A DNA stretch of 64,000 nt from an uncultured Clostridia bacterium (lineage in GTDB: Bacteria; Bacillota; Clostridia; Oscillospirales; Ruminococcaceae). A model generated the notes under the pieces. The model made no database searches, was not told the DNA's origin, and was given only the letters and a program-made list of their open reading frames with translations. Where the stretch lies: the NCBI GenBank assembly GCA_947166275.1, contig CAMVDP010000006.1:1-64000 (forward strand), read 5' to 3'. Positions 1 to 64,000 of this stretch are shown here, piece by piece. A program made the translations under genes and the position numbers. The stretch's first letter is position 1; each line of letters opens with the position of its first letter.

Positions 1-779
1 AGGGCGGCTGCTATGCAAAGGTCATCAACCTCGATAAGGATTCCGAGCCCGACATCTACAACGCTATCAAGAGAAACGCTCTTCTTGAGAACGTTACACT
101 CGACAAGGACGGAAAGATAGATTTTGCAGACAAGTCCGTCACCGAGAATACACGTGTTTCTTACCCGATCGACCATATCGAGAAGATAGTTAAGCCTATC
201 TCCCACGGTCCTGACGCAGATAACGTTATATTCCTTTCCGCTGATGCTTTCGGTGTACTTCCCCCTGTTTCGATACTTACTCCCGAGCAGACAAAGTATT
301 ACTTCCTGAGCGGCTTCACAGCAAAGCTCGCAGGTACAGAGCGCGGCATAACCGAGCCTACTCCCACATTCTCCGCTTGCTTCGGTCAGGCGTTCCTCGA
401 ACTCCACCCAACAAAGTATGCTGAAGAGCTCGTTAAGAAAATGGAGAAGAGCGGCGCAAAGGCTTACCTCGTAAATACCGGCTGGAACGGCACCGGCAAG
501 CGTATCTCCATCAAGGATACCCGTGGTATCATCGATGCTATCCTGAACGGCGATGTCCTCAAGGCTCCCACAAAGAAGATACCTTTCTTTGATTTCGAAG
601 TGCCCACAGCTCTTCCGGGCGTAGATCCCGCTATCCTCGATCCGAGAGATACCTACAAGTCCGCTTCCGAGTGGGAAGAAAAGGCAAAGGATCTTGCAGG
701 AAGATTCATCAAGAACTTCAACAAGTACGAAGGCAACGAGGCAGGTAAGGCACTCGTTTCCGCAGGTCCGAAGCTCTGA
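1..779 (+). CDS. pckA: ATP-dependent phosphoenolpyruvate carboxykinase, C-terminal part (5' truncated by window)
   Basis: Reading frame is open from base 3 to a TGA at 777-779, giving about 258 C-terminal residues. The enzyme interconverts oxaloacetate + ATP and PEP + CO2 + ADP in the cytosol; in rumen/gut fermenters it often runs toward oxaloacetate. Family landmarks are visible: the [10 protein letters not shown] strand near the start, the [19 protein letters not shown] segment, and [20 protein letters not shown] near the end. The length fits the last half of a 530-residue ATP-type enzyme. A strong hairpin terminator follows 20 bases after the stop, so it is the last gene of its transcript. 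The missing N-terminus prevents any comment on its promoter. Confidence 0.93.
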
Positions 780-800
780 TAGTCAGTATCATCACATAGA

Positions 801-840
801 TGCGTTCGCCGTGCCGTCAGGTCCGGCGAACGCAATTATT
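801..840 (+). terminator. Intrinsic terminator of pckA
   Basis: An 11-bp perfect stem (801-811 with 824-834) with a GC-rich base is followed by a T-rich tract, directly after the pckA stop. Confidence 0.85.
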
Positions 841-871
841 TTTTCGCTGTTTTCCTGCGAACGAGACAAAA

Positions 872-960
872 GCCCACGGATATGGAAGGTTTCTTTTTTC
901 GCCGCGTCGTGCGGCGTTTTGGAAACCTTCTTTACTACGTCCTGTAGTAATTCCGCGGGC
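872..960 (-). ncRNA. Candidate three-way-junction RNA element in convergent intergenic region
   Basis: Three nested inverted repeats: an outer 9-bp stem (872-880 with 952-960, one G-U), a long hairpin (885-893 with 922-930 enclosing 900-905 with 911-916), and a short hairpin (934-938 with 944-948). On the minus strand the outer stem ends in GGGC followed by TTTT, so it could be an elaborate terminator for the leftward lipoprotein operon ending at 1054, or an independent structured RNA. The rest of 841-1053 shows nothing coding. Confidence 0.45.
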
Positions 961-1053
961 TTATGTTGATTTGATCATGGTTTTGATTTGTAAGTTTATT
1001 TTTTGTTTTGGGCGTGATAGATAAATTAAATGATTTTTAATGTGGTTTTGTTT

Positions 1054-2625
1054 TTAATAGAAGAATGTTCCGTCTACCAAATCATAGTTTATTTTGCAGA
1101 TGTCGTCATATTCCATATCGTATTTGCTTCGTGATAATACGAATGGTGTTATCCGGTTTGTGTCTGAGTGGTAGTCTTTGCTTATTTCTTTGATAGATAC
1201 GTCTTCTTTTGGTGTGAGAGTTTTCACGGCTTCTACCATGTCAAGCTCTACCCATTTGTTGTTGATATATACAGCAGACCATACGTGTGTATCATTGCTT
1301 ATTATGATTGTGGGAATGCTATATGTTCGACAGAATATGGCGAGTATATTGGCAAGTTCGAGGCATCGTCCTGTTCTGGTCACAAATGCATCTTGTTTTC
1401 CTGAGTAATCTTTGAACCGTGCGCGTCTTGCACCTTTGCCGACTGACCACATGTCATATGACATGTTGTTTGATATCCATTTCATTGCTGTGTATAGCTT
1501 GAGTTCTTTGGACATATCATCGGTCACAAGTGATTTGGCAAGTTTGACCCATTTCTTGATGGTAGTGTCGTCTTCGCCTTTGTTGAGGGGTAAATACATT
1601 GTTCCGATAACACCAAGCTGTTTTGACGGAACGATTTTATCCGCAGCTATCTGTTTGAGCAGAATGTTTCTATGGTTCTGCATACGGTTAAAATCTTCTT
1701 TTGTCCAAGTTTCAGGTGTAATGGAGTACAGCCATGGTTCATTGACATTCAGGAAGAAGTACAGATATATTGTTTCACCTGTGCTGAATCTGGCAACAAA
1801 TCTGTAAGTTGTAGGCTTTATATTATATGAGCAGAGTTTTGTTATATCTATATCGGTATACTTGTCGAGTCTGATAGTATTTTTGTAGTACTTTGTGTTG
1901 TGATATAACGTACTTGCGTGTTCAACATAGCTTTCAGTTATTTTTACAGTTTTACCTGTGTTGTTGAACGCCTTGATGCTTATGGTTTTGTTGTTCTTGA
2001 CCCTTCCTGTGAGTCCGTAGAATTCGGTCTCGATAGGCATTGAGTTCGCTTCGCCTATCTTGTGCTCGACATCGACATATCCTTCGGACAGTTCGTTCTT
2101 TGTGAAGTTGAACATTACGGGATTGCGTGATCCTGCAGATGAACCGTCGAGGGTCTTGCCTTTCTGTTTACCGAAGAAAAACATTGATTCTGTGTCGATA
2201 TCAAGTTTTTCTGTAACGACTTTGCCTCCCGAGGAGGTCGTGGTGGTTGTGGCTGCTTTGGTGGTAGTCGCCTTGGTGGTAGTTGCTTTAGTGGTAGTCG
2301 CTTTGGTGGTCGTTACCTTTGCAGCTAAAGCTGTGGTGACGGATGCCTGCTCTGTTTCCTCAGGCGGAATGTGAACTCTGTCGCCGAGGTCGTCAGACCC
2401 GGAGGTCTCGTCAGACCCGGAGGTCTCGTCAGACCCGGAGGGCGCGGTGGTATCGTCGTCGGTGTTCCCGACTATTTCGGGCACACTTGTCTCCGCGAGT
2501 GCGGATGCTACCGCAGACTGTGCGATAGACTCAACGACAGCGGGGTCGATAGACTGCGAACAGCCCGACAGAGCCATGACCGCCGCGAGGATAAGGGATA
2601 TAAGGGTGTGCTTTCTGGTTTTCAC
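1054..2625 (-). CDS. Lipoprotein with transglutaminase-like (cysteine protease-fold) domain
   Basis: 523 residues starting at GTG, with AAGGAG six to seven bases upstream. A lipobox (LSGC, Cys22) predicts lipid anchoring on the outer face of the membrane. Residues about 55-140 are a low-complexity linker: three SGSDET-type repeats, then repeated TTKA units. The C-terminal domain carries a Cys-His-Asp set as in transglutaminase-like proteins: Cys421 in TGRCLELA, His447 in NDTHVWSA, Asp462 in WVELD. The family includes peptidases and cross-linking enzymes acting on proteins or cell wall; the substrate here is unknown. It is the last gene of a three-gene leftward operon, 27 bases after the PASTA-like lipoprotein. 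Confidence 0.8.
   Translation of the reverse strand: MKTRKHTLISLILAAVMALSGCSQSIDPAVVESIAQSAVASALAETSVPEIVGNTDDDTTAPSGSDETSGSDETSGSDDLGDRVHIPPEETEQASVTTALAAKVTTTKATTTKATTTKATTTKAATTTTTSSGGKVVTEKLDIDTESMFFFGKQKGKTLDGSSAGSRNPVMFNFTKNELSEGYVDVEHKIGEANSMPIETEFYGLTGRVKNNKTISIKAFNNTGKTVKITESYVEHASTLYHNTKYYKNTIRLDKYTDIDITKLCSYNIKPTTYRFVARFSTGETIYLYFFLNVNEPWLYSITPETWTKEDFNRMQNHRNILLKQIAADKIVPSKQLGVIGTMYLPLNKGEDDTTIKKWVKLAKSLVTDDMSKELKLYTAMKWISNNMSYDMWSVGKGARRARFKDYSGKQDAFVTRTGRCLELANILAIFCRTYSIPTIIISNDTHVWSAVYINNKWVELDMVEAVKTLTPKEDVSIKEISKDYHSDTNRITPFVLSRSKYDMEYDDICKINYDLVDGTFFY
2392..2442. repeat. 18-bp tandem repeat (three copies) inside the lipoprotein linker
   Basis: GTCAGACCCGGAGGTCTC is present at 2392 and 2410 and, in a truncated copy, at 2428. 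It encodes the repeated SGSDET linker and is a likely site of slippage-driven length variation. Confidence 0.85.
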
Positions 2626-2652
2626 GGTTTACTCCTTTCCCGAATGTGCTTA

Positions 2653-3495
2653 TCAGTTGAAAAAGCCTTTGATGATCCCTCCGGCGATCGGGTGCTCACT
2701 ATTGAAGTTATCGACATAGTTTTCTGCGATGCCGTCGATTATGCCTGCTAAGACGTTGCCTTCGTCATGGATCAGATATACGTCTGCATACAGCGTGCCG
2801 CCCTCTTTGGTCAGGATCGCGTTGGAAACGACCCAGTTCTTCTTGACCCATACATCAGCCTTTTCGCCGTTTTCATCGAATTCGTGCACCGTTTTGTATG
2901 TAGCGCCGTTTGATTTCAGTATGTCATAGGCATCGCTGTACCTTAAACCGATCATGCTGCTTGCGATCTTTGCGAGCGAGTCCTTGTGAACGTACAGATA
3001 TACATTACCGTCAAGGTTGAATTCAACGCTGTCTATCATCCATTCCGAGCTGTCGGTTATTTTTTCGCCGTTTGCGGTAACTCCGATAATATCATTGTCG
3101 GAGAAACCGCATTTTTTAATAATAGCGGCCGTCAGATCGTAAGTATATCCCTTACAGGTTTTGGTAAAATACTCCGAACTCTCACGTACCACTTTTTCTG
3201 CCTCCGCGTCATAGGTGGTCGTGGTCTCGGGCGCGGCGGTCTTCGGGGCAGTTGTGGTCGTGGACTCCTTCGTGGCTATCGAGTTGGTAATGCTGTCAAG
3301 ACCGTTACCGCCGTCGGTGAATATTTTGTGTTCCCTCACGGTGGTAGCAGCCGCGGCAGTTGTGGTTTCGGGTGCCGTAGTTGTCATTGTCGTTGTCGTG
3401 GTCGTTGTGGTTTCGGGTGCCGTCTGCGATCCCGAGCATGCCGATAACATTGTTATTACGGCGAGAAGTGCGATCATCGTTCTTTTGTTTTTCAT
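2653..3495 (-). CDS. Thr-rich-linker lipoprotein with PASTA-like domain
   Basis: 280 residues. The signal peptide ends in a lipobox at Cys20 (MLSAC). Residues about 28-95 are dominated by Thr and Ala, a flexible spacer holding the folded part away from the membrane. The segment about 178-245 (IGLRYSDAYDILKSNGAT, then a charged strand and WVVSNAIL) has the shape of a PASTA domain, the small fold that binds peptidoglycan stem peptides or beta-lactams in PknB kinases and PBPs. The match is by pattern only. Its ATG overlaps the stop of the upstream zinc-ribbon gene (ATGA), implying translational coupling. Likely role: cell-wall-associated, partner unknown. Confidence 0.65.
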   Translation of the reverse strand: MKNKRTMIALLAVITMLSACSGSQTAPETTTTTTTTMTTTAPETTTAAAATTVREHKIFTDGGNGLDSITNSIATKESTTTTAPKTAAPETTTTYDAEAEKVVRESSEYFTKTCKGYTYDLTAAIIKKCGFSDNDIIGVTANGEKITDSSEWMIDSVEFNLDGNVYLYVHKDSLAKIASSMIGLRYSDAYDILKSNGATYKTVHEFDENGEKADVWVKKNWVVSNAILTKEGGTLYADVYLIHDEGNVLAGIIDGIAENYVDNFNSEHPIAGGIIKGFFN

Positions 3496-3662
3496 TGATC
3501 TGATCCCTTTTCCTTTTTATTGTTTTCTTTCATACGCACCCGTCCGGGTCTGTAGTGTATCGGCAAAGGCGATCTTACGGCTTTGCCTCCGCAATCCGGG
3601 CATGCGTGCCGGTCGTCCGGCAGAGGCTTACTGCATTGGCTGCATTGATAATACAGAGTCAT
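3492..3662 (-). CDS. Small zinc-ribbon protein
   Basis: 56 residues from the ATG at 3660-3662, chosen because GGAAAGG lies nine bases upstream; an in-frame extension to 3734 lacks a ribosome site. It has two CxxC knuckles (CSQC and CPDC) typical of a rubredoxin-like zinc ribbon, then a basic tail. It overlaps the next lipoprotein gene by 4 bp. Small ribbons of this kind are usually cytosolic and of unknown function. It is the first gene behind the structured leader at 3704-3907, so it is the direct target of any control exerted there. Confidence 0.6.
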   Translation of the reverse strand: MTLYYQCSQCSKPLPDDRHACPDCGGKAVRSPLPIHYRPGRVRMKENNKKEKGSDQ

Positions 3663-3703
3663 AGTCGTTTTCCTTTCCGTTTGAGCCGTTTGTTTTCCGG
3701 AAC

Positions 3704-3907
3704 AAAAAGTGCGCAGCTGTTCAGAGCCACGCACCCGTAAAAATGCGAAAACTCACTCTGATTAGCCGCCAAGCCATTAATATCAGCATACGCTGTAGTC
3801 TACTGCGCACGTGAGTATAGCACTTCTACCTGAATAGAATTGCGCAGTAAACAAACCGGATATCCCCTTTAAGGGTAATAAACCTGATATTAAAATGGCT
3901 TGGCGGT
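3704..3907 (-). promoter_or_regulatory. Riboswitch-like structured 5' leader of the zinc-ribbon/lipoprotein operon
   Basis: The predicted transcript start lies at about 3904-3907. The first bases (3906-3884) pair with 3786-3766 to give a 21-bp stem with a 2-nt bulge. Inside are a small hairpin near 3866-3877 and an 8-bp stem UACUGCGC/GCGCAGUA (3849-3842 with 3808-3801). The 3' half of that stem lies in GUGCGCAG (3810-3803), which is also fully complementary to CUGCGCAC at 3716-3709, and that copy is followed by UUUUU. The two pairings exclude each other, as in an attenuator. I do not recognise the aptamer as a known class. Confidence 0.55.
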
Positions 3908-3910
3908 ACT

Positions 3911-3939
3911 ATTATAGCATATTCTGCCGAAAAAAGCAA
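3911..3939 (-). promoter_or_regulatory. Sigma-A promoter of the zinc-ribbon/lipoprotein operon
   Basis: On the minus strand TTGCTT (3934-3939), a 17-bp spacer, then TATAAT (3911-3916). Start of transcription is predicted at the foot of the long leader stem. Confidence 0.8.
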
Positions 3940-4060
3940 GTTTAATCAATAGAAAATACATATCGGAGCAAGTTGCTTTTTGTACATTGTGCATAATGTC
4001 TCGTTTCTTCTGAATTATATCATATCTGAAGTACTGCGCCTTTAGGATCAATTCAGGCGA

Positions 4061-4100
4061 ATATAAAAGCGCTGTCGGCTCGAATGAGCCGGCAGCGCTT
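4061..4100 (-). terminator. Intrinsic terminator of the sodium-pump operon
   Basis: 15-bp stem with one mismatch (4067-4081 with 4086-4100), four-base loop; on the minus strand it is followed by TTTTATATT. It lies 57 bases after the oadB-like stop. Confidence 0.85.
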
Positions 4101-4156
4101 CGGATATGAACTTGTACAATGTGTATCTATGGTCACCTTATGTATCGGAAACAGAG

Positions 4157-5347
4157 TTATCCGAAAATGGCCATCAGCGCACCGGCCGCGACCGCGGAAC
4201 CGATAACGCCTGCGACGTTCGGGCCCATAGCGTGCATAAGCAGGAAGTTGGTGGGATCGGCTTCCTGACCTACCTTCTGTGATACACGCGCTGCCATAGG
4301 AACAGCGGAAACGCCGGCGGAGCCTATGAGCGGGTTGATATTGCCGCCGGAAAGCTTGTTCATCAGCTTCGCGAGCAGTACACCGCAGGCTGTACCCACA
4401 CAGAATGCGAGAAGACCGAGCACAACTATCATTATCGTACGGATGCTTAAGAAGTTCGCGGCAGTGGCGGTAGCGCCGACTGTTGTGCCGAGCATGATCA
4501 CGATTATGTTCATTAGCTCGCCGGAAGCGGTCTTGACGAGTCTGTCAACGACACCGCTCTCTTTGAACAGATTACCGAGCATGAGCATACCTACCAGCGG
4601 AGCTGCGGAAGGCACGATGAATGCCACGATGATCGTTACGGCGATGGGGAATATGATCTTTTCTGTCTTGGAGACCGAACGGAGCATACCCATTTTTATC
4701 GAGCGCTCTTTCTTGGTCGTGAGAGCCTTCATTATCGGAGGCTGGATCACGGGAACGAGCGCCATGTACGAATATGCCGCGACAGCTATCGAACCGAGCA
4801 GTCCGGGCGCAAGCTTTGATGTGAGCCAGATCGCGGTAGGACCGTCCGCACCGCCTATAATACCGATTGAAGCGGCTTCAGCAAGCGAGAAGTCAACAAG
4901 ACCGGTAGCGGAGAGTGCGCAGGCTCCGAGGAAGGTGAAGAATATACCGCCCTGTGCCGCAGCACCGAGGAAGAAGCTCTTAGGGTTCGCGATGAGAGGA
5001 CCGAAGTCGGTCATACAGCCTATACCGAGGAAGATGAGCGGCGGGAAGATGCCGCACTTAACGCCCAGATACAGCACATCGAGTATACCTCCGTCATGGA
5101 GGACTTCAGCATAGGGGATATTGGTCGTCATAAAGAACTCGGGATGGTAAAGACCCGCACCGGGCAGGTTCGTGAGCGCCATACCGAAAGCTATCGGAAG
5201 CATGAGCATAGGCTCGTACTGCTTTACTATAGCGAGATACATCAGGAAGAATGAGATAAGGAGCATGACACCCTGCTGCCAGGTTATGTTGCAGAACGCC
5301 GACTGCTGCCAGAGCGTCTGTATGGTATCGAGAAATGTTTCCAGCAT
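4157..5347 (-). CDS. Sodium ion-translocating decarboxylase, beta subunit (OadB/GcdB/MmdB family)
   Basis: 396 residues from the ATG at 5345-5347, preceded by GGGGAG at eight bases; the in-frame GTG at 5356 sits on top of that site and is unlikely. This polytopic membrane subunit decarboxylates the carboxybiotin of its partner and exports Na+. The signature GGADGPTAIW with its ion-binding Asp is present, as is a second conserved stretch near GNLFKESGVV. The gene starts five bases after the stop of the OadG-like gene. The carboxyltransferase (alpha) subunit and biotin carrier are not in the window, so whether oxaloacetate, methylmalonyl-CoA or glutaconyl-CoA is the substrate cannot be told. 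Confidence 0.9.
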   Translation of the reverse strand: MLETFLDTIQTLWQQSAFCNITWQQGVMLLISFFLMYLAIVKQYEPMLMLPIAFGMALTNLPGAGLYHPEFFMTTNIPYAEVLHDGGILDVLYLGVKCGIFPPLIFLGIGCMTDFGPLIANPKSFFLGAAAQGGIFFTFLGACALSATGLVDFSLAEAASIGIIGGADGPTAIWLTSKLAPGLLGSIAVAAYSYMALVPVIQPPIMKALTTKKERSIKMGMLRSVSKTEKIIFPIAVTIIVAFIVPSAAPLVGMLMLGNLFKESGVVDRLVKTASGELMNIIVIMLGTTVGATATAANFLSIRTIMIVVLGLLAFCVGTACGVLLAKLMNKLSGGNINPLIGSAGVSAVPMAARVSQKVGQEADPTNFLLMHAMGPNVAGVIGSAVAAGALMAIFG

Positions 5348-5352
5348 AGCGT

Positions 5353-5835
5353 TCACTCCCCTCTCAATTCATATCGGCCTGTAAAGCCGCGCATATTCTC
5401 GGAGACTCCGGCGGCCTTCCAGCCCGACACAGCGGAGCGTTTGCGCTTTATACCCGCGATGCGGTACTGCTTGCCCTCGGCTTCGCCGTAAGCAGCGATA
5501 GCGGCAGCGATGACCGCGATGATCTCGTCGTCGTCCTCATCGTCATAATCATCCTCAACGGAGGGTGCAGGCGCGGGAGCGGGAGCAGGAGCTTTCGGCG
5601 CGGCGTTCTGCAGTCTGAATGACTTCATGCTGTCGTCGCGTGAGATCAACTTCTGGCGTTCACGCTTTTCTCTCGCATTGTTTATTACCTTGAAGATCTT
5701 GCCAAACCCCCAAAGGAAGAAGACAAGCACAGCAAGTATAAGGAAAACTATTACAAGTCCTGTAACAACAGTGGAACCTACCATTCCCCAGTTAATGTCC
5801 GTTGCCATAACAGCGGACGATACTTTATCCAACAT
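5353..5835 (-). CDS. OadG-type small membrane subunit of the sodium pump decarboxylase
   Basis: 160 residues from the ATG at 5833-5835, chosen because AAGGGG lies eight bases upstream. One membrane helix near residues 17-42 (GSTVVTGLVIVFLILAVLVF) is followed by a basic cytoplasmic part, a Pro-Ala linker (about 80-90), an acidic run (DDYDDEDDD) and a short Ala-rich helix. This is the layout of gamma/delta subunits that hold the decarboxylase complex together. The Pro-Ala linker often leads to a biotinyl domain in this family, but no MKM biotin site is present here. It is the promoter-proximal gene of the pair. Confidence 0.8.
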   Translation of the reverse strand: MLDKVSSAVMATDINWGMVGSTVVTGLVIVFLILAVLVFFLWGFGKIFKVINNAREKRERQKLISRDDSMKSFRLQNAAPKAPAPAPAPAPSVEDDYDDEDDDEIIAVIAAAIAAYGEAEGKQYRIAGIKRKRSAVSGWKAAGVSENMRGFTGRYELRGE

Positions 5836-5877
5836 CAGATGACCCCTTTTCATGGAGAGTAATTCAAAATCTATTCC

Positions 5878-5906
5878 ATTATACTACATTTATCCGGAAA
5901 ATTCAA
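5878..5906 (-). promoter_or_regulatory. Sigma-A promoter of the sodium-pump pair
   Basis: Minus strand TTGAAT (5901-5906), 17-bp spacer, TATAAT (5878-5883). Divergent from the export-operon promoter about 60 bases away. Confidence 0.75.
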
Positions 5907-5963
5907 GGGATTTTTTGAATTTTGAGCATAAGTTGAAAAAATTTTAAAAAATCCATGATTTAC

Positions 5964-5992
5964 TTGAAAAAATTATCAAATCATGCTATTAT
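5964..5992 (+). promoter_or_regulatory. Sigma-A promoter of the MacAB-like export operon
   Basis: TTGAAA (5964-5969), 17-bp spacer, TATTAT (5987-5992); the adaptor ATG follows 40 bases downstream. Confidence 0.75.
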
Positions 5993-6032
5993 TAATTGTA
6001 TATGCAACACTTCCGAGATCGGAGGCAGAAAT

Positions 6033-7010
6033 ATGTTGATCAAAAAACTTGCGGCAGCCGCGGCGCTGCTGACCATAACATCGGTGATATCGGGATGCTT
6101 TTTCTTCCCCGAGGAGGAGAAGCTTCTCGACCCGCCCGTAATAACTCCCGACAAAGTGGCGTACTCCACATATACGGCAAAGCAGAAGACCATTGAGAGC
6201 GTGTACTCCGCAACGGGCTACATACGCTCCGCGACAGAAGCCGAGTGCTTCTTCACAGACTACACCGGACAGCTCAAGAACATATACGTCCGCGCAGGAG
6301 ATACCGTAAAGGAGGGCGACCTGATCGCGGAGATGAACGTCGGAGAGCTTGAATACCTGCTTGAGATACAGGAGCTCAAGGTACAGGCGGCAAAGTTGAG
6401 ATACAGCTCGTCCGGCTCACAGGCAGACAAGCTCGACCTTGAGATCGAGCAGAGCACGCTCGATATGTACCGTGCGCAGGAGAAGGGCGCGAAGATATAC
6501 GCTCCCGCAGGCGGCAGAGTGTCATATGTCATGAAGGCGAACCCGGGCGATACGGTAGACCCCTATCGTGTGATAGCGCGTATCGCGGACCCCGACGACC
6601 TTTACGCTACGGCGGATTACAGCGGAGGCAAGGACTCGTTTGCTGTAGGTGACGAAGTCACGCTTACGATCGACGGTACACCGTACCGCGGCGCCGTGAC
6701 ATATACTCCCCGTAAGGCTGCGGAGGACGGCGCCGAAAACCAGAACCTTCTCTGTGCTTCATTCTCCGACCAACTCCCTGCATTCGGCTACCTCGGCAAG
6801 ACTGTCGATATAAAGAAGGTCGCAGCAAAGTCGGAAAACGCGGTAGTCATCCCCAAAACGCTTATCAAGACAGACGGCGACAGAAAGTACGTCATGATCT
6901 ACGCTGACGGTGAAAAAACAGAGCGTGATATCGAGATCGGTATCACCAATGCCTCTGAAGCCGAAATAATCAGCGGGCTCAAAGCCGGTGATGCCGTTAT
7001 AATCAGATAG
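6033..7010 (+). CDS. Lipoprotein efflux adaptor (HlyD/MacA family)
   Basis: 325 residues from the ATG at 6033 with GGAGG seven bases upstream; an earlier ATG at 5955 lies inside the promoter. Lipobox ISGC (Cys22) anchors it to the outer face of the membrane. Two halves of a lipoyl-like barrel are visible: GQLKNIYVRAGDTVKEGDLIAEM, then an alpha-helical hairpin, then AKIYAPAGGRVSYVMKANPGDTV. A beta-barrel and a C-terminal membrane-proximal domain (VVIPKTLIKTDGDRKYVMI) follow. Such adaptors link an ABC permease to extracytoplasmic substrate. It heads an operon with the permease 21 bases downstream. Confidence 0.85.
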   Translation: MLIKKLAAAAALLTITSVISGCFFFPEEEKLLDPPVITPDKVAYSTYTAKQKTIESVYSATGYIRSATEAECFFTDYTGQLKNIYVRAGDTVKEGDLIAEMNVGELEYLLEIQELKVQAAKLRYSSSGSQADKLDLEIEQSTLDMYRAQEKGAKIYAPAGGRVSYVMKANPGDTVDPYRVIARIADPDDLYATADYSGGKDSFAVGDEVTLTIDGTPYRGAVTYTPRKAAEDGAENQNLLCASFSDQLPAFGYLGKTVDIKKVAAKSENAVVIPKTLIKTDGDRKYVMIYADGEKTERDIEIGITNASEAEIISGLKAGDAVIIR

Positions 7011-7031
7011 TCCTGACTGGAGACAAGACCT

Positions 7032-9887
7032 GTGTTTACATTGCTTTTCAGAAAAATGCGCAAGACGTACCGCATGGTACTCTGCATTTTCATCGGATTT
7101 CTCATGGCAGCGGGCATGATGAGCACCGTGCCGATATATATGGATGCGTCGCTGCAGCGTACCCTCCTGAAAGATATGGAGGCGTACCAGAAGCGTACAG
7201 GCGAATTCCCCGGCATTTACTCCGTGCGCCGCGAGTTCGCACAGAGCCTTCCCGCCAAAGAGCGCGTAGCTGCTGTTGACACCCTGTCCGCAGATGTGAA
7301 GAGCCGCGTGGATTACCTGCCGGTGCCCGTTGCCTCGTCAAAAACGATAGTCTCTGACAATCTGCGTTTTATCGAGGTCGGCGGAGTGCGCGGGACAGTC
7401 AATCAGCGCGTAAAGTTCACCGGCATGACCGGTATAGCCGAACATGTCACGATCACAGCCGGACGTATGTTCACTGACGGCGGCATCGGCGCAGACGGCA
7501 CAGTCGAGGTTATAGCCACCGAGAACGCCATGAAGGAGCTCGGTATCACCCGTGACGGAGTATACACCATCACCGGCAGCGATACCGGCAGCGGCGCGGT
7601 CACCGTAACTGTGGTAGGTACCTTCGTACCCTCGGACGAGAACGATGTGTACTGGTCGGAGGGGCTTTCCGCTTACACGGGCACGCTTATCACAGACCAT
7701 GACGCCATGTGCGGCACGCTGACCAACAGCGGTATCGTGCTTCCCACCGCTGTCGATATACGTTACGTGCTTGACTACAGAAAGATGGACATGAACGATA
7801 TCGGCTTCACGGTAACGGCTATCGGCGAGGACAACGACTACTACCCCGGGATAGGCTGCAAGTTCTCTATGGATGTACAGAGCATCTGGCGCGGATACGC
7901 AAAGGAAGCGGAAAAACTCACACGCATACTGTGGGTGCTTCAGATACCTACCATGGTGATGCTCGCGTTTTACCTGTTCATGGTCTCGAAGCTCAGCGTT
8001 GAACAGGAGAAAAACGAGATCGCCGTGTTCAGGAGCCGCGGCGCAAGCTCGGCGCAGATATTCGGTATGTACGCGCTCGAAACAGGTCTGCTCGGGCTTG
8101 CGGCACTTATCCTCGCCCCGTTCATAGGACTTGCCATGTGCCGCTTTCTCGGAGTTTCGGACGGCTTCCTCGAATTCGTGAACCGCACCGGCATCTCCGC
8201 GAAGATAACACCCGGAGCTGTGCTGTACTCGCTTGCGGCTGTGGCATTGTTCTTCTGCGCGACGATGATACCGATCATCCCTGCGTCACGGCTCTCCGTG
8301 GTGGAATACAAACAAAGCAGGACAAAGGTAGTGAAAATGGCGCTGTGGGAGAAGCTCGGCGTGGATATCATACTCACTGCCGCGGCTGTCGCATTCTACA
8401 TGATATACACCGGGAACGAGCAGTCTCCTGAAACCTCCACCGGCGACATCGACCCTATGTTCTTCATCTTCGCGGCATGCCTTATATTCGGTCTGGGACT
8501 GCTGTTCATAAGGCTCTATCCGTACCTTCTCGAACTCATATACCGCACGCTTAAACCGCTCTGGCCGCCGGCGCAGTATATGGCGATAACCACGGTATGC
8601 CGCTCACAGGGCGGACGCGAGAGATTTCTGATGCTGTTCCTTGTGGTGACGTTCTCGCTCGGTATCTTCTCCGCCAATACCGCTCGTACGATAAACGACC
8701 GGAAGTCCGACAGGATATCCTACTCCGCCGGAGCCGACATCGTGATAAAGGAGTACTGGCAGGAAGCCACAGCAGCCGACGGCAGTGCTGTCTCCGGCTA
8801 TGTCGAGCGTGGCTTCGAGCGCTTCGAGACGCTTGAAGGCGTGGAAATCGCCACAAAGGTCATGGTGAACAAGAAAGCAAAGGTCACCACCGCGGGCGTA
8901 AACGAAGACAACGTGACCGTCATGGCGGTGGAACCCTACAAGTTCGCGAATACCGCATGGTTCAGGAACGACCTTCTGCCGGTACACTGGTGGAATTACG
9001 TGAAAGCGCTTCAGGATCTCCCGTCGGGAACGATAATCTCCCGTGCGCTTGCGGATAAGCATGACATACGCCCCGGCGACACTATCGAGATACGCTGGTC
9101 GGGCAACGACAAAATAAGTGCGCCTGTACTTGCTGTCGCAGACTACTGGCCCGGCATAAACCCGAACGTCTCCGCAGCTCCCTCAAAAGGAAAAGCAAAA
9201 GCTAAAGCCGCCGAGACATCAGATGAAGAGGAGCAGGAAGAAACTATCACCTCGTACGCGGTGAACTGCTTCTGCATCATGAACTACTATTACGTCAACA
9301 CAGTTACCGACCTCGAACCTTACGAGGTGTGGATAAAGCTAAAGGACGGAGCCTCGAGCGAAGCGCTTTATAACGACATCAAGGCAAAGCGCCTGCCGAT
9401 CGAGAGCATCACCGATACGTCCCAGCTGCTCATAGCAGAGAAGAACAAGCCGCAGCTGCAGGGCATGAACGGCTCGCTCACCTTAAGCTTCGTGGTCATA
9501 ATGACGATGACTGTCATTGGATTTCTGATATACTGGATACTGTCGATAAAGAGCCGGACGCTCCAGTTCGGCATACTGCGCGCCATGGGTATGACGTTCC
9601 GCGAAATGGTGGGCATGATAGGCTGTGAACAGCTTCTCGTGTCGGGCGTATCACTCGCGGTCTCGTTCATCATCGGAGGTATAGCGAGCGACCTGTTCGT
9701 TCCGCTGTTCCGCTCGATGTACAGTCCCGCGGATCGCGTACCGCCGTTCATTGTCGCAGCATCGCAGAGCGACTACGTCAAACTCTACATTCTCATCGTG
9801 GTGATGCTCGGCGGCGGCTTCGCAGTGCTCGGCGCGCTGATAAAAAAACTCAATATCAACAAAGCTCTCAAGCTCGGAGAAGACTGA
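7032..9887 (+). CDS. Large FtsX-family ABC permease with two FtsX repeats
   Basis: 951 residues starting at GTG (GGAG nine bases upstream). An N-terminal helix (VLCIFIGFLMAAGMM) is followed by a large extracytoplasmic region to about 285. A three- to four-helix FtsX block follows (about 290-430, with the coupling segment EIAVFRSRGASSAQIFGMYALE). After more helices and a second extracytoplasmic domain (about 560-790), there is a second FtsX block at 810-945 (GILRAMGMTFREMVGMIGCEQLLVSG). This double architecture belongs to the lipoprotein- and peptide-exporting or mechanotransmitting ABC3 family. Residues 715-735 are a charged Lys/Glu-rich insert. No ATPase is encoded here; the ATP-binding domain two genes downstream may serve it. 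Confidence 0.85.
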   Translation: MFTLLFRKMRKTYRMVLCIFIGFLMAAGMMSTVPIYMDASLQRTLLKDMEAYQKRTGEFPGIYSVRREFAQSLPAKERVAAVDTLSADVKSRVDYLPVPVASSKTIVSDNLRFIEVGGVRGTVNQRVKFTGMTGIAEHVTITAGRMFTDGGIGADGTVEVIATENAMKELGITRDGVYTITGSDTGSGAVTVTVVGTFVPSDENDVYWSEGLSAYTGTLITDHDAMCGTLTNSGIVLPTAVDIRYVLDYRKMDMNDIGFTVTAIGEDNDYYPGIGCKFSMDVQSIWRGYAKEAEKLTRILWVLQIPTMVMLAFYLFMVSKLSVEQEKNEIAVFRSRGASSAQIFGMYALETGLLGLAALILAPFIGLAMCRFLGVSDGFLEFVNRTGISAKITPGAVLYSLAAVALFFCATMIPIIPASRLSVVEYKQSRTKVVKMALWEKLGVDIILTAAAVAFYMIYTGNEQSPETSTGDIDPMFFIFAACLIFGLGLLFIRLYPYLLELIYRTLKPLWPPAQYMAITTVCRSQGGRERFLMLFLVVTFSLGIFSANTARTINDRKSDRISYSAGADIVIKEYWQEATAADGSAVSGYVERGFERFETLEGVEIATKVMVNKKAKVTTAGVNEDNVTVMAVEPYKFANTAWFRNDLLPVHWWNYVKALQDLPSGTIISRALADKHDIRPGDTIEIRWSGNDKISAPVLAVADYWPGINPNVSAAPSKGKAKAKAAETSDEEEQEETITSYAVNCFCIMNYYYVNTVTDLEPYEVWIKLKDGASSEALYNDIKAKRLPIESITDTSQLLIAEKNKPQLQGMNGSLTLSFVVIMTMTVIGFLIYWILSIKSRTLQFGILRAMGMTFREMVGMIGCEQLLVSGVSLAVSFIIGGIASDLFVPLFRSMYSPADRVPPFIVAASQSDYVKLYILIVVMLGGGFAVLGALIKKLNINKALKLGED

Positions 9888-9908
9888 TAATACAGGAGGA
9901 ACACAAAA

Positions 9909-11030
9909 ATGGGACTTCGATTTCACAAAAGCATCAACATCTGCAAGGGCGTCAAGCTCAACCTGAGCAAGTCGGGCGTGGGCGTGAGTCTCGGTACGAA
10001 CGGTGCTCGCTACTCGCTGAACACGAGCGGACGCAGGACCGCTACCTTCGGAATACCCGGTACAGGTCTGTCATACGTGAAGACGTTCAGCGGCGGCGGC
10101 AAGAAGAAAAAAGGCACCTCGGAAGCAAAGGCAAAGCGCGAGGAGATAAAGAAGGAGAAGGAGCTGCTGGCATCCCAGAAGGCGGAGCAAAAGGATGACG
10201 AGCTCCGTGAAAACACACTGCGTGCAGAAGAAGCCGCAAACTATGTCGATGTCATCAAGTCAGTACATAAGGAGTGCGAGAGCGACGTTGACTGGAACGA
10301 GGTACTGAACTCTCCACCGCCCTTCGTAAAGGGTCAGCCCGGACCGCGCGAAAAGCAAGCGCAGAAAGCTCTCGATGATCACAAGCCCGGTCTTGCGGGC
10401 AAGCTTTTCGGTGACGGCAAGGCAAAGGAAAAACTCAACGCCGCGCTTGAGGACGCGAAAAAGCAGGACGCGCAGGAGTTTGCGGACTGGCAGGCAAGCT
10501 ACAAGTTCGCCCAGCGCATAATCGACGGAGATATCGACGCTTACCTTGAGGCAATAGAGGAAGCCGATCCGTTCGAAGACCTCGTGGAATACGGCAGCGG
10601 CTTTGAATTCGGCACCGATGACCCGTCGGTCATGGAGATCGAGTTTACCGTCAAGTCGGACGAGGTAGTTCCGAAGACCACTGTTACTGTGCTCAAATCG
10701 GGAAAGCTCTCGGAAAAAGAGCTCACAAAGACCGCATACTATGACCTGACCCAGGACTACGTGTGCAGCTGCGCGGTACGCCTTGCGCGTGAGATATTCG
10801 CAGTGCTGCCGGTGGGCGGAGTGATCGTTCATGCCGTTGACAACATACTCGACACTGCTACCGGCAATGATACCGAAGCCACGATCCTATCGGTGCTGTT
10901 CGAACGTGAGAAATTTGAGCAGGCAAACTTCGACCGCATCGACCCTTCAGACTTCGTGAATTCGTTTACCTGTAACATGAAATTCACCAAAACAGCAGGC
11001 TTCAAGCCCGTGAAAAGACTGGGAGAATAA
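9909..11030 (+). CDS. DUF4236-domain protein with long C-terminal extension
   Basis: 373 residues, ATG preceded by AGGAGG. The N-terminal 60 residues match DUF4236: MGLRFHKSINICKGVKLNLSK, then GVSLGTNGARYSLNTSGRRT and FGIPGTGLSY. Residues about 65-110 are a Lys/Glu-rich coiled coil. The remaining 250 residues are soluble, mixed alpha/beta (including DPSVMEIEFTVKSDEVVPKTTVTVL) and not recognised. No signal peptide or membrane segment, so it is predicted cytosolic. It lies between the permease and the ATPase-permease of the export operon, 21 bases after the former and 59 before the latter. A role in that system is an inference from position only. Confidence 0.75.
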   Translation: MGLRFHKSINICKGVKLNLSKSGVGVSLGTNGARYSLNTSGRRTATFGIPGTGLSYVKTFSGGGKKKKGTSEAKAKREEIKKEKELLASQKAEQKDDELRENTLRAEEAANYVDVIKSVHKECESDVDWNEVLNSPPPFVKGQPGPREKQAQKALDDHKPGLAGKLFGDGKAKEKLNAALEDAKKQDAQEFADWQASYKFAQRIIDGDIDAYLEAIEEADPFEDLVEYGSGFEFGTDDPSVMEIEFTVKSDEVVPKTTVTVLKSGKLSEKELTKTAYYDLTQDYVCSCAVRLAREIFAVLPVGGVIVHAVDNILDTATGNDTEATILSVLFEREKFEQANFDRIDPSDFVNSFTCNMKFTKTAGFKPVKRLGE

Positions 11031-11089
11031 GCGCCGTATACAGAGACACAACGGCCGGCATATGTCAGACAGATGAAAGGAAATAAGCT

Positions 11090-14000
11090 ATGTTAAGCCT
11101 CAAAAACACCAGAAAAAACTACAAGATGGGCGACACGGTGGTGGAAGCTCTGCGCGGAGTGAGTGTGGACTTCCGCTCCAATGAGTTCGTCGCGGTGCTC
11201 GGTCAGTCGGGCTGCGGCAAGACCACCCTTCTCAACATCATCGGCGGACTTGACCGCTACACCGACGGCGACCTTATCATAAACGGCGTGTCAACGAAAA
11301 AGTACCGTGACCGCGACTGGGATTCCTACCGCAACCACAGGATAGGCTTCGTGTTCCAGAGCTACAACCTGATACCGCACCAGAACGTGCTGGCGAACGT
11401 TGAGCTCGCTCTCACCCTCACGGGCGTATCAAAGGCGGAACGCCGCCGCAGAGCTGTCGAAGTGCTCGAAAAGGTCGGTCTGAAGGACCAGATGAAAAAG
11501 CGCCCCAACCAGATGTCCGGCGGACAGATGCAGCGTGTAGCTATCGCCCGCGCACTTATAAACGACCCCGACATTCTGCTCGCAGATGAACCTACGGGAG
11601 CTCTCGACAGCGAGACAAGCATACAGATCATGGAGATACTCAAGGAGATAGCAAAGGATAAGCTCATCATCATGGTCACACATAACCCCGAGCTCGCCGA
11701 AGAGTACTCCAACCGCATAATACGCCTCGTAGACGGTAAGATCACCGGTGACAGCAATCCCTACACTGAAGAGCAGGAGCTCAAAGACCGCCCCGAAAAG
11801 GTGAAAAAGACCTCCATGTCGTTCCCTACGGCCCTTGGGCTCAGCCTGAACAACCTGATGACGAAAAAAGGCAGAACTATCCTCACATCGTTCGCGGGAA
11901 GCATAGGTATAATCGGCATTGCGCTTATTCTGTCGCTCTCGAACGGCGTACAGAACTACATCGACGACATACAGCATGATACTCTCGCATCATACCCGCT
12001 CACCATAGATGAAAGTACCACCGATATTTCATCGTTCTTCAACGTCTCAAGCGATATGGCTGCGGAAAAGATAAATGAAGACCGCCCGCTCGACAGGATA
12101 TACACCTCCGACCGCATGGGGACTATCTTCGAGTCAATGTATGACCAGACCAACACCAATGACCTGAAGGCGTTCAAGAAGTTCCTGGACGAAAACGAAG
12201 ATATAAAGCAGTACGTAACCAACATCGACTACTCGTACGGTATCGACCTCATGGTGTTCCGCGAGCTTGACGATGGCGTGATAAAGCAGGTCAACCCCAA
12301 TACTGTGCTCGACGATGTCGGCTTCGGCTCACTCTCGGGAATGTTCGCTCTGCGCTCACAGGTATCATCGTCAGCATCGAATGTCAACGTGTTCACCGAG
12401 CTTACCGATAATGACAACATGTTCGATACCACCTATGACCTCGTAGCGGGTCAGAAGCCGCAGAAATACGACGAAGCCGTGCTGATAATCGACAAGTTCA
12501 ACGATATCACAGACTTCACGCTTTACGCGCTCGGTATGCGTGACACAGACGAGATGCGCACCACCATCCGTGACATGATGCAGAAAAAGGACAAGGACGA
12601 GATAAAGAAGCTGGACAAGAGCAGCGATTACGCGTACGACGACTTCATCGGCATGACGTTCTCGGTGATCCCGAACTCCGAGCTGTACAAGAAAAAGGAC
12701 GGCAAGTGGGAGGATATGACCGGCGATGCCGACTTCATGGAGAAAGCGTATAAAAACGGCGTACAGCTCAAAATAGTCGGTATCGTCCGCGAAAAGGAGC
12801 TCTCCACCAAAGTAAGCGGTACCATAGGCTACAAGCGTGAACTCACGCAGTACATCTCCGGCAGGATAAATTCAGGCGAGATCGTGAAGGAGCAGCAGCA
12901 AAACGAAGAATACGATGTGTTCACCGGGCTGCCCTTCGAGGACTCCGATGCGGGCAGAAAAGCGGTCGATGACGCGAAAGCGGAAGCCGAACGCAAAAAG
13001 CAGGAGCTTCTGGATCTTAAGCAAAAGATGCAGGATGCTGCCGACGCCATGAAGGCAAAACAGGAAGAGCTCGCCGCGCAGCAGGCGCAGTCAGGCGGTA
13101 TGCCGGATATGCAGACGATAATATCCATGCTCCCGCCCGAACAGCAGGCAGCTCTCGAAGGCATGGACCCGCAGCAGATGCAGGAATACATCACATCGAT
13201 AATGCCGTCACTCGGGATCGGCAGCAACAGCGGTGAGACCGGAACAACCGCGATGCCTGATATGACTGCGATCATCTCCATGCTCCCGCCCGAGCAGCAG
13301 GCAGCTCTCGAAGGCATGGATCCCGCGCAGCTTGAAAGCCTTATCGGCTCCCTCGGCGGCGATGAAAGCAAGGAGACCGATACTGCCGTTTCCGAAGCAG
13401 CGGATTCCTTCGACCTGTCCGGTATGGACCTTTCCGGCATAGATATGTCCAATATCACCGATGAACAGATGTCATACTTTATGTCACTGTCCGATGAACA
13501 GCGCGAGGAGCTCATGAAGACCTTCGGTGCGGGCGCAAAAAGCGATGTGGTATCTGCTTCGTCGAAATTCGGCAACCTGAAAAAGCTGGGTGTCATAAGC
13601 ATGGACACTCCCTCATCGATAGCTATATATCCCAAAGACTTCGAGGCGAAGGAGCATGTAGTCGATATCATAACCGAATACAACAGCGTCCGCGGCGAGA
13701 AAGACAAGATAACCTATACCGACCTCGTAGGCATGCTTATGTCCTCGGTAACGGATATCATCAACGCGATAAGCTACATCCTGATAGCTTTCGTGGCGAT
13801 ATCACTGATAGTATCATCGATAATGATAGGCATAATCACATATATCTCCGTGCTTGAGCGTACAAAGGAGATAGGCATACTGCGCTCTATCGGCGCGTCG
13901 AAGAAGGACGTTTCCCGCGTGTTCAACGCCGAGACCGTCATCATCGGGCTCATCTCCGGAGCCATCGGCATCGGAGTGACGCTGCTGCTGCTGATACCGA

Positions 14001-14170
14001 TAAACCTTATAATCGAGAACATGACCAACATCTCTGGACTCGCGGCGCTGCCGCCGCTGGCAGGGCTGATACTCGTAGCGATAAGCGTGTTCCTCACGCT
14101 GATAGCGGGACTTCTGCCCTCGCGTGTTGCCGCTAAAAAAGACCCCGTAGTCGCGCTGCGCACCGAATAA
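11090..14170 (+). CDS. MacB-like ABC transporter, ATPase-permease fusion with very large extracytoplasmic domain
   Basis: 1026 residues. Residues 1-225 form an ABC ATPase: Walker [11 protein letters not shown]-loop FVFQSYN, signature [15 protein letters not shown], Walker [13 protein letters not shown], and H-loop [10 protein letters not shown] first membrane helix lies near 263-285 ([17 protein letters not shown]). The FtsX block of three helices occupies about 885-1020, with [19 protein letters not shown]. The intervening 600 residues are extracytoplasmic, much longer than in E. coli MacB, and contain a coiled coil (about 625-665) and a duplicated [14 protein letters not shown] segment. Together with the adaptor and permease upstream it should form an export or envelope-stress machine. 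RBS AAAGGA precedes the ATG. Confidence 0.88.
13100..13326. repeat. Internal duplication (153-bp period) in the ABC fusion gene
   Basis: Bases 13100-13173 and 13253-13326 are near-identical and encode [24 protein letters not shown] twice. A third, protein-level decayed form ([16 protein letters not shown]) follows downstream near 13484-13530. Confidence 0.85.
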
Positions 14171-14183
14171 GCGCGACTGTACG

Positions 14184-14225
14184 AAGCTCCCCCTTTTCCG
14201 AAACGGGAAAGGGGGAGCTTTGTTT
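14184..14225 (+). terminator. Intrinsic terminator of the export operon
   Basis: Perfect 16-bp stem (AAGCTCCCCCTTTTCC with its complement, four- to five-base loop) followed by TTTGTTT, 13 bases after the stop codon. Confidence 0.9.
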
Positions 14226-14256
14226 ATTGACTTTGCCCGTGCGGCCGCGTTTCCGG

Positions 14257-14285
14257 TTGACAAAAGCATATGCAGATGCTATAAT
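14257..14285 (+). promoter_or_regulatory. Consensus sigma-A promoter of the YhhN-like gene
   Basis: TTGACA (14257-14262), exactly 17 bp, TATAAT (14280-14285): full consensus, 26 bases before the ATG. Confidence 0.9.
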
Positions 14286-14311
14286 TAATTAAACTGTTTT
14301 GGGAGAATACA

Positions 14312-15025
14312 ATGAGCAAAGCAAACAAAAAATTCTTTATCATCACACTTATAGTGATACTGCCGTTCATACTGCTTCTGGGGCTTTCGGGGAAAGTCGG
14401 CGTACCGTCACTTTTCCTGTACGTCAAGTCACTGCTGAGCACCGGCTTCGTCATCTTCGGGATATACGTCATACATCGCAGCGGCAGTTCCGACAGGCTC
14501 TCATTTTTCTGCATGACGGGACTTGTGTTCGGCGCACTCGGTGACATTTTCATCGAGCTCGGCGGCAAACTTGAAAACGTCAGTATACTTGCGGGGCTGC
14601 TGCTGTTCCTCACGCAGCATATCTCGTGGTGTACGGGTATGCTGATGACCGCGAAGGACTCTCCGCACAGGAAGCGCCTGATTATTACTATGCCGGCATC
14701 GGCAGCGGGAGTGGTGCTGTTCATCATTGCGCTCGTCAGCATCATAAACGCGACTCTCGGTGATATGATGATACCGGTGTTCATCTACGGGATCATACTG
14801 ACATGGGCGATAACGATACCGTTCACACTCCGGGAAAAGAAAGACATACGCTTTCTGATGCTCGGTATTGCGGCGATACTGTTCTTCATATCGGACGCCC
14901 TGCTTGTCAAGGGAATTTTCGGTGGCGGCATGAGCCCGATCATGGGTTTGTTCAATCTGCTCTCCTACTATTACGCGCAGTTTCTTATAGCCCTCAGTAT
15001 GGGGGTATGCTGCGGAAAGGACTGA
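14312..15025 (+). CDS. YhhN/TMEM86-like multi-pass membrane protein
   Basis: 237 residues, ATG at 14312 with GGGAG upstream. Nearly the whole protein is hydrophobic, about eight helices. The YhhN-family signposts are present: an acidic pair in FGALGDIFIEL, the ISDALL motif near residue 195, and a late YYYAQFLIALSMG helix. Family members include lysoplasmalogenase (ether-lipid vinyl-ether hydrolase), plausible for Clostridia that make plasmalogens, but the activity is not assured from sequence. The next gene starts two bases after its stop, so the two are cotranscribed. Confidence 0.7.
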   Translation: MSKANKKFFIITLIVILPFILLLGLSGKVGVPSLFLYVKSLLSTGFVIFGIYVIHRSGSSDRLSFFCMTGLVFGALGDIFIELGGKLENVSILAGLLLFLTQHISWCTGMLMTAKDSPHRKRLIITMPASAAGVVLFIIALVSIINATLGDMMIPVFIYGIILTWAITIPFTLREKKDIRFLMLGIAAILFFISDALLVKGIFGGGMSPIMGLFNLLSYYYAQFLIALSMGVCCGKD

Positions 15026-15027
15026 AT

Positions 15028-15810
15028 ATGGCAGTAACACTTATACGCTATAACGATACATACAGCAGCCTTCCGGTACTCGGTATCGACGGGCTGACGG
15101 AGCTCTCCGCAAACGGCGGCGCAGTGACCGCGGCGGTCGCCGAAGGAGTGCCGCTTGCGGAAGCGATGCGTATCTTCGCTGACGGTGACATAAACGCACG
15201 ACTGATAGTCAGGGGCACCCCGCATATCGATGACAGCGGGTTGTCCGCCGCTATGCTGAACACTCCCGTCATGGACAGTCCCATACAGGTCGCGGCTGCA
15301 GCGTCGGCTCCCAAGCCAATGAAGGCAATGGGATTTTTCGGGAGCATGTTCACAGGCAAGGCAAAGAATTCTTCAGCTGCCACAGCTGAAAGATGCGCGC
15401 CGATACTTGACGACGAAGCGTGCTCCGCCGCAGATATGCCGGAGGAGCTTGAAGCCGCGGTGGGACAGCTCGATGAGGGCTTCACGGAGATGCTGCTCCG
15501 CAAGATAGACGAGAGCGGCATGTCGGACGCGCAGTGCTACAAGAAGGCCAACGTTGACCGCAAACTCTTCTCGAAAATACGCAGCGATATGAACTACCGC
15601 CCGCGGAAAACAACTGTTGTGGCGTTTGCCGTGGCGCTGGAGCTTGACATCGACGAAACGCGCGACATGCTCTCAAAGGCGGGCTTTTCGCTCACTCACA
15701 GCAACAGGTTTGACATAATCGTCGAGTATTTCATAAAGAACGGCATATATGACGTATTCAGGATAAACGAGGCGCTGTTTGCCTATGACCAGTCTCTTAT
15801 TGGAGCATGA
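15028..15810 (+). CDS. Protein with C-terminal stress-cassette helical domain (unknown N-terminus)
   Basis: 260 residues from the ATG at 15028 (AAAGG eight bases upstream). The N-terminal half (residues 1-75) is a small beta-rich fold; an Ala-rich linker follows. The C-terminal 100 residues (LLRKIDESGMSDAQCYKKANVDRKLFSKIRSD onward, ending AYDQSLIGA) are an all-helical module I recognise from Clostridia, appended to macro-domain, vWA and tellurite-resistance-type proteins, and resembling a helix-turn-helix. Its function is not established. A short, synonymously diverged copy of the gene's last 30 bases lies 98 bases downstream at 15879-15908. The next gene encodes a vWA protein, consistent with a stress cassette. 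Confidence 0.6.
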   Translation: MAVTLIRYNDTYSSLPVLGIDGLTELSANGGAVTAAVAEGVPLAEAMRIFADGDINARLIVRGTPHIDDSGLSAAMLNTPVMDSPIQVAAAASAPKPMKAMGFFGSMFTGKAKNSSAATAERCAPILDDEACSAADMPEELEAAVGQLDEGFTEMLLRKIDESGMSDAQCYKKANVDRKLFSKIRSDMNYRPRKTTVVAFAVALELDIDETRDMLSKAGFSLTHSNRFDIIVEYFIKNGIYDVFRINEALFAYDQSLIGA

Positions 15811-15878
15811 CTGACATCAGCGGGGCAGAATAGTTTGAGCCTGCTGATAAGTGACATACGGGTCCGGTGGCGCCGCGC

Positions 15879-15908
15879 GCCTATGACCAGTCGTTGATAG
15901 GAGCATGA
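15879..15908 (+). pseudogene. Remnant of the 3' end of a second copy of the upstream gene
   Basis: The 30 bases match 15781-15810 at about 26 positions and still encode AYDQSLIGA followed by TGA. The differences are synonymous. It looks like the tail of a deleted paralogue, possibly once fused to or followed by the vWA gene. Confidence 0.65.
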
Positions 15909-15917
15909 TCTTCAATT

Positions 15918-15934
15918 GTCGCTTTTAAAGCGAC
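15918..15934. promoter_or_regulatory. 17-bp palindrome upstream of the vWA leader
   Basis: GTCGCTTTTAAAGCGAC is a perfect inverted repeat around a central T. No T-tract follows, so an operator or a leader hairpin is more likely than a terminator. No clear promoter is visible in 15811-15935. Confidence 0.4.
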
Positions 15935-15935
15935 C

Positions 15936-16020
15936 AAATACCTCCGGGAATGTGGTATCATACAGATACAAGGTAAGCAAAACGGCTTACACATAACTGA
16001 CCACATTAACGGAGGTATTT
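15936..16020 (+). promoter_or_regulatory. Structured leader sequestering the Shine-Dalgarno of the vWA gene
   Basis: Bases 15936-15946 pair with 16010-16020 (11 bp), and after a 2x2 internal loop 15949-15956 pair with 16000-16007. The 3' arm contains GGAGGT (16011-16016), the ribosome site seven bases before the ATG at 16024. Two hairpins sit inside: GUAUC/GAUAC (15955-15969) and GUAAGC/GCUUAC (15973-15978 with 15985-15990). The result is a three-way junction with the SD fully paired, as expected for a translational riboswitch, thermosensor or protein-binding leader. Class not recognised. Confidence 0.65.
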
Positions 16021-16023
16021 ATT

Positions 16024-16680
16024 ATGAAAAAGACAAACAACGGTATCACAGAGCTCGTATTCATCCTCGACAAGAGCGGTTCCATGAGCGGACTCGAAGC
16101 AGACACTATCGGCGGCTTCAACTCAATGATAGCAAAGCAGAAAAAGGACAGCGGCAAGGTATTCGTCTCCACCGTCCTGTTCAGCGACAAAAGCACCGTT
16201 ATCCATGACCGCGCGGACATATCCGACATACCCGCGATGACTGATAACGACTATGTTCCCCAGGGCTGCACGGCGCTGCTTGACGCGATAGGCGACAGCG
16301 TAAAGCATATCCGCAACATCCACAAGTACGCGCGCCCCGAGGATGTGCCGGAACACACGATGTTCGTGATAACCACCGACGGCATGGAGAACGCAAGCCA
16401 CCGGTACGACTACGACAAGGTGAAAAAGATGATCGAGAAGCGCAAGGAGAAGGACGGCTGGGAGTTCCTGTTCGTAGGCGCGAACATAGACGCGGTATCC
16501 GTCGCAAACCGTGTAGGCATCAGCGCAGAGCGCACAGCTAACTACTGCGCCGACGCTATGGGTACGAGCAAGGTGTTCGAAGCTCTTTCTGCACCTATCA
16601 AGGCAATGCGCTGCGGCAAAAAGATAGACCGCTGCTGGGCGGAAGACCTTGAGGCCGACCTCGCGGAAAGAAAAGCATAA
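16024..16680 (+). CDS. von Willebrand factor A (vWA) domain protein, TerY-like
   Basis: 218 residues forming a single vWA domain. The metal-ion-dependent adhesion site is intact: DKSGSM (Asp16, Ser18, Ser20), the Thr in GCTALLDAIGD and the Asp in ITTDGMENAS. No signal peptide or membrane helix, so it is cytosolic, as in TerY-type proteins of tellurite/chemical-stress cassettes. These act as Mg-dependent protein-binding hubs. The start is fixed by GGAGGT at seven bases, which is buried in the leader structure. A terminator follows at once, so it is monocistronic or the end of the preceding unit. Confidence 0.88.
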   Translation: MKKTNNGITELVFILDKSGSMSGLEADTIGGFNSMIAKQKKDSGKVFVSTVLFSDKSTVIHDRADISDIPAMTDNDYVPQGCTALLDAIGDSVKHIRNIHKYARPEDVPEHTMFVITTDGMENASHRYDYDKVKKMIEKRKEKDGWEFLFVGANIDAVSVANRVGISAERTANYCADAMGTSKVFEALSAPIKAMRCGKKIDRCWAEDLEADLAERKA

Positions 16681-16688
16681 CAAGCCTG

Positions 16689-16720
16689 CATGGCACGCCT
16701 GAAACGTGCCATGTTTTTTT
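16689..16720 (+). terminator. Intrinsic terminator of the vWA gene
   Basis: 9-bp perfect stem CATGGCACG/CGTGCCATG followed by seven T residues. Confidence 0.92.
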
Positions 16721-16740
16721 GTTGCCATAGCGTTTTTATA

Positions 16741-16769
16741 TTGCAAAATCCCGCTGTTTATGATATAAT
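16741..16769 (+). promoter_or_regulatory. Sigma-A promoter of the hybrid-kinase module
   Basis: TTGCAA (16741-16746), 17-bp spacer, TATAAT (16764-16769); kinase ATG at 16815. Confidence 0.82.
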
Positions 16770-16814
16770 AAAATGTAATTTTATATCTATCTCTGTCGCA
16801 AAGGAAGTACAGAA

Positions 16815-19475
16815 ATGAAAAACAGCAGGATAAATACAGAGATATTCTCAATATCTCACATGATAACACTCATCACAATGACAATATTCTCGATCGTGCT
16901 GATAATACTGAACCGTATCATGAACTGGGAGCTCTGGATGATACCGGTCATCGTGGCAGGCACTGCGGCGTGCGTATTCGTACACATTTCCGGCAGGCTG
17001 TCGCCGCGCACGAGGATATACTTATACGGAGGCTTCCTGATACTCGAATCCTTCTATTATGCAGTCAACATAAGCACGGTCTATGACAGTACCGCGATAG
17101 TCGTTATCATGGCATTCCTGTTTTCCATAACAGGCGAGCGCGGGCTCGTGATCGCGGGAGTCTTCGGCGGTATCGCGGGAATGGCGCTTCATCTTATCAA
17201 CAAGCATATATCCAATGGCGCAAACGCGGCGGGCGGCACGGGACTCATCTTTCAGCCTGAGTACATCATACGCGTTATCTGGCATTTCTTCCTGATACTC
17301 CTTGCCGCGGTCATTGCCGACAAAATATCCTCCGCGTGGAAGAACACCGAAGACAAGTATCAGAAAAGGATAGACGATATACTCAAGGAGAACGAAAGCG
17401 CCAACAATTTCCTCGCAAACGTCTCACATGAGATAAGAACGCCCATCAATGCCGTGCTCGGTCTCTCGGCTATCATGAAAAAGGAAGATATCCCCGAGCA
17501 GGTAAGGACAAATATGTACGCCATCACCGAGGCAGGCCACCGTATCGCGGATCAGATCGAAAACATCATGGATTACACCGAGATCGACACTAAAACGCTG
17601 TCCCTGACCCGCGAAACATACATGATAAACTCGATCATCAACGACCTTATCACCCAGCTCCGCTTCACCCGCGAAAACGGGCTCGACCTGGTGATCGACC
17701 TTGACCCGGCCGTCCCTTCGGAGCTTGTCGGTGACGGCGCGAAGCTCAAAAAGATACTCTGGCATCTTATCTCAAACGGCTTCAAGTTCACACACAGCGG
17801 CGGTGTCAATGTCAACATCACCTGCAAAAAAAGAGAGTACGGCGTCAACCTTATATTTGAAGTGACCGATACAGGCGTAGGCATGACTGAAGACGAACTC
17901 GCGCACGTTTACGACAAGTTTTATCAGTCTGATTCCGGACGCTCGCGTGCCGCCGGAGGCCTCGGACTCGGTATTCCGATCGTCAACGGGTTCGTGCGGT
18001 CAATGGGCGGATTTCTGTATATGGACAGCACGCCCGGCCAGGGCACTCTCGTGCGTGTCAGCATTCCCCAGGAAGTAGTCGACAGCTCGCCGTGCATCTC
18101 GGTAGGCAACAAGGAAAACATACACGCGGCAGGCTTCCTGTCTTTCATGACCACGAAGGATTCAAGAGTAAGAGACTTCTATCTGCAGATGATCGGACAT
18201 CTCGTCAAGGGACTCGATGTCACATTCACCCGCGCAAAATCTGTCGATGAACTCAAAGAACTAATGGCATCGACATACAACGTAACGCACCTCTTCGTCG
18301 GTACCGGTGAATACCTGAACAACAAGGAATACATTGACGAGCTCACCTCAAAGACCAATGTCGTGCTCGTCGAGGACAAAGATTACAACGGCACGACCGG
18401 TGACAATATAGCACTGCTGAAAAAGCCGTTCTGCGGCGCGCAGGCTGCGAACTTCCTCAATTACTCGCGTATCGAAGAAAACACCGAATACGCGCATATA
18501 ACCTGCCCGGGCGTAACGGCTCTGGTAGTCGATGACGAGCCGATGAATCTTCTCGTGGCGCGCGGTATATTCGAGTCATACGGCATGACGGTCAGCACTG
18601 TGACCAGCGGTCCGGATGCTATTGACGCGTGCTCCAACAATGACTTCGATATCATATTCATGGATCACATGATGCCCGGAATGGACGGCGTGGAGACTAT
18701 GAAGCGCCTGCGCGCCAACGCCGCTAAAGAAAGGAAAGAGCTCTGCATCGTGGCGCTCACAGCGAACGCGGCAAGCTCCGCCAAGGAAATGTTCATGTCG
18801 GAAGGCTTTGACGGCTTCATACCGAAGCCAATAGAGCTGATTGACCTCGAACGTGTGCTGAAGCATGTGCTGCCAAAGTCCGCGATAGCGTACGTCAATG
18901 ATACCGATGAAAAAGCTCCGGATGCACACGAAGCATCCGCAGCTCCGGCAGAGCATAAAGCGCCGGAAGTTACCAGAGCACCCGCATCACCTTCCGCACA
19001 CGCTGTTTCGGGTGACAAATACAGCACGCTGCGCGCCTGCGGTATTGATATCAATACGGGTCTGCACTACTGCCAGAACGAGATCTTCTATGACGAGATG
19101 CTCGAAGAGTACGCAAAAGGCTATAAAGACAAGCTCAAAGAGATCGACACTTATTACGAAAGCTCCGACTGGAAGAACTACCGCATCCGAGTTCACGCGA
19201 TAAAGAGCACATCGAAGATGATAGGAGCGCTGGAGCTTTCCGATACGGCAAAAGCGCTTGAAGCCGCTGCGAAAGACCTTGACATCGATACTATCAGAAA
19301 CGGTCACCCGGACTTCATGGTAATGTACCGGACGCTGCTTGAGACTATCATGGCATTCACCGGAGTACCGCCGGAGTCGGATCCCGATACGGACGACGGA
19401 CCTATTGAGTTCGATCCTGTCAGCGGTGACGACGGCGTGGTATTTGAATTTCAACCGGGAGGTGATGATGCGTGA
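16815..19475 (+). CDS. Membrane hybrid sensor histidine kinase with receiver and HPt domains
   Basis: 886 residues. Five or six helices fill residues 15-170 with little extracytoplasmic mass, so the signal is probably membrane-borne or intracellular. HisKA follows with phospho-acceptor His205 (ANVSHEIRTPINA), then the ATPase with its N-box near 322, DTGVGM and GGLGLGIPIV. A divergent, probably inactive receiver-like region (about 430-550) leads to a true receiver with Asp617 in FMDHMMPGMDG and Lys in PKPIE. An acidic/Pro linker and an HPt domain with His794 (RVHAIKSTSKMIGA) close the protein, so a complete His-Asp-His relay is encoded. The stop overlaps the start of the next kinase by 4 bp (GTGA). 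Confidence 0.93.
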   Translation: MKNSRINTEIFSISHMITLITMTIFSIVLIILNRIMNWELWMIPVIVAGTAACVFVHISGRLSPRTRIYLYGGFLILESFYYAVNISTVYDSTAIVVIMAFLFSITGERGLVIAGVFGGIAGMALHLINKHISNGANAAGGTGLIFQPEYIIRVIWHFFLILLAAVIADKISSAWKNTEDKYQKRIDDILKENESANNFLANVSHEIRTPINAVLGLSAIMKKEDIPEQVRTNMYAITEAGHRIADQIENIMDYTEIDTKTLSLTRETYMINSIINDLITQLRFTRENGLDLVIDLDPAVPSELVGDGAKLKKILWHLISNGFKFTHSGGVNVNITCKKREYGVNLIFEVTDTGVGMTEDELAHVYDKFYQSDSGRSRAAGGLGLGIPIVNGFVRSMGGFLYMDSTPGQGTLVRVSIPQEVVDSSPCISVGNKENIHAAGFLSFMTTKDSRVRDFYLQMIGHLVKGLDVTFTRAKSVDELKELMASTYNVTHLFVGTGEYLNNKEYIDELTSKTNVVLVEDKDYNGTTGDNIALLKKPFCGAQAANFLNYSRIEENTEYAHITCPGVTALVVDDEPMNLLVARGIFESYGMTVSTVTSGPDAIDACSNNDFDIIFMDHMMPGMDGVETMKRLRANAAKERKELCIVALTANAASSAKEMFMSEGFDGFIPKPIELIDLERVLKHVLPKSAIAYVNDTDEKAPDAHEASAAPAEHKAPEVTRAPASPSAHAVSGDKYSTLRACGIDINTGLHYCQNEIFYDEMLEEYAKGYKDKLKEIDTYYESSDWKNYRIRVHAIKSTSKMIGALELSDTAKALEAAAKDLDIDTIRNGHPDFMVMYRTLLETIMAFTGVPPESDPDTDDGPIEFDPVSGDDGVVFEFQPGGDDA

Positions 19476-22138
19476 ATAAGCTGATCGAAGCCATACGCGA
19501 CGAAAAAAGAACGATGCACGAACGCATGTTCCTGCTTATCGCGGTCGTCGCGCTCGGAGTCATACTTACAGATATCATAATAGGTCTGTTCATCGGTGAG
19601 AGCGTTGAGGATATAATACTGCTTGTTGTGGGATTTATAGTATTCCTCGCGCTCGTCGTCACTGGTGTGAAGTTAAGAAAACTCGACCTTGTCTCCACTA
19701 TAATTTCGCTGCTTGTAATACTTCTTCTGCTGCCGCTCGTGTTCTTCACAGGAGGCGGAGTATTCGGCGGTGCCCCCATCTGGTTCGTGTTCTCGACGCT
19801 GTTCGTGAGCATGATAGTCTACGGTATCAAGAAGTACGTGCTGCTCGTTCTTGAGGGTCTGGTCGCAACGGCTTGCTTCATAATATCGTTCATATACCCG
19901 AACACCGTCATCGAACATGACCGCGGTACCGCATATATCGACTCGCTCGTTTCGGTAGTATTCGTAAGCGCGGTGCTCACGCTTATGGTAAGCTTCGAGA
20001 TACGAATGCTGCGCAGAGAGAAAGAGCAATCCGAAGCGAAGAGCCGCGAGATAGAGGAGCTCAGCCGCTCACAGAACCGCTTCTTCTCAAGCATGAGCCA
20101 CGAGATACGCACACCTATAAACACGATAATCGGTCTCAACGAGATGATACTCCGCGAGGACACATCCGAGGAGGTAGCGGACGACGCACGGAACATCCAG
20201 TCCGCGTCAAAGCTGTTGCTGTCACTTATCAACGACATCCTCGATATGTCGAAAATGGAGTCCGGCAAAATGGAGCTCGTCCCCGTTATATACGATGTCG
20301 GAAAAATGCTGTCGGATATCGTTGACATGACATGGGTCAGGGCAAAGGAAAAGGGTCTCGATTTCACTCTTGAAGTCGACCCCACAATGCCCGCGCAGCT
20401 TCTTTGCGATGAAGTTCGTATCAAGCAGATAATCATAAACCTTCTCGGCAACGCGATAAAATACACCAAGACAGGAAGTGTGAACCTCTCGGTACACTGC
20501 CGCAGAACAAGTACGAATAAGGTGCTCGTCACCTACTCGGTCGAGGATACCGGTATAGGCATACGAAAGGAAAACATTCCATACCTTTTTGATGCGTTCA
20601 GGCGAGTCGATGAAAAGAAAAACCGCTACATCGAAGGCACCGGACTCGGTCTTTCGATAGTGAAGCAGCTTGTAGACCTTCTCGGCGGAGAAATAACAGT
20701 CACAAGTATTTACACCCAGGGCTCAACTTTCGTGGTCAGCATCGAGCAGGAGACCGTTGACGAGCGTACCATAGGCGCGTTCAGCATCGAAGCGTTCCGT
20801 AAGAGCTCTGCCGGCAAACACCACAGCGACAGCTTCGTCGCGCCTGACGCGAAAGTGCTTATCGTTGATGACAATTCAGCCAATCTGCTCGTGGCGGAGA
20901 AGCTGCTGCGCGGCACACGCATAAAGACCGAGCGCGCAGAAAGCGGCGATGCCTGCCTCAAGCTCACGCTCCAGACGCACTACGACGCGATACTCATGGA
21001 TCACCTCATGCCGGGTATGGACGGCATCGAATGCCTGCACGCGATACGCTCGCAGCTGGGCGGAATGTGCCTTGACACCCCGGTGATAGTACTTACTGCC
21101 AACGCAGGCAGCGATAATCAGGCGCTTTATCGCCGCGAGGGATTTGACGGATATCTGATGAAGCCTATCGAGCCTGATGAGCTGGAATCCGCACTGCTCG
21201 CCGTGCTTCCGTCCGCGCTGGTGGAAGTCAAGGACGGGTCCTCCGGCAAATATGTTGCGTCAGGAGCCGTGCATGAGTCCGTAAACAAAGTGCCGCTTCT
21301 GATAACCACCGACAGCGTCTCCGACCTGCCGAAGGAGCTTACGTCATCAAAGAACATTGTCGTGTTCCCGTACAAAGTGTATACTGACGAGGGAGAGTTC
21401 GATGACGGACTTGAAACGGACGGCGATGTGCTGATACGCTATATGAAGGACGAGTCGTTCCACGCACGCAGCGACTGTCCGAGCGTAGCGGAGTACGAAC
21501 AGTTTTTCGCGGAACAGCTCTCACGCGCTCGCCACATCATCCATATCGCAATGGCAAAGCGCTCCAGCGGCGGTTTCGCCAACGCAAGCGAGGCTGCGCT
21601 CGCCTTCTACAACGTCAGCGTCGTGGATTCCGGTCACCTTTCAAGCGGCATGGGACTTATGGCGCTCGCCGCAAGATCGAACATCGATGACGAACAGTTC
21701 ATCTCCCCCGACGAGCTTCGCGTAAAGCTCGAAAGTTTGCGCGACCATATCCAGACAAGCTTCATTCTCGAAAACACCGAATACCTGTACCGCAGCGGAA
21801 GACTATCAGAGAATATCAGCAAGTTCTGTACAGCTTTCATGATACACCCCGTTATCGCCATGAAAAACAGCGCGATGTCTGTCGATAAGCTATATTTCGG
21901 CAGCCTTGACCGCGCACGAAGCAAATATATACGCAACGCTCTCCGCTCACCCGAGACCATAGACACCGGGCTGCTTTTCATAACCTATGTAGGCATGAGC
22001 ACCAATGCGATCGAACAAGTGAAGGAAGAGGTCGCAAAATACGTGAAATTTGATAAGGTATACTTACAGAAGGCTTCTCCTGCCGTGTCCGCCAACTGTG
22101 GAGCCGGCACATTCGGTCTTCTCTTCAAACGGAAATAA
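19472..22138 (+). CDS. Hybrid histidine kinase-receiver fused to a DegV/FakB-like fatty-acid-binding domain
   Basis: 888 residues from a GTG overlapping the preceding stop. Five membrane helices (about 20-180) and a short coiled coil precede HisKA with His210 (SMSHEIRTPINT) and an ATPase (NAIKYTKTG, DTGIGI, GTGLGLSIV). A receiver with Asp510 (LMDHLMPGMDG) and Lys564 follows. From about 608 to the end runs a near-complete DegV fold: TTDSVSDLP, AKRSSGGFANAS, VVDSGHLSSGMG, NTEYLYRSGRLS, and a C-terminal GAGTFGLLF. DegV/FakB proteins bind a fatty acid and present it to the kinase FakA. The fusion suggests that fatty-acid occupancy feeds into or out of this phosphorelay; that part is inference. 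Confidence 0.9.
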   Translation: MNKLIEAIRDEKRTMHERMFLLIAVVALGVILTDIIIGLFIGESVEDIILLVVGFIVFLALVVTGVKLRKLDLVSTIISLLVILLLLPLVFFTGGGVFGGAPIWFVFSTLFVSMIVYGIKKYVLLVLEGLVATACFIISFIYPNTVIEHDRGTAYIDSLVSVVFVSAVLTLMVSFEIRMLRREKEQSEAKSREIEELSRSQNRFFSSMSHEIRTPINTIIGLNEMILREDTSEEVADDARNIQSASKLLLSLINDILDMSKMESGKMELVPVIYDVGKMLSDIVDMTWVRAKEKGLDFTLEVDPTMPAQLLCDEVRIKQIIINLLGNAIKYTKTGSVNLSVHCRRTSTNKVLVTYSVEDTGIGIRKENIPYLFDAFRRVDEKKNRYIEGTGLGLSIVKQLVDLLGGEITVTSIYTQGSTFVVSIEQETVDERTIGAFSIEAFRKSSAGKHHSDSFVAPDAKVLIVDDNSANLLVAEKLLRGTRIKTERAESGDACLKLTLQTHYDAILMDHLMPGMDGIECLHAIRSQLGGMCLDTPVIVLTANAGSDNQALYRREGFDGYLMKPIEPDELESALLAVLPSALVEVKDGSSGKYVASGAVHESVNKVPLLITTDSVSDLPKELTSSKNIVVFPYKVYTDEGEFDDGLETDGDVLIRYMKDESFHARSDCPSVAEYEQFFAEQLSRARHIIHIAMAKRSSGGFANASEAALAFYNVSVVDSGHLSSGMGLMALAARSNIDDEQFISPDELRVKLESLRDHIQTSFILENTEYLYRSGRLSENISKFCTAFMIHPVIAMKNSAMSVDKLYFGSLDRARSKYIRNALRSPETIDTGLLFITYVGMSTNAIEQVKEEVAKYVKFDKVYLQKASPAVSANCGAGTFGLLFKRK

Positions 22139-22141
22139 GCC

Positions 22142-24055
22142 ATGGATAAGATCATTTATTTTGACATCTGCTCGGTACCTATCTACATAATCGTGATATG
22201 TACCACCCTCTATCGCAAAATGACCAAGGGAAGATCAAACAAGCTTTTCCTCGCGGTCATTGTTCTGGCGCTTGTCGCCGCACTGTGCGAGATACTTGAA
22301 CGTATCGCCTATATTGACCCGGTGCTAAACAGCAACGACATACTCTGGGTGAAGATCTGCGAGTATGTTTACTTCGCAACGCGGAACTGCGTAAATCTGA
22401 TGTACACGCTGTTCGTCATTTCCATGACCAAGACCTGGTACCGTATACGCCCGTTCTGGCTGAAATCACTGATATGCCTTCCGTATATCGGTATTCTCGT
22501 CATGCTCGCGATCAACGAGAGCACCTCTGCGGTATTCAAGGTATTGCCGGATATAGGCTACACCCGCGGCGAGAGCATAATGATAGTGTATGCGCTCGCG
22601 TTCTCGTACATGATCTTCGGTACGCTGTACCTGATACTTAACAAAAAAACCATGGACACCGGCGAATGGCTCGCTCTGATGTCCATGTACGTGATAAACC
22701 TTGCTGTAGTACTGCTGCAGCTCATACTGTCCAAATACCTTATGGAATCCTTCGGTACATCGCTTACGATACTGTTCGTCGTGAGCTATGTGCTGCGCCC
22801 GGAAAAGCGCGTGGACATCAATACCGGATTGCCGTGTTACAGAGCTTTCTGCGAAGAGATAGGCAAGATAAAAGCCACCGGGCATAGTATCACTATCGTT
22901 ATCACAAGTATCACCAACGCATCGGAGATAAGTCTTTACCTGAAAGACTCCTACTATGACTACATACACATGATCGACGCGCAGATACGCTCTATCGCAA
23001 GGAGAGAGCGCGTGTCACACGCGGTGTTTTTCGAGCATCCGGGAAACTTCTACGTGATCCTCGATGACAGCAGGTACAATCCGGTTCAGATCATACCTGA
23101 GATCCGTGACCGTGTCCGCAGAGAAAGCAATGAAGTGTTCGAAAAAGGCATAGTGCCCGACGCACGTATAGTTACAGTCGACTTCCCCGGGGAGATAAGC
23201 AGCATCGACGAACTGCTGCGCTTCGGTCACACGTTCGTGCGCTTCACCGACTACAGCAGAGTATTCAACCGCGCGTCAGCGATAATAAACAAACCCGCTT
23301 ATCTCACAGAAGCCCACATCGACGAGATCCTCACGCGCGCCTTAAGCTCCGGCGGGCTCAAGGTGATGTACCGTCCGATAGTATCCGTGGCAGCCGGTAA
23401 GGCTTCCGCAGTGGATACCGTGATATCTGTCACCGACGATGTGTACGGCAGCATTGACCCGGAAATACTGATCAATGCCGCTGAAGAGAGTGGTGCGATC
23501 GTAAAGCTGGAAAACCGCATACTCGACGACGCATTTTCATTCGCGGGCAGCGAAGAGTTCACCTCGCTCGGATATTCACGCATCCACATCCGCCTGTCCG
23601 TAATGCGCTGCATGCAGATGAACCTGACCGACACGATCTGGCAGTTCAGGGACAAGTACCGCGTTTCCCCAGAAAGGATAGCTTTCGAGATAAGAGAGTC
23701 CTCGTACGAGAACATAAGCAGCATATTCAGCGAGAACCTGAAAAAACTGTCCGCCCAGGGCTACATGATCGTCCTGGACGGATTTGGCAGAGGTTATTCA
23801 AATATGCGACACCTGCTCGATATGCCGATAAAAGCGGTGAAGCTCGACAGCGATCTTGTCACATCGTCATCATCAAAGAGCGGTCGTGCCATGCTCAACG
23901 GTATCATTCAGATGCTCCGCGCTATACCGCTTGAGGTGATCGTGGTGGATGCCGACGACAAAGAGACCGCCGATATGCTTTGCGGCATGGGATGCGACAT
24001 GTTGTCGGGACGTTACTACGCAGACCCCGTCGAGCGCGCTGCGCTTATAATCTGA
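22142..24055 (+). CDS. Seven-helix membrane protein with degenerate GGDEF and EAL domains
   Basis: 637 residues, starting three bases after the DegV-fusion kinase. Residues 1-220 carry about seven helices. A GGDEF-like region (about 222-350, from VDINTGLPCYRAF) has lost the active-site loop, reading HPGNFYVIL. The EAL region (about 385-637) keeps the fold but not the catalytic set: the EAL triplet is DTV, the DDFG motif reads LDGFGRGYSN, AEGVE is replaced by VDADDKE, and the final Q-G motif is LSGRYY. It is therefore probably a c-di-GMP receptor or a signalling scaffold rather than an enzyme. Cotranscription with two hybrid kinases points to one pathway. Its 3' end overlaps the convergent pseudo-receiver gene by 11 bp. 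Confidence 0.82.
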   Translation: MDKIIYFDICSVPIYIIVICTTLYRKMTKGRSNKLFLAVIVLALVAALCEILERIAYIDPVLNSNDILWVKICEYVYFATRNCVNLMYTLFVISMTKTWYRIRPFWLKSLICLPYIGILVMLAINESTSAVFKVLPDIGYTRGESIMIVYALAFSYMIFGTLYLILNKKTMDTGEWLALMSMYVINLAVVLLQLILSKYLMESFGTSLTILFVVSYVLRPEKRVDINTGLPCYRAFCEEIGKIKATGHSITIVITSITNASEISLYLKDSYYDYIHMIDAQIRSIARRERVSHAVFFEHPGNFYVILDDSRYNPVQIIPEIRDRVRRESNEVFEKGIVPDARIVTVDFPGEISSIDELLRFGHTFVRFTDYSRVFNRASAIINKPAYLTEAHIDEILTRALSSGGLKVMYRPIVSVAAGKASAVDTVISVTDDVYGSIDPEILINAAEESGAIVKLENRILDDAFSFAGSEEFTSLGYSRIHIRLSVMRCMQMNLTDTIWQFRDKYRVSPERIAFEIRESSYENISSIFSENLKKLSAQGYMIVLDGFGRGYSNMRHLLDMPIKAVKLDSDLVTSSSSKSGRAMLNGIIQMLRAIPLEVIVVDADDKETADMLCGMGCDMLSGRYYADPVERAALII

Positions 24056-24839
24056 CCTGTATATTTCTCCACTGGCCTGTGGCAAAGAAATTGTCCACCG
24101 AAGCCTCAAGGTCTTCATAATTCGAGGATTTTATCATATAGCCCTGGGGCTTCAGCTGCATTACCTTCATTACCGTATCCCTGTCCGCGTGCTTTGTGAG
24201 GAAGACTATCGGGATACCCGCAGTCTTTCTCTTGCCGCGTATCATTTCCATTACTCTCGGACCGGATGTGACCGGAAGCTCGTATCCGAGCAGTATAAGA
24301 TCCGGCATGTCCTTCTCGGCGAGTGTAGCCGCGAGTATGCCTCTCTGGATCACCGTTACCTGATACTTTGTAGAAAGCACCTCTTTGACCTTCTGTAGGA
24401 ACTCGTTGTCATCGTTACATACGAGGATACGTTTTTTCTCAACTACAGCTACTCCGGAATCGCTTGCCATTTCTCCGAAAGCGATAGCTTTCACGCCCGC
24501 GATAAGGTCTTTGACATCGAAAGGACGCATGAACTCCGCAGTGATAAGGGAGACATTCACCTGCTTCTCGACGGCATTGAGTTCATTCGGATGACCCGCG
24601 GCAAACAAGTACAGGAAATTGTCCTCGCAAACCTTACCGATCGTTTTGAGCAGTTCGGGATCCTCCTCCACAAACTCTCCGCAGTACAGAAGTATGCTAT
24701 CAACGTGCTCGGCATAAGCTTCTATCATTTCCGCAAAAGGCTCGCACAGGAACGTTTCCATTCCGGCTTCCTCGAAGCCTTTTTTCATCGTATCCGTCAT
24801 AAACGCCGCGCCGGAGCTTACTATCAGTATTTTAGGCAT
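24045..24839 (-). CDS. Tandem receiver-like protein with missing phospho-acceptor (pseudo-receiver)
   Basis: 264 residues, ATG with AGGAGG upstream. The first ~120 residues (MPKILIVSSGAAFMTDTMKKGF) resemble a CheY-like fold without catalytic acids. The second half (about 137-258) is a clear receiver: ILVCNDDNEFL, LILLGYELPVTSG, a Thr in FLTKHAD, and Lys in YMIKSS. The expected phospho-acceptor Asp is Gly185, so aspartyl phosphorylation is not expected. No output domain is present. It converges on, and overlaps, the degenerate GGDEF-EAL gene, which suggests a regulatory partner for that module. A strong sigma-A promoter precedes it. Confidence 0.8.
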   Translation of the reverse strand: MPKILIVSSGAAFMTDTMKKGFEEAGMETFLCEPFAEMIEAYAEHVDSILLYCGEFVEEDPELLKTIGKVCEDNFLYLFAAGHPNELNAVEKQVNVSLITAEFMRPFDVKDLIAGVKAIAFGEMASDSGVAVVEKKRILVCNDDNEFLQKVKEVLSTKYQVTVIQRGILAATLAEKDMPDLILLGYELPVTSGPRVMEMIRGKRKTAGIPIVFLTKHADRDTVMKVMQLKPQGYMIKSSNYEDLEASVDNFFATGQWRNIQVRL

Positions 24840-24871
24840 ACTGTATCCTCCTATCGAGTATAACTATTTAT

Positions 24872-24900
24872 ATTATATCACTATGATCGGTATATGTCAA
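24872..24900 (-). promoter_or_regulatory. Sigma-A promoter of the pseudo-receiver gene
   Basis: Minus strand TTGACA (24895-24900), 17 bp, TATAAT (24872-24877). Confidence 0.88.
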
Positions 24901-24966
24901 CACAAAACTCACATTTAACCTGCTCCGTCTCACTTACGTCTTGCGGAGCATGTTTGGTATAACGCA

Positions 24967-25002
24967 GAAAAGCCGACAGGACATCCGTCCTGTCGGCTTT
25001 TC
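24967..25002 (-). terminator. Intrinsic terminator downstream of the EF-hand microprotein
   Basis: 15-bp perfect stem (24967-24981 with 24988-25002), six-base loop, ending in CTTTTC on the minus strand; symmetric enough to work in both directions. Confidence 0.8.
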
Positions 25003-25016
25003 CATGTGTTCGCGTA

Positions 25017-25190
25017 TCAGCTTGCCTTACGATCCTCATCACCGAGGTAGATATCGTCAAAGCAAGAATCATAAACGATCCTGTCGCGGTCGTTCCCGAG
25101 GATGTCCTCGGTGACGGCGCAGCCGAAGTAGTTGTCCTCCCAGCTCATGATGCCGTCGTTATCATAGTCAAAGCCAAAACCGGCGCACAT
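25017..25190 (-). CDS. Acidic EF-hand-like microprotein
   Basis: 57 residues from the ATG at 25188-25190, which has AAGGAGG at seven bases. The loop DYDNDGIMSWED (residues 8-19) fits the 12-residue calcium-binding EF-hand/dockerin pattern, with Asp at 1, 3, 5, Gly at 6 and an acidic residue at 12. The rest is acidic (GNDRDRIVYDSCFDDIYLGDEDRK) with three Cys. No signal peptide, so it is probably cytosolic. Small DxDxDG proteins are common in Ruminococcaceae but their role is unknown. A TATAAT lies upstream at 25271-25276 without a good -35, and a terminator follows. Confidence 0.6.
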   Translation of the reverse strand: MCAGFGFDYDNDGIMSWEDNYFGCAVTEDILGNDRDRIVYDSCFDDIYLGDEDRKAS

Positions 25191-25320
25191 ACATACTCCT
25201 CCTTTCGTGCTTCCCTGCATCTGTTTAGTGTTGTCCCGATCTGAAGTTCTGTTTTCCCCTTCATATCTGTATTATATCACACAACTTGTTCACTTCATGC
25301 ACAAGTGGAGTCATGTACAA

Positions 25321-25349
25321 TAAAAACCGCCGGGTAAAAGACCCGGCGG
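25321..25349 (-). terminator. Intrinsic terminator of the FliD-like gene
   Basis: 9-bp stem CCGCCGGGT/ACCCGGCGG with five-base loop; minus strand continues TTTTTATT. It lies eight bases after the stop. Confidence 0.88.
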
Positions 25350-25357
25350 GAAATGAG

Positions 25358-26341
25358 TTATCCAAGCATATTGAAGTAAGATCCGCTTATATTCGATATC
25401 TGCGTGATATTGCCGCCATCGTTGTAAGCGCCTGCCTTCTGATAAAGATCGGTCTGCGAGTAAGCGGAGAGCTGCTTTGCCTGTTCTTCGATGAATTCCG
25501 CGAAGGAATCCTTCTTGCCGAACGCACGCTCGATATCCTTGTCATCTGCTTTTTCGAGCTGCGTCTTGTCAAGATTCAGTCTTCCGTCCTCGTCCTTGGT
25601 GATGCCCACATTCTTGAGCCGCGAGCTGTACGCATCAAGCATCTCGTTTATAAACTTCGATTTGCCGTTCACCGTATTGTTCTTCGAGTTGTTAACCGTA
25701 TCAGCGAAGGTGTTATAGCGGCTCACGAGCTTTTCCGCTGCTCCGTCGAGACGCTCAAGGTCACGTTCGCCGGATATCTCGTCGCGCTCCGCCGCAGCAC
25801 GCACCTCAAGTGCAGCCTCAGACACCTGCTTTGAGTGCTCGTTGAGAGCGTTGTTCTCCTTTGATACTTTGTCACCTGCGTGGTCGAGGTTCTGCTCAAG
25901 GAAGCTCCTGATATCACCGGGCTTTTCGGTATTCTTCGCTTCTTTGTCATTTTCCTTCCTGATGAGCTTCTCGGTAAGGTCAGGCTTCTGCGCTTGCTTT
26001 ACCGCATTGTTTACCTTCACGCCGCCGAGTATCGAGTCTATCTCATCGTTCGGCTTTATGCGCAGGTCATCGAATATCCTGCTCACCTGCTCTACCGAAT
26101 TCACCTGAAGATTTCCGAACAGCCTGCTTACTGCGCTTATCGGCGTGTTTTCAAGTTCCTTGAGTGTTTTCTGCGTCGCCTCGTCGGACTTTTCTCTGAG
26201 TGTATCGAGATACGCCTTGAAGATGCTCTGATTTAGGTTGAGGTCATCGTCCTTTGACGACGGAACATTGCTCAGGGTAAACTCCGTGCGCTGCTGTGCC
26301 GACATTTTTTTCAGCGCGTTGTAATCAATATTTATACTCAT
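25358..26341 (-). CDS. FliD/flagellar-cap-like helical protein, probably motility-associated
   Basis: 327 residues, ATG with GGAGGGG upstream. Highly helical and charged, no signal peptide, no Cys-rich or membrane segments. The segment near 235-300 (INEMLDAYSSRLKNVGITKDEDGRLNLDKTQLEKADD) resembles the C-terminal domain of filament-cap and hook-associated proteins, where a short GITxxxDGxLxLD hairpin joins long helices. The N-terminal half is much shorter than in a true FliD. A sigma-28-type promoter (26417-26444) precedes it, the kind that drives late flagellar and chemotaxis genes. Identification as a flagellar-axis protein is an inference; it could instead be a secreted helical protein of the same regulon. 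Confidence 0.5.
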   Translation of the reverse strand: MSINIDYNALKKMSAQQRTEFTLSNVPSSKDDDLNLNQSIFKAYLDTLREKSDEATQKTLKELENTPISAVSRLFGNLQVNSVEQVSRIFDDLRIKPNDEIDSILGGVKVNNAVKQAQKPDLTEKLIRKENDKEAKNTEKPGDIRSFLEQNLDHAGDKVSKENNALNEHSKQVSEAALEVRAAAERDEISGERDLERLDGAAEKLVSRYNTFADTVNNSKNNTVNGKSKFINEMLDAYSSRLKNVGITKDEDGRLNLDKTQLEKADDKDIERAFGKKDSFAEFIEEQAKQLSAYSQTDLYQKAGAYNDGGNITQISNISGSYFNMLG

Positions 26342-26416
26342 ATGATACCCCTCCTTCGGAAAAACTACACATATAATACGCTGCCATCACCGGCATGCGA
26401 TAATTATCCGTATATT

Positions 26417-26444
26417 ATATCGTCAGGCAACACGAAAAACTTTA
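26417..26444 (-). promoter_or_regulatory. Sigma-28 (SigD/FliA-type) promoter of the FliD-like gene
   Basis: Minus strand TAAA (26441-26444), 16-bp spacer, GACGATAT (26417-26424), against the consensus TAAA-N15-GCCGATAT (one mismatch). It overlaps a TATAAT, but no sigma-A -35 is visible. Confidence 0.65.
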
Positions 26445-26521
26445 GCTTTCTGACAAAATTTTTCAGTTTTTTTTTTGCTTTGCCATTAAACGGCATCATA
26501 ACAATGTTTTTTCGCTCCCGC

Positions 26522-26555
26522 TTCGACAGTCTTTACGGCAGGAACGCGCTATAAT
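26522..26555 (+). promoter_or_regulatory. spoIIG-type promoter with Spo0A-box-like -35 region
   Basis: TTCGACAGT (26522-26530; 7 of 9 to the inverted Spo0A box TTCGACAAA) is separated from TATAAT (26550-26555) by 21-22 bp. This over-long spacing is a hallmark of the B. subtilis spoIIG promoter, used by sigma-A with Spo0A~P. A second box-like sequence (TTTGTCAGA on the minus strand) lies near 26449-26457. Confidence 0.5.
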
Positions 26556-26581
26556 AACATAGGATACAGAAGGTGACCGGC

Positions 26582-27415
26582 ATGACTGTCTACATTGACG
26601 TACTTATCATAATGAACGTCTACATATCGTACTTCACGCTGCGCGCCGCGTCAAGGCTGCTTCACGAAGCATTACCGTTCAGGCGGCTCGCGCTTGCATC
26701 GGTGCTGGGCGGCTTCGCGTCTCTCGCGGCACTGATCGGTACGGACACTGTTCCTGCGCTCGCTGTAAGGCTGCTGCTCACGACGCTGATAACGCTCGCG
26801 GCGTTCGGGTACGGAAGCGTTAAGCTTCTCGCGCTGCGATCGTTCGTATGCTTCGCGGTGACCATGCTGATATGCGGAGCGGCAGTGCTGATACACGAGC
26901 TCACCGGCAGCAGCCTCATCTTCCCTGCCAACGGCTTCGTGTACGTAAACGTATCAGCACTCGTACTGGTCATATCCTCGGCAGTCATCTACGGTGTCCT
27001 CGCTCTGCTTCGCAGGGTATTCGACACCCCGGTCACTGACGTAATGCTGACACTTCGCGTCACGAACTTCGGCAGCACCGCTGAACTCACTGCCATTGCC
27101 GACACCGGCAGTCATCTGCGCGACTTCCTCACAGGGCTTCCCGTGATAGTCTGCAAGCGCTCCTCGCTTGCCCGCGTCACACCGCCGAATGTCACCGCAT
27201 ATCTCGACGGCGATGCCAGCGATGTATCGGGCATACGGCTGATACCCGCAGTCACGGTCTCGGGCAGCTCGGTGATGGCAGCGTTCCGCCCGGCTGAAAT
27301 ACGCGTGGACACCCCCGACGGTACAAAGCTTCTCACCGCACTGATCGCCCCGTCAGACAGCATTCCCTGCACCGAGAGCTTTGACGCGGTGATACCCGCG
27401 AAGCTATTAAGATAA
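26582..27415 (+). CDS. spoIIGA: Sporulation sigma-E factor-processing peptidase SpoIIGA
   Basis: 277 residues from the ATG at 26582 (AGAAGGTG six bases upstream); an in-frame GTG nine bases earlier overlaps the ribosome site. Five membrane helices fill residues 1-145, starting with the characteristic [20 protein letters not shown]. The cytoplasmic half is an aspartic-protease-like domain with the active-site [14 protein letters not shown] (Asp174). It cleaves the pro-sequence of sigma-E in the mother cell after the SpoIIR signal. The gene directly precedes sigE, the usual order, and has a spoIIG-type promoter. Confidence 0.92.
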
Positions 27416-27428
27416 AGGAGAGAAAACA

Positions 27429-28139
27429 ATGAACACTATTACAGGCATCAACGAAATAATACGTCGGATAACCGCACGCCGCCGTATCTGCGGAGTCTAC
27501 TACATAAACGGCTCCGACAATCTGCCCGCACCGCTCACGAAGGAGGAGGAGGAGGCAGCGTTCGAGGGACTTCGGCATGATTCGCAGGAGGCGCGTGACA
27601 CGCTGATAACGCACAATCTGCGATTGGTAGTATACATCGCAAAGAAGTTCGAGTCCACCGGCATCGGCATCGAGGACCTGATATCCATAGGCACCATAGG
27701 GCTCATCAAAGCTGTCAACACTTTCAGCCCCGACAAGAACATCAAGCTTGCCACCTATGCTTCGCGCTGCATTGAGAACGAGATACTGATGTTCCTGCGC
27801 AAGGCGAACCAGTACCGCTCGGAGATCTCGATCGAGGAGCCGCTGAACATAGACTGGGACGGCAACGAGCTGCTGCTCGCGGATGTGCTCGGCACCGATG
27901 ACGATGTGGTGAATGAGAGCATAGAGAGCGAGGCGGAGCGCAAGCTGCTGCTTGACTCGGTGGCAAAGCTGCCCGAGCGTGAGCGCTTCATAATGGAGAA
28001 GCGCTTCGGTCTCGTTGACGGCAGGGAGATGACCCAGAAGGAGGTCGCCGACCTCATCGGCATATCACAAAGCTACATCTCGCGCCTTGAAAAGCGCATA
28101 ATAAAGCGGCTTCGCAAGGAGCTCGAAAAGATAACATGA
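27429..28139 (+). CDS. sigE: RNA polymerase sporulation sigma-E factor
   Basis: 236 residues, ATG with AAGGAG upstream, 13 bases after spoIIGA. A short pro-sequence (about the first 27 residues) precedes a sigma-70 region 2 with [36 protein letters not shown], the region 2.4 motif [18 protein letters not shown]-like (here [10 protein letters not shown]), and a region 4 helix-turn-helix ([27 protein letters not shown]). Sigma-E directs mother-cell transcription early in sporulation after removal of the pro-sequence by SpoIIGA. Length and order match the spoIIG operon. No sigG gene follows, unlike in Bacillus. Confidence 0.96.
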
Positions 28140-28202
28140 CATACCCGAACGAACGGACTCCCCCGCATCTGCGAGATAGTCTGTTTGTTTTTCGAAAATA
28201 TT

Positions 28203-28224
28203 TTATCGTTTTTCGATAATTTTC
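28203..28224 (+). terminator. Weak hairpin terminator after sigE
   Basis: 6-bp AT-rich stem TTATCG/CGATAA with T5 loop followed by TTTTC. Marginal stability. Confidence 0.35.
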
Positions 28225-28226
28225 TA

Positions 28227-28255
28227 TTGACAAACGACTAAAGGTGTGGTATAAT
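28227..28255 (+). promoter_or_regulatory. Consensus sigma-A promoter of the DUF2975/DUF4173 cluster
   Basis: TTGACA (28227-28232), 17 bp, TATAAT (28250-28255). The ATG overlapping the -10 therefore cannot be the start of the first gene. Confidence 0.9.
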
Positions 28256-28277
28256 GCAGATCATAGAGGTGAAAAGC

Positions 28278-28469
28278 ATGGGATACGCGGCATTATTATC
28301 CGTTACCGGCGCGGCGGTATGGTACGCGCTGTACCGGCTTGACAGGCGGCAGCGCATACGAAAGGCGCTGCGTGACGGAAAACCGGCGGAGCTCCTGCCG
28401 GCGCGAGTGTTCTGGATAGTTTCCGGCATCGCGGGACAGCTTTTTCACTATGGCTTTGCAGTACTTTAA
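28278..28469 (+). CDS. Small membrane protein of unknown function
   Basis: 63 residues from the ATG at 28278 (AGAGGTG seven bases upstream), first gene behind a consensus promoter. Two hydrophobic segments (GYAALLSVTGAAVWYALY and RVFWIVSGIAGQLFHYGFAVL) flank a strongly basic loop (RLDRRQRIRKALRDGK), a helical-hairpin membrane layout. I do not recognise a family. The DUF2975 gene begins 22 bases after its stop, so it is part of the same transcript. Confidence 0.55.
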   Translation: MGYAALLSVTGAAVWYALYRLDRRQRIRKALRDGKPAELLPARVFWIVSGIAGQLFHYGFAVL

Positions 28470-28491
28470 TAAAATGGGGAGAAATGAACGC

Positions 28492-28944
28492 ATGAACATC
28501 AAATGGACAAAGGAACGCTCGCTGCTGCTTTCAAGAGCGCTGACATGGGCGGTACTTGCGCTGGCGATCGCGGTGTTGTTCCTGATACCGATAATCACGA
28601 TATGGTACGATAACGTATCTGGCAAGGAGCCGATAATGCCCGTGCTGACAGTATGCTTCTACCTGTGCGACATTCTCGCGATAATCGCGCTGTGGGAGCT
28701 CAAGACTTTGCTCGCGAACATCTCGAAGCAGGAGCTCTTCACCGAGCGCAACACCCGCTGCGTTCGCATCATCTCATGGTGCTGCTTCGGAGTCGCTGCG
28801 GTATTCGCGGCACTGACGTTCTGGCGGCTGCTCGCGCTGCTGGTGGCGTTCATCGCGGCATTCGTGGGGCTGATACTCCGTGTTGTGAAGAACATGCTCG
28901 CGGCAGCTGCGGAGCTTCGCGAAGAGAACGACTACACGATATAG
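28492..28944 (+). CDS. DUF2975 membrane protein
   Basis: 150 residues from the ATG at 28492, which has GGGGAG about ten bases upstream. Four helices (about 13-35, 52-72, 95-115, 118-138) with the DUF2975 pattern: a LxNISKQELFTERNTRCVRIISWC segment between helices 2 and 3 and an acidic C-terminus. This family is almost always paired with a tiny Cro-type regulator, as here (next gene, 10 bases on), like YoaS/YozG in B. subtilis. The biochemical role is unknown. Confidence 0.8.
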   Translation: MNIKWTKERSLLLSRALTWAVLALAIAVLFLIPIITIWYDNVSGKEPIMPVLTVCFYLCDILAIIALWELKTLLANISKQELFTERNTRCVRIISWCCFGVAAVFAALTFWRLLALLVAFIAAFVGLILRVVKNMLAAAAELREENDYTI

Positions 28945-28954
28945 GAGGTGCGCC

Positions 28955-29167
28955 ATGCCGATAATCGTAAACATCGACGTTATGATGGCAAAGCGCAAGA
29001 TGTCCGCCGGTGAGCTCGCCGAGCGCATTGACATCACTCCCGCCAATCTGTCGATACTCAAAAACAACAAGGCAAAGGCTGTGCGGTTTTCAACGCTTGA
29101 AGCGCTGTGCCGCGAGCTCGACTGTCAACCCGGAGATATTCTCGAATTTGTCAAGGAGGATAAGTAA
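28955..29167 (+). CDS. Small Cro/YozG-type helix-turn-helix regulator
   Basis: 70 residues, ATG preceded by AGGAGG. A single HTH domain of the Xre type: MAKRKMSAGELAERIDITPANLSILKNNKAKAVRF, then the helix STLEALCRELDCQPGDIL. This is the usual DNA-binding partner of DUF2975 proteins and probably regulates this cluster. The stop is one base before the ATG of the DUF4173 gene. Confidence 0.88.
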   Translation: MPIIVNIDVMMAKRKMSAGELAERIDITPANLSILKNNKAKAVRFSTLEALCRELDCQPGDILEFVKEDK

Positions 29168-29168
29168 A

Positions 29169-30683
29169 ATGGACGAACAGGTATTACAGAATCCGACGAA
29201 GGTGCCTGTGCAAACTGCGGCACCCGCCGCGCCGAAAACGGCGATACGCCCGCATGACTGCGTATTCGTATGGATCTCGCTGGTACTCGGATTTCTCGCA
29301 GTGCGCTACGGGATATACAATCAGAACGGCTTCATCACGACCGCAGTCTCGCTCGCGATATTCGCGTGCAGCTGTGTATACGTGCTGAAAAGCGGGCAGC
29401 ACCCCACAGTGCGCCAGTGGCTGCTCGGAGGCGTGATATGCGTGTTCTCGTTCGTGTACTCGCTCACATCCAGTGTTCTGCTGCACGCGCTGTGCTTCGT
29501 GTTCCTGATCGCGGCGCAGTGCTGGTGGGTGCAGGCGATAGCGATCAAGGCACGCTTCGTGACGCGTTTTTTCATGTTTGACCTTATCCGCACGGTGCTC
29601 GTGCAGCCGCTTCGTGACATTGGTTCAGCGCCACGCTCGATGAAGGCCTCGCTTCACGGCTCCCGGAAAGCTTTGGCCGTGCGCAATGCTATGATAGGCA
29701 TTATCGTTATGATACCGCTCACTCTGGTCGTGGGAGTACTTCTCGCGGAAGCCGACAGCGGCGTTAACAGAATGATGAGCCAGCTGCTCCGGCTCCTCAC
29801 CGACAACGTGATATCGATGATATTCCAGATCATTCTCGGCATACCCACGGGAATGCTGATTTTCACAATGTTTCGCGCCGACGCAGTGCAGAAGCTGTAC
29901 CCGCTGCCGTCCGATATCTACTACCATGACAAAGTCAGCCGACTTGCGGTGATCCCCGCCTCGGCAGTGTACGCAGGCGTCACCCCGATATGCCTTCTGT
30001 ACCTGATGTACTTCATCTCCCAGGCAAACTGGTTTCTGTCAGCATTTGTGGGCAGGCTCCCGTCTGACACGTGCTACTCGGAGTACGCGCGGCGCGGCTT
30101 CTTCCAGCTCTGCATGGTTGCTGTGATAAACCTCGCAGTGATACTGTGTATGCTCGCGTTTGCGAAAAGAAACGGCGAGAAGCACACCGGGCTTAAGGTC
30201 TACACCTGCATGATAAGCGTATTCACGCTGTTCATCATCTCTACGGCGCTTGCGAAGATGTTCCTGTATATCGGCGAATACGGTCTTACACGGCTTCGTT
30301 TCTATACTTCGTGGTTCATGGTACTGCTCACGGTGATATTCGCTGTACTCGGGGTACGTGCATTCGTACCGAAGCTTCGTACTGCCGCGGCAATATCAAC
30401 AGGGTTCATCGTGCTGTTCGGAGCACTGTGCTTCTCCCGCCCGGACGCGGTGATAGCGGAGTACAATATATCGCTGTACGAACAGGGCGTGCTCGAAAAC
30501 CTTGATGTAAGGATGCTGTGCGAGCTCTCGGACGACGCGTATGCTGTGATGCTTGACCACCGCGGAACGGTGAGCGATGACCCGATATTCGAAAAATACC
30601 TGAAATACCGACTCAACGATTACGAAAAAGACCCGCTCCTGACACTCAACGCAAGTGCACAGGCAGTCATCTCGAAAGCCTGA
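29169..30683 (+). CDS. DUF4173/DUF4153-type polytopic membrane protein
   Basis: 504 residues from the ATG at 29169, with AAGGAGG nine bases upstream inside the preceding gene's end. A soluble N-terminal tail (about 25 residues) leads to roughly a dozen membrane helices; the core has the DUF4173 features TDNVISMIFQIILGIPTGMLIF and AVIPASAVYAGVTPICLLYLMYFISQ. The C-terminal 90 residues are soluble, with LDVRMLCELSDDAYAVMLDHRG. Function is unknown. Together with DUF2975 and the HTH protein it forms a cluster I have seen in many Firmicutes. It ends just before a strong terminator. Confidence 0.78.
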   Translation: MDEQVLQNPTKVPVQTAAPAAPKTAIRPHDCVFVWISLVLGFLAVRYGIYNQNGFITTAVSLAIFACSCVYVLKSGQHPTVRQWLLGGVICVFSFVYSLTSSVLLHALCFVFLIAAQCWWVQAIAIKARFVTRFFMFDLIRTVLVQPLRDIGSAPRSMKASLHGSRKALAVRNAMIGIIVMIPLTLVVGVLLAEADSGVNRMMSQLLRLLTDNVISMIFQIILGIPTGMLIFTMFRADAVQKLYPLPSDIYYHDKVSRLAVIPASAVYAGVTPICLLYLMYFISQANWFLSAFVGRLPSDTCYSEYARRGFFQLCMVAVINLAVILCMLAFAKRNGEKHTGLKVYTCMISVFTLFIISTALAKMFLYIGEYGLTRLRFYTSWFMVLLTVIFAVLGVRAFVPKLRTAAAISTGFIVLFGALCFSRPDAVIAEYNISLYEQGVLENLDVRMLCELSDDAYAVMLDHRGTVSDDPIFEKYLKYRLNDYEKDPLLTLNASAQAVISKA

Positions 30684-30702
30684 TTTCTGCAATACGCAGA
30701 AT

Positions 30703-30734
30703 AAAGCACGTGTGCTCCGGCACACGTGCTTTTT
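30703..30734 (+). terminator. Intrinsic terminator of the DUF4173 cluster
   Basis: 12-bp stem AAAGCACGTGTG/CACACGTGCTTT, six-base loop, T5 tail. Confidence 0.92.
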
Positions 30735-30769
30735 GCGCTCATTCTGTACGGCGACTGAATGAGTTTATA

Positions 30770-30798
30770 TTGACATTCTTTGTATTTCATGATATAAT
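30770..30798 (+). promoter_or_regulatory. Consensus sigma-A promoter of the SpoIIE-type phosphatase
   Basis: TTGACA (30770-30775), 17 bp, TATAAT (30793-30798). Confidence 0.9.
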
Positions 30799-30883
30799 CC
30801 TATTATGGTGAGATCTGTCACGATCATGTTATATGATCTCCAGGCTTCTCATTATGATACAGTCGTTGAAAAGGAGGAAAACA

Positions 30884-32569
30884 ATGGGCAGCAAAGTAAG
30901 GTTCCCTCTTAAACTGAAATCTACCATAATAGTAGTAGTTTTATCCGCAGTGCTCTGCACTGTCTCGATACTTATGAGCGCCATTAGGTTCTCAAGAACA
31001 AACGAAGAAAACTTCAAAAACCAGGCAAGCGACCTTGCACTTACCGCAGCGTTCACCGTCGACGGCGATGCTCTGAAAATAGTCAGAGAAAGGATATTTG
31101 AGATCTTTTCGACTATCCCGGAGGACGAGGTCGTTCTGAGCGACTATTGGGGCAGCGATGAATTCAACGCACAGCTTGAGATATTCGCACCGGTCATGGA
31201 CATGCCCGAATACAATACGGTGCTCGAACAGCTCAGCAAGACGCAGAAAGCCGGCATTTCCACACTTTCCTCGGTATATACCATGGATTACTGTTTCGAT
31301 GGTTCTATGCCTTATGCACTGTATCTTGTCGATGCAGCCGAGGAAGACACGTGTATCCCGGGAGTAATAGACAGCGCTGATGAGGCAGACTGGCTGCACG
31401 CAAAGGAACACGAACCTATGGAGCCTTATATCACGAATTACGAGGCTTACGGCTGGCTTGTTACTGCCACTGCGCCGATATTTGACAGCAACGGCGAGTA
31501 TGTGGGAGCTATCGGCATAGATCTTGACATGAACGAAATAAAGGCGAACGAGACCCAGTTCATTCTGATACTTGCCATAACGCTTGTTGCTATTACGGCG
31601 GTTATCTGCATCCTCATGCTCGTGATAATCGACCTTACTGTCATACGCCCGATAAACACGCTTTCCGATGTGGCTGCTGGCTACATAAGCGACAACGAGA
31701 GCAAGAAGAAGTTCTCTGACGTTAACATAAGACGCTCCGACGAGATCGGAAACCTGTCCGGTGCCATGGTCAAAATGGAACAGGATATCAGCAATTACAT
31801 CAACGATATCACCAGGATCACCTCGGAAAAAGAACGTATCGTTGCCGAGCTCAATGTCGCGACAAAAATACAGGCGGACATGCTTCCGACAGACTTCCCG
31901 AAACGCAGTGATATCGAGCTGTTCGCGGCTATGACTCCCGCAAAGGAAGTGGGCGGAGACTTCTACGATTTCTTCTTCATTGATGATGACCACATCGCCC
32001 TCGTCATGGCTGATGTATCGGGCAAGGGAGTTCCAGCCGCTCTGTTCTGCGTAGTCGCGAAGGCTATACTGCGCGATAAGGCGATGCTCGGCGATGACCC
32101 GGCAGCTGTGCTTTATGACGTAAACAACATCCTTTGCAGCAATAACAAAGCAGGTCTGTTCATTACAGTATGGCTCGGTATCCTCGATATCCGCACCGGC
32201 ATCGTGCAATACGCGAACGCGGGTCACGAATACCCTGTTATCGGTATCAGTAACAAGTCCGTCGAGGTCATTGAAAAGGAGAACTGCCCGCCGCTCGCAG
32301 CTATGGAAAACACTGAATACATCAACGAAAAGATACAGCTTGAAAAGGGCAACCATCTGTTCCTCTACACCGACGGAGTTCCCGAAGCGAAAGCTCCCGA
32401 CGGCTCACGCTTTGGCATGGACAAGCTCGTTAAGGTGCTTGAACGCTGCAACAACATGTCACCTGAAGATCTCGTCACCACAGTCAAGCATGAGGTCGAT
32501 GATTTCCAGTCCAAGAACGACCCGTTCGATGATGTGACTATCATGACTGTTGTGTGGAACGGCAAATAA
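30884..32569 (+). CDS. Membrane sensor PP2C phosphatase (SpoIIE/RsbU type) with HAMP domain
   Basis: 561 residues from the ATG at 30884, with AAGGAGG seven bases upstream; an earlier ATG at 30833 has none. Layout: helix 1 (about 12-32), an extracytoplasmic sensor of about 200 residues ending in a Cache-like YVGAIGIDLDMNEI, helix 2 (about 238-262), HAMP (about 262-315), a coiled linker, then a PP2C phosphatase at 335-560. Metal-binding motifs are present: GGDFYDFFFIDDDHIALVMADVSGKGVPAAL, YANAGHEYP, YTDGVPEA and DPFDDVTIMTV. Such enzymes dephosphorylate anti-anti-sigma (STAS) proteins in partner-switching cascades. No STAS or anti-sigma gene is adjacent, so the target is elsewhere. Confidence 0.92.
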   Translation: MGSKVRFPLKLKSTIIVVVLSAVLCTVSILMSAIRFSRTNEENFKNQASDLALTAAFTVDGDALKIVRERIFEIFSTIPEDEVVLSDYWGSDEFNAQLEIFAPVMDMPEYNTVLEQLSKTQKAGISTLSSVYTMDYCFDGSMPYALYLVDAAEEDTCIPGVIDSADEADWLHAKEHEPMEPYITNYEAYGWLVTATAPIFDSNGEYVGAIGIDLDMNEIKANETQFILILAITLVAITAVICILMLVIIDLTVIRPINTLSDVAAGYISDNESKKKFSDVNIRRSDEIGNLSGAMVKMEQDISNYINDITRITSEKERIVAELNVATKIQADMLPTDFPKRSDIELFAAMTPAKEVGGDFYDFFFIDDDHIALVMADVSGKGVPAALFCVVAKAILRDKAMLGDDPAAVLYDVNNILCSNNKAGLFITVWLGILDIRTGIVQYANAGHEYPVIGISNKSVEVIEKENCPPLAAMENTEYINEKIQLEKGNHLFLYTDGVPEAKAPDGSRFGMDKLVKVLERCNNMSPEDLVTTVKHEVDDFQSKNDPFDDVTIMTVVWNGK

Positions 32570-32585
32570 TACGATAATGCGAAAC

Positions 32586-32626
32586 AAAAGCCCGTACAGC
32601 GGTCAAGCTGTACGGGCTTTTCTTTT
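32586..32626 (+). terminator. Bidirectional terminator between the phosphatase and the 224-aa gene
   Basis: 15-bp stem AAAAGCCCGTACAGC with its complement, six-base loop; T-rich tails on both strands, serving both convergent genes. Confidence 0.92.
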
Positions 32627-32640
32627 CGTAATGACGCAGT

Positions 32641-33315
32641 TTAATCTGCGACAGCCTGTGCAGTGGTGCCTGCGAGCTCGTTTGCCCAGTCGTCAAAGCC
32701 TTTCTGCACACGGTCGTATGTATCATAGCTTACGGTGGGGAGCTTTCCCTTGCCGCCGAAGATCTTCTCGGACTCTGCAAAGCCCTGTTCGAAGGCGCTC
32801 TTCAGTTCGTCAAACTTCGAACCGTCACCGTCCGCGAGCTGCTTGGCGAAATCAAGGATACGGTTTGCGGTCTTTTCCGCGCCCCAATAATCCTCTTCAT
32901 GCTCTTCTTCGTCGAACGAGCTCAATATCTCCTCAAGCTCCTTCATTGCGTCGGTCTTGTTCGCGTCCTTGTACTGCTCATTGAACATCTGACGGACATA
33001 GTCCTTCATTCCCTCGTTCTTGAGCTGAAGCGCGCTCTTGTTCCGGGGAACGGATGTGTTCTCCTTTACCTTCTGCTGATTTGCGGCCTCATGATTGCTG
33101 TCCGGGTCTGTACCGGAATTTGTTGTTCCGCTGCGGTTATCTGTAACCGTCGCCTTGGTGTAGGACGGTGAGAATGTTGCGCCCGACTTCACGAACTTAT
33201 CGGTGGAATCGGCAGCAAGCGTGGTGTCCTTCTTCTCGGAGATCTGTTCCGAGGATTTGGGCTGGGTAGCGTATGTCACAGCCGACTGTTCCATTACTCT
33301 TCCGACACTTAACAT
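32641..33315 (-). CDS. Motility-regulon protein of unknown function
   Basis: 224 residues, ATG with AAAGGAG nine bases upstream. The first 110 residues are polar and low in hydrophobics (probably disordered); the rest is helical, with KDYVRQMFNEQYKDANKTDAMKEL, an acidic stretch EEILSSFDEEEHEEDYW, and a C-terminal LPTVSYDTYDRVQKGFDDWANEL. I recall this C-terminal motif in small proteins near flagellar genes of Clostridia, but have no function for it. No signal peptide. A GCCGATAT with TCAA 15 bp upstream (33367-33393) is a sigma-28 promoter, and the che operon ends 97 bases away, supporting a motility role. Confidence 0.55.
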   Translation of the reverse strand: MLSVGRVMEQSAVTYATQPKSSEQISEKKDTTLAADSTDKFVKSGATFSPSYTKATVTDNRSGTTNSGTDPDSNHEAANQQKVKENTSVPRNKSALQLKNEGMKDYVRQMFNEQYKDANKTDAMKELEEILSSFDEEEHEEDYWGAEKTANRILDFAKQLADGDGSKFDELKSAFEQGFAESEKIFGGKGKLPTVSYDTYDRVQKGFDDWANELAGTTAQAVAD

Positions 33316-33366
33316 ATTTATCAGCTCCTTTCGCTGTTGTTGACGGAATACATCCTGTCAATTATT

Positions 33367-33393
33367 ATATCGGCAAAAAAACCCGAAACTTGA
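33367..33393 (-). promoter_or_regulatory. Sigma-28-type promoter of the 224-aa gene
   Basis: Minus strand TCAA (33390-33393), 15-bp spacer, GCCGATAT (33367-33374): perfect -10, one mismatch in the -35 TAAA. It is interleaved with the che-operon terminator. Confidence 0.65.
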
Positions 33394-33404
33394 TAGGTTC
33401 CGGG
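33375..33404 (-). terminator. Intrinsic terminator of the che operon
   Basis: Minus strand stem CCCGGAACC-loop-AGTTTCGGG (one bulge) followed by seven T residues, immediately after cheB. Confidence 0.8.
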
Positions 33405-33411
33405 AATTTTT

Positions 33412-34434
33412 TTATTTCAGCTTCGAAATGATCTCTTCAGCTATCTTGTCAAGCGGCAGCTGCTTCATAACGGCACCGTTCTTGAATGCCACAGCAGGCA
33501 TACCGTAGACCACGCAGGTCGCTTCATCCTGTCCTATGGTATACGCACCGCGCTTGCGCATCTTGAGCAGACCCTCCGCTCCGTCGGCACCCATACCCGT
33601 AAGTATCGCGCCTATCGCGTGAGGTCCCGCGGATTCGGAAACGCTCTCAAACAGGACATCAACAGACGGACAGTGTCCCGACACCTTTGCGCCGGGCTTG
33701 CTGGTCACATAGTACCCTCGCGCGTCCTTCTGAAGACGCAGATGGTATCCGCCCGCGCCAAGTATGATAAGTCCCGGACGCAGTCTGTCGCCGTCGGCAG
33801 CCTCTTTGCAACTCATCTTGCATATTTTGTCAAGCCTTTCGGCGTACATCTGTGTAAAGCCTGCCGGCATGTGCTGAACGATCACCACCGGTGGGGAATT
33901 CTCGGGAAGGCGCTTTACTACCTCGATAAGTGCATCTGTGCCTCCCGTGCTTGCGCCGAGCGCTATGACAGCGTTCGACCTGCCGCCGCTCGGAAGATTG
34001 AGTGCGGGCTGCGGCACGGATATCGGTCTGACCGGTGCCTGACGCACCTTTGCATTTGCCGAGAACCTGATGACCGAAGCGAGTCTCTCACAGAAAGCCG
34101 ACATCTCCGACGAATTGTGGACGAGCGGTTTCTTCATAAATTCCACCGCTCCGGCACTTATCGCGTCGAAGGCACGCGTAGGCGATGAGGTTATAACAAT
34201 GAACGGCACGCGCTTTTTAGGCAGGAACGACTTGATAAAATCTATACCATTCATGCCGGGCATCTCAACATCCATCGTCACCACATCAGGGTTGAGACGC
34301 ATTATCTTTTCTTCCGCCTCTGCTGCATTTGGTGCTGTATCGATAATATCGATGTCATCTATCTTGGCGAACTCATTCTTTATTACAGTCCGAAATAGTA
34401 TTGAATCGTCGACTGTAAGAACTCTGATTGCCAT
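33412..34434 (-). CDS. cheB: Chemotaxis protein-glutamate methylesterase/deamidase CheB
   Basis: 340 residues. N-terminal receiver with acidic pair VDDS and phospho-acceptor Asp55 (TMDVEMPGMNG), a linker to about 150, then the methylesterase domain with the Ser-His-Asp triad: Ser162 in LGASTGGTDA, His188 in VQHMPAGFT, Asp284 in GMGADGAEGL. It removes methyl groups from chemoreceptors (and deamidates Gln) when phosphorylated by CheA, giving adaptation. Last gene of the cheA-cheW-cheR-cheB operon. Confidence 0.97.
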   Translation of the reverse strand: MAIRVLTVDDSILFRTVIKNEFAKIDDIDIIDTAPNAAEAEEKIMRLNPDVVTMDVEMPGMNGIDFIKSFLPKKRVPFIVITSSPTRAFDAISAGAVEFMKKPLVHNSSEMSAFCERLASVIRFSANAKVRQAPVRPISVPQPALNLPSGGRSNAVIALGASTGGTDALIEVVKRLPENSPPVVIVQHMPAGFTQMYAERLDKICKMSCKEAADGDRLRPGLIILGAGGYHLRLQKDARGYYVTSKPGAKVSGHCPSVDVLFESVSESAGPHAIGAILTGMGADGAEGLLKMRKRGAYTIGQDEATCVVYGMPAVAFKNGAVMKQLPLDKIAEEIISKLK

Positions 34435-34470
34435 TCGGATACACCCTTTCCTTTATATATATCACTGCCC

Positions 34471-35295
34471 TTACTTCATCGGTTTGCGATAGATAGCGGG
34501 CTTTATGTATTCGTAGTTTGTAGCGTCACGCGGTATGCTCTCCGCATGGCCGATGAACAGATATCCTCCGGGCGCAAGTACGTCATAGAACCTGTTTACG
34601 AGCGCGTTCTTTGTGTCCGAATCAAAGTATATCATGACATTCCGGCAGAATATAAGATCGAACGGATGCTTCTTATACGGGATCGGGTCCATAAGGTTGA
34701 AAACCTTGAACACCACGCGCTTCTTGAGCTCATCGTTCACACGATAGCAGTCGTTCTCAAGAGGTACGAAGTACTTCTTGATGACCTGCGGAGACAGGTT
34801 TTTCATGCTGTCGGCATGATACACGCCCTGTTGAGCCTTCGCGAGCACCTTGCGGGATATGTCGGTAGCGAGTATCTTTGTATCCCAGTTCGCAGCGTCC
34901 ATACCAAAGAACTCCATCATCTCGATCTCGTTGGTATACGGCTCCTCGCCGCTGGAGCACGCCGCACTCCAGATATAGATAGTTTTGGATGCCGCGTTCT
35001 TTTCCTTGATATAGGGCAGGAACGTCTCCTGCATAAACGTGTAATGTTCTGGCTCGCGCCTGAAATAAGTATGGTTGGTCGTAAGCTTGTTGAGGAGATT
35101 AACTACCTCGGTGCCGCTCGAATCTGCGAACACCATATCAAGAAAGGGTTTGTAATCCTTGTAACCGCGCTTGTTCAGCTCGTTTCCAAGTCTTCCCTCA
35201 ATAAGCACACGCTTCTGCGAAAGATTGATACCGTAGTTATCATGAACGAAGGAAACAAGTCTGTTGAACTCGGTGTCATTTATCTTGACCTGCAT
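34471..35295 (-). CDS. cheR: Chemotaxis receptor methyltransferase CheR
   Basis: 274 residues. An N-terminal helical domain (MQVKINDTEFNRLVSFVHDNYGINLSQ) is followed by the SAM-dependent methyltransferase fold: IYIWSAACSSGEEPYTNEIEMMEF, a conserved ATDISRKVLAKAQQGVYH, the LIFCRNVMIYFD motif, and a beta-strand GGYLFIGHAESI. It transfers methyl groups from SAM to receptor glutamates, opposing CheB. It is 36 bases upstream of cheB and 51 downstream of cheW. Confidence 0.96.
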   Translation of the reverse strand: MQVKINDTEFNRLVSFVHDNYGINLSQKRVLIEGRLGNELNKRGYKDYKPFLDMVFADSSGTEVVNLLNKLTTNHTYFRREPEHYTFMQETFLPYIKEKNAASKTIYIWSAACSSGEEPYTNEIEMMEFFGMDAANWDTKILATDISRKVLAKAQQGVYHADSMKNLSPQVIKKYFVPLENDCYRVNDELKKRVVFKVFNLMDPIPYKKHPFDLIFCRNVMIYFDSDTKNALVNRFYDVLAPGGYLFIGHAESIPRDATNYEYIKPAIYRKPMK

Positions 35296-35346
35296 TTTTA
35301 TGCCCCGACCCCGCTTGCGGCAGGGTCTCTCCTTCTTTTATCTGAA

Positions 35347-35868
35347 TTATTCCTCGCTTAAATACATATCCCCGTCATAGATAAGCTTTGCCACATCGAG
35401 GACAAGCTTGATGCCATCCTGCATTTCGAGCAGATATTTTATGAACTTGTTGTCATTTACACCGATACGGTCAGGCGAGTTCGCGATATTCTTCGCGTAT
35501 ACGGGAATTACACCGATGACCTCATCAACGATGACACCGACGGATACTCCGCCCTCCTCGATGATTATGGTATTGGTACGCTCGTTGTATTCCTTTTCCT
35601 CCTTGCCGAAACGGCTTCTCATATCGATGACCGGAACGACCTTGCTTCGTACATTGATTATACCCTTGATATAATAGGGTATGCCGGGAACGACCGTGAT
35701 ATGCGGAACACCTATGATCTCGATGACCGACGGTATCTCGATGCCATAGACCTGATCGCCGATATAGAAGGTCATGACCTTGGTGATCTCGCTTTCCTTC
35801 TCGGCCTTGGCATTAAGGTTCTTCCGCTTCATTTCTTCCTGCTTGGCGAATAATTCTTTTATGTCCAT
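35347..35868 (-). CDS. cheW: Chemotaxis coupling protein CheW
   Basis: 173 residues. After a charged N-terminal 30 residues the CheW fold begins: TFYIGDQVYGIEIPSVIEIIGVPHITVVPGIPYYIKGIINVRSKVVPVIDMRSRFG, with the NVRG-like NVRSKVVPVID receptor-binding strand. It bridges chemoreceptors and CheA in the membrane-proximal array. It lies 15 bases downstream of cheA. No CheV-type receiver is attached. Confidence 0.93.
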   Translation of the reverse strand: MDIKELFAKQEEMKRKNLNAKAEKESEITKVMTFYIGDQVYGIEIPSVIEIIGVPHITVVPGIPYYIKGIINVRSKVVPVIDMRSRFGKEEKEYNERTNTIIIEEGGVSVGVIVDEVIGVIPVYAKNIANSPDRIGVNDNKFIKYLLEMQDGIKLVLDVAKLIYDGDMYLSEE

Positions 35869-35883
35869 TGGTTAAAGCCTCCC

Positions 35884-38007
35884 TTAGCGTGATCCGATAA
35901 GTGTATTGACATCAATGATAAGCGAGATGCTGCCGTCGCCCATGATGGTACAGCCGCTGAGTCCCTGACCCTTGATGTCGTACTGCGAAAGGTACTTCGG
36001 GAACGGCTTTACAACTACCTGCTGCTCACCTATGAGCTTGTCCGCGAACAGGCATATACCTCTGTTCTCCGACTCTATCAGCAGGACTATACCGTCCTCG
36101 ATATCGTTGACCTCGGAGGGAAGTCCGAACTTCTCATTGAGTCTGAGCATCGGATAGCACACTCCGCGGATCATTATCATTTCGCCGCGTCTTGTATCGT
36201 TAAGTATCTGATCGTGCTTTACTATGAAGCTTTCCTTGATAACGGAGATCGGAACCGTGAACTCCGCGTCGCCGACCATTATCTCCATGCCGTCCACGAT
36301 AGCGAGCGTGAGCGGTATCTTGATGATGAACGACGTACCCTCGCCCTTCTTGGACTCAACGAGCAGCGAACCGCCCATCTTGCTGAGGTTGGACTTTACG
36401 ACGTCCATTCCGACGCCTCTTCCGGAGTACTCCGTAACGACTTCGTTCGTGGAGAAGCCCGGGAGCAGTATCATGTTCTGTATCTCTCTCTCGCTGTACT
36501 CGGAAGCGGGCTTTGTGAGAAGTCCGTTGCGCTCTGCCTTTGAGAGCACCTTGTCGGTATCGATGCCGGCACCGTCATCGGCAATGGTGATGATGACTTC
36601 TCCGGAGGAGCTCATAGCCGACAGGGTTATGGTGCCCTTTGCGGGCTTGCCTGCCGCGATACGGTCTTCAACGTTCTCCTCGATACCGTGATCCATAGCG
36701 TTTCTTACGAGGTGCATCAGCGGGTCGTTGAGGTTATCGACGATAGACTTGTCGACCTCGGTGGTGTCTCCCTCTATGACGAGCTCAACGTCCTTGTTGA
36801 GCTTGACCTTCATGTCCCTTACGATACGGTTCATCTTCTGGAACGGACCGGTCAGCGGTACCATTCGGATGGACATTACCGTATCCTGCAGGTCTGCGGT
36901 GAGCTTGCGCAGCTCGCGCGCGGACTTTGTGAAGCTCTCAAGGCGCAGACCTTCAAGCTCGGGGTTGGATATTACCATGGACTCGGTGGTGATTATCTCA
37001 CCGACGATGTCATGCAGCTGGTCGAGCTTCTGGAGGTTTACGCTGATAAGGCTCTGCTTTCCGCCGCCGGACGGAGCAGCGGCAGCCTTTGCGGGCTCTG
37101 CGCTCTTCGGCTTTTCAGCGGGCTTGGCAGCCGCGGGAGCGGGAGCAGCGGCAGCAGCGGCATCAGCAGGTGCTGCGGATGCGCTGGCGGGAGCAGCTGC
37201 CGGAGCGGGTGCGGGTGCTGCGGCGGGAGCGAGTGCTGCCGCAGCGGAATCTATGACCTCGTAGCTCTGAACGTTGAGCGACCCCTCGATAGCGGCGAGC
37301 ACCGCCTTTACATCGGGTGCGCGGAACGAGAGCAGGAAACCGTTGTCTATGATGACATTTGCGGAATCCTGGTTGGACTCGATATCCTCGGGAACGTACT
37401 TTACGATCTCGACATCGTCCACAGACTCCTTAACATTATTAATAAGCATGAATGCGCGGATATTCTCCATTTTGCAGCCGTCCTCGAAGAACACGCGGAC
37501 GGTGGTGCAGTCGGGAGCCGCGTCGATAGCAGCAGCCGCGGGAGCAACACCCGATGCTGCGGCGGCGTCCTGCGCCTCAACCTCGTCAAGCTCACCCTTG
37601 AGCATCTTTGCGCCCTTTTCGAGTTTACCGATCATCTCGGAGAAATCCGTAGGCTGGTAATCGTCATCGTTCTGGATCATGTCGATCTCAGCCTTGAACA
37701 GGTCGGACATCTGGAAAACGAGATCGTACACGAAGCCCACATCGGTCATCTTCTCGGGAGCCTCACGTATGATGAAGAACATGTCTTCTCCCTTGTGCGC
37801 GAGCTTCTGAAGATTCTCGAAGCCCATCATTGCCGACGAACCCTTTACGGTGTGCATGATCCTGAATATCTCATTGATATCCTCTTCCGTAAATTCGTTC
37901 GCCTTCTCAGTTCTCAGAAGTATCTCGTCAAGTTGTTCGAGTAGTGCCGTTGTTTCAAAGATGTAAACATCGACCATTGCTTCCATTCCGGGTTCTACTT
38001 TTGCCAT
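35884..38007 (-). CDS. cheA: Chemotaxis histidine kinase CheA
   Basis: 707 residues with all five regions visible. P1 HPt with His52 (RIMHTVKGSSAMMGF); a long linker that may include a P2 (residues about 130-255); a strongly Ala/Pro-rich spacer (about 258-315); P3 dimerisation (QKLDQLHDIVGEI); P4 ATPase with NAMDHGIEE, DDGAGID, GRGVGMDVV; P5 CheW-like C-terminus. It autophosphorylates and passes phosphate to CheY and CheB. No cheY, cheC or cheD gene is in the window, so these lie elsewhere. First gene of the leftward operon, with its own sigma-A promoter. Confidence 0.97.
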   Translation of the reverse strand: MAKVEPGMEAMVDVYIFETTALLEQLDEILLRTEKANEFTEEDINEIFRIMHTVKGSSAMMGFENLQKLAHKGEDMFFIIREAPEKMTDVGFVYDLVFQMSDLFKAEIDMIQNDDDYQPTDFSEMIGKLEKGAKMLKGELDEVEAQDAAAASGVAPAAAAIDAAPDCTTVRVFFEDGCKMENIRAFMLINNVKESVDDVEIVKYVPEDIESNQDSANVIIDNGFLLSFRAPDVKAVLAAIEGSLNVQSYEVIDSAAAALAPAAAPAPAPAAAPASASAAPADAAAAAAPAPAAAKPAEKPKSAEPAKAAAAPSGGGKQSLISVNLQKLDQLHDIVGEIITTESMVISNPELEGLRLESFTKSARELRKLTADLQDTVMSIRMVPLTGPFQKMNRIVRDMKVKLNKDVELVIEGDTTEVDKSIVDNLNDPLMHLVRNAMDHGIEENVEDRIAAGKPAKGTITLSAMSSSGEVIITIADDGAGIDTDKVLSKAERNGLLTKPASEYSEREIQNMILLPGFSTNEVVTEYSGRGVGMDVVKSNLSKMGGSLLVESKKGEGTSFIIKIPLTLAIVDGMEIMVGDAEFTVPISVIKESFIVKHDQILNDTRRGEMIMIRGVCYPMLRLNEKFGLPSEVNDIEDGIVLLIESENRGICLFADKLIGEQQVVVKPFPKYLSQYDIKGQGLSGCTIMGDGSISLIIDVNTLIGSR

Positions 38008-38052
38008 ATCAGATCCATTGCCTTTCCGCCCGTTCCTGATTCCATTCCGGGC

Positions 38053-38081
38053 TATATATTAGATAATGATTTATATGTCAA
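38053..38081 (-). promoter_or_regulatory. Sigma-A promoter of the che operon
   Basis: Minus strand TTGACA (38076-38081), 17 bp, TATATA (38053-38058). Confidence 0.65.
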
Positions 38082-38185
38082 AGCGGATATCCGCATTATT
38101 GCCAAAACAGTGTAAGAATTTTGTGATTTATAACAAACTTTTTCGTCAAGAGTAACGAAATTTATAAAAAATCGATAATTGGTAG

Positions 38186-38214
38186 TTGCAAATTGAAAGA
38201 AAATGTGATAATAT
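38186..38214 (+). promoter_or_regulatory. Sigma-A promoter of the FliK-like gene
   Basis: TTGCAA (38186-38191), 17 bp, TAATAT (38209-38214), 50 bases before the ATG; divergent from the che promoter in a 257-base AT-rich intergenic region. Confidence 0.65.
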
Positions 38215-38264
38215 ATTTTTAAAGGTATATGCGGCTGATTTCAGCAAGGAAGGAATGATGAAGA

Positions 38265-40469
38265 ATGGCTATCTCAAACATCCGCGATGTTTCCTCCGCG
38301 GGTAAGGGCTTCAGCAATTCGGCTCTCAACAACCGCAATTCGGAAAAGGGCGGTGACGAAGCGTTTTCGGTAGACGGAACTGAAAAACAACAGCAGCTTC
38401 AGCCTATCAACGAAAAGAACGCCGGCAATAACGCCCAGACAACGATGGGTCAGAAGGATCTGATCCCTCTTGCCATTACAAGCTCAAAGAACCAGACACT
38501 CGCAGTCGAAACTGTCAAGGACATCATCGACACCAATCTGCTCACGACCGCGAAGCTCAACGGCTACACCGAACTCGTAGGAGAGCTTGAACAGCTCAGT
38601 GCTTCGCTGTACATTCCCGCGAAGGATCTCGTGAGGGAGATGATGGAGCAGGAGAAGCACAACACCATGTTCTCCGGCGACAAGTTCTACGACCTTCTGC
38701 GTGAAGTGGCAAAGGACGCGGACCCCGATACGAGGGAAGCCATAGGTAACATGCTCAAGGCTATCAACTTCTCGCAGAACCGCAAGGAGATAACAACTGC
38801 GGTCTCCGCGAATCTTCGCTTCCTCGCAGAGTACTTCTCACCCAACAAGGGGCTCTCGGGAAGGCTCAATGACCTTGCGGATCTTTGGGGACAGGACAGC
38901 GCTCAAAACAACTTCCAGGCTCTTCGTGACCAGACCTCGGAGCTCATGCAGAGCTTATCCGAAAGTCTCCTTAACGACAGCCACACACAGACTCTTCTTC
39001 CTATTGTAACACATAATCTCTCAAAATTCAACACAAATGTGTCAATGTTGAGAGAGTATTTTACCCAACTCCTCACTCATATACCCTCGTACGAAGCGAG
39101 AAACGAACTTGCGAAGAGCTTCGAGGCGCTTCTCAACAAGCTTATAAACAAGGATCCGAGTTTATCGCCGCCGGACTTCGAAGTTCCGGAAAACGAGCTC
39201 GGGATGAGCTACGACAGCAGATACGCTGTGACTGACGAATCGGAGCAGTATCAGCAGCAGCAGGGATTCGAAGCCCCTGAACAGGCACAGATGCCGCCGC
39301 AAAACGTTCCCGAAGATAATTATACTACAAATGTACAAAAAAATCAAGTCCAAAATGAGATTTTAGGTAATGAGCACCAACCCGACGAAGCAATTTCAGC
39401 ATATTTAACAAACGTTCTTGGTGATAATGACTATATTTTGCAGACCGGACTTGACGATCTTGATCTGACAGGCTTCGTAAACCTGCTCCATAACGGCACC
39501 GCCTCCCCCGAGGAGACCATAAAAGCCGTGCTCGGCACCATAATCGATGATAACACAGTGCGCCAGGCTCTCGATGAGCAGCTCGCACAGATACACACGC
39601 CCGCCCAGATGGTGGACTTCCTGAACAGCTTCCTCGAAGCTATGCCCGACACACCCCTTCGTGACAAGGTGTACGAGGTGCTCGAAGAGGCTGTGAACCA
39701 GATGCCAGAGGATCAGCCCGTTGAGTTCAGCGAGAACATGGACGATGACGGCACCCGCGCTTACGTTCCCATGGACGCACGCGAACCCGAAGACTCCGAC
39801 CCGGAACGCACCGGCCGGCCGCAGACGACAGTCCCCGAACGCAATGAGGCTACCCCCATGCGCCGTACGCCTGCCGATGATATCCCGCGCCGTATGGCAG
39901 AGGACCCCGTCCGCAACATCAGCGAACAGCAGACAAAACAGGTGCAGAAAAAGGCAAGCTCCATTCAGGCGCTCACCAACTTCGTCGAGAAAAACATCAA
40001 CCACCCCGCGCTCAAGTCCATAGACAGCTTCAACGCGTCCAACCTGCTGCAGAGCATGATAAACGCTCCGGGTGTAATGACCCCGCTCGCGCACTATATC
40101 CTGCCCGTACAGGTGGAGAACACCCACGCGTTCGGTGAGCTGTGGGTCGATAACAATGACGAGTCCGGCAATACCGGTAAGGGCGGCGGCAGTCACCATC
40201 ACCTCTTCCTCACGTTCGATGTCGATACCTTCGGACGCTTTGAGGTCGATGTGTACGCCAACGATAAGACCGTCAAGGTGAACCTTCTGCACCCGTCAAG
40301 CTTCTCCAAGAATGTCGGCGCGATAACCGAGAAGATAAACCGCATCGCGGCAAACACGCATTACTCGATATCCGACTTCACTACCGGCGTGCTCAAGGAA
40401 CCGCACAACCTGACTCAGATATTCCCGAAGCTAAATGAAAGGAGGGCAGGCCTCAATGTCAAAGCGTAA
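38265..40469 (+). CDS. FliK-like flagellar hook-length-control protein (putative)
   Basis: 734 residues, no signal peptide or membrane segment. Polar, Gln/Asn/Pro-rich regions (about 20-60 and 330-390, then 500-570) separate helical blocks, as expected of a molecular ruler. The C-terminal 130 residues form a compact domain: HYILPVQVENTHAFGELWVD, a Gly/His linker, then HLFLTFDVDTFGRFEVDVYANDKTVKV. This resembles the FliK C-terminal substrate-switch domain, which contacts FlhB. The next gene, an FlhB C-domain homologue overlapping it by 14 bp, and the divergent che operon support this. It is also comparable to B. subtilis YlqG, which sits next to the FlhB-like YlqH. Confidence 0.6.
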   Translation: MAISNIRDVSSAGKGFSNSALNNRNSEKGGDEAFSVDGTEKQQQLQPINEKNAGNNAQTTMGQKDLIPLAITSSKNQTLAVETVKDIIDTNLLTTAKLNGYTELVGELEQLSASLYIPAKDLVREMMEQEKHNTMFSGDKFYDLLREVAKDADPDTREAIGNMLKAINFSQNRKEITTAVSANLRFLAEYFSPNKGLSGRLNDLADLWGQDSAQNNFQALRDQTSELMQSLSESLLNDSHTQTLLPIVTHNLSKFNTNVSMLREYFTQLLTHIPSYEARNELAKSFEALLNKLINKDPSLSPPDFEVPENELGMSYDSRYAVTDESEQYQQQQGFEAPEQAQMPPQNVPEDNYTTNVQKNQVQNEILGNEHQPDEAISAYLTNVLGDNDYILQTGLDDLDLTGFVNLLHNGTASPEETIKAVLGTIIDDNTVRQALDEQLAQIHTPAQMVDFLNSFLEAMPDTPLRDKVYEVLEEAVNQMPEDQPVEFSENMDDDGTRAYVPMDAREPEDSDPERTGRPQTTVPERNEATPMRRTPADDIPRRMAEDPVRNISEQQTKQVQKKASSIQALTNFVEKNINHPALKSIDSFNASNLLQSMINAPGVMTPLAHYILPVQVENTHAFGELWVDNNDESGNTGKGGGSHHHLFLTFDVDTFGRFEVDVYANDKTVKVNLLHPSSFSKNVGAITEKINRIAANTHYSISDFTTGVLKEPHNLTQIFPKLNERRAGLNVKA

Positions 40470-40752
40470 AAACTATGGTCAGAAGGCCGCCGTTGCCCTC
40501 AAATACAACCCGAGCCTCAACTATGCGCCTGTCGTCGTAGCCTCCGGGCTCGGCGAGCTCGCACAGAAGATAGTCAACATCGCGGACGCAAACGGCGTTC
40601 CGATATACCGTGACGACAGCACCGCAGCCCTGCTCGTAATGCTCAATTCGGGCGAAGCTATACCGCAGGAGCTTTATCAGATAGTCGCGGCTATCTATGC
40701 CGAGGTAGTATACACCACCAACGAATCCAAAAAGCTCGCGAAAAGACGCTGA
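40456..40752 (+). CDS. FlhB C-terminal-domain homologue (YlqH-type)
   Basis: 98 residues from the ATG at 40456, with AAAGGAGG ten bases upstream, the site lying within the end of the FliK-like gene. The sequence is the cytoplasmic EscU/FlhB_C fold without membrane helices: AALKYNPSLNYAPVVVASGLGELAQKIVNIADANGVPIYRD, then IPQELYQIVAAIYAEVVY. The NPTH autocleavage motif of full-length FlhB is replaced by NPSLNYAP, so self-cleavage is not expected. Likely a partner of the FliK-like protein in flagellar export control. Confidence 0.8.
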   Translation: MSKRKNYGQKAAVALKYNPSLNYAPVVVASGLGELAQKIVNIADANGVPIYRDDSTAALLVMLNSGEAIPQELYQIVAAIYAEVVYTTNESKKLAKRR

Positions 40753-40756
40753 AAAA

Positions 40757-40792
40757 GACCTTGCCCCGAGCGAACGAGCTCGGGGCAAGGTC
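40757..40792 (+). terminator. Hairpin after the FlhB-C-like gene
   Basis: 15-bp perfect stem (40757-40771 with 40778-40792). The plus-strand tail is TCATTATGG, poor in T; the minus strand has TCTTTTT. Probably a terminator despite the weak tail. Confidence 0.6.
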
Positions 40793-40916
40793 ATTATGGA
40801 AGGATAACTCAAGATTAGTGAGATGTATTCGTTTTGTTTACATTTTCATTATACCCCATTTATCAGCAAAATTCAATTACGAATCGGTTAAAAATTATTA
40901 CAATGTGGTTACAAGC

Positions 40917-40953
40917 TTTCCGGAAAAGTTACAGAATGTAACCTTTCCATCAT
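40917..40953. promoter_or_regulatory. Palindromes upstream of the alarmone synthetase
   Basis: TTTCCGGAAA (40917-40926) is a perfect palindrome followed by GTTACAGAATGTAAC (40928-40942). The remaining 40793-40991 is AT-rich with no convincing promoter; a TACAAT near 40899 is a weak -10 candidate. Confidence 0.3.
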
Positions 40954-40991
40954 TCCGCGCTTGAAACACACATAAACAGGAGAGAAATCAA

Positions 40992-41663
40992 ATGAACGAA
41001 AACAACGAGCTCGTCACACCGGGCAGTATCGGAGCGATAACTGCCGAACTCCTTGAGAACGCAAAACCGTTCCTCGAGCTTATGATGCAGAACGAGTGCG
41101 CGTTAAGAGAGCTTGAAACGAAGCTCAACGTGCTCAATGACGAGTTTTCGACGATATACAACTATAACCCCATAGAAACGATAAAAACGCGCGTAAAGGA
41201 CCCCATGAGCATCGTGGAGAAGATGAACCGCAAAGGCATCCCCGCCACCGTGGAGAATATAGAGAATACGCTGAAGGATATCGCGGGAGTACGCGTTATA
41301 TGCTCCTTCCCGGAGGATATCTACGCTATCGCCGACATATTGAGCACACAGGATGATATTACGATAATCTCGCGCAAGGACTACATCGCAAACCCGAAGC
41401 CCAACGGTTACCGCAGCCTTCACCTTATCGTCGGTATCCCGATCTTCCTCTCCACCGGCAAGAAAATAATGAAGGCAGAGGTGCAGTTCCGCACGATAGC
41501 CATGGATTTCTGGGCTTCCCTCGATCACAAGCTCAAATACAAGCACAACATCCGCAACGCGGCGGAGATATCAAAGCAGCTCAGGGAATGCGCCGAGGCG
41601 ATAAACGACATAGACTACCGTATGCAGGAGATCCGCAACCGCATCGAACGCGAGAGCAGATGA
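40992..41663 (+). CDS. relQ: Small alarmone synthetase (RelQ/YjbM family)
   Basis: 223 residues, ATG with AGGAG nine bases upstream. Single RelA/SpoT synthetase domain without hydrolase or regulatory domains: TRVKDPMSIVEKMNRKG (ATP site), DIAGVRVICSFPEDIY, the G-loop NPKPNGYRSLHLIV and EVQFRTIAMDFWASLDHKLKYK. It makes (p)ppGpp from ATP and GTP/GDP, and small synthetases of this type form tetramers activated by pppGpp. The C-terminal helices (RNAAEISKQLRECAEAINDIDYRMQ) match the oligomerisation part. Single-gene transcript ended by the hairpin at 41684. Confidence 0.93.
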   Translation: MNENNELVTPGSIGAITAELLENAKPFLELMMQNECALRELETKLNVLNDEFSTIYNYNPIETIKTRVKDPMSIVEKMNRKGIPATVENIENTLKDIAGVRVICSFPEDIYAIADILSTQDDITIISRKDYIANPKPNGYRSLHLIVGIPIFLSTGKKIMKAEVQFRTIAMDFWASLDHKLKYKHNIRNAAEISKQLRECAEAINDIDYRMQEIRNRIERESR

Positions 41664-41683
41664 CCGCACTGTTATCAAACAAC

Positions 41684-41718
41684 AACGGCAGACCCGTATC
41701 CATCGGATCTGCCGTTTT
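41684..41718 (+). terminator. Terminator between the alarmone synthetase and the LacI-type sensor gene
   Basis: AACGGCAGA/TCTGCCGTT stem with an inner CCG/CGG pairing, followed by TTTT-like tract on the plus strand; may also stop the convergent gene. Confidence 0.78.
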
Positions 41719-41733
41719 GGTATCGGTATCATG

Positions 41734-43512
41734 TCACATACTATCGGAAGAAGCGGCCTGTTCAGCGCCGGCGTACCGCGGTATACCGTCAAGATAGATC
41801 ATGCGGCCGAGCTGCATCGCGATGAGTTCTCCGTTCGTGCAGACATCCTCGCCGAGCTCCTCCATGAACAGGCCGTATATCCTGTCGCGGAAGAATACCG
41901 GGAATACCGCGTATCCCCTGCAGTCAGACGAAAGATCACGCCTCCGCAGCATCTCGTTCAGCGGACAGTTCCTGCGCTCATCCGGCATCATGTAAAGCTC
42001 GCCGTTCTTCATAACGCACACAAGGTGTATGTGATCCGGGAACTTCGTAGCCTCTCCGGGAACGAATTTGATCTTCTCATCAAACATATACACCGCGGCG
42101 TTCCTGATACCCAGTGAACCGAATGCCGAGAACAGCCCGCGTATCCCGCAGCCGCCGTCATACGATGTGGTACGTATCAGGAAGTCGTGCATTCTCTCAT
42201 GCACACGAACATTATGCCTGCGCTCCTCTTCGCACTTTTCCGCGATCACAGAGAGAGCTTTGTCCTTCATGCGCAGGAAAAGCCGGTTGATATATGTATT
42301 TATTGTCACAGAGTGCATCTTCTGCGCGTTCGCCATGGCGTTCTGGAGACGGTTTATGCTTTTCAGAAGCTTCTGGGCATCCGTATACTCCATAGCTCCC
42401 TCATTGAAGAAGATATCTATAAGAATACCGATCTCCCCGAACTCCTCAATGCTCAAGTACCGGTCGTTCATCGCTTTAAGCATGCGGGAGATGAATTCGA
42501 AGTACAGTCTGCGCAGATCGACACGTTCTCTGTCCGCGGCTTCGTTACGCCAACGGTAGAAGCAGTCATCGAACATACGGTAAATGAAGTCCCTGTCGAC
42601 CCTTATCAGATCCTGGATCGCGAACTCATACATAACGCAGTCAAACGAGCCGCGCCCGTAAAGCTTCGTGCGTATCAGTTCAGACTCGACTTCCTCGCCG
42701 TTCATCTTCGCGAGCAGCATCTCCACCGCCCGCCTGCCGAGCGTGACGCTCTGTGCGCCCACTGTCGCCAGCGGCGGATTCATGCCGCTCGACATCTTCG
42801 TATTGTCGAAGCCGAACACAAGGATGTCCTTTCCGGGGACAAGCCCGCGCCGGTACATGACCTTGTAGAGCCCGACCGCGACACTGTCGTTGACACAGAA
42901 TATCGCCCTCGTTTCCGGATTGCGGTCGAGCAGCCTTTCCGCTGCCGCCTCGCTGTTCTCACCCATATCGGTGGCTTCAAACATCTTGCTGCGGAACATT
43001 ATACCTTGAGCACGAAGGCTCTCGATGAACGTCTGTTTGCGGACGGTCGCTTCATGGTTATCCTCGCGGCCGCCGAGCATACAAAGCTTTGTTATGCCCT
43101 CAACATTTATGATGTACTCTATAGCCTCGCGGACACCGGTAGTGTTGTCATAGCCCACCGTCGTGAAGCCCTCAAGCACAGAAGACACCACGACTTTAGG
43201 TACACTGCGGAGCCGTCCGTGCATGGTGCGCTCTATCAGCCGCATCTTGGAGCTGTTCATCGAACCCGGGTGTATTATCAGACCGTCGAACCCGAACTGC
43301 TCGCCAAGCTCGTATACAGTATCGTACACCTCGCTGTACATACGCTCATTGGACCGCTCATCATTGTTGTCGGTATATCTTCCTGCGATGACCACGAGCC
43401 GCAGTCCTGAATTCTTCGGCACCGCTTTTTTTACGCTTTCTATAAGCTCTCTCGCGTAATCCGTGGAGATATCCTCGGCAATAAGTCCGATAACTCTTTT
43501 GTTTTCCGACAT
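41734..43512 (-). CDS. LacI/PBP1-type ligand sensor domain fused to a GAF-like domain
   Basis: 592 residues. Residues 1-275 are a type 1 periplasmic-binding-protein fold as in LacI/RbsB repressors: RVIGLIAEDISTDYARELIESVKKA, VSSVLEGFTTVGYDNTTGVREAIEYI, RAIFCVNDSVAVGLYKVMYRRG, GFDNTKMSSGMNPPLATVGAQ. There is neither an N-terminal helix-turn-helix nor a signal peptide, so it senses a cytosolic ligand and is not itself a repressor. A helical region (about 300-440) leads to a GAF-like domain (about 445-580). This architecture usually sits on or next to c-di-GMP enzymes; here the FIST-EAL gene lies three bases upstream in the same operon. Confidence 0.75.
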   Translation of the reverse strand: MSENKRVIGLIAEDISTDYARELIESVKKAVPKNSGLRLVVIAGRYTDNNDERSNERMYSEVYDTVYELGEQFGFDGLIIHPGSMNSSKMRLIERTMHGRLRSVPKVVVSSVLEGFTTVGYDNTTGVREAIEYIINVEGITKLCMLGGREDNHEATVRKQTFIESLRAQGIMFRSKMFEATDMGENSEAAAERLLDRNPETRAIFCVNDSVAVGLYKVMYRRGLVPGKDILVFGFDNTKMSSGMNPPLATVGAQSVTLGRRAVEMLLAKMNGEEVESELIRTKLYGRGSFDCVMYEFAIQDLIRVDRDFIYRMFDDCFYRWRNEAADRERVDLRRLYFEFISRMLKAMNDRYLSIEEFGEIGILIDIFFNEGAMEYTDAQKLLKSINRLQNAMANAQKMHSVTINTYINRLFLRMKDKALSVIAEKCEEERRHNVRVHERMHDFLIRTTSYDGGCGIRGLFSAFGSLGIRNAAVYMFDEKIKFVPGEATKFPDHIHLVCVMKNGELYMMPDERRNCPLNEMLRRRDLSSDCRGYAVFPVFFRDRIYGLFMEELGEDVCTNGELIAMQLGRMIYLDGIPRYAGAEQAASSDSM

Positions 43513-43515
43513 TTT

Positions 43516-46146
43516 TCAGACCTCCGAAGGTTTTTCCGGCATCAGCTCCGGCGAAGGCTTTGAGAACAGATAGCCCTGCGAATAATCGATACCGTATTTC
43601 AGCAGCAATTCCTGTATGTCGCTGTTCTCCACGAATTCCGCTATCACGCTGAATTTGTCCCGGCTCAGCTTCTTCCACAGCGCTATCAGCGCTGTCAGAT
43701 TGGCGGACTGTTCGTCGGTGCAGCAATTCCGCACGATCGACCCGTCTATCTTCAGATAATCACAGTGTATGTTCGCGATATGCTGAAGATTGGAATAGCC
43801 GCTGCCGAAGTCATCTATGGATATCTTCGCTCCGAACGCGTGCACCTGGTCGACAAACATCACGATGTTGTCGTAGTCCTCGATATCCTCGTTTTCAAGT
43901 ATCTCGAACACGAAGTTTTCCGGGTGTCTGACTGTGGACAGCCGCTCATAGATGTACTCAAAGACCTTGCCGCTCGCTATATCACGCACGCTCAGGTTTA
44001 TGCTCACGCTCTTGTCATCGATATTCTCGAACTTATCGAAAACCTTGCTTATCATAGCGAACGAAAGTCCGTCATACAGTGCGCTGTACGACCTTGCCGC
44101 CGGCAGAAAGCTTCCCGGGTAGTATATCTTCCCGTTCTCATCCTCAAGCCTCATAAGCGACTCATAGTGATGTATCGTTCCCGTCTTGTTGTCATGTATT
44201 CCCTGATAGTATGGTATCACCTTGTCATGCGCGAGCGCGTAGTTGATCACGTTTATCATGCGGCTGCGCTCTCTGATGTTGTCACTGTTGAGACGTCCGT
44301 CGCGTGTATCGCTCACATAGAACTGTATATTGCGCTTCATCATCTCTATCTGCGCAGCGCTGTACGAAGCGTCAATGTTTTCCGCCGTGCAGCCGTCTAT
44401 GATGCAGAATATGGGAACTATCGCGATGTGGTCGCTGGAGGCGTAGAACAGCTGTTTCTGCAGCGCCTGCATATCAGCCGCGAAATGCGAGAGCTTGTAC
44501 ATATACGACGGTGCGCCTATGGCTATGTTCCAGCCGCCGAGGTTGTACGCGGTGTAGTGCCGCTCCTTCGCCCAACTTATGCACTTCGATATGTAGCTCT
44601 GGTATGTGAGCTGGACAAGCTGCTCCGGGAACACCGCCTTCATGCTCGCGGTGTCAAAGACGTTTATCATACATATCCTGTCATAGCCGCGAATGCTGAT
44701 ATCCATTATCATCGCGGCACGGTTAGGTATCTCATCGTTCTCCGAGTACAGGAACTTGAGCTCGCAGTCCTTCACGAACTGCTTTATCTTTGCAGCCGCA
44801 GCGGGGTCGTCTGTTTCTTCGAGACTGCGCTCGATGTCCACCAGGAATTTAACGAGCTCACGGTTGTCCGCCGCCAGCGAATCCGTGTGCTGAAGAGCAT
44901 ACGGATTATACTGCTGCACCGTCTTCTCCTCGCCTATTGCCGTCACGATGAGCGTGCAGTTTGCAAACACGTTCCTGCCGTTCACCCATGCTATCTCACC
45001 GTAAGTGAGACACCCGCACATATTTGAATTCTCATACGCCGAGAGCTCCCACTTCGAGCAGTTTGAGTATATCTCCGAGCGCGTGATGCAGGAATACACG
45101 AAAACTGTCTCCGCCTTCTCGAAGTTCTCCACACGCCGGAACAGCGCACGGTTATCCGCGATGATCTTGCGGTCGTATATGAATGCTCTGCGCAGCCGCC
45201 GCCCCGCACGGACATTATGGTTCACGCTTATCATGCTGTGCTTTTCGTTCCTGTCTATATCAGGACACTCCTCATACAGCTCCTCGTTGATAACGCTGTC
45301 CTCGGGGAAAACCTCGCCGATACTAACGTTGTCTTTGACATTGACAAATACCGGGATATCTTCCGCATCGGAATATACGAACGGCAACAGGCTCATAAGC
45401 TCATGGCGCCTCTTCACCTCATCGCCGTGCCACATAATGTATTCATCCGCGGCTTCCCTTCCGTTGACGGAGATTATACAGTTACCGAAAGTCCGGGTTA
45501 TTTCCATATCCTCGCCGATGCTCTGTACGCCCGAAACATAGGAGCAGTAGCAATCGACATCCTTGCCGCCTATAGCAGCCGCGATGATGCCTTTGTTTGA
45601 CCAGCCCTTCTCATTGAACACGAAGTCCGAGTCGATGAACTTGCGGCGGTTCGCTTCCGGAACGCCGGCAACTCCGCCTGTCATGGGCACGCCCGGGAAG
45701 TACGTGTTACAGCGGTCGACGAACTCACATACATTGAGATACTTCGTGGTAACGAACGCGAGCAGCAGCTTCGTATCGCTGTTTATCAGCGCAGACTTCA
45801 CGTTCATGCACACCTCGTCGGGCGACATGGGCCTTCCCGTATCGCTGTCGAAGGTAGGTTGGAGCACAGATCTTACGCTGCCGTTCTTCATCTTCGTCAC
45901 CGATATTATGCACTGATTCGGAGTGAGCCTGCCCTTGCAGATGACCGCGGAAGTGCTTGTGCCGAATATCTGCGCACGCGGCACCAATTCCTTTATCGTG
46001 CGGGCGAGGTCAACAGCCTCCTCCTCAAGGTGTATCGAGGTATGTATGCGAACGAGTACATCTCCCTTCTGTTCGCCCAGCATAAACTGCGACAGTGTTT
46101 CTGCGAGCCTTGCCTTCGAGACGTACTGAAAATTCCATGTATACAT
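43516..46146 (-). CDS. FIST sensor-EAL c-di-GMP phosphodiesterase
   Basis: 876 residues, ATG with GGGAGGG upstream. Residues 1-370 carry FIST-N and FIST-C signal-binding domains (from GDVLVRIHTSIHLEEEAVD through MTGGVAGVPEANR to CGCLTYGEIAWVNGRN). A middle region (about 420-600) is unclear. The EAL domain at about 620-870 is well conserved: YESLMRL in place of EAL (Glu kept), SINLSVRD, FEILENEDIED, IDDFGSGYSNLQH, YLKIDGSIV, AEFVEN and SQGYLFSKP. The metal ligands and general base appear intact, so it should hydrolyse c-di-GMP. Soluble and cytosolic; cotranscribed with the LacI-type sensor gene. Confidence 0.88.
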   Translation of the reverse strand: MYTWNFQYVSKARLAETLSQFMLGEQKGDVLVRIHTSIHLEEEAVDLARTIKELVPRAQIFGTSTSAVICKGRLTPNQCIISVTKMKNGSVRSVLQPTFDSDTGRPMSPDEVCMNVKSALINSDTKLLLAFVTTKYLNVCEFVDRCNTYFPGVPMTGGVAGVPEANRRKFIDSDFVFNEKGWSNKGIIAAAIGGKDVDCYCSYVSGVQSIGEDMEITRTFGNCIISVNGREAADEYIMWHGDEVKRRHELMSLLPFVYSDAEDIPVFVNVKDNVSIGEVFPEDSVINEELYEECPDIDRNEKHSMISVNHNVRAGRRLRRAFIYDRKIIADNRALFRRVENFEKAETVFVYSCITRSEIYSNCSKWELSAYENSNMCGCLTYGEIAWVNGRNVFANCTLIVTAIGEEKTVQQYNPYALQHTDSLAADNRELVKFLVDIERSLEETDDPAAAAKIKQFVKDCELKFLYSENDEIPNRAAMIMDISIRGYDRICMINVFDTASMKAVFPEQLVQLTYQSYISKCISWAKERHYTAYNLGGWNIAIGAPSYMYKLSHFAADMQALQKQLFYASSDHIAIVPIFCIIDGCTAENIDASYSAAQIEMMKRNIQFYVSDTRDGRLNSDNIRERSRMINVINYALAHDKVIPYYQGIHDNKTGTIHHYESLMRLEDENGKIYYPGSFLPAARSYSALYDGLSFAMISKVFDKFENIDDKSVSINLSVRDIASGKVFEYIYERLSTVRHPENFVFEILENEDIEDYDNIVMFVDQVHAFGAKISIDDFGSGYSNLQHIANIHCDYLKIDGSIVRNCCTDEQSANLTALIALWKKLSRDKFSVIAEFVENSDIQELLLKYGIDYSQGYLFSKPSPELMPEKPSEV

Positions 46147-46180
46147 AATGCCCTCCCGAGCTTAAACTTTTCCTTGTACC

Positions 46181-46209
46181 ATTATATCACGAATTTCCAT
46201 ACAAATCAA
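46181..46209 (-). promoter_or_regulatory. Sigma-A promoter of the FIST-EAL operon
   Basis: Minus strand TTGATT (46204-46209), 17 bp, TATAAT (46181-46186). Confidence 0.78.
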
Positions 46210-46221
46210 TAGCGCCAAAAG

Positions 46222-46257
46222 AAAAAATCTCCCGCTCTCGTCAATGGAGCGGGAGAT
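46222..46257 (-). terminator. Intrinsic terminator of the sigma-factor gene
   Basis: 11-bp stem ATCTCCCGCTC/GAGCGGGAGAT, nine-base loop; T6 on the minus strand, seven bases after the stop. Confidence 0.88.
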
Positions 46258-46263
46258 CTGCGA

Positions 46264-46824
46264 TCACGGTAATATGCCGTCGCTCTCAAGCTGCTCGCGA
46301 AGCTTGCCGCGAAGCCGCATAAGCAGCGATTTTATCTTGCTCTGGGAGTACCCGAAGCTGCCGGAGATGGTCTCGATGTCATCGAAGAAGAAGTAACGGC
46401 GCAGGAAAATGTTGCGCTTCTCTTCATCGAGAGTGCCGAGAAACTTATTGAGCGACTCCTTCAGCACTATGTCGTCCACAACGCTTTCAGTGCTGTCAGG
46501 CGCGGCAATACAGCTATCAAGCTCATCACCGAGGTCAACGAAAGCGCCCTGGCGCTTCTGTGCATGATTTTTCTCGCACAGATTAAGAGCTATATGTCTT
46601 GTGATATGCGCAAGGAACGCGAACAGATACGTACGCGGCTCATGGGGCGGTATGCTGTTCCATGCCTTCATGTATGTATCGTTCTCGCACTCGTCTGCTG
46701 CGAAATCATCCTCTGTTATACGCTTCGCCAGCGCTTTGAGCTTTCTTCCGTATTTCTGCGCGGTATGGGATATTGCTGATTCGTCACGCACAAGATACAG
46801 CTCAACAATTGCTTCGTCTTCCAA
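46264..46824 (-). CDS. ECF-like RNA polymerase sigma factor
   Basis: 186 residues if the TTG at 46822-46824 is the start, chosen because AAAGGA lies eight bases upstream; a longer frame to 46875 would overlap the upstream gene by 25 bases without a ribosome site. Region 2: HTAQKYGRKLKALAKRITEDDFAADECENDTYMKAWNSIP. Region 4: NKFLGTLDEEKRNIFLRRYFFFDDIETISGSFGYSQSKIKSLLMRLRGKLRE, a sigma-70 helix-turn-helix. The upstream gene is a lipoprotein; no obvious anti-sigma membrane protein is adjacent, so control may lie in the lipoprotein or translation. Confidence 0.82.
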   Translation of the reverse strand: MEDEAIVELYLVRDESAISHTAQKYGRKLKALAKRITEDDFAADECENDTYMKAWNSIPPHEPRTYLFAFLAHITRHIALNLCEKNHAQKRQGAFVDLGDELDSCIAAPDSTESVVDDIVLKESLNKFLGTLDEEKRNIFLRRYFFFDDIETISGSFGYSQSKIKSLLMRLRGKLREQLESDGILP

Positions 46825-46850
46825 AATAATTTTCCTTTCAGAGCATATGA

Positions 46851-49238
46851 TCAGTTTTCCTCGGTCCCGCCCCACTCAACGAGTGTGAAACCGTCTCTGT
46901 CACAGCGCGGCAGCTCCTGCCCAGGGATATCGACCGGCTCGTCACTTGCGTAATACGTCATGAACACGCGTATAACGCTGTCGGGAGCGGGCGATACATC
47001 AAGCGGCACGCTGCGTGCGTAGTCCGCGGTGTGGAGCGTTATCACATTGTACTCATTGTCCTGCATACGAGGCAGCCAGTATATGATGAACTCGTTAGCC
47101 TCACGCGCGGTCAGACCTATGTACATCAGCTTCTCGCGCAGGAATGCGGCAGTATCGCTGCCCTTTACGCAGAAGCCCTTGCTGCTGTCCATGGTGTCGC
47201 GGCTCACGCCCTCCCAATAGAGGCAGTAGTACTCGTCGCCGTTTGCGTCGTACAGCGTGCCGTCGGGCATAGCCGTGACGCTCCAGCCGTCATTGTACTG
47301 CGGGTATGTGCAGGTGAGCTCTCCGCCGAGAGGGAACTCCACCTTCACCGTCACATCGGTCTGTTCCTCGGGGTAGAGGTAGATGACAGGCTTTTCCTGC
47401 GCGCCCTCGTACGAGAGCCCGTAGAATTTCTCGAATTCCTTGTCCCGCTCGCTTGTATAGTACGCGTCAACGATGTCGTTCGGGAAGCTTGCCGACGGAA
47501 CGTAGTAGTTCTCAAAACGTCCCGTTTTGCTTACGCTGCTTCCGTCGCCCCATATGTCACACTTCGGATCAAGATCATATCTTCTGATGCGCCTGAAATC
47601 CTCGAAAAGGGAATCATGCAGCATATCGAACACCGCGTAGGGATTGTCGCTCATTACAGAGTAGCCGAGCGAATTGCCGCTAATCCACTTGTAGAACGTG
47701 CTCTTCATGCCTGTGAGCGGGTTCACCGCCTCATAAGGTTCGAGCTTTATCTTCTCACCGAGGTAGTAATAATCATACTTCGGATAGCCATACTCATCGG
47801 TCTGCCCGCTCTCCTGACCATAGATCAGCTTCTTTATGTCAAGTTTGCCGTTCTTCAGCGTCAGGAAGCAGTGATACTTGAAGTCCATGAAGTGCCAGCC
47901 ATGCGTGCCATCGGGCAGGTATATTGCTTCGTCGAACCAGCAGCTGCCGTAGTCGCCGATCTCGAACTCCCCGATCTCGTTCATGAACGAGCCGCTGACC
48001 TTGTAGATCTTTACCTTCATGGTCGCATCAGGGCCTTCCATGGTCATCGCGTCGTCGCAATATCCCACGAGCACCTCGGGTGTGCCGTCAAAGTCGAGGT
48101 CGATGAGGTCAACCGTCAGGGTGTCATCGCCGATCATGCTGCCCTTGGAAACATCCAGCGCGTTTATAAGTTTCTCGTTCTCCGAAGAGCCGGCGAAACT
48201 TCCGTCCAGCACTGCGCCTGTATCGTCGGTGATCGGCTCTATCGTCATTATCGAACCGTTCGCAAGAGCTCCGTTCACATTGTCGTATGTGAACGATGTG
48301 CCCATAAGCACTATGGTAGCGTAGATGTAGTCGCTGCTCTGCACCTGCGAGAATATCTCTCCGTTCGCGATATACGACACCGGGCAGCCGTAACCGTGGA
48401 CCGTATCGGCATAGATCTCCCTGCCGTTTATCGTGAACTTCATGCGCTCCGGGTCGCTTTCAAGCATCGGCAGCCCCATGTAGCGCATGTATGCAGGGTC
48501 GATGATGTACTCGTAGAACTGGTCGTCATTGTAGGCGTTGTCGCCCTTCTTCTCCTTCGCACGGCGAATAAAGCCCTTGACGACTATCATATCGTCGTAC
48601 ACCTTCGTCTTTAAGCCAGCCTTTATCTCATCCGCGTAAACATATGTCTTGTCGACTCCCGTAACATGAATGGTCGTGGACATCAGCTCAAACACATCAT
48701 CATGATTGTACCGCCCGATATTCGCGGACGCGGCTGACGCGACGCTCGCCTTGAAGCTCTCGTCGCATTTGTCGGAAAGTGCACCGCTCGAAAACCTTGT
48801 GATCGGAGAGAAATCATAGTTGCGGTAATATCCGGTGACGTTGCCGTTGTATATCGTTATATTGCCTTTCTCGTCGGGAACATCGCCCCAGTCGAGCTTC
48901 CAGTCCGTGTGCAGATTCATGGCGTCGCGGTCATCACACTTTATCTGCTTGCCGACATAATCTCCGTATGGAACGCTGCCGAGGTCGGTGACGAGCTCGT
49001 TCTCGGTCTTTTTGGTATCGCGCTCACCCTCAAGACCCGCAGCTGTCGCCGAGGCTGAAGTCTTTGTAGCCTCCGTCTTTTCGACGGGCACGGCCTCGTC
49101 CGCCGAAGCTTCGGACGGCGCGGTCGTCGTTGTTATCTGTTCGCTGTCCGCAGGCGTTTCGGGCGCTTTATTGTCACATGCGGCAAGCAGCAGTACGGCT
49201 GCCGCCACAAATGCTGCCAACGCGTTATGGTTTTTCAT
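46851..49238 (-). CDS. Large lipoprotein with C-terminal KPVIYLYP domain
   Basis: 795 residues. Lipobox LAAC (Cys21), then a Thr/Ser/Ala/Glu-rich linker to about 85. The middle region is beta-rich and includes an FG-GAP/calcium-loop-like IDLDFDGTPEVLVGY near residue 385. The last 180 residues (616-795) are a recognisable but uncharacterised domain beginning KPVIYLYPEEQTDVTVKVEF, with TYPQYNDGWSVTAMPDGTLYDANGDEYYCLYWEG. I recall it in secreted proteins of many bacteria without an assigned function. It is anchored outside the membrane. The ECF-like sigma gene starts 26 bases downstream, so the two are probably cotranscribed. Confidence 0.78.
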   Translation of the reverse strand: MKNHNALAAFVAAAVLLLAACDNKAPETPADSEQITTTTAPSEASADEAVPVEKTEATKTSASATAAGLEGERDTKKTENELVTDLGSVPYGDYVGKQIKCDDRDAMNLHTDWKLDWGDVPDEKGNITIYNGNVTGYYRNYDFSPITRFSSGALSDKCDESFKASVASAASANIGRYNHDDVFELMSTTIHVTGVDKTYVYADEIKAGLKTKVYDDMIVVKGFIRRAKEKKGDNAYNDDQFYEYIIDPAYMRYMGLPMLESDPERMKFTINGREIYADTVHGYGCPVSYIANGEIFSQVQSSDYIYATIVLMGTSFTYDNVNGALANGSIMTIEPITDDTGAVLDGSFAGSSENEKLINALDVSKGSMIGDDTLTVDLIDLDFDGTPEVLVGYCDDAMTMEGPDATMKVKIYKVSGSFMNEIGEFEIGDYGSCWFDEAIYLPDGTHGWHFMDFKYHCFLTLKNGKLDIKKLIYGQESGQTDEYGYPKYDYYYLGEKIKLEPYEAVNPLTGMKSTFYKWISGNSLGYSVMSDNPYAVFDMLHDSLFEDFRRIRRYDLDPKCDIWGDGSSVSKTGRFENYYVPSASFPNDIVDAYYTSERDKEFEKFYGLSYEGAQEKPVIYLYPEEQTDVTVKVEFPLGGELTCTYPQYNDGWSVTAMPDGTLYDANGDEYYCLYWEGVSRDTMDSSKGFCVKGSDTAAFLREKLMYIGLTAREANEFIIYWLPRMQDNEYNVITLHTADYARSVPLDVSPAPDSVIRVFMTYYASDEPVDIPGQELPRCDRDGFTLVEWGGTEEN

Positions 49239-49282
49239 CTGTATCCTCCACCGTTAATGATCTTTGTTTATCTGTCCTGTTA

Positions 49283-49311
49283 ATTATACCAGATATTGAC
49301 ACATTAATCAA
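49283..49311 (-). promoter_or_regulatory. Sigma-A promoter of the large lipoprotein/sigma-factor pair
   Basis: Minus strand TTGATT (49306-49311), 17 bp, TATAAT (49283-49288). Confidence 0.78.
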
Positions 49312-49392
49312 TAAACCATACCATATTTTGTAATATAACACAAATGCCACGCGTGATACGCACGTTCAGTTGTGTCATTTCACAAAGCAGGT

Positions 49393-49430
49393 AAAAAGGC
49401 ATGAACAGCACTGTCACCGCCATTCATGCC
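49393..49430 (-). terminator. Intrinsic terminator of the cysteine-peptidase operon
   Basis: GGCATGAA/TTCATGCC stem (49398-49405 with 49423-49430), 17-base loop; minus strand continues TTTTT. Confidence 0.7.
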
Positions 49431-49441
49431 CTTGCTCCATT

Positions 49442-52072
49442 TCACTTTTTATCCACAGGTCTGACCACCGCCACAACGATCATCACTGCCGCAGCTGCAG
49501 CCGCCACAAGCAGTACGCTTATTATGATTATCGGTAACACAGGCGGCTCGGCAGGCTTGCTCACGGTGCTGTCAGCAGGCTCTGCGTCCGCAGCCTTGTA
49601 CTCTGTGACGACCGGCTTCCTATCCGCCGTCGTGAAAACATACTCCTCGGGACGAAGCTCCTTGATAAAGGTGTAATCATAACCCTCGACCTGCAGCTTC
49701 AGCTCGCTTGTGAGCTCTCCGCCCAGGTCATCCTCGGTCACGGTGTAGCTGTAGTCTATCGTCCTGCTCTCGCCGGGCTCAAGCTTCGCTATCTTGCCGT
49801 CATCCCCAAGGTCTGTGAGCGTGCAGGTTATCGTTATATCCTCGTAAGTGCCGTTACTGCTTTCATTTTTCAGCACTATGGTGCCTTTTATGACATCGCC
49901 CGCGTCATACACTTTCTTATCGGACTCGACGTTGTTATGAAGCTGAAGGATCTCGGCATAAGGATAGCTTCTTATCGGGAAGTTGTCATAGTCAAGGTTC
50001 GCCAAACCGAACGTTTCCGTATTGTACGTGTTATATATATCGATGATATCCCTGAGGTCTTTCCAGTCTTCCTTGTCTCCGTCCACAGCGCCGAGGAAGC
50101 TCTCGCCGCGGTTGACTATCATCACAGCGTACAGCGAGTTTTCAGCCTCAAATCCGTCGAGGGAGCCATGCCATCTGATGTAATCCTCTTCTGCGGCTTC
50201 TCTGTACGCATCGTTCGCAGTCTTGTTGGAAGCGCTGTTGATCTCGCAAACGTACATTCCATCCGCACGGGTGAGCTGAAGTACCACGGAGTACTTCTGC
50301 CCCGCGTTCATGATCACCGGGTTGTCAAGCTTCACCGTGTGATAGCCCTTGTATTCAAAGTCTCCCTCGCCCTCCGATACCTTTACACCGTCTGTGGGCG
50401 ATGACGCCCCGTCATTCAGCAGATACACGGAAAGCTTCGCGTTGAGCTCCGGAAGCGCGGTCATGATCCCGAGATCACGCACGACCTCCCAGCTTTCCGC
50501 GGTATACACGTTCGCCATGTACACCGGCGTGTCGCAGGTCGCCGTGGTATATGAAAACAACGGGAACATATCATAGATATCAAGGCTTCTTCCGATATCG
50601 CCGCTGTCGAACAGCAGGAATTCGTATGTTTCGGGTTCATCCAGACTCTGGTCATAATAGGACACCCAGAAATACCCGTCGCCGCCGTTGCCCCAGTAGT
50701 TCACGGCTGTGGGGTCGCTGTTGTCGGCGCTGCCCCATGAATTTCTTACTATCCACGCGCCGTCACCGCCTATAGTACCTTTCGGGTCTTTGAAGTACTC
50801 CTTCGGGAAGGTGTCGTCATAGCCAACGATGCAGACTGCGTGGTCAGCGCTGATGCAGCAGTTCCACGACTCCGGGTCGTTCGGATCGTAGTTCTGGTCG
50901 TATGTATAATGCGCCCATATCGCCGCGTCGTCAGGATACTCGGTAGGCTCGCCGTCCGCGGTAAGGAAGTTCAGATAAGATGACTCGTGATCAGTCCAGT
51001 CTCCGGGCAGAGTCTGATCCGCATGCAGATTTATCGCCACGCCCCTGCCCTTAAGCAGTTCATTCTTAATAGCTGTAGTCGCCGCCTCGTTATAGCAGTA
51101 CCCATCATCTCCATACACTGCGGGAGAAGGAAGTATATTCGATTCCTTCAGGAACAAACCCTGGAAGCGCTCGCTCTCGTCAAGCGACCAGTCGCCCGCT
51201 TCGGTGCGGTTATAGGTGTAAGTATAGTATTCGCCCGGGCCGTCACGATCGTCATAATTCTTCACACCGGGATGTTCCTTCTCGTACTGCGCGATAAACG
51301 CTTCCAGATCGCCTTTACCGGGTGCAACGCCGAACAGCTCATTGTCATAGTAATCCTCATAGCCGTTCTCGTCCACCTTTACTCTGCAGATATTGAGCTC
51401 CCATGTACCATCCTTGTTGAGATACGGTACATCGCACTCAAGCGCCGGTCCTATGAGCTCGGAGAACAGCACCGAGGCATAATGCGCAAACCCGCCCCAG
51501 TTGTACGGTACCAGCGTTTCCTCATCACTGTCTTTGCCGTCGTCAAGACACGAAAAATGGTAACCCTCGCCGACCTGCGAGCCGTAAATGGCAGGGTCGC
51601 CGGAAAGCGCAGTGTACGAGAACCACGCGAGATGCTTCTCAGAAAGGTCAACGAGCGTCTTCTCGTCCTCGGTCATCGTGTTGAAATCCAGCCCGAGGTC
51701 GTGCACGATGCTTATCTCCGATGCCGCGATCGCACCGAAGCTCCAGCAGGTGCCGAACGGTGTCTGGTTCCTTATCTCGGGGACATAGCACACTCCGTCC
51801 ACATCGCGAAGGTCAAACTTCTCGGGCAGCTGTTCGGTGCTTTGGGATGCTTCCCCACCTGTCTGAAGATCCTCCGTGACCCCCCAGTAAAGAAAGTCTG
51901 TGACAGCGTCGATCTTGCTGTCATAGTTATCTTTGATCGTAAATTCATCGCCGTAAAAATCCGTATCTTCATCCGGCGCAGCATGCGCGGCTGCCGGAGA
52001 TGCCGGCACGCACAACACACAGACGGCAGCAGCGGAAGCTGCCGCTGCTCTTACTGTACTTTTTCTCTTCAT
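49442..52072 (-). CDS. Surface papain-like (C1A) cysteine peptidase with C-terminal membrane anchor
   Basis: 876 residues. A signal peptide (about 1-31, ending PAAAHA) is followed by a short propeptide and the C1A domain: LPEKFDLRD, active-site Cys109 in NQTPFGTCWSFGA (oxyanion Gln103), His in SADHAVCIVGYDD and Asn in WIVRNSWG. After a lectin-like beta region (about 490-620) and an Ig-like domain, a membrane helix (VLPIIIISVLLVAAAAAAVMIVVAVV) and basic tail anchor it facing outward. Such enzymes degrade or process surface or environmental proteins. It is the last gene of a three-gene operon, five bases after the two-helix protein. Confidence 0.9.
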   Translation of the reverse strand: MKRKSTVRAAAASAAAVCVLCVPASPAAAHAAPDEDTDFYGDEFTIKDNYDSKIDAVTDFLYWGVTEDLQTGGEASQSTEQLPEKFDLRDVDGVCYVPEIRNQTPFGTCWSFGAIAASEISIVHDLGLDFNTMTEDEKTLVDLSEKHLAWFSYTALSGDPAIYGSQVGEGYHFSCLDDGKDSDEETLVPYNWGGFAHYASVLFSELIGPALECDVPYLNKDGTWELNICRVKVDENGYEDYYDNELFGVAPGKGDLEAFIAQYEKEHPGVKNYDDRDGPGEYYTYTYNRTEAGDWSLDESERFQGLFLKESNILPSPAVYGDDGYCYNEAATTAIKNELLKGRGVAINLHADQTLPGDWTDHESSYLNFLTADGEPTEYPDDAAIWAHYTYDQNYDPNDPESWNCCISADHAVCIVGYDDTFPKEYFKDPKGTIGGDGAWIVRNSWGSADNSDPTAVNYWGNGGDGYFWVSYYDQSLDEPETYEFLLFDSGDIGRSLDIYDMFPLFSYTTATCDTPVYMANVYTAESWEVVRDLGIMTALPELNAKLSVYLLNDGASSPTDGVKVSEGEGDFEYKGYHTVKLDNPVIMNAGQKYSVVLQLTRADGMYVCEINSASNKTANDAYREAAEEDYIRWHGSLDGFEAENSLYAVMIVNRGESFLGAVDGDKEDWKDLRDIIDIYNTYNTETFGLANLDYDNFPIRSYPYAEILQLHNNVESDKKVYDAGDVIKGTIVLKNESSNGTYEDITITCTLTDLGDDGKIAKLEPGESRTIDYSYTVTEDDLGGELTSELKLQVEGYDYTFIKELRPEEYVFTTADRKPVVTEYKAADAEPADSTVSKPAEPPVLPIIIISVLLVAAAAAAVMIVVAVVRPVDKK

Positions 52073-52077
52073 CTGTC

Positions 52078-52689
52078 TTATTCCGCAGTCACAGGTTCAA
52101 AACAGCCTGCCGTATTATCCTCGCTCCACTCTTCGCCCGTGTACCTGAACCACAGCCTTTCGCCGTCAGCAAGCACCATACCGAGCTCGTTCGTGCCGTC
52201 GCCGTCAGTGTCTTCAGCCTTGACCTCCCAGCTTTCAAGGTCGCTGTCGCTTGTGTTGATAATTGTCCCGATACGGTCGCCGTTCGAGCTGTTATACACA
52301 GCGTAGCCTTTCAGGTCGTCAAGCAGCGAAACACATACCGTGAGACCGTCATTTATCATATAGTCTTCGGAGTAGCTTCTCCAGGTACGCCAGTCGTCTC
52401 CGACTTCATCGCCTATCACGCCGTCGACATCAGGCTCTTCCTCCGGATCATCTTCCGTCACCAGCACCGGTACCGTCTCCTGTTCGATCGTGACATCCGC
52501 GGCAGGCTTGTTATGTATATAATCCACGAGTATCAGTGCGCACAGAGAAAGCACAACTCCCGCGACAGCCGCCAGCGCTCCGCATACTGTGAGGACTATG
52601 CCGGCGACCTTCTTTTTCAATACTATCAGCACAATGCCTGCCGCAAGTGCGATAACACCCACGACTGCAAGAATGATATACTGGATCAT
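52078..52689 (-). CDS. Two-helix membrane protein with extracytoplasmic domain
   Basis: 203 residues. Two N-terminal helices (about 4-22 and 29-57) joined by a short KKK turn place the C-terminal 140 residues outside. That region has an acidic linker (EDDPEEEPDVDG) and a beta-rich fold with KAEDTDGDGTNELGMVLADGERLWFRY, where DTDGDGTNE is a calcium-binding DxDxDG loop as in VCBS/FG-GAP repeats. No family recognised. It lies 11 bases after the SH3 lipoprotein and five before the peptidase, so a shared surface function is likely. Confidence 0.65.
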   Translation of the reverse strand: MIQYIILAVVGVIALAAGIVLIVLKKKVAGIVLTVCGALAAVAGVVLSLCALILVDYIHNKPAADVTIEQETVPVLVTEDDPEEEPDVDGVIGDEVGDDWRTWRSYSEDYMINDGLTVCVSLLDDLKGYAVYNSSNGDRIGTIINTSDSDLESWEVKAEDTDGDGTNELGMVLADGERLWFRYTGEEWSEDNTAGCFEPVTAE

Positions 52690-52700
52690 TGTGATCCTCC

Positions 52701-53831
52701 TTATTCTTCCACGCGCTTGAGATGCACAGCGCCGTCCTGACCGGAATAAAGGTCTTCAAGCGGGATATCTCCGGATACACCGAACGCGTTCCATAACGAA
52801 CCATTGTCAAAATAGAACGTATACCAGAATTCCTGCGCATTGTCCGGGTTAAGAGTGTATTCGAGCTTTACGCTGCCCGACGCGGAGTTGCCCTCGCTGT
52901 CGGTCGCAGTGAAGCTTCCGCTGTACAAGTCGCTGTCGGATGTTATCACGACCTTGCCGTTGTTGCTCTCATCATACCAGGTTCCCGAGAGTGCCGCTAC
53001 GCTGACACCGGATTCCGGCGGGTTCTTATACTCGTAGAAGCCGTACTCGTTAGGAGCAGCGGCATTGTCCGTACCCGCGACAGCGTTGCCGTTATCGGGA
53101 ACAAGACGCTCGATACCGTCCTGGCCGACGTAGAGGCAGCCGTCGGTGCGCTGATCCGGCGCAATTGCGGCACACGCCATAAACTGGTTGCCGCTCTCGT
53201 CATAGAACGAGAACCACGCTACTTTTGAGCCGTCGATATACTCTTCATAAGTTACGGCTACAGTTCCGCCGGTAAACGATTCGCCGTCTGTAGTGTAGGT
53301 GAATGTACCGTCCTCAGCAACTGTAAACAACCCTACCGGCACTCCGCGGTATCCCTCGGTATACGATGCGTCCTGCTGCTCATAGATCCAGCGGCCTGCG
53401 ATATCGGATACGGACGGAACATAATCCATGTCATAAGAAGGTATCTCACTTACGAGGTCAGCTTTGATGTAGCCGGTCTTACCGTCGAACACGGTAATAT
53501 ACCAACCGCTCTCACCGCTTTCGTAAACCTCGATCTGAGTCCATCCGGGGATCGTCGCAACTGCCTCGGAGCTCTCATCGGGAGCGATATATATATCCAC
53601 AGCATCGTCGCTGTTGACGCTTCCGCCGAACAGGCGCTCCTGACCGCTTACATCCGGAGCCGTCAGAGCTGCGGTCGTTTCGGCGGGAGCCTCCGATACA
53701 GTCGTTGTGGTCTCAGCAGCGGTCGTGGTAGTTGTCGCGGAAGCGGCAGCACCGCTGTTATTCTGCTGTGCACAGCCGGAAAGAAGCAGCGCACCGGCTG
53801 CGAGAATAAGGATTACAGCATTCTTTTTCAT
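52701..53831 (-). CDS. Lipoprotein with bacterial SH3-like domain
   Basis: 376 residues, lipobox LSGC (Cys20), then a Thr/Ala/Glu linker to about 60. Residues about 75-130 fit an SH3b module (VDIYIAPDESSEAVATIPGWTQIEVYE, then GWYITVFDGKTGYIKADLV), a fold that commonly binds cell wall. Two related beta-sandwich repeats follow (about 143-245 and 280-370), each starting with xGTW/GRW and containing a WFSFYD or WYTFYFD strand. First gene of the operon with the two-helix protein and the C1A peptidase; it may tether or assist the peptidase at the wall. Confidence 0.75.
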   Translation of the reverse strand: MKKNAVILILAAGALLLSGCAQQNNSGAAASATTTTTAAETTTTVSEAPAETTAALTAPDVSGQERLFGGSVNSDDAVDIYIAPDESSEAVATIPGWTQIEVYESGESGWYITVFDGKTGYIKADLVSEIPSYDMDYVPSVSDIAGRWIYEQQDASYTEGYRGVPVGLFTVAEDGTFTYTTDGESFTGGTVAVTYEEYIDGSKVAWFSFYDESGNQFMACAAIAPDQRTDGCLYVGQDGIERLVPDNGNAVAGTDNAAAPNEYGFYEYKNPPESGVSVAALSGTWYDESNNGKVVITSDSDLYSGSFTATDSEGNSASGSVKLEYTLNPDNAQEFWYTFYFDNGSLWNAFGVSGDIPLEDLYSGQDGAVHLKRVEE

Positions 53832-54024
53832 GGTCTTATGTCCTTTCAGATCAGTAGTGTTTGACCGTTTTCATCGGCCTCTGTAAATATAAACGCAAAA
53901 CGGCTGTTGTTGGTTTCGCAGTTCCGGGAGACATTACCGCATTTTGTTGCAAACGCACAATTTCCGCAACATATCTTCCTTCGTTTTGTGAAAATGCAAC
54001 AACCGCACCGTTATATTCTACCAT

Positions 54025-54053
54025 ATTATAGCAGTACCGCACACAAAAGTCAA
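54025..54053 (-). promoter_or_regulatory. Sigma-A promoter of the SH3 lipoprotein/peptidase operon
   Basis: Minus strand TTGACT (54048-54053), 17 bp, TATAAT (54025-54030). It leaves a leader of about 185 bases before the ATG at 53831, with no recognised riboswitch. Confidence 0.82.
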
Positions 54054-54085
54054 GACAAATCGCGCTACCGGACCTCACAAATATG

Positions 54086-56680
54086 TCACGCAATAAACAG
54101 CTTTTCCCCGTCCGCGTCGACCGTTACCGTCGAGCCGGGCGCGAGCGTGTCCGAAATTATCGCACGGGCTATCAGAGTTTCGAGCTTGTGCTGGATGAAC
54201 CGCTTCAGCGGACGAGCACCGTATACGGGATCATACCCGTTGTCGATGATGAACTGCTTTGCCGCGGGTGTCAGCGACAGCGTGAGCTGCTTGTCCTCAA
54301 GCCTCTTGCCGAGCGCTGCGGTCATAAGGTCGACTATACCGCCGATCTCGGTCTTGGTGAGCGGCTTATAGTACACGATCTCATCGAGACGGTTAAGGAA
54401 CTCGGGTCTGAACGACTGCTTCAGCAGCGCGTCGACCTGCTCTCTTGCCTCTGCGGATATCTCACCCCTGTCATTGATACCGTCAAGGATATACGGCGAG
54501 CCTAAATTCGATGTGAGTATGATTATCGTGTTCTTGAAGTCCACCGTGCGTCCCTGGCTGTCGGTTATGCGCCCGTCATCAAGCACCTGCAGGAGTATGT
54601 TGAACACATCCGGGTGCGCCTTTTCGATCTCATCGAACAGCACCACAGCGTACGGCTTGCGGCGTACCGCCTCGGTAAGCTGACCGCCCTCATCGTAGCC
54701 CACGTATCCGGGAGGCGCTCCGATAAGGCGGGAAACGCTGAACTTTTCCATATACTCGCTCATGTCTATGCGCACGATGCCGTTCTCGTCATCGAACAGC
54801 GCTTCCGATAGCGCTTTTGCAAGCTCGGTCTTGCCCACGCCTGTGGGTCCGAGGAACAGGAATGAGCCAAGAGGTCTGTTCGGGTCCTGTATTCCTGCAC
54901 GGGAGCGGATTATCGCTTCGCTGACCTTCTCAACGGCTTCGTCCTGTCCGATAACTCGCTTGTGCAGTATACCCTCCATGTTGAGCAGCTTCTCGCGCTC
55001 ACCCTCCATGAGCTTCGACACCGGTATGCCCGTCCAGCGGCAGATGATACGCGCTATCTCCTCCTCGGTCACCGCGTCACGCAGCAGAGTGTTTGTCTTT
55101 CCGTTCTCCGCCGTTTTCTCCGCTTCTTCAAGCTTTCTGCGAAGCTCGGGCAGCTTTCCGTACTGAAGCTCCGCCGCTTTGTTCAGGTCGTATGTGCGCT
55201 GCGCGGTCTCGATGTCCGCAGTGACCTGTTCGATCTGCTTACGGATATCCTGCACGGCGGTTATGGAGGTCTTTTCGTTCTCCCACTTTGCCTTCATTTC
55301 CTTGAACTTGTCGCGCATTTCCGAGAGCTCCTTCTGTATCTCAGAAAGATGCTCGATGGAAAGACGGTCATTTTCTTTTTTCAGCGCGGCTTCCTCGATC
55401 TCGTGCTGCATTATCTTTCGCGAGAGCTCATCAAGCTCCGACGGCATCGACTCCATTTCGGTCTTAATCAGCGCGCACGCCTCATCCACAAGGTCTATCG
55501 CCTTGTCAGGCAGGAACCTGTCGGAGATGTAGCGGTTAGATAGCGTTGCAGCCGCGATCAGCGCGTTATCGTGTATCTTCACGCCGTGGAACACCTCGTA
55601 GCGCTCCTTGAGTCCGCGGAGTATGGATATCGTGTCCTCGACGGTAGGTTCACTTACCAGCACGGGCTGGAATCGCCTTTCGAGCGCCGCGTCCTTTTCG
55701 ATGTACTGCCTGTACTCGTTGAGAGTGGTGGCACCGATGCAGTGAAGCTCACCGCGCGCCAGCATAGGCTTCAGAATGTTGCCCGCGTCCATCGCGCCGT
55801 CAGTCTTGCCTGCGCCCACGATAAGGTGCAGTTCATCGATGAACAGTATGATACGCCCGTCACTCTTCTTTATCTCCTGCAGCACCGCTTTCAGACGCTC
55901 CTCAAACTCACCGCGGTACTTCGCGCCCGCCACGAGAGCTCCCATATCGAGGGAGAATATGCTGCGGTCTTTAAGACCGGTAGGCACATCGCCGCGTACT
56001 ATACGTATCGCAAGCCCCTCAGCTATCGCGGTCTTGCCGACGCCCGGCTCACCTATCAGCACAGGGTTGTTCTTGCTCTTGCGCGAGAGTATGCGGATAA
56101 CATTTCGTATCTCGCTGTCACGGCCTATAACAGGGTCAAGCTTGTTCTGCCGCGCAAGCTCCACAAGATCCTGACCGTACTTCTTGAGCACATCATAGGT
56201 ACCCTCTGGATTGTCAGTCGTAACACGGGTATTGCCGCGCACCGTCCTTAACACTTCGAGGAACTTTGCTTTCGTTATACCGAACGCCGAGAATATCTCC
56301 TTCGTTTTGTCCTTTGCCTTCTCTATGAGACCGATGAACAGGTGCTCCACCGAGATGTACTCATCACCCATGTGCTTTGCGGTCTCTTCCGCCTCGTTCA
56401 GAGCACGGTCGGTATCCTGCGTGATGTATACCTCATCGGCGCGTCTGCCGCTGCCGGTCACCTTCGGAAGAGCAGCCACGCACTCCTCGGTACGCTCGCG
56501 CATCGCCTGCGCATCAACTCCCATTTTGACCGTAAGCTCGGGGATAAGCCCGTTCTCGTCTTCAAGCAGCGCAAGCAGGATATGGAGCTGGTCTATCTGC
56601 TGATTGGAATACTGCACAGCGATATTCTGTGCCTGCTGTATGACTTCCATAGATTTCTGTGTTAATTTGTTTGTATTCAT
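54086..56680 (-). CDS. clpB: ATP-dependent chaperone ClpB
   Basis: 864 residues. N-terminal Clp_N repeats ([23 protein letters not shown], then [15 protein letters not shown]); AAA1 with Walker [10 protein letters not shown] and Walker B ILFIDELH; a long middle coiled coil (about 410-525), which separates ClpB from ClpA/ClpC; AAA2 with [24 protein letters not shown] and sensor region SNLGS. No ClpP-binding IGF loop, so it is a disaggregase working with DnaK rather than a protease subunit. It lies 14 bases after a ribbon-helix-helix regulator gene in the same transcript. Confidence 0.97.
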
Positions 56681-56694
56681 AAACTTACCTCCCT

Positions 56695-57357
56695 TTAAAA
56701 GATCATCTTTGCCGACTGCACATGCTCGGCATAGCGCCGGCGTATCAGTGACGCAGCAGTGCCGCGGTCGCCTATATGCCCGAAGTACAGCTTGACGAGC
56801 TCGTCTATCAGCTGTACATACTCCGAGAGCGCAGCGGCCACATCATCATCCGGCGGCATATCTCCGCCCGCGGGACAGCTGAACGCACGCACGAACCGTC
56901 CGTTATCGAAGGTATACGACACTTTTCCGGTTATGCGCTCGGAGATGAATTCGCGCTCTGTGTCCGCGAGCAGCAGCAGAAAGTCGCTGAACGCTTCGAC
57001 AAGCGGCTGTGAGCGGGTACGAAGCGACATACGCAGCTTGCCGAAAACTGTGTCGAAGTCGCGGTAAAGCTCGATACTGTAATTGATGACGGGGTTGTAC
57101 TTATAGCGCAGTGCCGAGCGCAATGCGAGTGACGTTTCCGAGGGTCTCGGCATGATCCTGAACACATCGCCGTTCATCAGCTGTTCTATCTCGCCGAAGA
57201 TATCGTTCATACGCTTTTCCGGGGTCACATACGATACCGCGTCTGCGAGCACGCTGTTAATATATGCCGAGCGGCTCATTCCTGCACGATGTGCGGCTCT
57301 GTCCACTGCCGCCACGACCTCGTCCGACAGCACAAGACTGTATACACTCTTATTCAT
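56695..57357 (-). CDS. Ribbon-helix-helix (CopG-like) regulator upstream of clpB
   Basis: 220 residues from the ATG at 57355-57357 (AAGGTGAG upstream); an in-frame ATG at 57375 is possible. Residues 1-45 are a ribbon-helix-helix DNA-binding domain: KSVYSLVLSDEVVAAVDRAAHRAGMSRSAYINSVLADAV. The remaining 170 residues are mostly helical (ALRSALRYKYNPVINYSIELYRDF, then a late QLIDELVKLYFGHIG), not recognised, and may sense a ligand or unfolded protein. Being cotranscribed with clpB, it is a candidate autoregulator of this heat-shock unit; no CIRCE element or CtsR site is present. Confidence 0.75.
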   Translation of the reverse strand: MNKSVYSLVLSDEVVAAVDRAAHRAGMSRSAYINSVLADAVSYVTPEKRMNDIFGEIEQLMNGDVFRIMPRPSETSLALRSALRYKYNPVINYSIELYRDFDTVFGKLRMSLRTRSQPLVEAFSDFLLLLADTEREFISERITGKVSYTFDNGRFVRAFSCPAGGDMPPDDDVAAALSEYVQLIDELVKLYFGHIGDRGTAASLIRRRYAEHVQSAKMIF

Positions 57358-57384
57358 CGGCTCACCTTCTTTCATTCCATCATC

Positions 57385-57413
57385 ATTTTAGCACCTTTCT
57401 AATAATTTGTCAA
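57385..57413 (-). promoter_or_regulatory. Sigma-A promoter of the RHH-clpB operon
   Basis: Minus strand TTGACA (57408-57413), 17 bp, TAAAAT (57385-57390). An AAGGTG-type direct repeat around the -10 and start region could be an RHH operator. Confidence 0.8.
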
Positions 57414-57501
57414 GCTTTTTATATAATTTTATCTGCATTTTCTTAAAAAATATCACAAAGTTCTCGTTCAGGCACTCTCCCAGGCACCCGCAAGCCGCAT
57501 T

Positions 57502-57518
57502 TTTACACGAATTTTACA
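57502..57518 (+). promoter_or_regulatory. Pho-box-like direct repeat
   Basis: TTTACA (57502-57507) and TTTACA (57513-57518) are separated by five bases, the 11-bp period recognised by PhoB/PhoP dimers, upstream of a PhoB/PhoR-like operon. Suggests autoregulation. Confidence 0.5.
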
Positions 57519-57548
57519 GAATCAGGGCGAAAAAAGTCGCGTTTTATA

Positions 57549-57577
57549 TGTACAATTCGTCCCAAATGTGTTATTAT
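57549..57577 (+). promoter_or_regulatory. Probable promoter of the phoB/phoR-like operon
   Basis: TGTACA (57549-57554), 17 bp, TATTAT (57572-57577). The weak -35 is as expected for an activator-dependent promoter; a TATAAT at 57592 has no -35. Confidence 0.4.
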
Positions 57578-57616
57578 ATAGTATGGATATTTATAATAAC
57601 GCTTACGGAGGTTGTT

Positions 57617-58297
57617 ATGATATACTGTGTGGAAGATGACTCGGCTATACGCGAGCTTATAATCTATACCCTCAACGCCGCAGGATATACCGCCAGAGGC
57701 TTTGATTCCGGCGAGGAATTCTTCGAGGGCTGCAGGGGCGAATCGCCCGACCTTGTGCTGCTCGACCTTATGCTGCCCTGCGAGGACGGTATATCCATAC
57801 TGAAAAAACTGCGCCATGACGAGCGCACCGCAGACCTTCCGGTCATAATCGCAAGCGCAAAGGGAAGCGAGTATGACAAGGTGACCGGTCTTGATTCCGG
57901 AGCCGACGACTACCTCGTCAAACCATTCGGAATGATGGAGATGATATCACATATCAAAGCGGTATTGCGCCGCTGCGGCAGCAGACAGTACGCCGATACC
58001 GGCATACTGCGTACAGCGGGACTGGCAATAGACACCGCCAGCCATACCGTGACCGCGGACGGCAAGGAGTTAAGGCTCACCCTCAAGGAATACGAGCTGC
58101 TCAAATGCTTCATGGAAAATCCCGACACGGTAATGACCCGCGACAAGCTGTTCGGGATAGTCTGGGGAAGCGACCTCGCAGGTGAAACCCGCACTGTCGA
58201 TGTTCACATCGGCACGCTTCGCACCAAGCTCGGCGGGTACGGCTCGATGATACACACCGTTCGCGGCGTGGGCTACCGCATGGAGCGCAGAAAGTGA
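57617..58297 (+). CDS. OmpR/PhoB-family response regulator
   Basis: 226 residues from the ATG at 57617 (GGAGG five bases upstream). Receiver at 1-118: acidic pair VEDDS, phospho-acceptor Asp in LLDLMLPCEDG, Ser in ASAKGSEYD, Lys in LVKPFGM. Winged-helix DNA-binding domain at about 130-226: LRLTLKEYELLKCFMENPDTVMTRDKLF, then TRTVDVHIGTLRTKLG and VRGVGYRME. With the kinase overlapping by 4 bp and a Pho-box-like repeat upstream, a PhoB/PhoP role in phosphate response is likely but not proven. Confidence 0.9.
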   Translation: MIYCVEDDSAIRELIIYTLNAAGYTARGFDSGEEFFEGCRGESPDLVLLDLMLPCEDGISILKKLRHDERTADLPVIIASAKGSEYDKVTGLDSGADDYLVKPFGMMEMISHIKAVLRRCGSRQYADTGILRTAGLAIDTASHTVTADGKELRLTLKEYELLKCFMENPDTVMTRDKLFGIVWGSDLAGETRTVDVHIGTLRTKLGGYGSMIHTVRGVGYRMERRK

Positions 58298-59967
58298 AGT
58301 CCCCCAGGCTCACCGGGCGCATTTTCCGGGTCATCACCGCCACAGTCTACGCCATACTGACCGGTGCGTTCACAGTGCTGTTCGGCGCACTCTATAACTA
58401 CTTTTCAAACGTACATTACAGCAGCCTTGAATCCCAGACCGCGATAATCGCCTACGGTGTCGAGAATTACGGCGATTCGTTCCTCGAAAACCTTGAGCAC
58501 GAGGATTACGATGTTGCTCTGATAGTACCTGACGGTAACGTCATCTTCGATACATCGCGCGACGACATAGACAAATCCGAACGCGAAGCCTTCATGGAAG
58601 CGCTCAGGGAAGGGCACGGCGAGAGGATGCGCATACTCCCGACCCTCACCGAGAAATATATCTACTCCGCGCGAAGGCTCTCCAACGGCAACGTCATAGT
58701 CATTTCGGAGCTGCAGCATACGTTCTTCTCCCCTATCACAGGCTTTATACAGTATTTCGTTGCCATCGCGGTGAGCTCGGCGCTGCTGGCGTTCCTCGTA
58801 GCGAAGCACTTTGCGGCAAGCATCGTGAAACCGCTTGTAAGCGTTGACCTGGACGCTCCGATGGACGGGAATAACTATTCCGAGCTCAAGCCGCTCCTCG
58901 AAAGGATAGAAGCGCAGCAGACAGAGCTAAAGCAAAAGGAGCTCCGCCTGCGCAACAAGCAGATAGAGTTTGAGGCCACTACCGGCGGGATGCGGGAAGG
59001 ACTTGTCCTGCTGAACACCGATGGCGCGATAATCAGTATAAACACGGCGGCGTGCTCTATTCTCGGCATAGAAAAGACTGACACATCGCTGCCGGAGACA
59101 GGAAATCTCAATATGCTGCTCACTACGGCATACAACGGTGAAAGCGCCGAGTCCGTGCTAAAAATGCGCGATACCGACTATCAGGCCAACGTCAGCCCCA
59201 TAATCACCGACGGCACCGTCACAGGCGCAGTGCTTTTCATTTTTGACCTGACCGATCACGAAAAAGCGGAAGCGCTCCGCCGCGAATTCACCACGAATGT
59301 CTCCCATGAGCTGAAAACGCCTCTCCAGTCGATATACGGCTATGCGGAGCTGTTGATGAACGGCATGGTAAAGCCCGAAGATATACCCGGCTTCGGCGGG
59401 CGCATCTACTCCGAGGCGACGCGTGTAATAACACTCATTGACGATATCATAAAGCTTACCAGACTCGACGACAGTATGTTTGACATACAGCGCAGCGATG
59501 TTGACCTGCTTGAAACAGTGCGCGCCGAGATCAGGGCTATAAAGCCTGCCGCAGATGAAGCTGACATTCGTATCGATATACGCGGCGGAAGCATCGTTCT
59601 GTACACATTTCCGTCCCTCGTGGGCTCTATCGTCCACAATCTCTGTGAAAACGCGGTCAAATACAACCGACGCGGCGGCAGTGTCACTGTGACTGTGCAT
59701 GACTGCGGAGAGACCGCGGAGCTCATCGTCGAGGATACCGGCATCGGCATCCCTCCCGAGCACATCGACCGCATCTTTGAGCGCTTCTACCGCGTAGACA
59801 AGAGTCGCTCGAAACAGGTCGGCGGCACCGGTCTCGGACTCGCGATCGTAAAGCATGCCGCGAAGCTTATCGGTGCAGACGTCACACTTATGAGCGAACC
59901 GGGCAGCGGTACCAGCGTCACCGTAAACTTCCCGAAATATCAGAAAAACGCCGCGGAGAGCAATTAA
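58294..59967 (+). CDS. PhoR-like sensor histidine kinase
   Basis: 557 residues starting at a GTG that overlaps the regulator's stop (GTGA). Helix 1 (about 10-32), an extracytoplasmic domain of about 110 residues, helix 2 (about 150-172), a HAMP-like linker and coiled coil, a PAS domain (about 225-325, EATTGGMREGLVLLNTDGAIISIN), HisKA with NVSHELKTPLQSIYGY, and an ATPase with NAVKYN, DTGIGIPPEHIDRIFERFYRVD and GGTGLGLAIVKH. This matches Firmicutes PhoR in order and size. A terminator overlapping the stop codon follows. Confidence 0.9.
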   Translation: MKSPRLTGRIFRVITATVYAILTGAFTVLFGALYNYFSNVHYSSLESQTAIIAYGVENYGDSFLENLEHEDYDVALIVPDGNVIFDTSRDDIDKSEREAFMEALREGHGERMRILPTLTEKYIYSARRLSNGNVIVISELQHTFFSPITGFIQYFVAIAVSSALLAFLVAKHFAASIVKPLVSVDLDAPMDGNNYSELKPLLERIEAQQTELKQKELRLRNKQIEFEATTGGMREGLVLLNTDGAIISINTAACSILGIEKTDTSLPETGNLNMLLTTAYNGESAESVLKMRDTDYQANVSPIITDGTVTGAVLFIFDLTDHEKAEALRREFTTNVSHELKTPLQSIYGYAELLMNGMVKPEDIPGFGGRIYSEATRVITLIDDIIKLTRLDDSMFDIQRSDVDLLETVRAEIRAIKPAADEADIRIDIRGGSIVLYTFPSLVGSIVHNLCENAVKYNRRGGSVTVTVHDCGETAELIVEDTGIGIPPEHIDRIFERFYRVDKSRSKQVGGTGLGLAIVKHAAKLIGADVTLMSEPGSGTSVTVNFPKYQKNAAESN

Positions 59968-59983
59968 AGCCTCCGCGGCGTTT
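59946..59983. terminator. Bidirectional terminator between phoR-like and spoVM genes
   Basis: 13-bp stem AAACGCCGCGGAG with its complement, including the end of the kinase gene; TTT on the plus side and TTTTTC on the minus side. Confidence 0.85.
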
Positions 59984-59987
59984 CGCG

Positions 59988-60077
59988 TTATGTAGCCGTA
60001 TCCGCCTTCCTGACTCCGAATACAAGCTTCAGCAGCCATGACAGCGGTCTCGGGCTCTTCATCACAAACACCTTCAC
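59988..60077 (-). CDS. spoVM: Stage V sporulation protein SpoVM
   Basis: 29 residues, GTG start at 60075-60077 with GAGGTG seven bases upstream. The sequence MKVFVMKSPRPLSWLLKLVFG aligns without gaps to B. subtilis SpoVM: Met1-Lys2, Lys7, the essential Pro9, basic residue 10, Leu12, basic residue 17 and Gly21, with a basic/acidic C-terminus (RKADTAT). SpoVM is an amphipathic helix that recognises the convex outer forespore membrane and recruits SpoIVA for coat assembly. It is short enough to be missed by automated gene calling. It lies 11 bases after a small membrane-protein gene and ends at the bidirectional terminator. Confidence 0.82.
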   Translation of the reverse strand: MKVFVMKSPRPLSWLLKLVFGVRKADTAT

Positions 60078-60088
60078 AGTAGCGCACC

Positions 60089-60256
60089 TCACCTGCAGTT
60101 TTTCTTGAGCAGGAGCCCCGCAGCGATCAGCAGCACCGCAAGAGATATCAGCAGGAATCTGTACGACAGGCAGCACATCCATACCGCACCCGCAGTTATC
60201 AGTACAGCCGACACCGCACACAGTATGCAGTTCGTTCTTCGTCTTCCGCGTCTCAC
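60089..60256 (-). CDS. 55-residue double-helix membrane protein (unknown)
   Basis: GTG start at 60254-60256 with AAGGGAG eight bases upstream; an in-frame GTG at 60265 is too close to that site. The sequence is a very basic N-terminus (MRRGRRRTN), a first helix (CILCAVSAVLITAGAVWMCCL), a short polar turn (SYR), a second helix (FLLISLAVLLIAAGLLL) and KKNCR. Six residues are Cys or flank them, four Cys in all plus one terminal. No family recognised. The spacing (11 bases to spoVM) suggests cotranscription with spoVM and a possible role in sporulation, which is inference. Confidence 0.6.
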   Translation of the reverse strand: MRRGRRRTNCILCAVSAVLITAGAVWMCCLSYRFLLISLAVLLIAAGLLLKKNCR

Positions 60257-60322
60257 GCCGCTCACTCCCTTCCGCTCACTTACATTCTATTCCGTTCGCG
60301 GAAAAGTGTTACGGCTGTTTCG

Positions 60323-60910
60323 TCAACCTCCGAAAAATACGCCCTTGACAAATATCTCAACGCCTATGATAACAAGTATGATACCGCCGAATATCTGCGC
60401 TTTATCGGCAAGCTTCGTGCCGAATTTCCTGCCAATGACAAGACCGGCAATACATATAACGAATGTCACTGCCGCTATGATGAGTGCGGAGACCAGTGCG
60501 CTCGGGAGCTCGTACTCCGCGGTCGTGAAGCCTACGGAAAGCGCGTCTATCGAAGTAGCCACGCCCTGTACCATAAGAGCGCCCAGCCCGACTCCCACTG
60601 CTTCCTCGCCATCGCCTTTCTTCCGTATACCGTCAATTATCATCTTTCCTCCGATGAACAGCAGCAGCGCAAGCGCTATCCACGGAATGAACGGCTCGAA
60701 CGCCTTGAAATACGTCACTGCGGTATGTACCAGCACCCAGCCCAGCATCGGCATCACGCCCTGGAACAGCGCGAAGGTGCCCGCTATACAGAGCTGCTTC
60801 CTGCGGCTCATGCCCGGCTCGCCGAGTCCGTTCGCAAGAGATACCGAGAACGCGTCCATGGCAAGCCCCACACCAAGCAGCATCGAGTTGAGAATAAACA
60901 TCAGATCCAT
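60323..60910 (-). CDS. mntP: Manganese efflux pump MntP
   Basis: 195 residues, ATG with GGGAG upstream. Six helices in two inverted halves, each opening with the MntP acid motif: GVGLAMDAFSVSLANG (residues 13-28) and GVATSIDALSVGFT (about 115-128). The family exports Mn2+ when cytosolic manganese is high. The identification is supported by the yybP-ykoY-type riboswitch and terminator immediately upstream. The gene ends 66 bases before the 55-aa membrane-protein gene. Confidence 0.95.
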   Translation of the reverse strand: MDLMFILNSMLLGVGLAMDAFSVSLANGLGEPGMSRRKQLCIAGTFALFQGVMPMLGWVLVHTAVTYFKAFEPFIPWIALALLLFIGGKMIIDGIRKKGDGEEAVGVGLGALMVQGVATSIDALSVGFTTAEYELPSALVSALIIAAVTFVICIAGLVIGRKFGTKLADKAQIFGGIILVIIGVEIFVKGVFFGG

Positions 60911-60927
60911 TATTGATTTCTCCCAAT

Positions 60928-61080
60928 AAAAAAATCACAGCTTTACGCTGTGACGCTCAATGACCGTACACAGCAAAATACTGTGTACAAGTCTTACAAT
61001 TCAAAGCAAGCCGGGCGATAAAACGCCGGTATGTCGGTCTTGCTGCTCGCCTTGCGAGCCTGCTACTCCCCTGTACATAC
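60928..61080 (-). promoter_or_regulatory. yybP-ykoY manganese riboswitch with terminator expression platform
   Basis: Minus strand: the closing stem TGTACA (61072-61077 with 60984-60989), the conserved GGGGAGTAG (61071-61063), a GCTCGC/GCGAGC hairpin, then GACCGACATACCGGCG and a return strand. The 3' side of the closing stem is reused in a hairpin GTACACAG/CTGTGTAC (60965-60988), and a terminator TCACAGC/GCTGTGA with T7 follows (60928-60953), 18 bases before the mntP ATG. Manganese binding is expected to prevent termination. Confidence 0.85.
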
Positions 61081-61082
61081 AA

Positions 61083-61112
61083 AGTATACCACAGCAAGTA
61101 CGGGTTAGTCAA
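61083..61112 (-). promoter_or_regulatory. Sigma-A promoter of mntP
   Basis: Minus strand TTGACT (61107-61112), 18 bp, TATACT (61083-61088), directly upstream of the riboswitch. Confidence 0.78.
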
Positions 61113-61124
61113 GCGCAACAATTC

Positions 61125-61154
61125 AAAAAAAAGGGGAGAGTCATCATCTCCCCC
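61125..61154 (-). terminator. Intrinsic terminator of the GH9 gene
   Basis: Minus strand GGGGAGA-type stem (61147-61153 with 61133-61139) followed by eight T residues, seven bases after the stop. Confidence 0.88.
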
Positions 61155-61160
61155 GTATCA

Positions 61161-62837
61161 TTATTTGAGAGCCTCTATTCCCGCAAACAACATTACCGCG
61201 GGCGAGTTCCAGTATATCGCCACCTCGTTGAGCGAGTAGCAGCGCTCGTCGTCAGCGTAGCACTTCATCGGCGGAGTGCCGACCGGCACGATCTCTTTAG
61301 CGTAAGGGTCGGACAGGTCATGGTTCGGTCCGCCTATCACCATGCCCGGTATGCATGGCTCGACTCCGTCAGCGATAGTTGGACGGTAATGCGGGTGCAC
61401 AGGCTTGAATTCACCGTAACCGGTAACGTAGCAATACCCCATGGCATTCCTTCCGAGCAGCACGTGCGCCTGTTCGAGAGCACAGTCGTAGAACTCACGC
61501 GAACCCGTAAGCATGTGCGCAAGTATGAACTTCACACCGTTATGGAGCACGGTCATGTTGCTGCCCCAGTAGTATTCGTAATCCTCAAGCGTGCAGCCGT
61601 AGCCGTTTTTCAAAGCCTTGTCACGCAGCCAGTACGCTTCGCTCACAAGGAGATCCTTTATTTTCTGCGCCACATCGTTGTCACGGTCTTCACGGTCCGC
61701 CATCATGTAGGCAAGTGAGCCGAGACCGCCGATATGCCCGTGACCAAGCGCAAGCTTGATGTATGTTTTTCCGTCGAAATACGGAGACTTGAAGAGCGAT
61801 CGGAACGTGTCCTGATAACGTTTCTCGCCGGTGAGTGAGTACATCTCCGCTGCCGCCCAGTAGCGGTTGTCCACATCGGACTCCTCGGCGTAAAGTCCCG
61901 TATCGCAGCCCGCGGGGTTATAAAATCCGACAAATTCCGGATGATCCTCAAGCCAGTTATACGCACGCAGAGCAGCTCTCTGGAGCCTTTTGGCAAACTC
62001 GTCATCGTAATGAACGAAAACGCTTGCCGCGAGCGCACACACTGCACAAAGATCCGCGGTAGCAGACGAGCTTATCGTGAACACGTACATCTGCTCGTTA
62101 TCGCGTTCAGGCATGATGAACGACGCGTGGCGCATCGTAGTTTCCTTATGGTACGCGGCACCGTCATCGCGCTGCATCTTGAGCAGCCACTCAAGCTCAT
62201 ACCGACACTCGCTTATGATGTCGGGGAAGCCCGAACCTGACTCCGGTATACCGAGCTCCTGTTTTGCGAAGACACCCGGGAACAGCTTGAACGCGTACAG
62301 AAGGTGAGCGCACGCGCACGCACCGGAGGACACGTATCTGCCATAATCTCCCGCGTCATGCCAGCCGCCGGTTATCTTTCTGAATCCGCCTTCAGCGAGC
62401 ATTTCCGCTTCAGAGCAGTGGCACTTTGCATGCGCGAATGCGCCTGCGTACCGTTCTTCCAGCGCCATGCCGCATCGCATGAAGTAGAACGCTTTTGACA
62501 CATCGTTGAGAAGCCTGCTATACACGGTGTCGCCTATGTGGAACAGCGCGGAGGTCTTGCCGTCAGCTGTGACGCGGTAGCTTCCGGGACGCTTCAGATC
62601 GGTGAAATCAGCGATATATATGTCATCGTCGGAACAATCGTCATGCCCGAAAGCGGTCGCTTTTCCCTCAAAATGCTTTTCACCGTTCTCATCCGTGATA
62701 GCGAAGATATCGGTCTCAAAAGGAATAACGGCAGTTTTGCGGCTCTCTGTGAAATAGCCCGCCTGATCGACGAATATTCCATACGGCGAGTCGTCGCCAT
62801 ATTTCTTTTCTTTTTTCTTGTTGTATATCGTAAGCAT
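61161..62837 (-). CDS. Glycoside hydrolase family 9 cellodextrinase/endoglucanase (cytosolic)
   Basis: 558 residues. An N-terminal Ig-like CelD_N domain (about 14-102: IFVDQAGYFTESRKTAVI) precedes the GH9 (alpha/alpha)6 barrel. Catalytic features: GGWHDAGDYGRYV with the base Asp161 and Asp164, HPHYRPT near 475, and the C-terminal general acid Glu538 in CYSLNEVAIYWNSPAV. There is no signal peptide, dockerin or carbohydrate-binding module, so it probably acts inside the cell on imported cellodextrins rather than on fibre. It is monocistronic, with its own promoter and terminator. Confidence 0.93.
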   Translation of the reverse strand: MLTIYNKKKEKKYGDDSPYGIFVDQAGYFTESRKTAVIPFETDIFAITDENGEKHFEGKATAFGHDDCSDDDIYIADFTDLKRPGSYRVTADGKTSALFHIGDTVYSRLLNDVSKAFYFMRCGMALEERYAGAFAHAKCHCSEAEMLAEGGFRKITGGWHDAGDYGRYVSSGACACAHLLYAFKLFPGVFAKQELGIPESGSGFPDIISECRYELEWLLKMQRDDGAAYHKETTMRHASFIMPERDNEQMYVFTISSSATADLCAVCALAASVFVHYDDEFAKRLQRAALRAYNWLEDHPEFVGFYNPAGCDTGLYAEESDVDNRYWAAAEMYSLTGEKRYQDTFRSLFKSPYFDGKTYIKLALGHGHIGGLGSLAYMMADREDRDNDVAQKIKDLLVSEAYWLRDKALKNGYGCTLEDYEYYWGSNMTVLHNGVKFILAHMLTGSREFYDCALEQAHVLLGRNAMGYCYVTGYGEFKPVHPHYRPTIADGVEPCIPGMVIGGPNHDLSDPYAKEIVPVGTPPMKCYADDERCYSLNEVAIYWNSPAVMLFAGIEALK

Positions 62838-62902
62838 TATGCTTCACCGCTTTCCTTCGCTTTATTTATCGTCGTGCACCGCAAGCGACAAGATTTCATT
62901 TT

Positions 62903-62931
62903 ATTATACCATTTTTATTACGATAAGTCAA
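62903..62931 (-). promoter_or_regulatory. Sigma-A promoter of the GH9 gene
   Basis: Minus strand TTGACT (62926-62931), 17 bp, TATAAT (62903-62908). Confidence 0.85.
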
Positions 62932-63040
62932 TACCGTATCAAATATTTATGAAAATTCTGCATAATAACGTGACAGTGTGGTAATAAGTACAGAATTTTC
63001 CCCGGAATTTCATTCCAAAATGAAACAACGTATACCTTGC

Positions 63041-63359
63041 AACGGTACCGCGTGCAGGCGCCGCCTATCTGTATTGCAATACGCAGTTTACTATCTTTTT
63101 TCAGCATACTGCCAGTTCTCCGTGTAACGGTACTGCGTGCAGACGCCGCCTATCTGTATTGCATTACGCAGTTTACTATCTTTTTTCAGCATACTGCCAA
63201 TTCTCCGTGTAACGGTACTGCGTGCAGACGCCGCCTATCTGTATTGCATTACGCAGTTTACTATCTTTTTTCAGCATACTGCCAGTTCTCCGTGTAACGG
63301 TACCGCGTGCAGACGCCGCCTGCCTCCGTGTAACGGTACCGCGTGCAGGCGCCGCCTGC
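63041..63359. repeat. 85-bp tandem repeat array upstream of pheS
   Basis: Three full 85-bp units begin at 63041, 63126 and 63211, then a 36-bp partial unit at 63296 and a final partial at 63332. Units 2 and 3 differ at about one position. Each full unit holds a GC-rich core (AACGGTAC, GCGTGCAG, CGCCGCCT), then ACGCAGTTTACTATC, T6 and CAGCATACTGCC. ACTGCGT and ACGCAGT inside units 2 and 3 can form a 7-bp stem. The last core, with the near-palindrome GCAGGCGCCGCCTGC, abuts the pheS -35. No coding potential is convincing in 62932-63431. Confidence 0.92.
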
Positions 63360-63388
63360 TTGACAAATGGGTGAGATTGTGATATAAT
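63360..63388 (+). promoter_or_regulatory. Consensus sigma-A promoter of pheS
   Basis: TTGACA (63360-63365), 17 bp, TATAAT (63383-63388). Only about 35 bases separate the expected start site from the ATG, leaving no room for a T-box leader. Confidence 0.9.
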
Positions 63389-63431
63389 ATCATATATTTT
63401 TCGAAATCACTGGAAACAATGGGGTGTAAAA

Positions 63432-64000
63432 ATGGAAGAACTGATAAAAAAGCTGGGTGAACAGCTTGACGCTTCACTCGCGAATATCCGCGGCAAGGAA
63501 GAGCTTTCGGACTTCTGGCAGGAGTTTTTCGGCAAGAAAGGCAAGATAGCCGATCTTATGAAAAACCTCGGCAAGGTATCAAAAGAAGAGCGTCCCGCTG
63601 TCGGCAAGATAATCAACGAATTCAAGGAGAGCGCGGAAGCAAAATACCGCGAGCTCGAGAAAAAGCTCGACGCGGCAGAGCTTGAGCGCCGCAACCGTGA
63701 GGAGACCATAGATATCACACTTCCCGCGAAGAAGCAGCCCAAAGGATCGCTCCACCCGATAACCATTACCAAGAACGAGATGATAAACGTCTTCGCAGGC
63801 ATGGGCTTTGAGATATTCGAAGGTCCCGAGATAGAGGACGATGACCATAACTTTACCCGCCTCAACGTAGCAAAGAATCACCCCGCTCGCGATATGCAGG
63901 ATACATTCTACGTTGCGGAGGATATCATTCTGCGCACGCATACAAGCCCTGGACAGATCCGCGTAATGGACGCAAAGAAGCCGCCGATCAAGGTGCTCGT
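63432..64000 (+). CDS. pheS: Phenylalanyl-tRNA synthetase alpha subunit (3' truncated by window)
   Basis: 189 residues of the N-terminal part, ATG at 63432 with GGGGTG upstream. The N-terminal coiled coil (about 1-95, EELIKKLGEQLDASLANIRG and EFKESAEAKYRELEKKLDAAE) binds tRNA. The class II catalytic core then begins: LHPITITKNEMINVFAGMGFEIFEGPEIEDDDHNF, HPARDMQDTFYV (motif 1/2 region) and LRTHTSPGQIRVM. It charges tRNA-Phe as an alpha2beta2 enzyme with PheT, whose gene presumably follows. Firmicutes pheS is often T-box controlled; here it is not. Confidence 0.96.
   Translation, partial: MEELIKKLGEQLDASLANIRGKEELSDFWQEFFGKKGKIADLMKNLGKVSKEERPAVGKIINEFKESAEAKYRELEKKLDAAELERRNREETIDITLPAKKQPKGSLHPITITKNEMINVFAGMGFEIFEGPEIEDDDHNFTRLNVAKNHPARDMQDTFYVAEDIILRTHTSPGQIRVMDAKKPPIKVL

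Follow-up and report, generated by a model that had tools for sequence, protein, structure and literature searches.

In Bacillus, degV adjoins degSU, and we know of no receptor that links lipids to c-di-GMP in the common bacterial groups of the gut and rumen. The DegV proteins with a worked-out role are, in the accounts available from PMC8892158 and PMC9136124, carriers for fatty acid kinase. The carboxylate of the fatty acid is held in FakB1 by a network of Thr62, Ser95, Ser171, and His270, and FakB Arg205 binds both FakA and the membrane, according to the available text of PMC8892158; Arg173 of FakB is given as required for the FakA reaction in that of PMC9136124. A fatty acid also serves as a signal in the RpfC/RpfG system, in which, as described in the accessible part of PMC5391125, DSF activates the five-helix hybrid kinase RpfC, carrying a REC and an HPt domain and sensing DSF by its N-terminal membrane-side region, with the HD-GYP phosphodiesterase RpfG, which degrades c-di-GMP, as its partner.

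The window, that is, the whole stretch of 64,000 nucleotides of DNA analyzed here, from an uncultured Clostridia bacterium, encodes a protein that is, by its domains and diagnostic residues, a hybrid histidine kinase to which a DegV domain is joined. Like the DegV/FakB proteins (PF02645, TIGR00762), it has the whole domain, the predicted fold, and, in the window, the pocket hydroxyl sites; unlike them, the fused DegV is not free-standing, the His of its carboxylate network is replaced by Asn, and FakA was not found in the window's own assembly, which is 81% complete. The HisKA-HATPase_c-REC core is shared with the hybrid kinases BarA and TorS, from which the fusion protein differs by the DegV domain behind its receiver. 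The kinase encoded directly upstream (16815-19475) resembles RpfC in being a membrane hybrid kinase with five hydrophobic segments, REC, and HPt, while RpfG has a candidate counterpart in a REC-HD-GYP regulator that is found in related cassettes, including a second cassette of the window's own genome (L025), and is absent from the window's own cassette as judged from Pfam matches and open reading frames (ORFs). A fatty acid as the signal would, we infer, be a further likeness; differences are the presence of two kinases and of a DegV domain, none being described for RpfC in the available text of PMC5391125. RpfC/RpfG may be taken as the nearest functional picture, by a likeness in the parts list rather than one shown by ancestry. 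No RpfF was among the Pfam matches of the selected neighbor genes.

In the literature searched by title, with subscription journals largely outside it, no description of a DegV-histidine kinase fusion was found, in line with the initial annotation, which knew of no characterized example; likewise, no paper on DegV together with c-di-GMP, or on degV beside degSU in Bacillus, came up in the literature searched. The features of the locus are as follows:

16815..19475, + strand: hybrid histidine kinase, 886 aa, with five hydrophobic segments, HisKA, HATPase_c, REC, and a C-terminal HPt (Pfam, hydrophobicity)
19472..22138, + strand: HK-REC-DegV fusion, 888 aa, GTG start (ORF translation, Pfam)
19514..20041, + strand: membrane region of the fusion, about six helices, residues 15-190 (AlphaFold2 secondary structure, hydrophobicity)
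20072..20749, + strand: kinase core of the fusion, HisKA and HATPase_c, residues 201-426, phospho-acceptor His210 (Pfam)
20855..21196, + strand: receiver of the fusion, residues 462-575, with Asp466, Asp510, Thr542, and Lys564 (Pfam)
21290..22135, + strand: DegV/EDD domain of the fusion, residues 607-888, behind a low-confidence linker at residues 588-604 (Pfam, AlphaFold2, Foldseek)
22142..24055, + strand: membrane protein, 637 aa, with a C-terminal EAL domain in which the EAL motif region is degenerate (Pfam, hydrophobicity)

The DegV domain of the fusion protein

The ORF at 19472-22138 on the forward strand translates with zero internal stops. Pfam assigned HisKA to residues 201-265 (E 2e-18), HATPase_c to residues 313-426 (E 8.9e-27), Response_reg to residues 462-575 (E 3.3e-21), and DegV PF02645 to residues 610-885 (E 3.6e-37; 128.7 bits against a cut-off of 27), the last covering positions 3-277 of the 280 in the profile, that is, the full domain of the family. 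The NCBIfam model TIGR00762 (DegV) gave 137.7 bits against a cut-off of 99.7, and among the best 25 of 135 NCBIfam matches the protein fell below every equivalog cut-off. The His, the N-box Asn, the G-box residues, and the receiver Asp, Thr, and Lys of a hybrid histidine kinase are all present. The initial annotation had described a kinase core with His210, a receiver with Asp510 and Lys564, and, behind it, an end-to-end match to DegV; translation and Pfam place these residues exactly where it had put them, the four DegV motifs that it quoted all occur in the translation, and the search with PF02645 that it proposed returned the match given above. No sizeable extracytoplasmic domain of the fusion protein was predicted from AlphaFold2 secondary structure and hydrophobicity.

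An AlphaFold2 model of the fusion protein, built from 60 full-length sequences, had a mean pLDDT of 78.7 overall and a pTM of 0.40, and because of these values the placing of the domains relative to each other is not fixed by the model. The ten-residue blocks of the DegV part from residue 611 on had pLDDT values of 75 to 94, and the predicted structure shows the two-subdomain DegV fold. With Foldseek, the PDB matches to this part were DegV/FakB proteins, many of them titled fatty acid or lipid binding, and the target TM was 0.80 to 0.87 for the DegV/FakB structures among the matches listed and 0.84 to 0.87 for 1pzx, 2dt8, 4x9x, and 3fys. The structure prediction, which had likewise been proposed, gave a fold matching DegV/FakB crystals, and the DegV part as modeled has the same fold as DegV proteins solved with fatty acids.

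Distribution and gene neighborhood of the fusion

Relatives were searched for in 60 genomes, 36 of the genus (the window's own included) and 24 from other families of the order. All 60 matched the fusion query somewhere, as expected for any kinase; whole fusions occurred in a subset, with 12 places, the window included, at the head of the match list. An independent same-genus assembly (G007) carries a full-length copy 77% identical to the window fusion, and there are nine more copies, full-length or nearly so, with 46-52% identity, one of which is a second fusion in the window's own genome on contig 4 (G000:C4), plus one copy that a contig end truncates. When 60 members of the genus were searched with the Pfam DegV profile, additional fusions appeared in frames of 889-936 codons, together with shorter, broken ones and four long frames (1569-1576 codons), and two fusions were found in another family of the same order (G361 and G243; L178 and L179).

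Two short patterns, derived from an alignment of 12 fused DegVs, were run against the species collection and brought up 370 relatives, and the best 80 of these make up our 80-locus set, which, being the best 80 of 370 and obtained with patterns derived from fused DegVs, is no random sample of DegVs. The survey of architectures suggested by the initial annotation gave, in these best 80, 76 HK-REC-DegV and four REC-DegV loci; of the latter, three stand at contig ends and one is preceded by part of a kinase in its own frame. By their taxonomy labels, 57 of the 80 loci are Lachnospiraceae, 13 Oscillospiraceae, and 10 other or unlabeled, so that, among the best 80 of 370, the carriers are chiefly Lachnospiraceae and Ruminococcus-type Clostridia. 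At a strict cut-off of 1e-82, set from an observed score gap and one at which divergent members would be missed, fusion-type DegV was present in 7 of the 391 genomes of a class sample and in 2 of the 398 genomes of a phylum sample (own genome included in each), and at this cut-off none was found outside the class in the phylum sample.

The GTG start of the fusion gene overlaps the stop of the upstream kinase gene by 4 bp (GTGA), and the EAL gene begins 3 bp past the fusion stop; in view of this overlap and this gap, 16815-24055 looks like one three-gene transcription unit. The HPt domain of the upstream kinase scored 25.1 bits against a Pfam Hpt cut-off of 24.6. In the 80-locus set (the best 80 of 370), the fusion gene is immediately preceded by a gene for an HPt kinase in 65 loci, by a broken HPt gene in 3, and by something else or an unlabeled gene in 7, the contig ending at the fusion gene in the remaining 5; the exact 4-bp overlap recurs in 45 of the 65 loci with an HPt kinase. 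Two genes upstream of the fusion, 47 of these 65 loci encode an HD-GYP protein, and in the other 18 the position is unlabeled (8), beyond the sequence at hand (3), or occupied by something else (7). Downstream of the fusion, the 80 loci have a family 3 solute-binding protein (30), an EAL protein (15), an unlabeled gene (18), a gene on the opposite strand (10), another gene (5), or no sequence (2). Since the neighbor labels were assigned by phmmer with single query domains, an unlabeled neighbor may hide divergent domains.

Pfam searches on examples showed the regulator gene to encode REC-GGDEF-REC-HD-GYP or REC-HD-GYP and a later gene in the cassettes to encode REC-GGDEF. The HD-GYP catalytic motifs are present in 64 of the 65 locus entries with such a protein and the GGDEF motif in 54 of the 57 GGDEF proteins of the fetched loci, contigs fetched twice being counted in both figures; the HPt motif is present in 111 of the 112 HPt kinases of the fetched loci. 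The fusion gene belongs to a conserved operon, usually comprising a gene for a REC-HD-GYP regulator, a gene for an HPt hybrid kinase, and then the gene for the DegV kinase. The HPt and c-di-GMP genes, which give the locus the look of a phosphorelay, lie beyond 19472-22138, the span covered by the initial annotation, which made no mention of the operon.

Other arrangements of DegV and kinase were found as well. A stand-alone DegV lies directly after a hybrid kinase in 8 of the 11 stand-alone cases of the fetched set (L081-L085, L180-L182), a ratio that is not a frequency, the loci having been chosen by similarity to fused DegVs or by neighborhood; the window's own genome has one of these pairs (L084). 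In four proteins, 1554-1561 aa long, the DegV domain stands at the N terminus, in the order DegV-Cache-HK-REC-HPt (Pfam on one). At L195, HK-REC-DegV-HPt forms a single chain and the upstream HK-REC shows no HPt; HPt on one or the other partner is what a single relay fed by both kinases would lead one to expect. A tree of 101 thinned rows, made by a quick method and with long branches flagged, places the kinase-linked DegVs together (SH-aLRT 94) beside one stand-alone DegV clade and requires one origin for the C-terminal fusions (SH-aLRT 87). Among the 117 DegV proteins of the fetched set, nine contigs are represented twice, having been fetched again under another name, the labeling of fetched loci left out L001-L024, L036-L067, and L088-L097, and L086 and L087 gave no DegV with the window-based query, though Pfam had found one.

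Pocket residues and the relation to FakA

In the kinase and receiver, all 80 full-length fusions, that of the window among them, have His210, Asn327, Gly391, Asp466, Asp510, Thr542, and Lys564, and 79 have Asp359, which differs in one protein. For the pocket, we assigned the FakB1 residues to their counterparts in FakB2 (4x9x), namely, Thr61, Ser93, Arg170, Arg202, and His266; the window residues aligned with Thr61, Ser93, Arg170, and His266 are Ser667, Ser699, Arg777, and Asn875. The window DegV thus has the catalytic Arg of FakB (Arg777) and keeps two hydroxyls of the carboxylate network (Ser667 and Ser699), the full network being broken by the change of His to Asn875, because of which the fusion protein should not be named FakB. 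The Arg205 site aligns with Ser811 in the window, with an Arg one column off in 57 of 92 rows, and was dropped as a discriminator because the alignment is ambiguous there.

Residues were counted over non-identical domains of at least 270 residues, with one short row dropped and five loci added later. The His266 site is Asn in 96 of 97 C-terminal fusions (His in L197), in 4 of 4 N-terminal fusions, and in 7 of 8 kinase-adjacent DegVs (Thr in one), and it is His in 27 of 27 stand-alone controls, which come from one genus, are mostly top Pfam matches, and were selected out of 31 loci by a length filter and two motif filters, none on the histidine. At the Thr61 site, 107 of 109 kinase-linked DegVs have Ser or Thr. 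Of 97 C-terminal fusions, 79 have Ser at the Ser93 site and 18 another residue, which is Thr in 6, and 82 retain the Arg at the Arg170 site, as do 4 of 4 N-terminal fusions and 2 of 8 kinase-adjacent DegVs. Among the last five fusions to be included, which are more distant, four lack this Arg, three (L196, L197, and L199) lack the Ser93 site, and two (L196 and L197) also lack Ser or Thr at the Thr61 site; therefore, the pocket is not conserved everywhere. Two stricter statements were abandoned on this account: an invariant Asn at the His266 site, seen in 92 of 92 C-terminal fusions at first, gave way to the His in L197 and the Thr in one adjacent DegV, and a universal Ser or Thr at the Thr61 site, 104 of 104 at first, became 107 of 109 once the five distant loci had joined.

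No FakA/Dak2 was found in the window's own assembly (81% complete), and no FakA in G002, a 98% complete genome that carries fusions. Of 60 same-genus genomes, 55 have Dak2 (FakA), and as it is so common in the genus, its absence was not taken as proof. The notion of a plain FakB carrier is weakened by the replacement of His266 by Asn and by the failure to find FakA in the own assembly. Read from the alignments, the hydroxyls of the pocket are retained for the most part, one of the carboxylate ligands has altered in step with kinase linkage, and the catalytic Arg is not uniform; this pattern would fit a DegV that still binds an acyl-type ligand and is no longer tied to the FakA reaction. The ligand of the fused DegV may also be other than a free fatty acid, as the carboxylate histidine is replaced.

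A candidate lipid-responsive phosphorelay

We put at about one in two the probability that the protein is a membrane-anchored hybrid kinase in which the C-terminal DegV acts as an intracellular lipid-sensing domain and feeds a phosphorelay controlling c-di-GMP, the domains, catalytic residues, operon partners, and grouping of the kinase-linked DegVs being observed and the lipid binding and the direction of signaling being what we infer from sequence. Such a relay could proceed in five steps: (i) the DegV domain, near the membrane, would take up an acyl ligand, probably a long-chain fatty acid or related acyl compound, from the membrane or the cytosol, as FakB does; (ii) ligand occupancy would move DegV with respect to the receiver and the kinase core, shifting the kinase/phosphatase balance at His210; (iii) phosphate would pass from His210 to Asp510; (iv) it would be handed on to the HPt of the co-encoded upstream kinase, a partner required because the fusion protein is itself without HPt; and (v) the partner HPt would phosphorylate a receiver joined to HD-GYP and/or GGDEF, altering c-di-GMP, which in the window would involve a regulator encoded elsewhere, since the HD-GYP regulator is not adjacent there.

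The initial annotation had left the choice between a lipid-responsive phosphorelay and a phosphorylation-gated fatty acid carrier. The comparative evidence fits the former better, and we favor it over the carrier: the position of DegV is free (C-terminal, N-terminal, or in a separate gene), the kinases are intact in 80 fusions, and carrier features have been lost, all of which suggests that DegV is an input. The sensor reading is supported further by the AlphaFold2 model, in which no large extracytoplasmic sensor is predicted. Several lines of reasoning speak against it: (i) DegV sits behind the receiver, the usual place of output or HPt domains; (ii) the membrane region has a conserved motif of its own and could be the sensor; (iii) the gene for a solute-binding protein downstream in 30 of 80 loci hints at an additional extracellular input; (iv) there is no adjacent HD-GYP in the window, and none was seen two genes upstream in 18 of 65 loci; and (v) the carboxylate histidine is replaced, and some members have lost pocket hydroxyl sites.

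The second and third of these points lead to a different account, in which DegV would be a scaffold or dimerization module with a structural lipid, and the conserved membrane region or the solute-binding protein would do the sensing. Of 98 C-terminal fusions, 41 carry a GGxxGGxPxW-type motif in the membrane region, which 0 of the 119 other kinases in the fetched loci have, and this, together with the 30 solute-binding protein genes and the members that lack pocket residues, would agree with such a role. We nevertheless consider it somewhat unlikely, as most members retain the pocket hydroxyls and DegV stays attached or adjacent while the kinase inputs vary (Cache or membrane helices).

The first point recurs in the account of DegV as an output, with phosphorylation of the receiver opening or closing a tethered fatty acid carrier that serves FakA or another lipid enzyme. 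DegV does follow right behind the receiver, and the distance between the KP motif and TTDS is nearly constant, being 48 or 49 residues in 65 of 69 fusions measured out of 80 full-length ones; the Arg corresponding to FakB Arg170/173 is kept in the window (Arg777) and in 82 of 97 C-terminal fusions; and Dak2 (FakA) is found in 55 of 60 same-genus genomes. This account is unlikely in our view, since the His266 site is replaced, the Arg is missing in 6 of 8 kinase-adjacent DegVs and in four of the five fusions included at the end, and neither the own assembly (81% complete) nor G002 (98% complete, with fusions) yielded a FakA; moreover, the N-terminal and separate-gene DegVs are not behind a receiver, and the labeled operon neighbors are signaling genes, many neighbors having stayed unlabeled.

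Highly improbable is a DegV that replaces HPt as phosphoryl acceptor: EDD folds include phosphotransfer proteins (the available text of PMC9136124 cites a 2005 paper that names EDD a phosphotransferase domain in its title), DegV occupies the HPt position, and H691 is invariant and H722 nearly invariant in 60 aligned full-length fusions, but 65 of 80 loci have a genuine HPt kinase in the adjacent gene, and L195 has HPt behind DegV in the same chain. An assembly or frame artefact that joined two genes, for which the initial annotation had pointed to a frameshift or join at about 21250-21320, is ruled out by the unbroken ORF, by independent full-length copies, and by the 76 whole fusions in public records, several of which carry no metagenome-assembly label (Ruminococcus sp. 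YE71 and Lachnospiraceae bacterium AC2028, P6A3, and V9D3004), and the fusion is real.

To conclude, one DegV subfamily is tied to signaling kinases in three gene arrangements, and a sensory role of the fold is directly testable. The finding of a DegV built into a membrane kinase within a conserved gene set suggests an undescribed form of lipid sensing that adjusts c-di-GMP in gut and rumen bacteria. More tentatively, gut and rumen Clostridia might possess a widespread phosphorelay from fatty acids to c-di-GMP, independent of the Gram-negative DSF system (RpfC/RpfG), in which a DegV lipid receptor, the HPt of a second kinase, and HD-GYP/GGDEF regulators would allow acyl lipids, whether derived from the diet, from neighbors, or from the cell itself, to set motility or attachment. 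If true, this would constitute a route from lipids to c-di-GMP in common gut and rumen bacteria.

Kinase-linked DegV proteins in the source genome and its relatives

G000, the source assembly of the window, yielded four DegV proteins, of which three are linked to a kinase: the fusion in the window, a second HK-REC-DegV in a cassette on contig 4 and a stand-alone protein on contig 2. Some relatives carry these domains in other orders.

L025:1142-8865 (G000 contig 4), second cassette: REC-GGDEF-REC-HD-GYP, HK-REC-HPt, HK-REC-DegV
L084:4426-8461 (G000 contig 2), stand-alone DegV immediately 3' of a Cache-HK-REC-HPt kinase
L068:4315-9000 (likewise L069, L070, L071), DegV-Cache-HK-REC-HPt with N-terminal DegV
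L195:5169-8606, HK-REC-DegV-HPt in a single chain

The kinases with N-terminal DegV are 1554-1561 amino acids long, and each adjoins an HK-REC lacking HPt. In L195, no HPt was seen in the kinase upstream of HK-REC-DegV-HPt: the HPt has switched position.

Membrane motif, pocket residues and 3' neighbor of the fusions

window 19727-19786 (residues about 86-105), GGxxGGxPxW-type motif, membrane region
L197:582-3263, fusion with the FakB-type histidine (THCGPGTFG)
L029:10569-11417 (likewise L030, L031, L079), family 3 solute-binding protein

The membrane-region motif is conserved in the fusions, was absent from the 119 other kinases examined and is overlapped by a weak DUF6057 match, below the Pfam cut-off. 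L197 is the sole fusion found to retain the FakB-type histidine, with Ala and Gly at its pocket hydroxyl sites. A family 3 solute-binding protein gene lies immediately 3' of the fusion gene in many relatives, namely L029, L030, L031, L079 and 30/80 genome loci (the best 80 of 370), possibly providing a second, extracellular input.

Candidate c-di-GMP receptors and targets

window 22142-24055, operon EAL protein
window 41734-46146, gene pair: LacI-like periplasmic-binding-domain protein and FIST-EAL protein
window 33412-38007, - strand, cheB, cheR, cheW, cheA

Since AVDTV takes the place of the expected EAL motif, a position that varies among its relatives, the operon EAL protein may be a c-di-GMP receptor, not an enzyme. 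The LacI-like/FIST-EAL pair is perhaps a further c-di-GMP sensing unit. The chemotaxis genes, approximately 10 kb downstream, make it probable that the host is motile, and its motility is a plausible c-di-GMP target.
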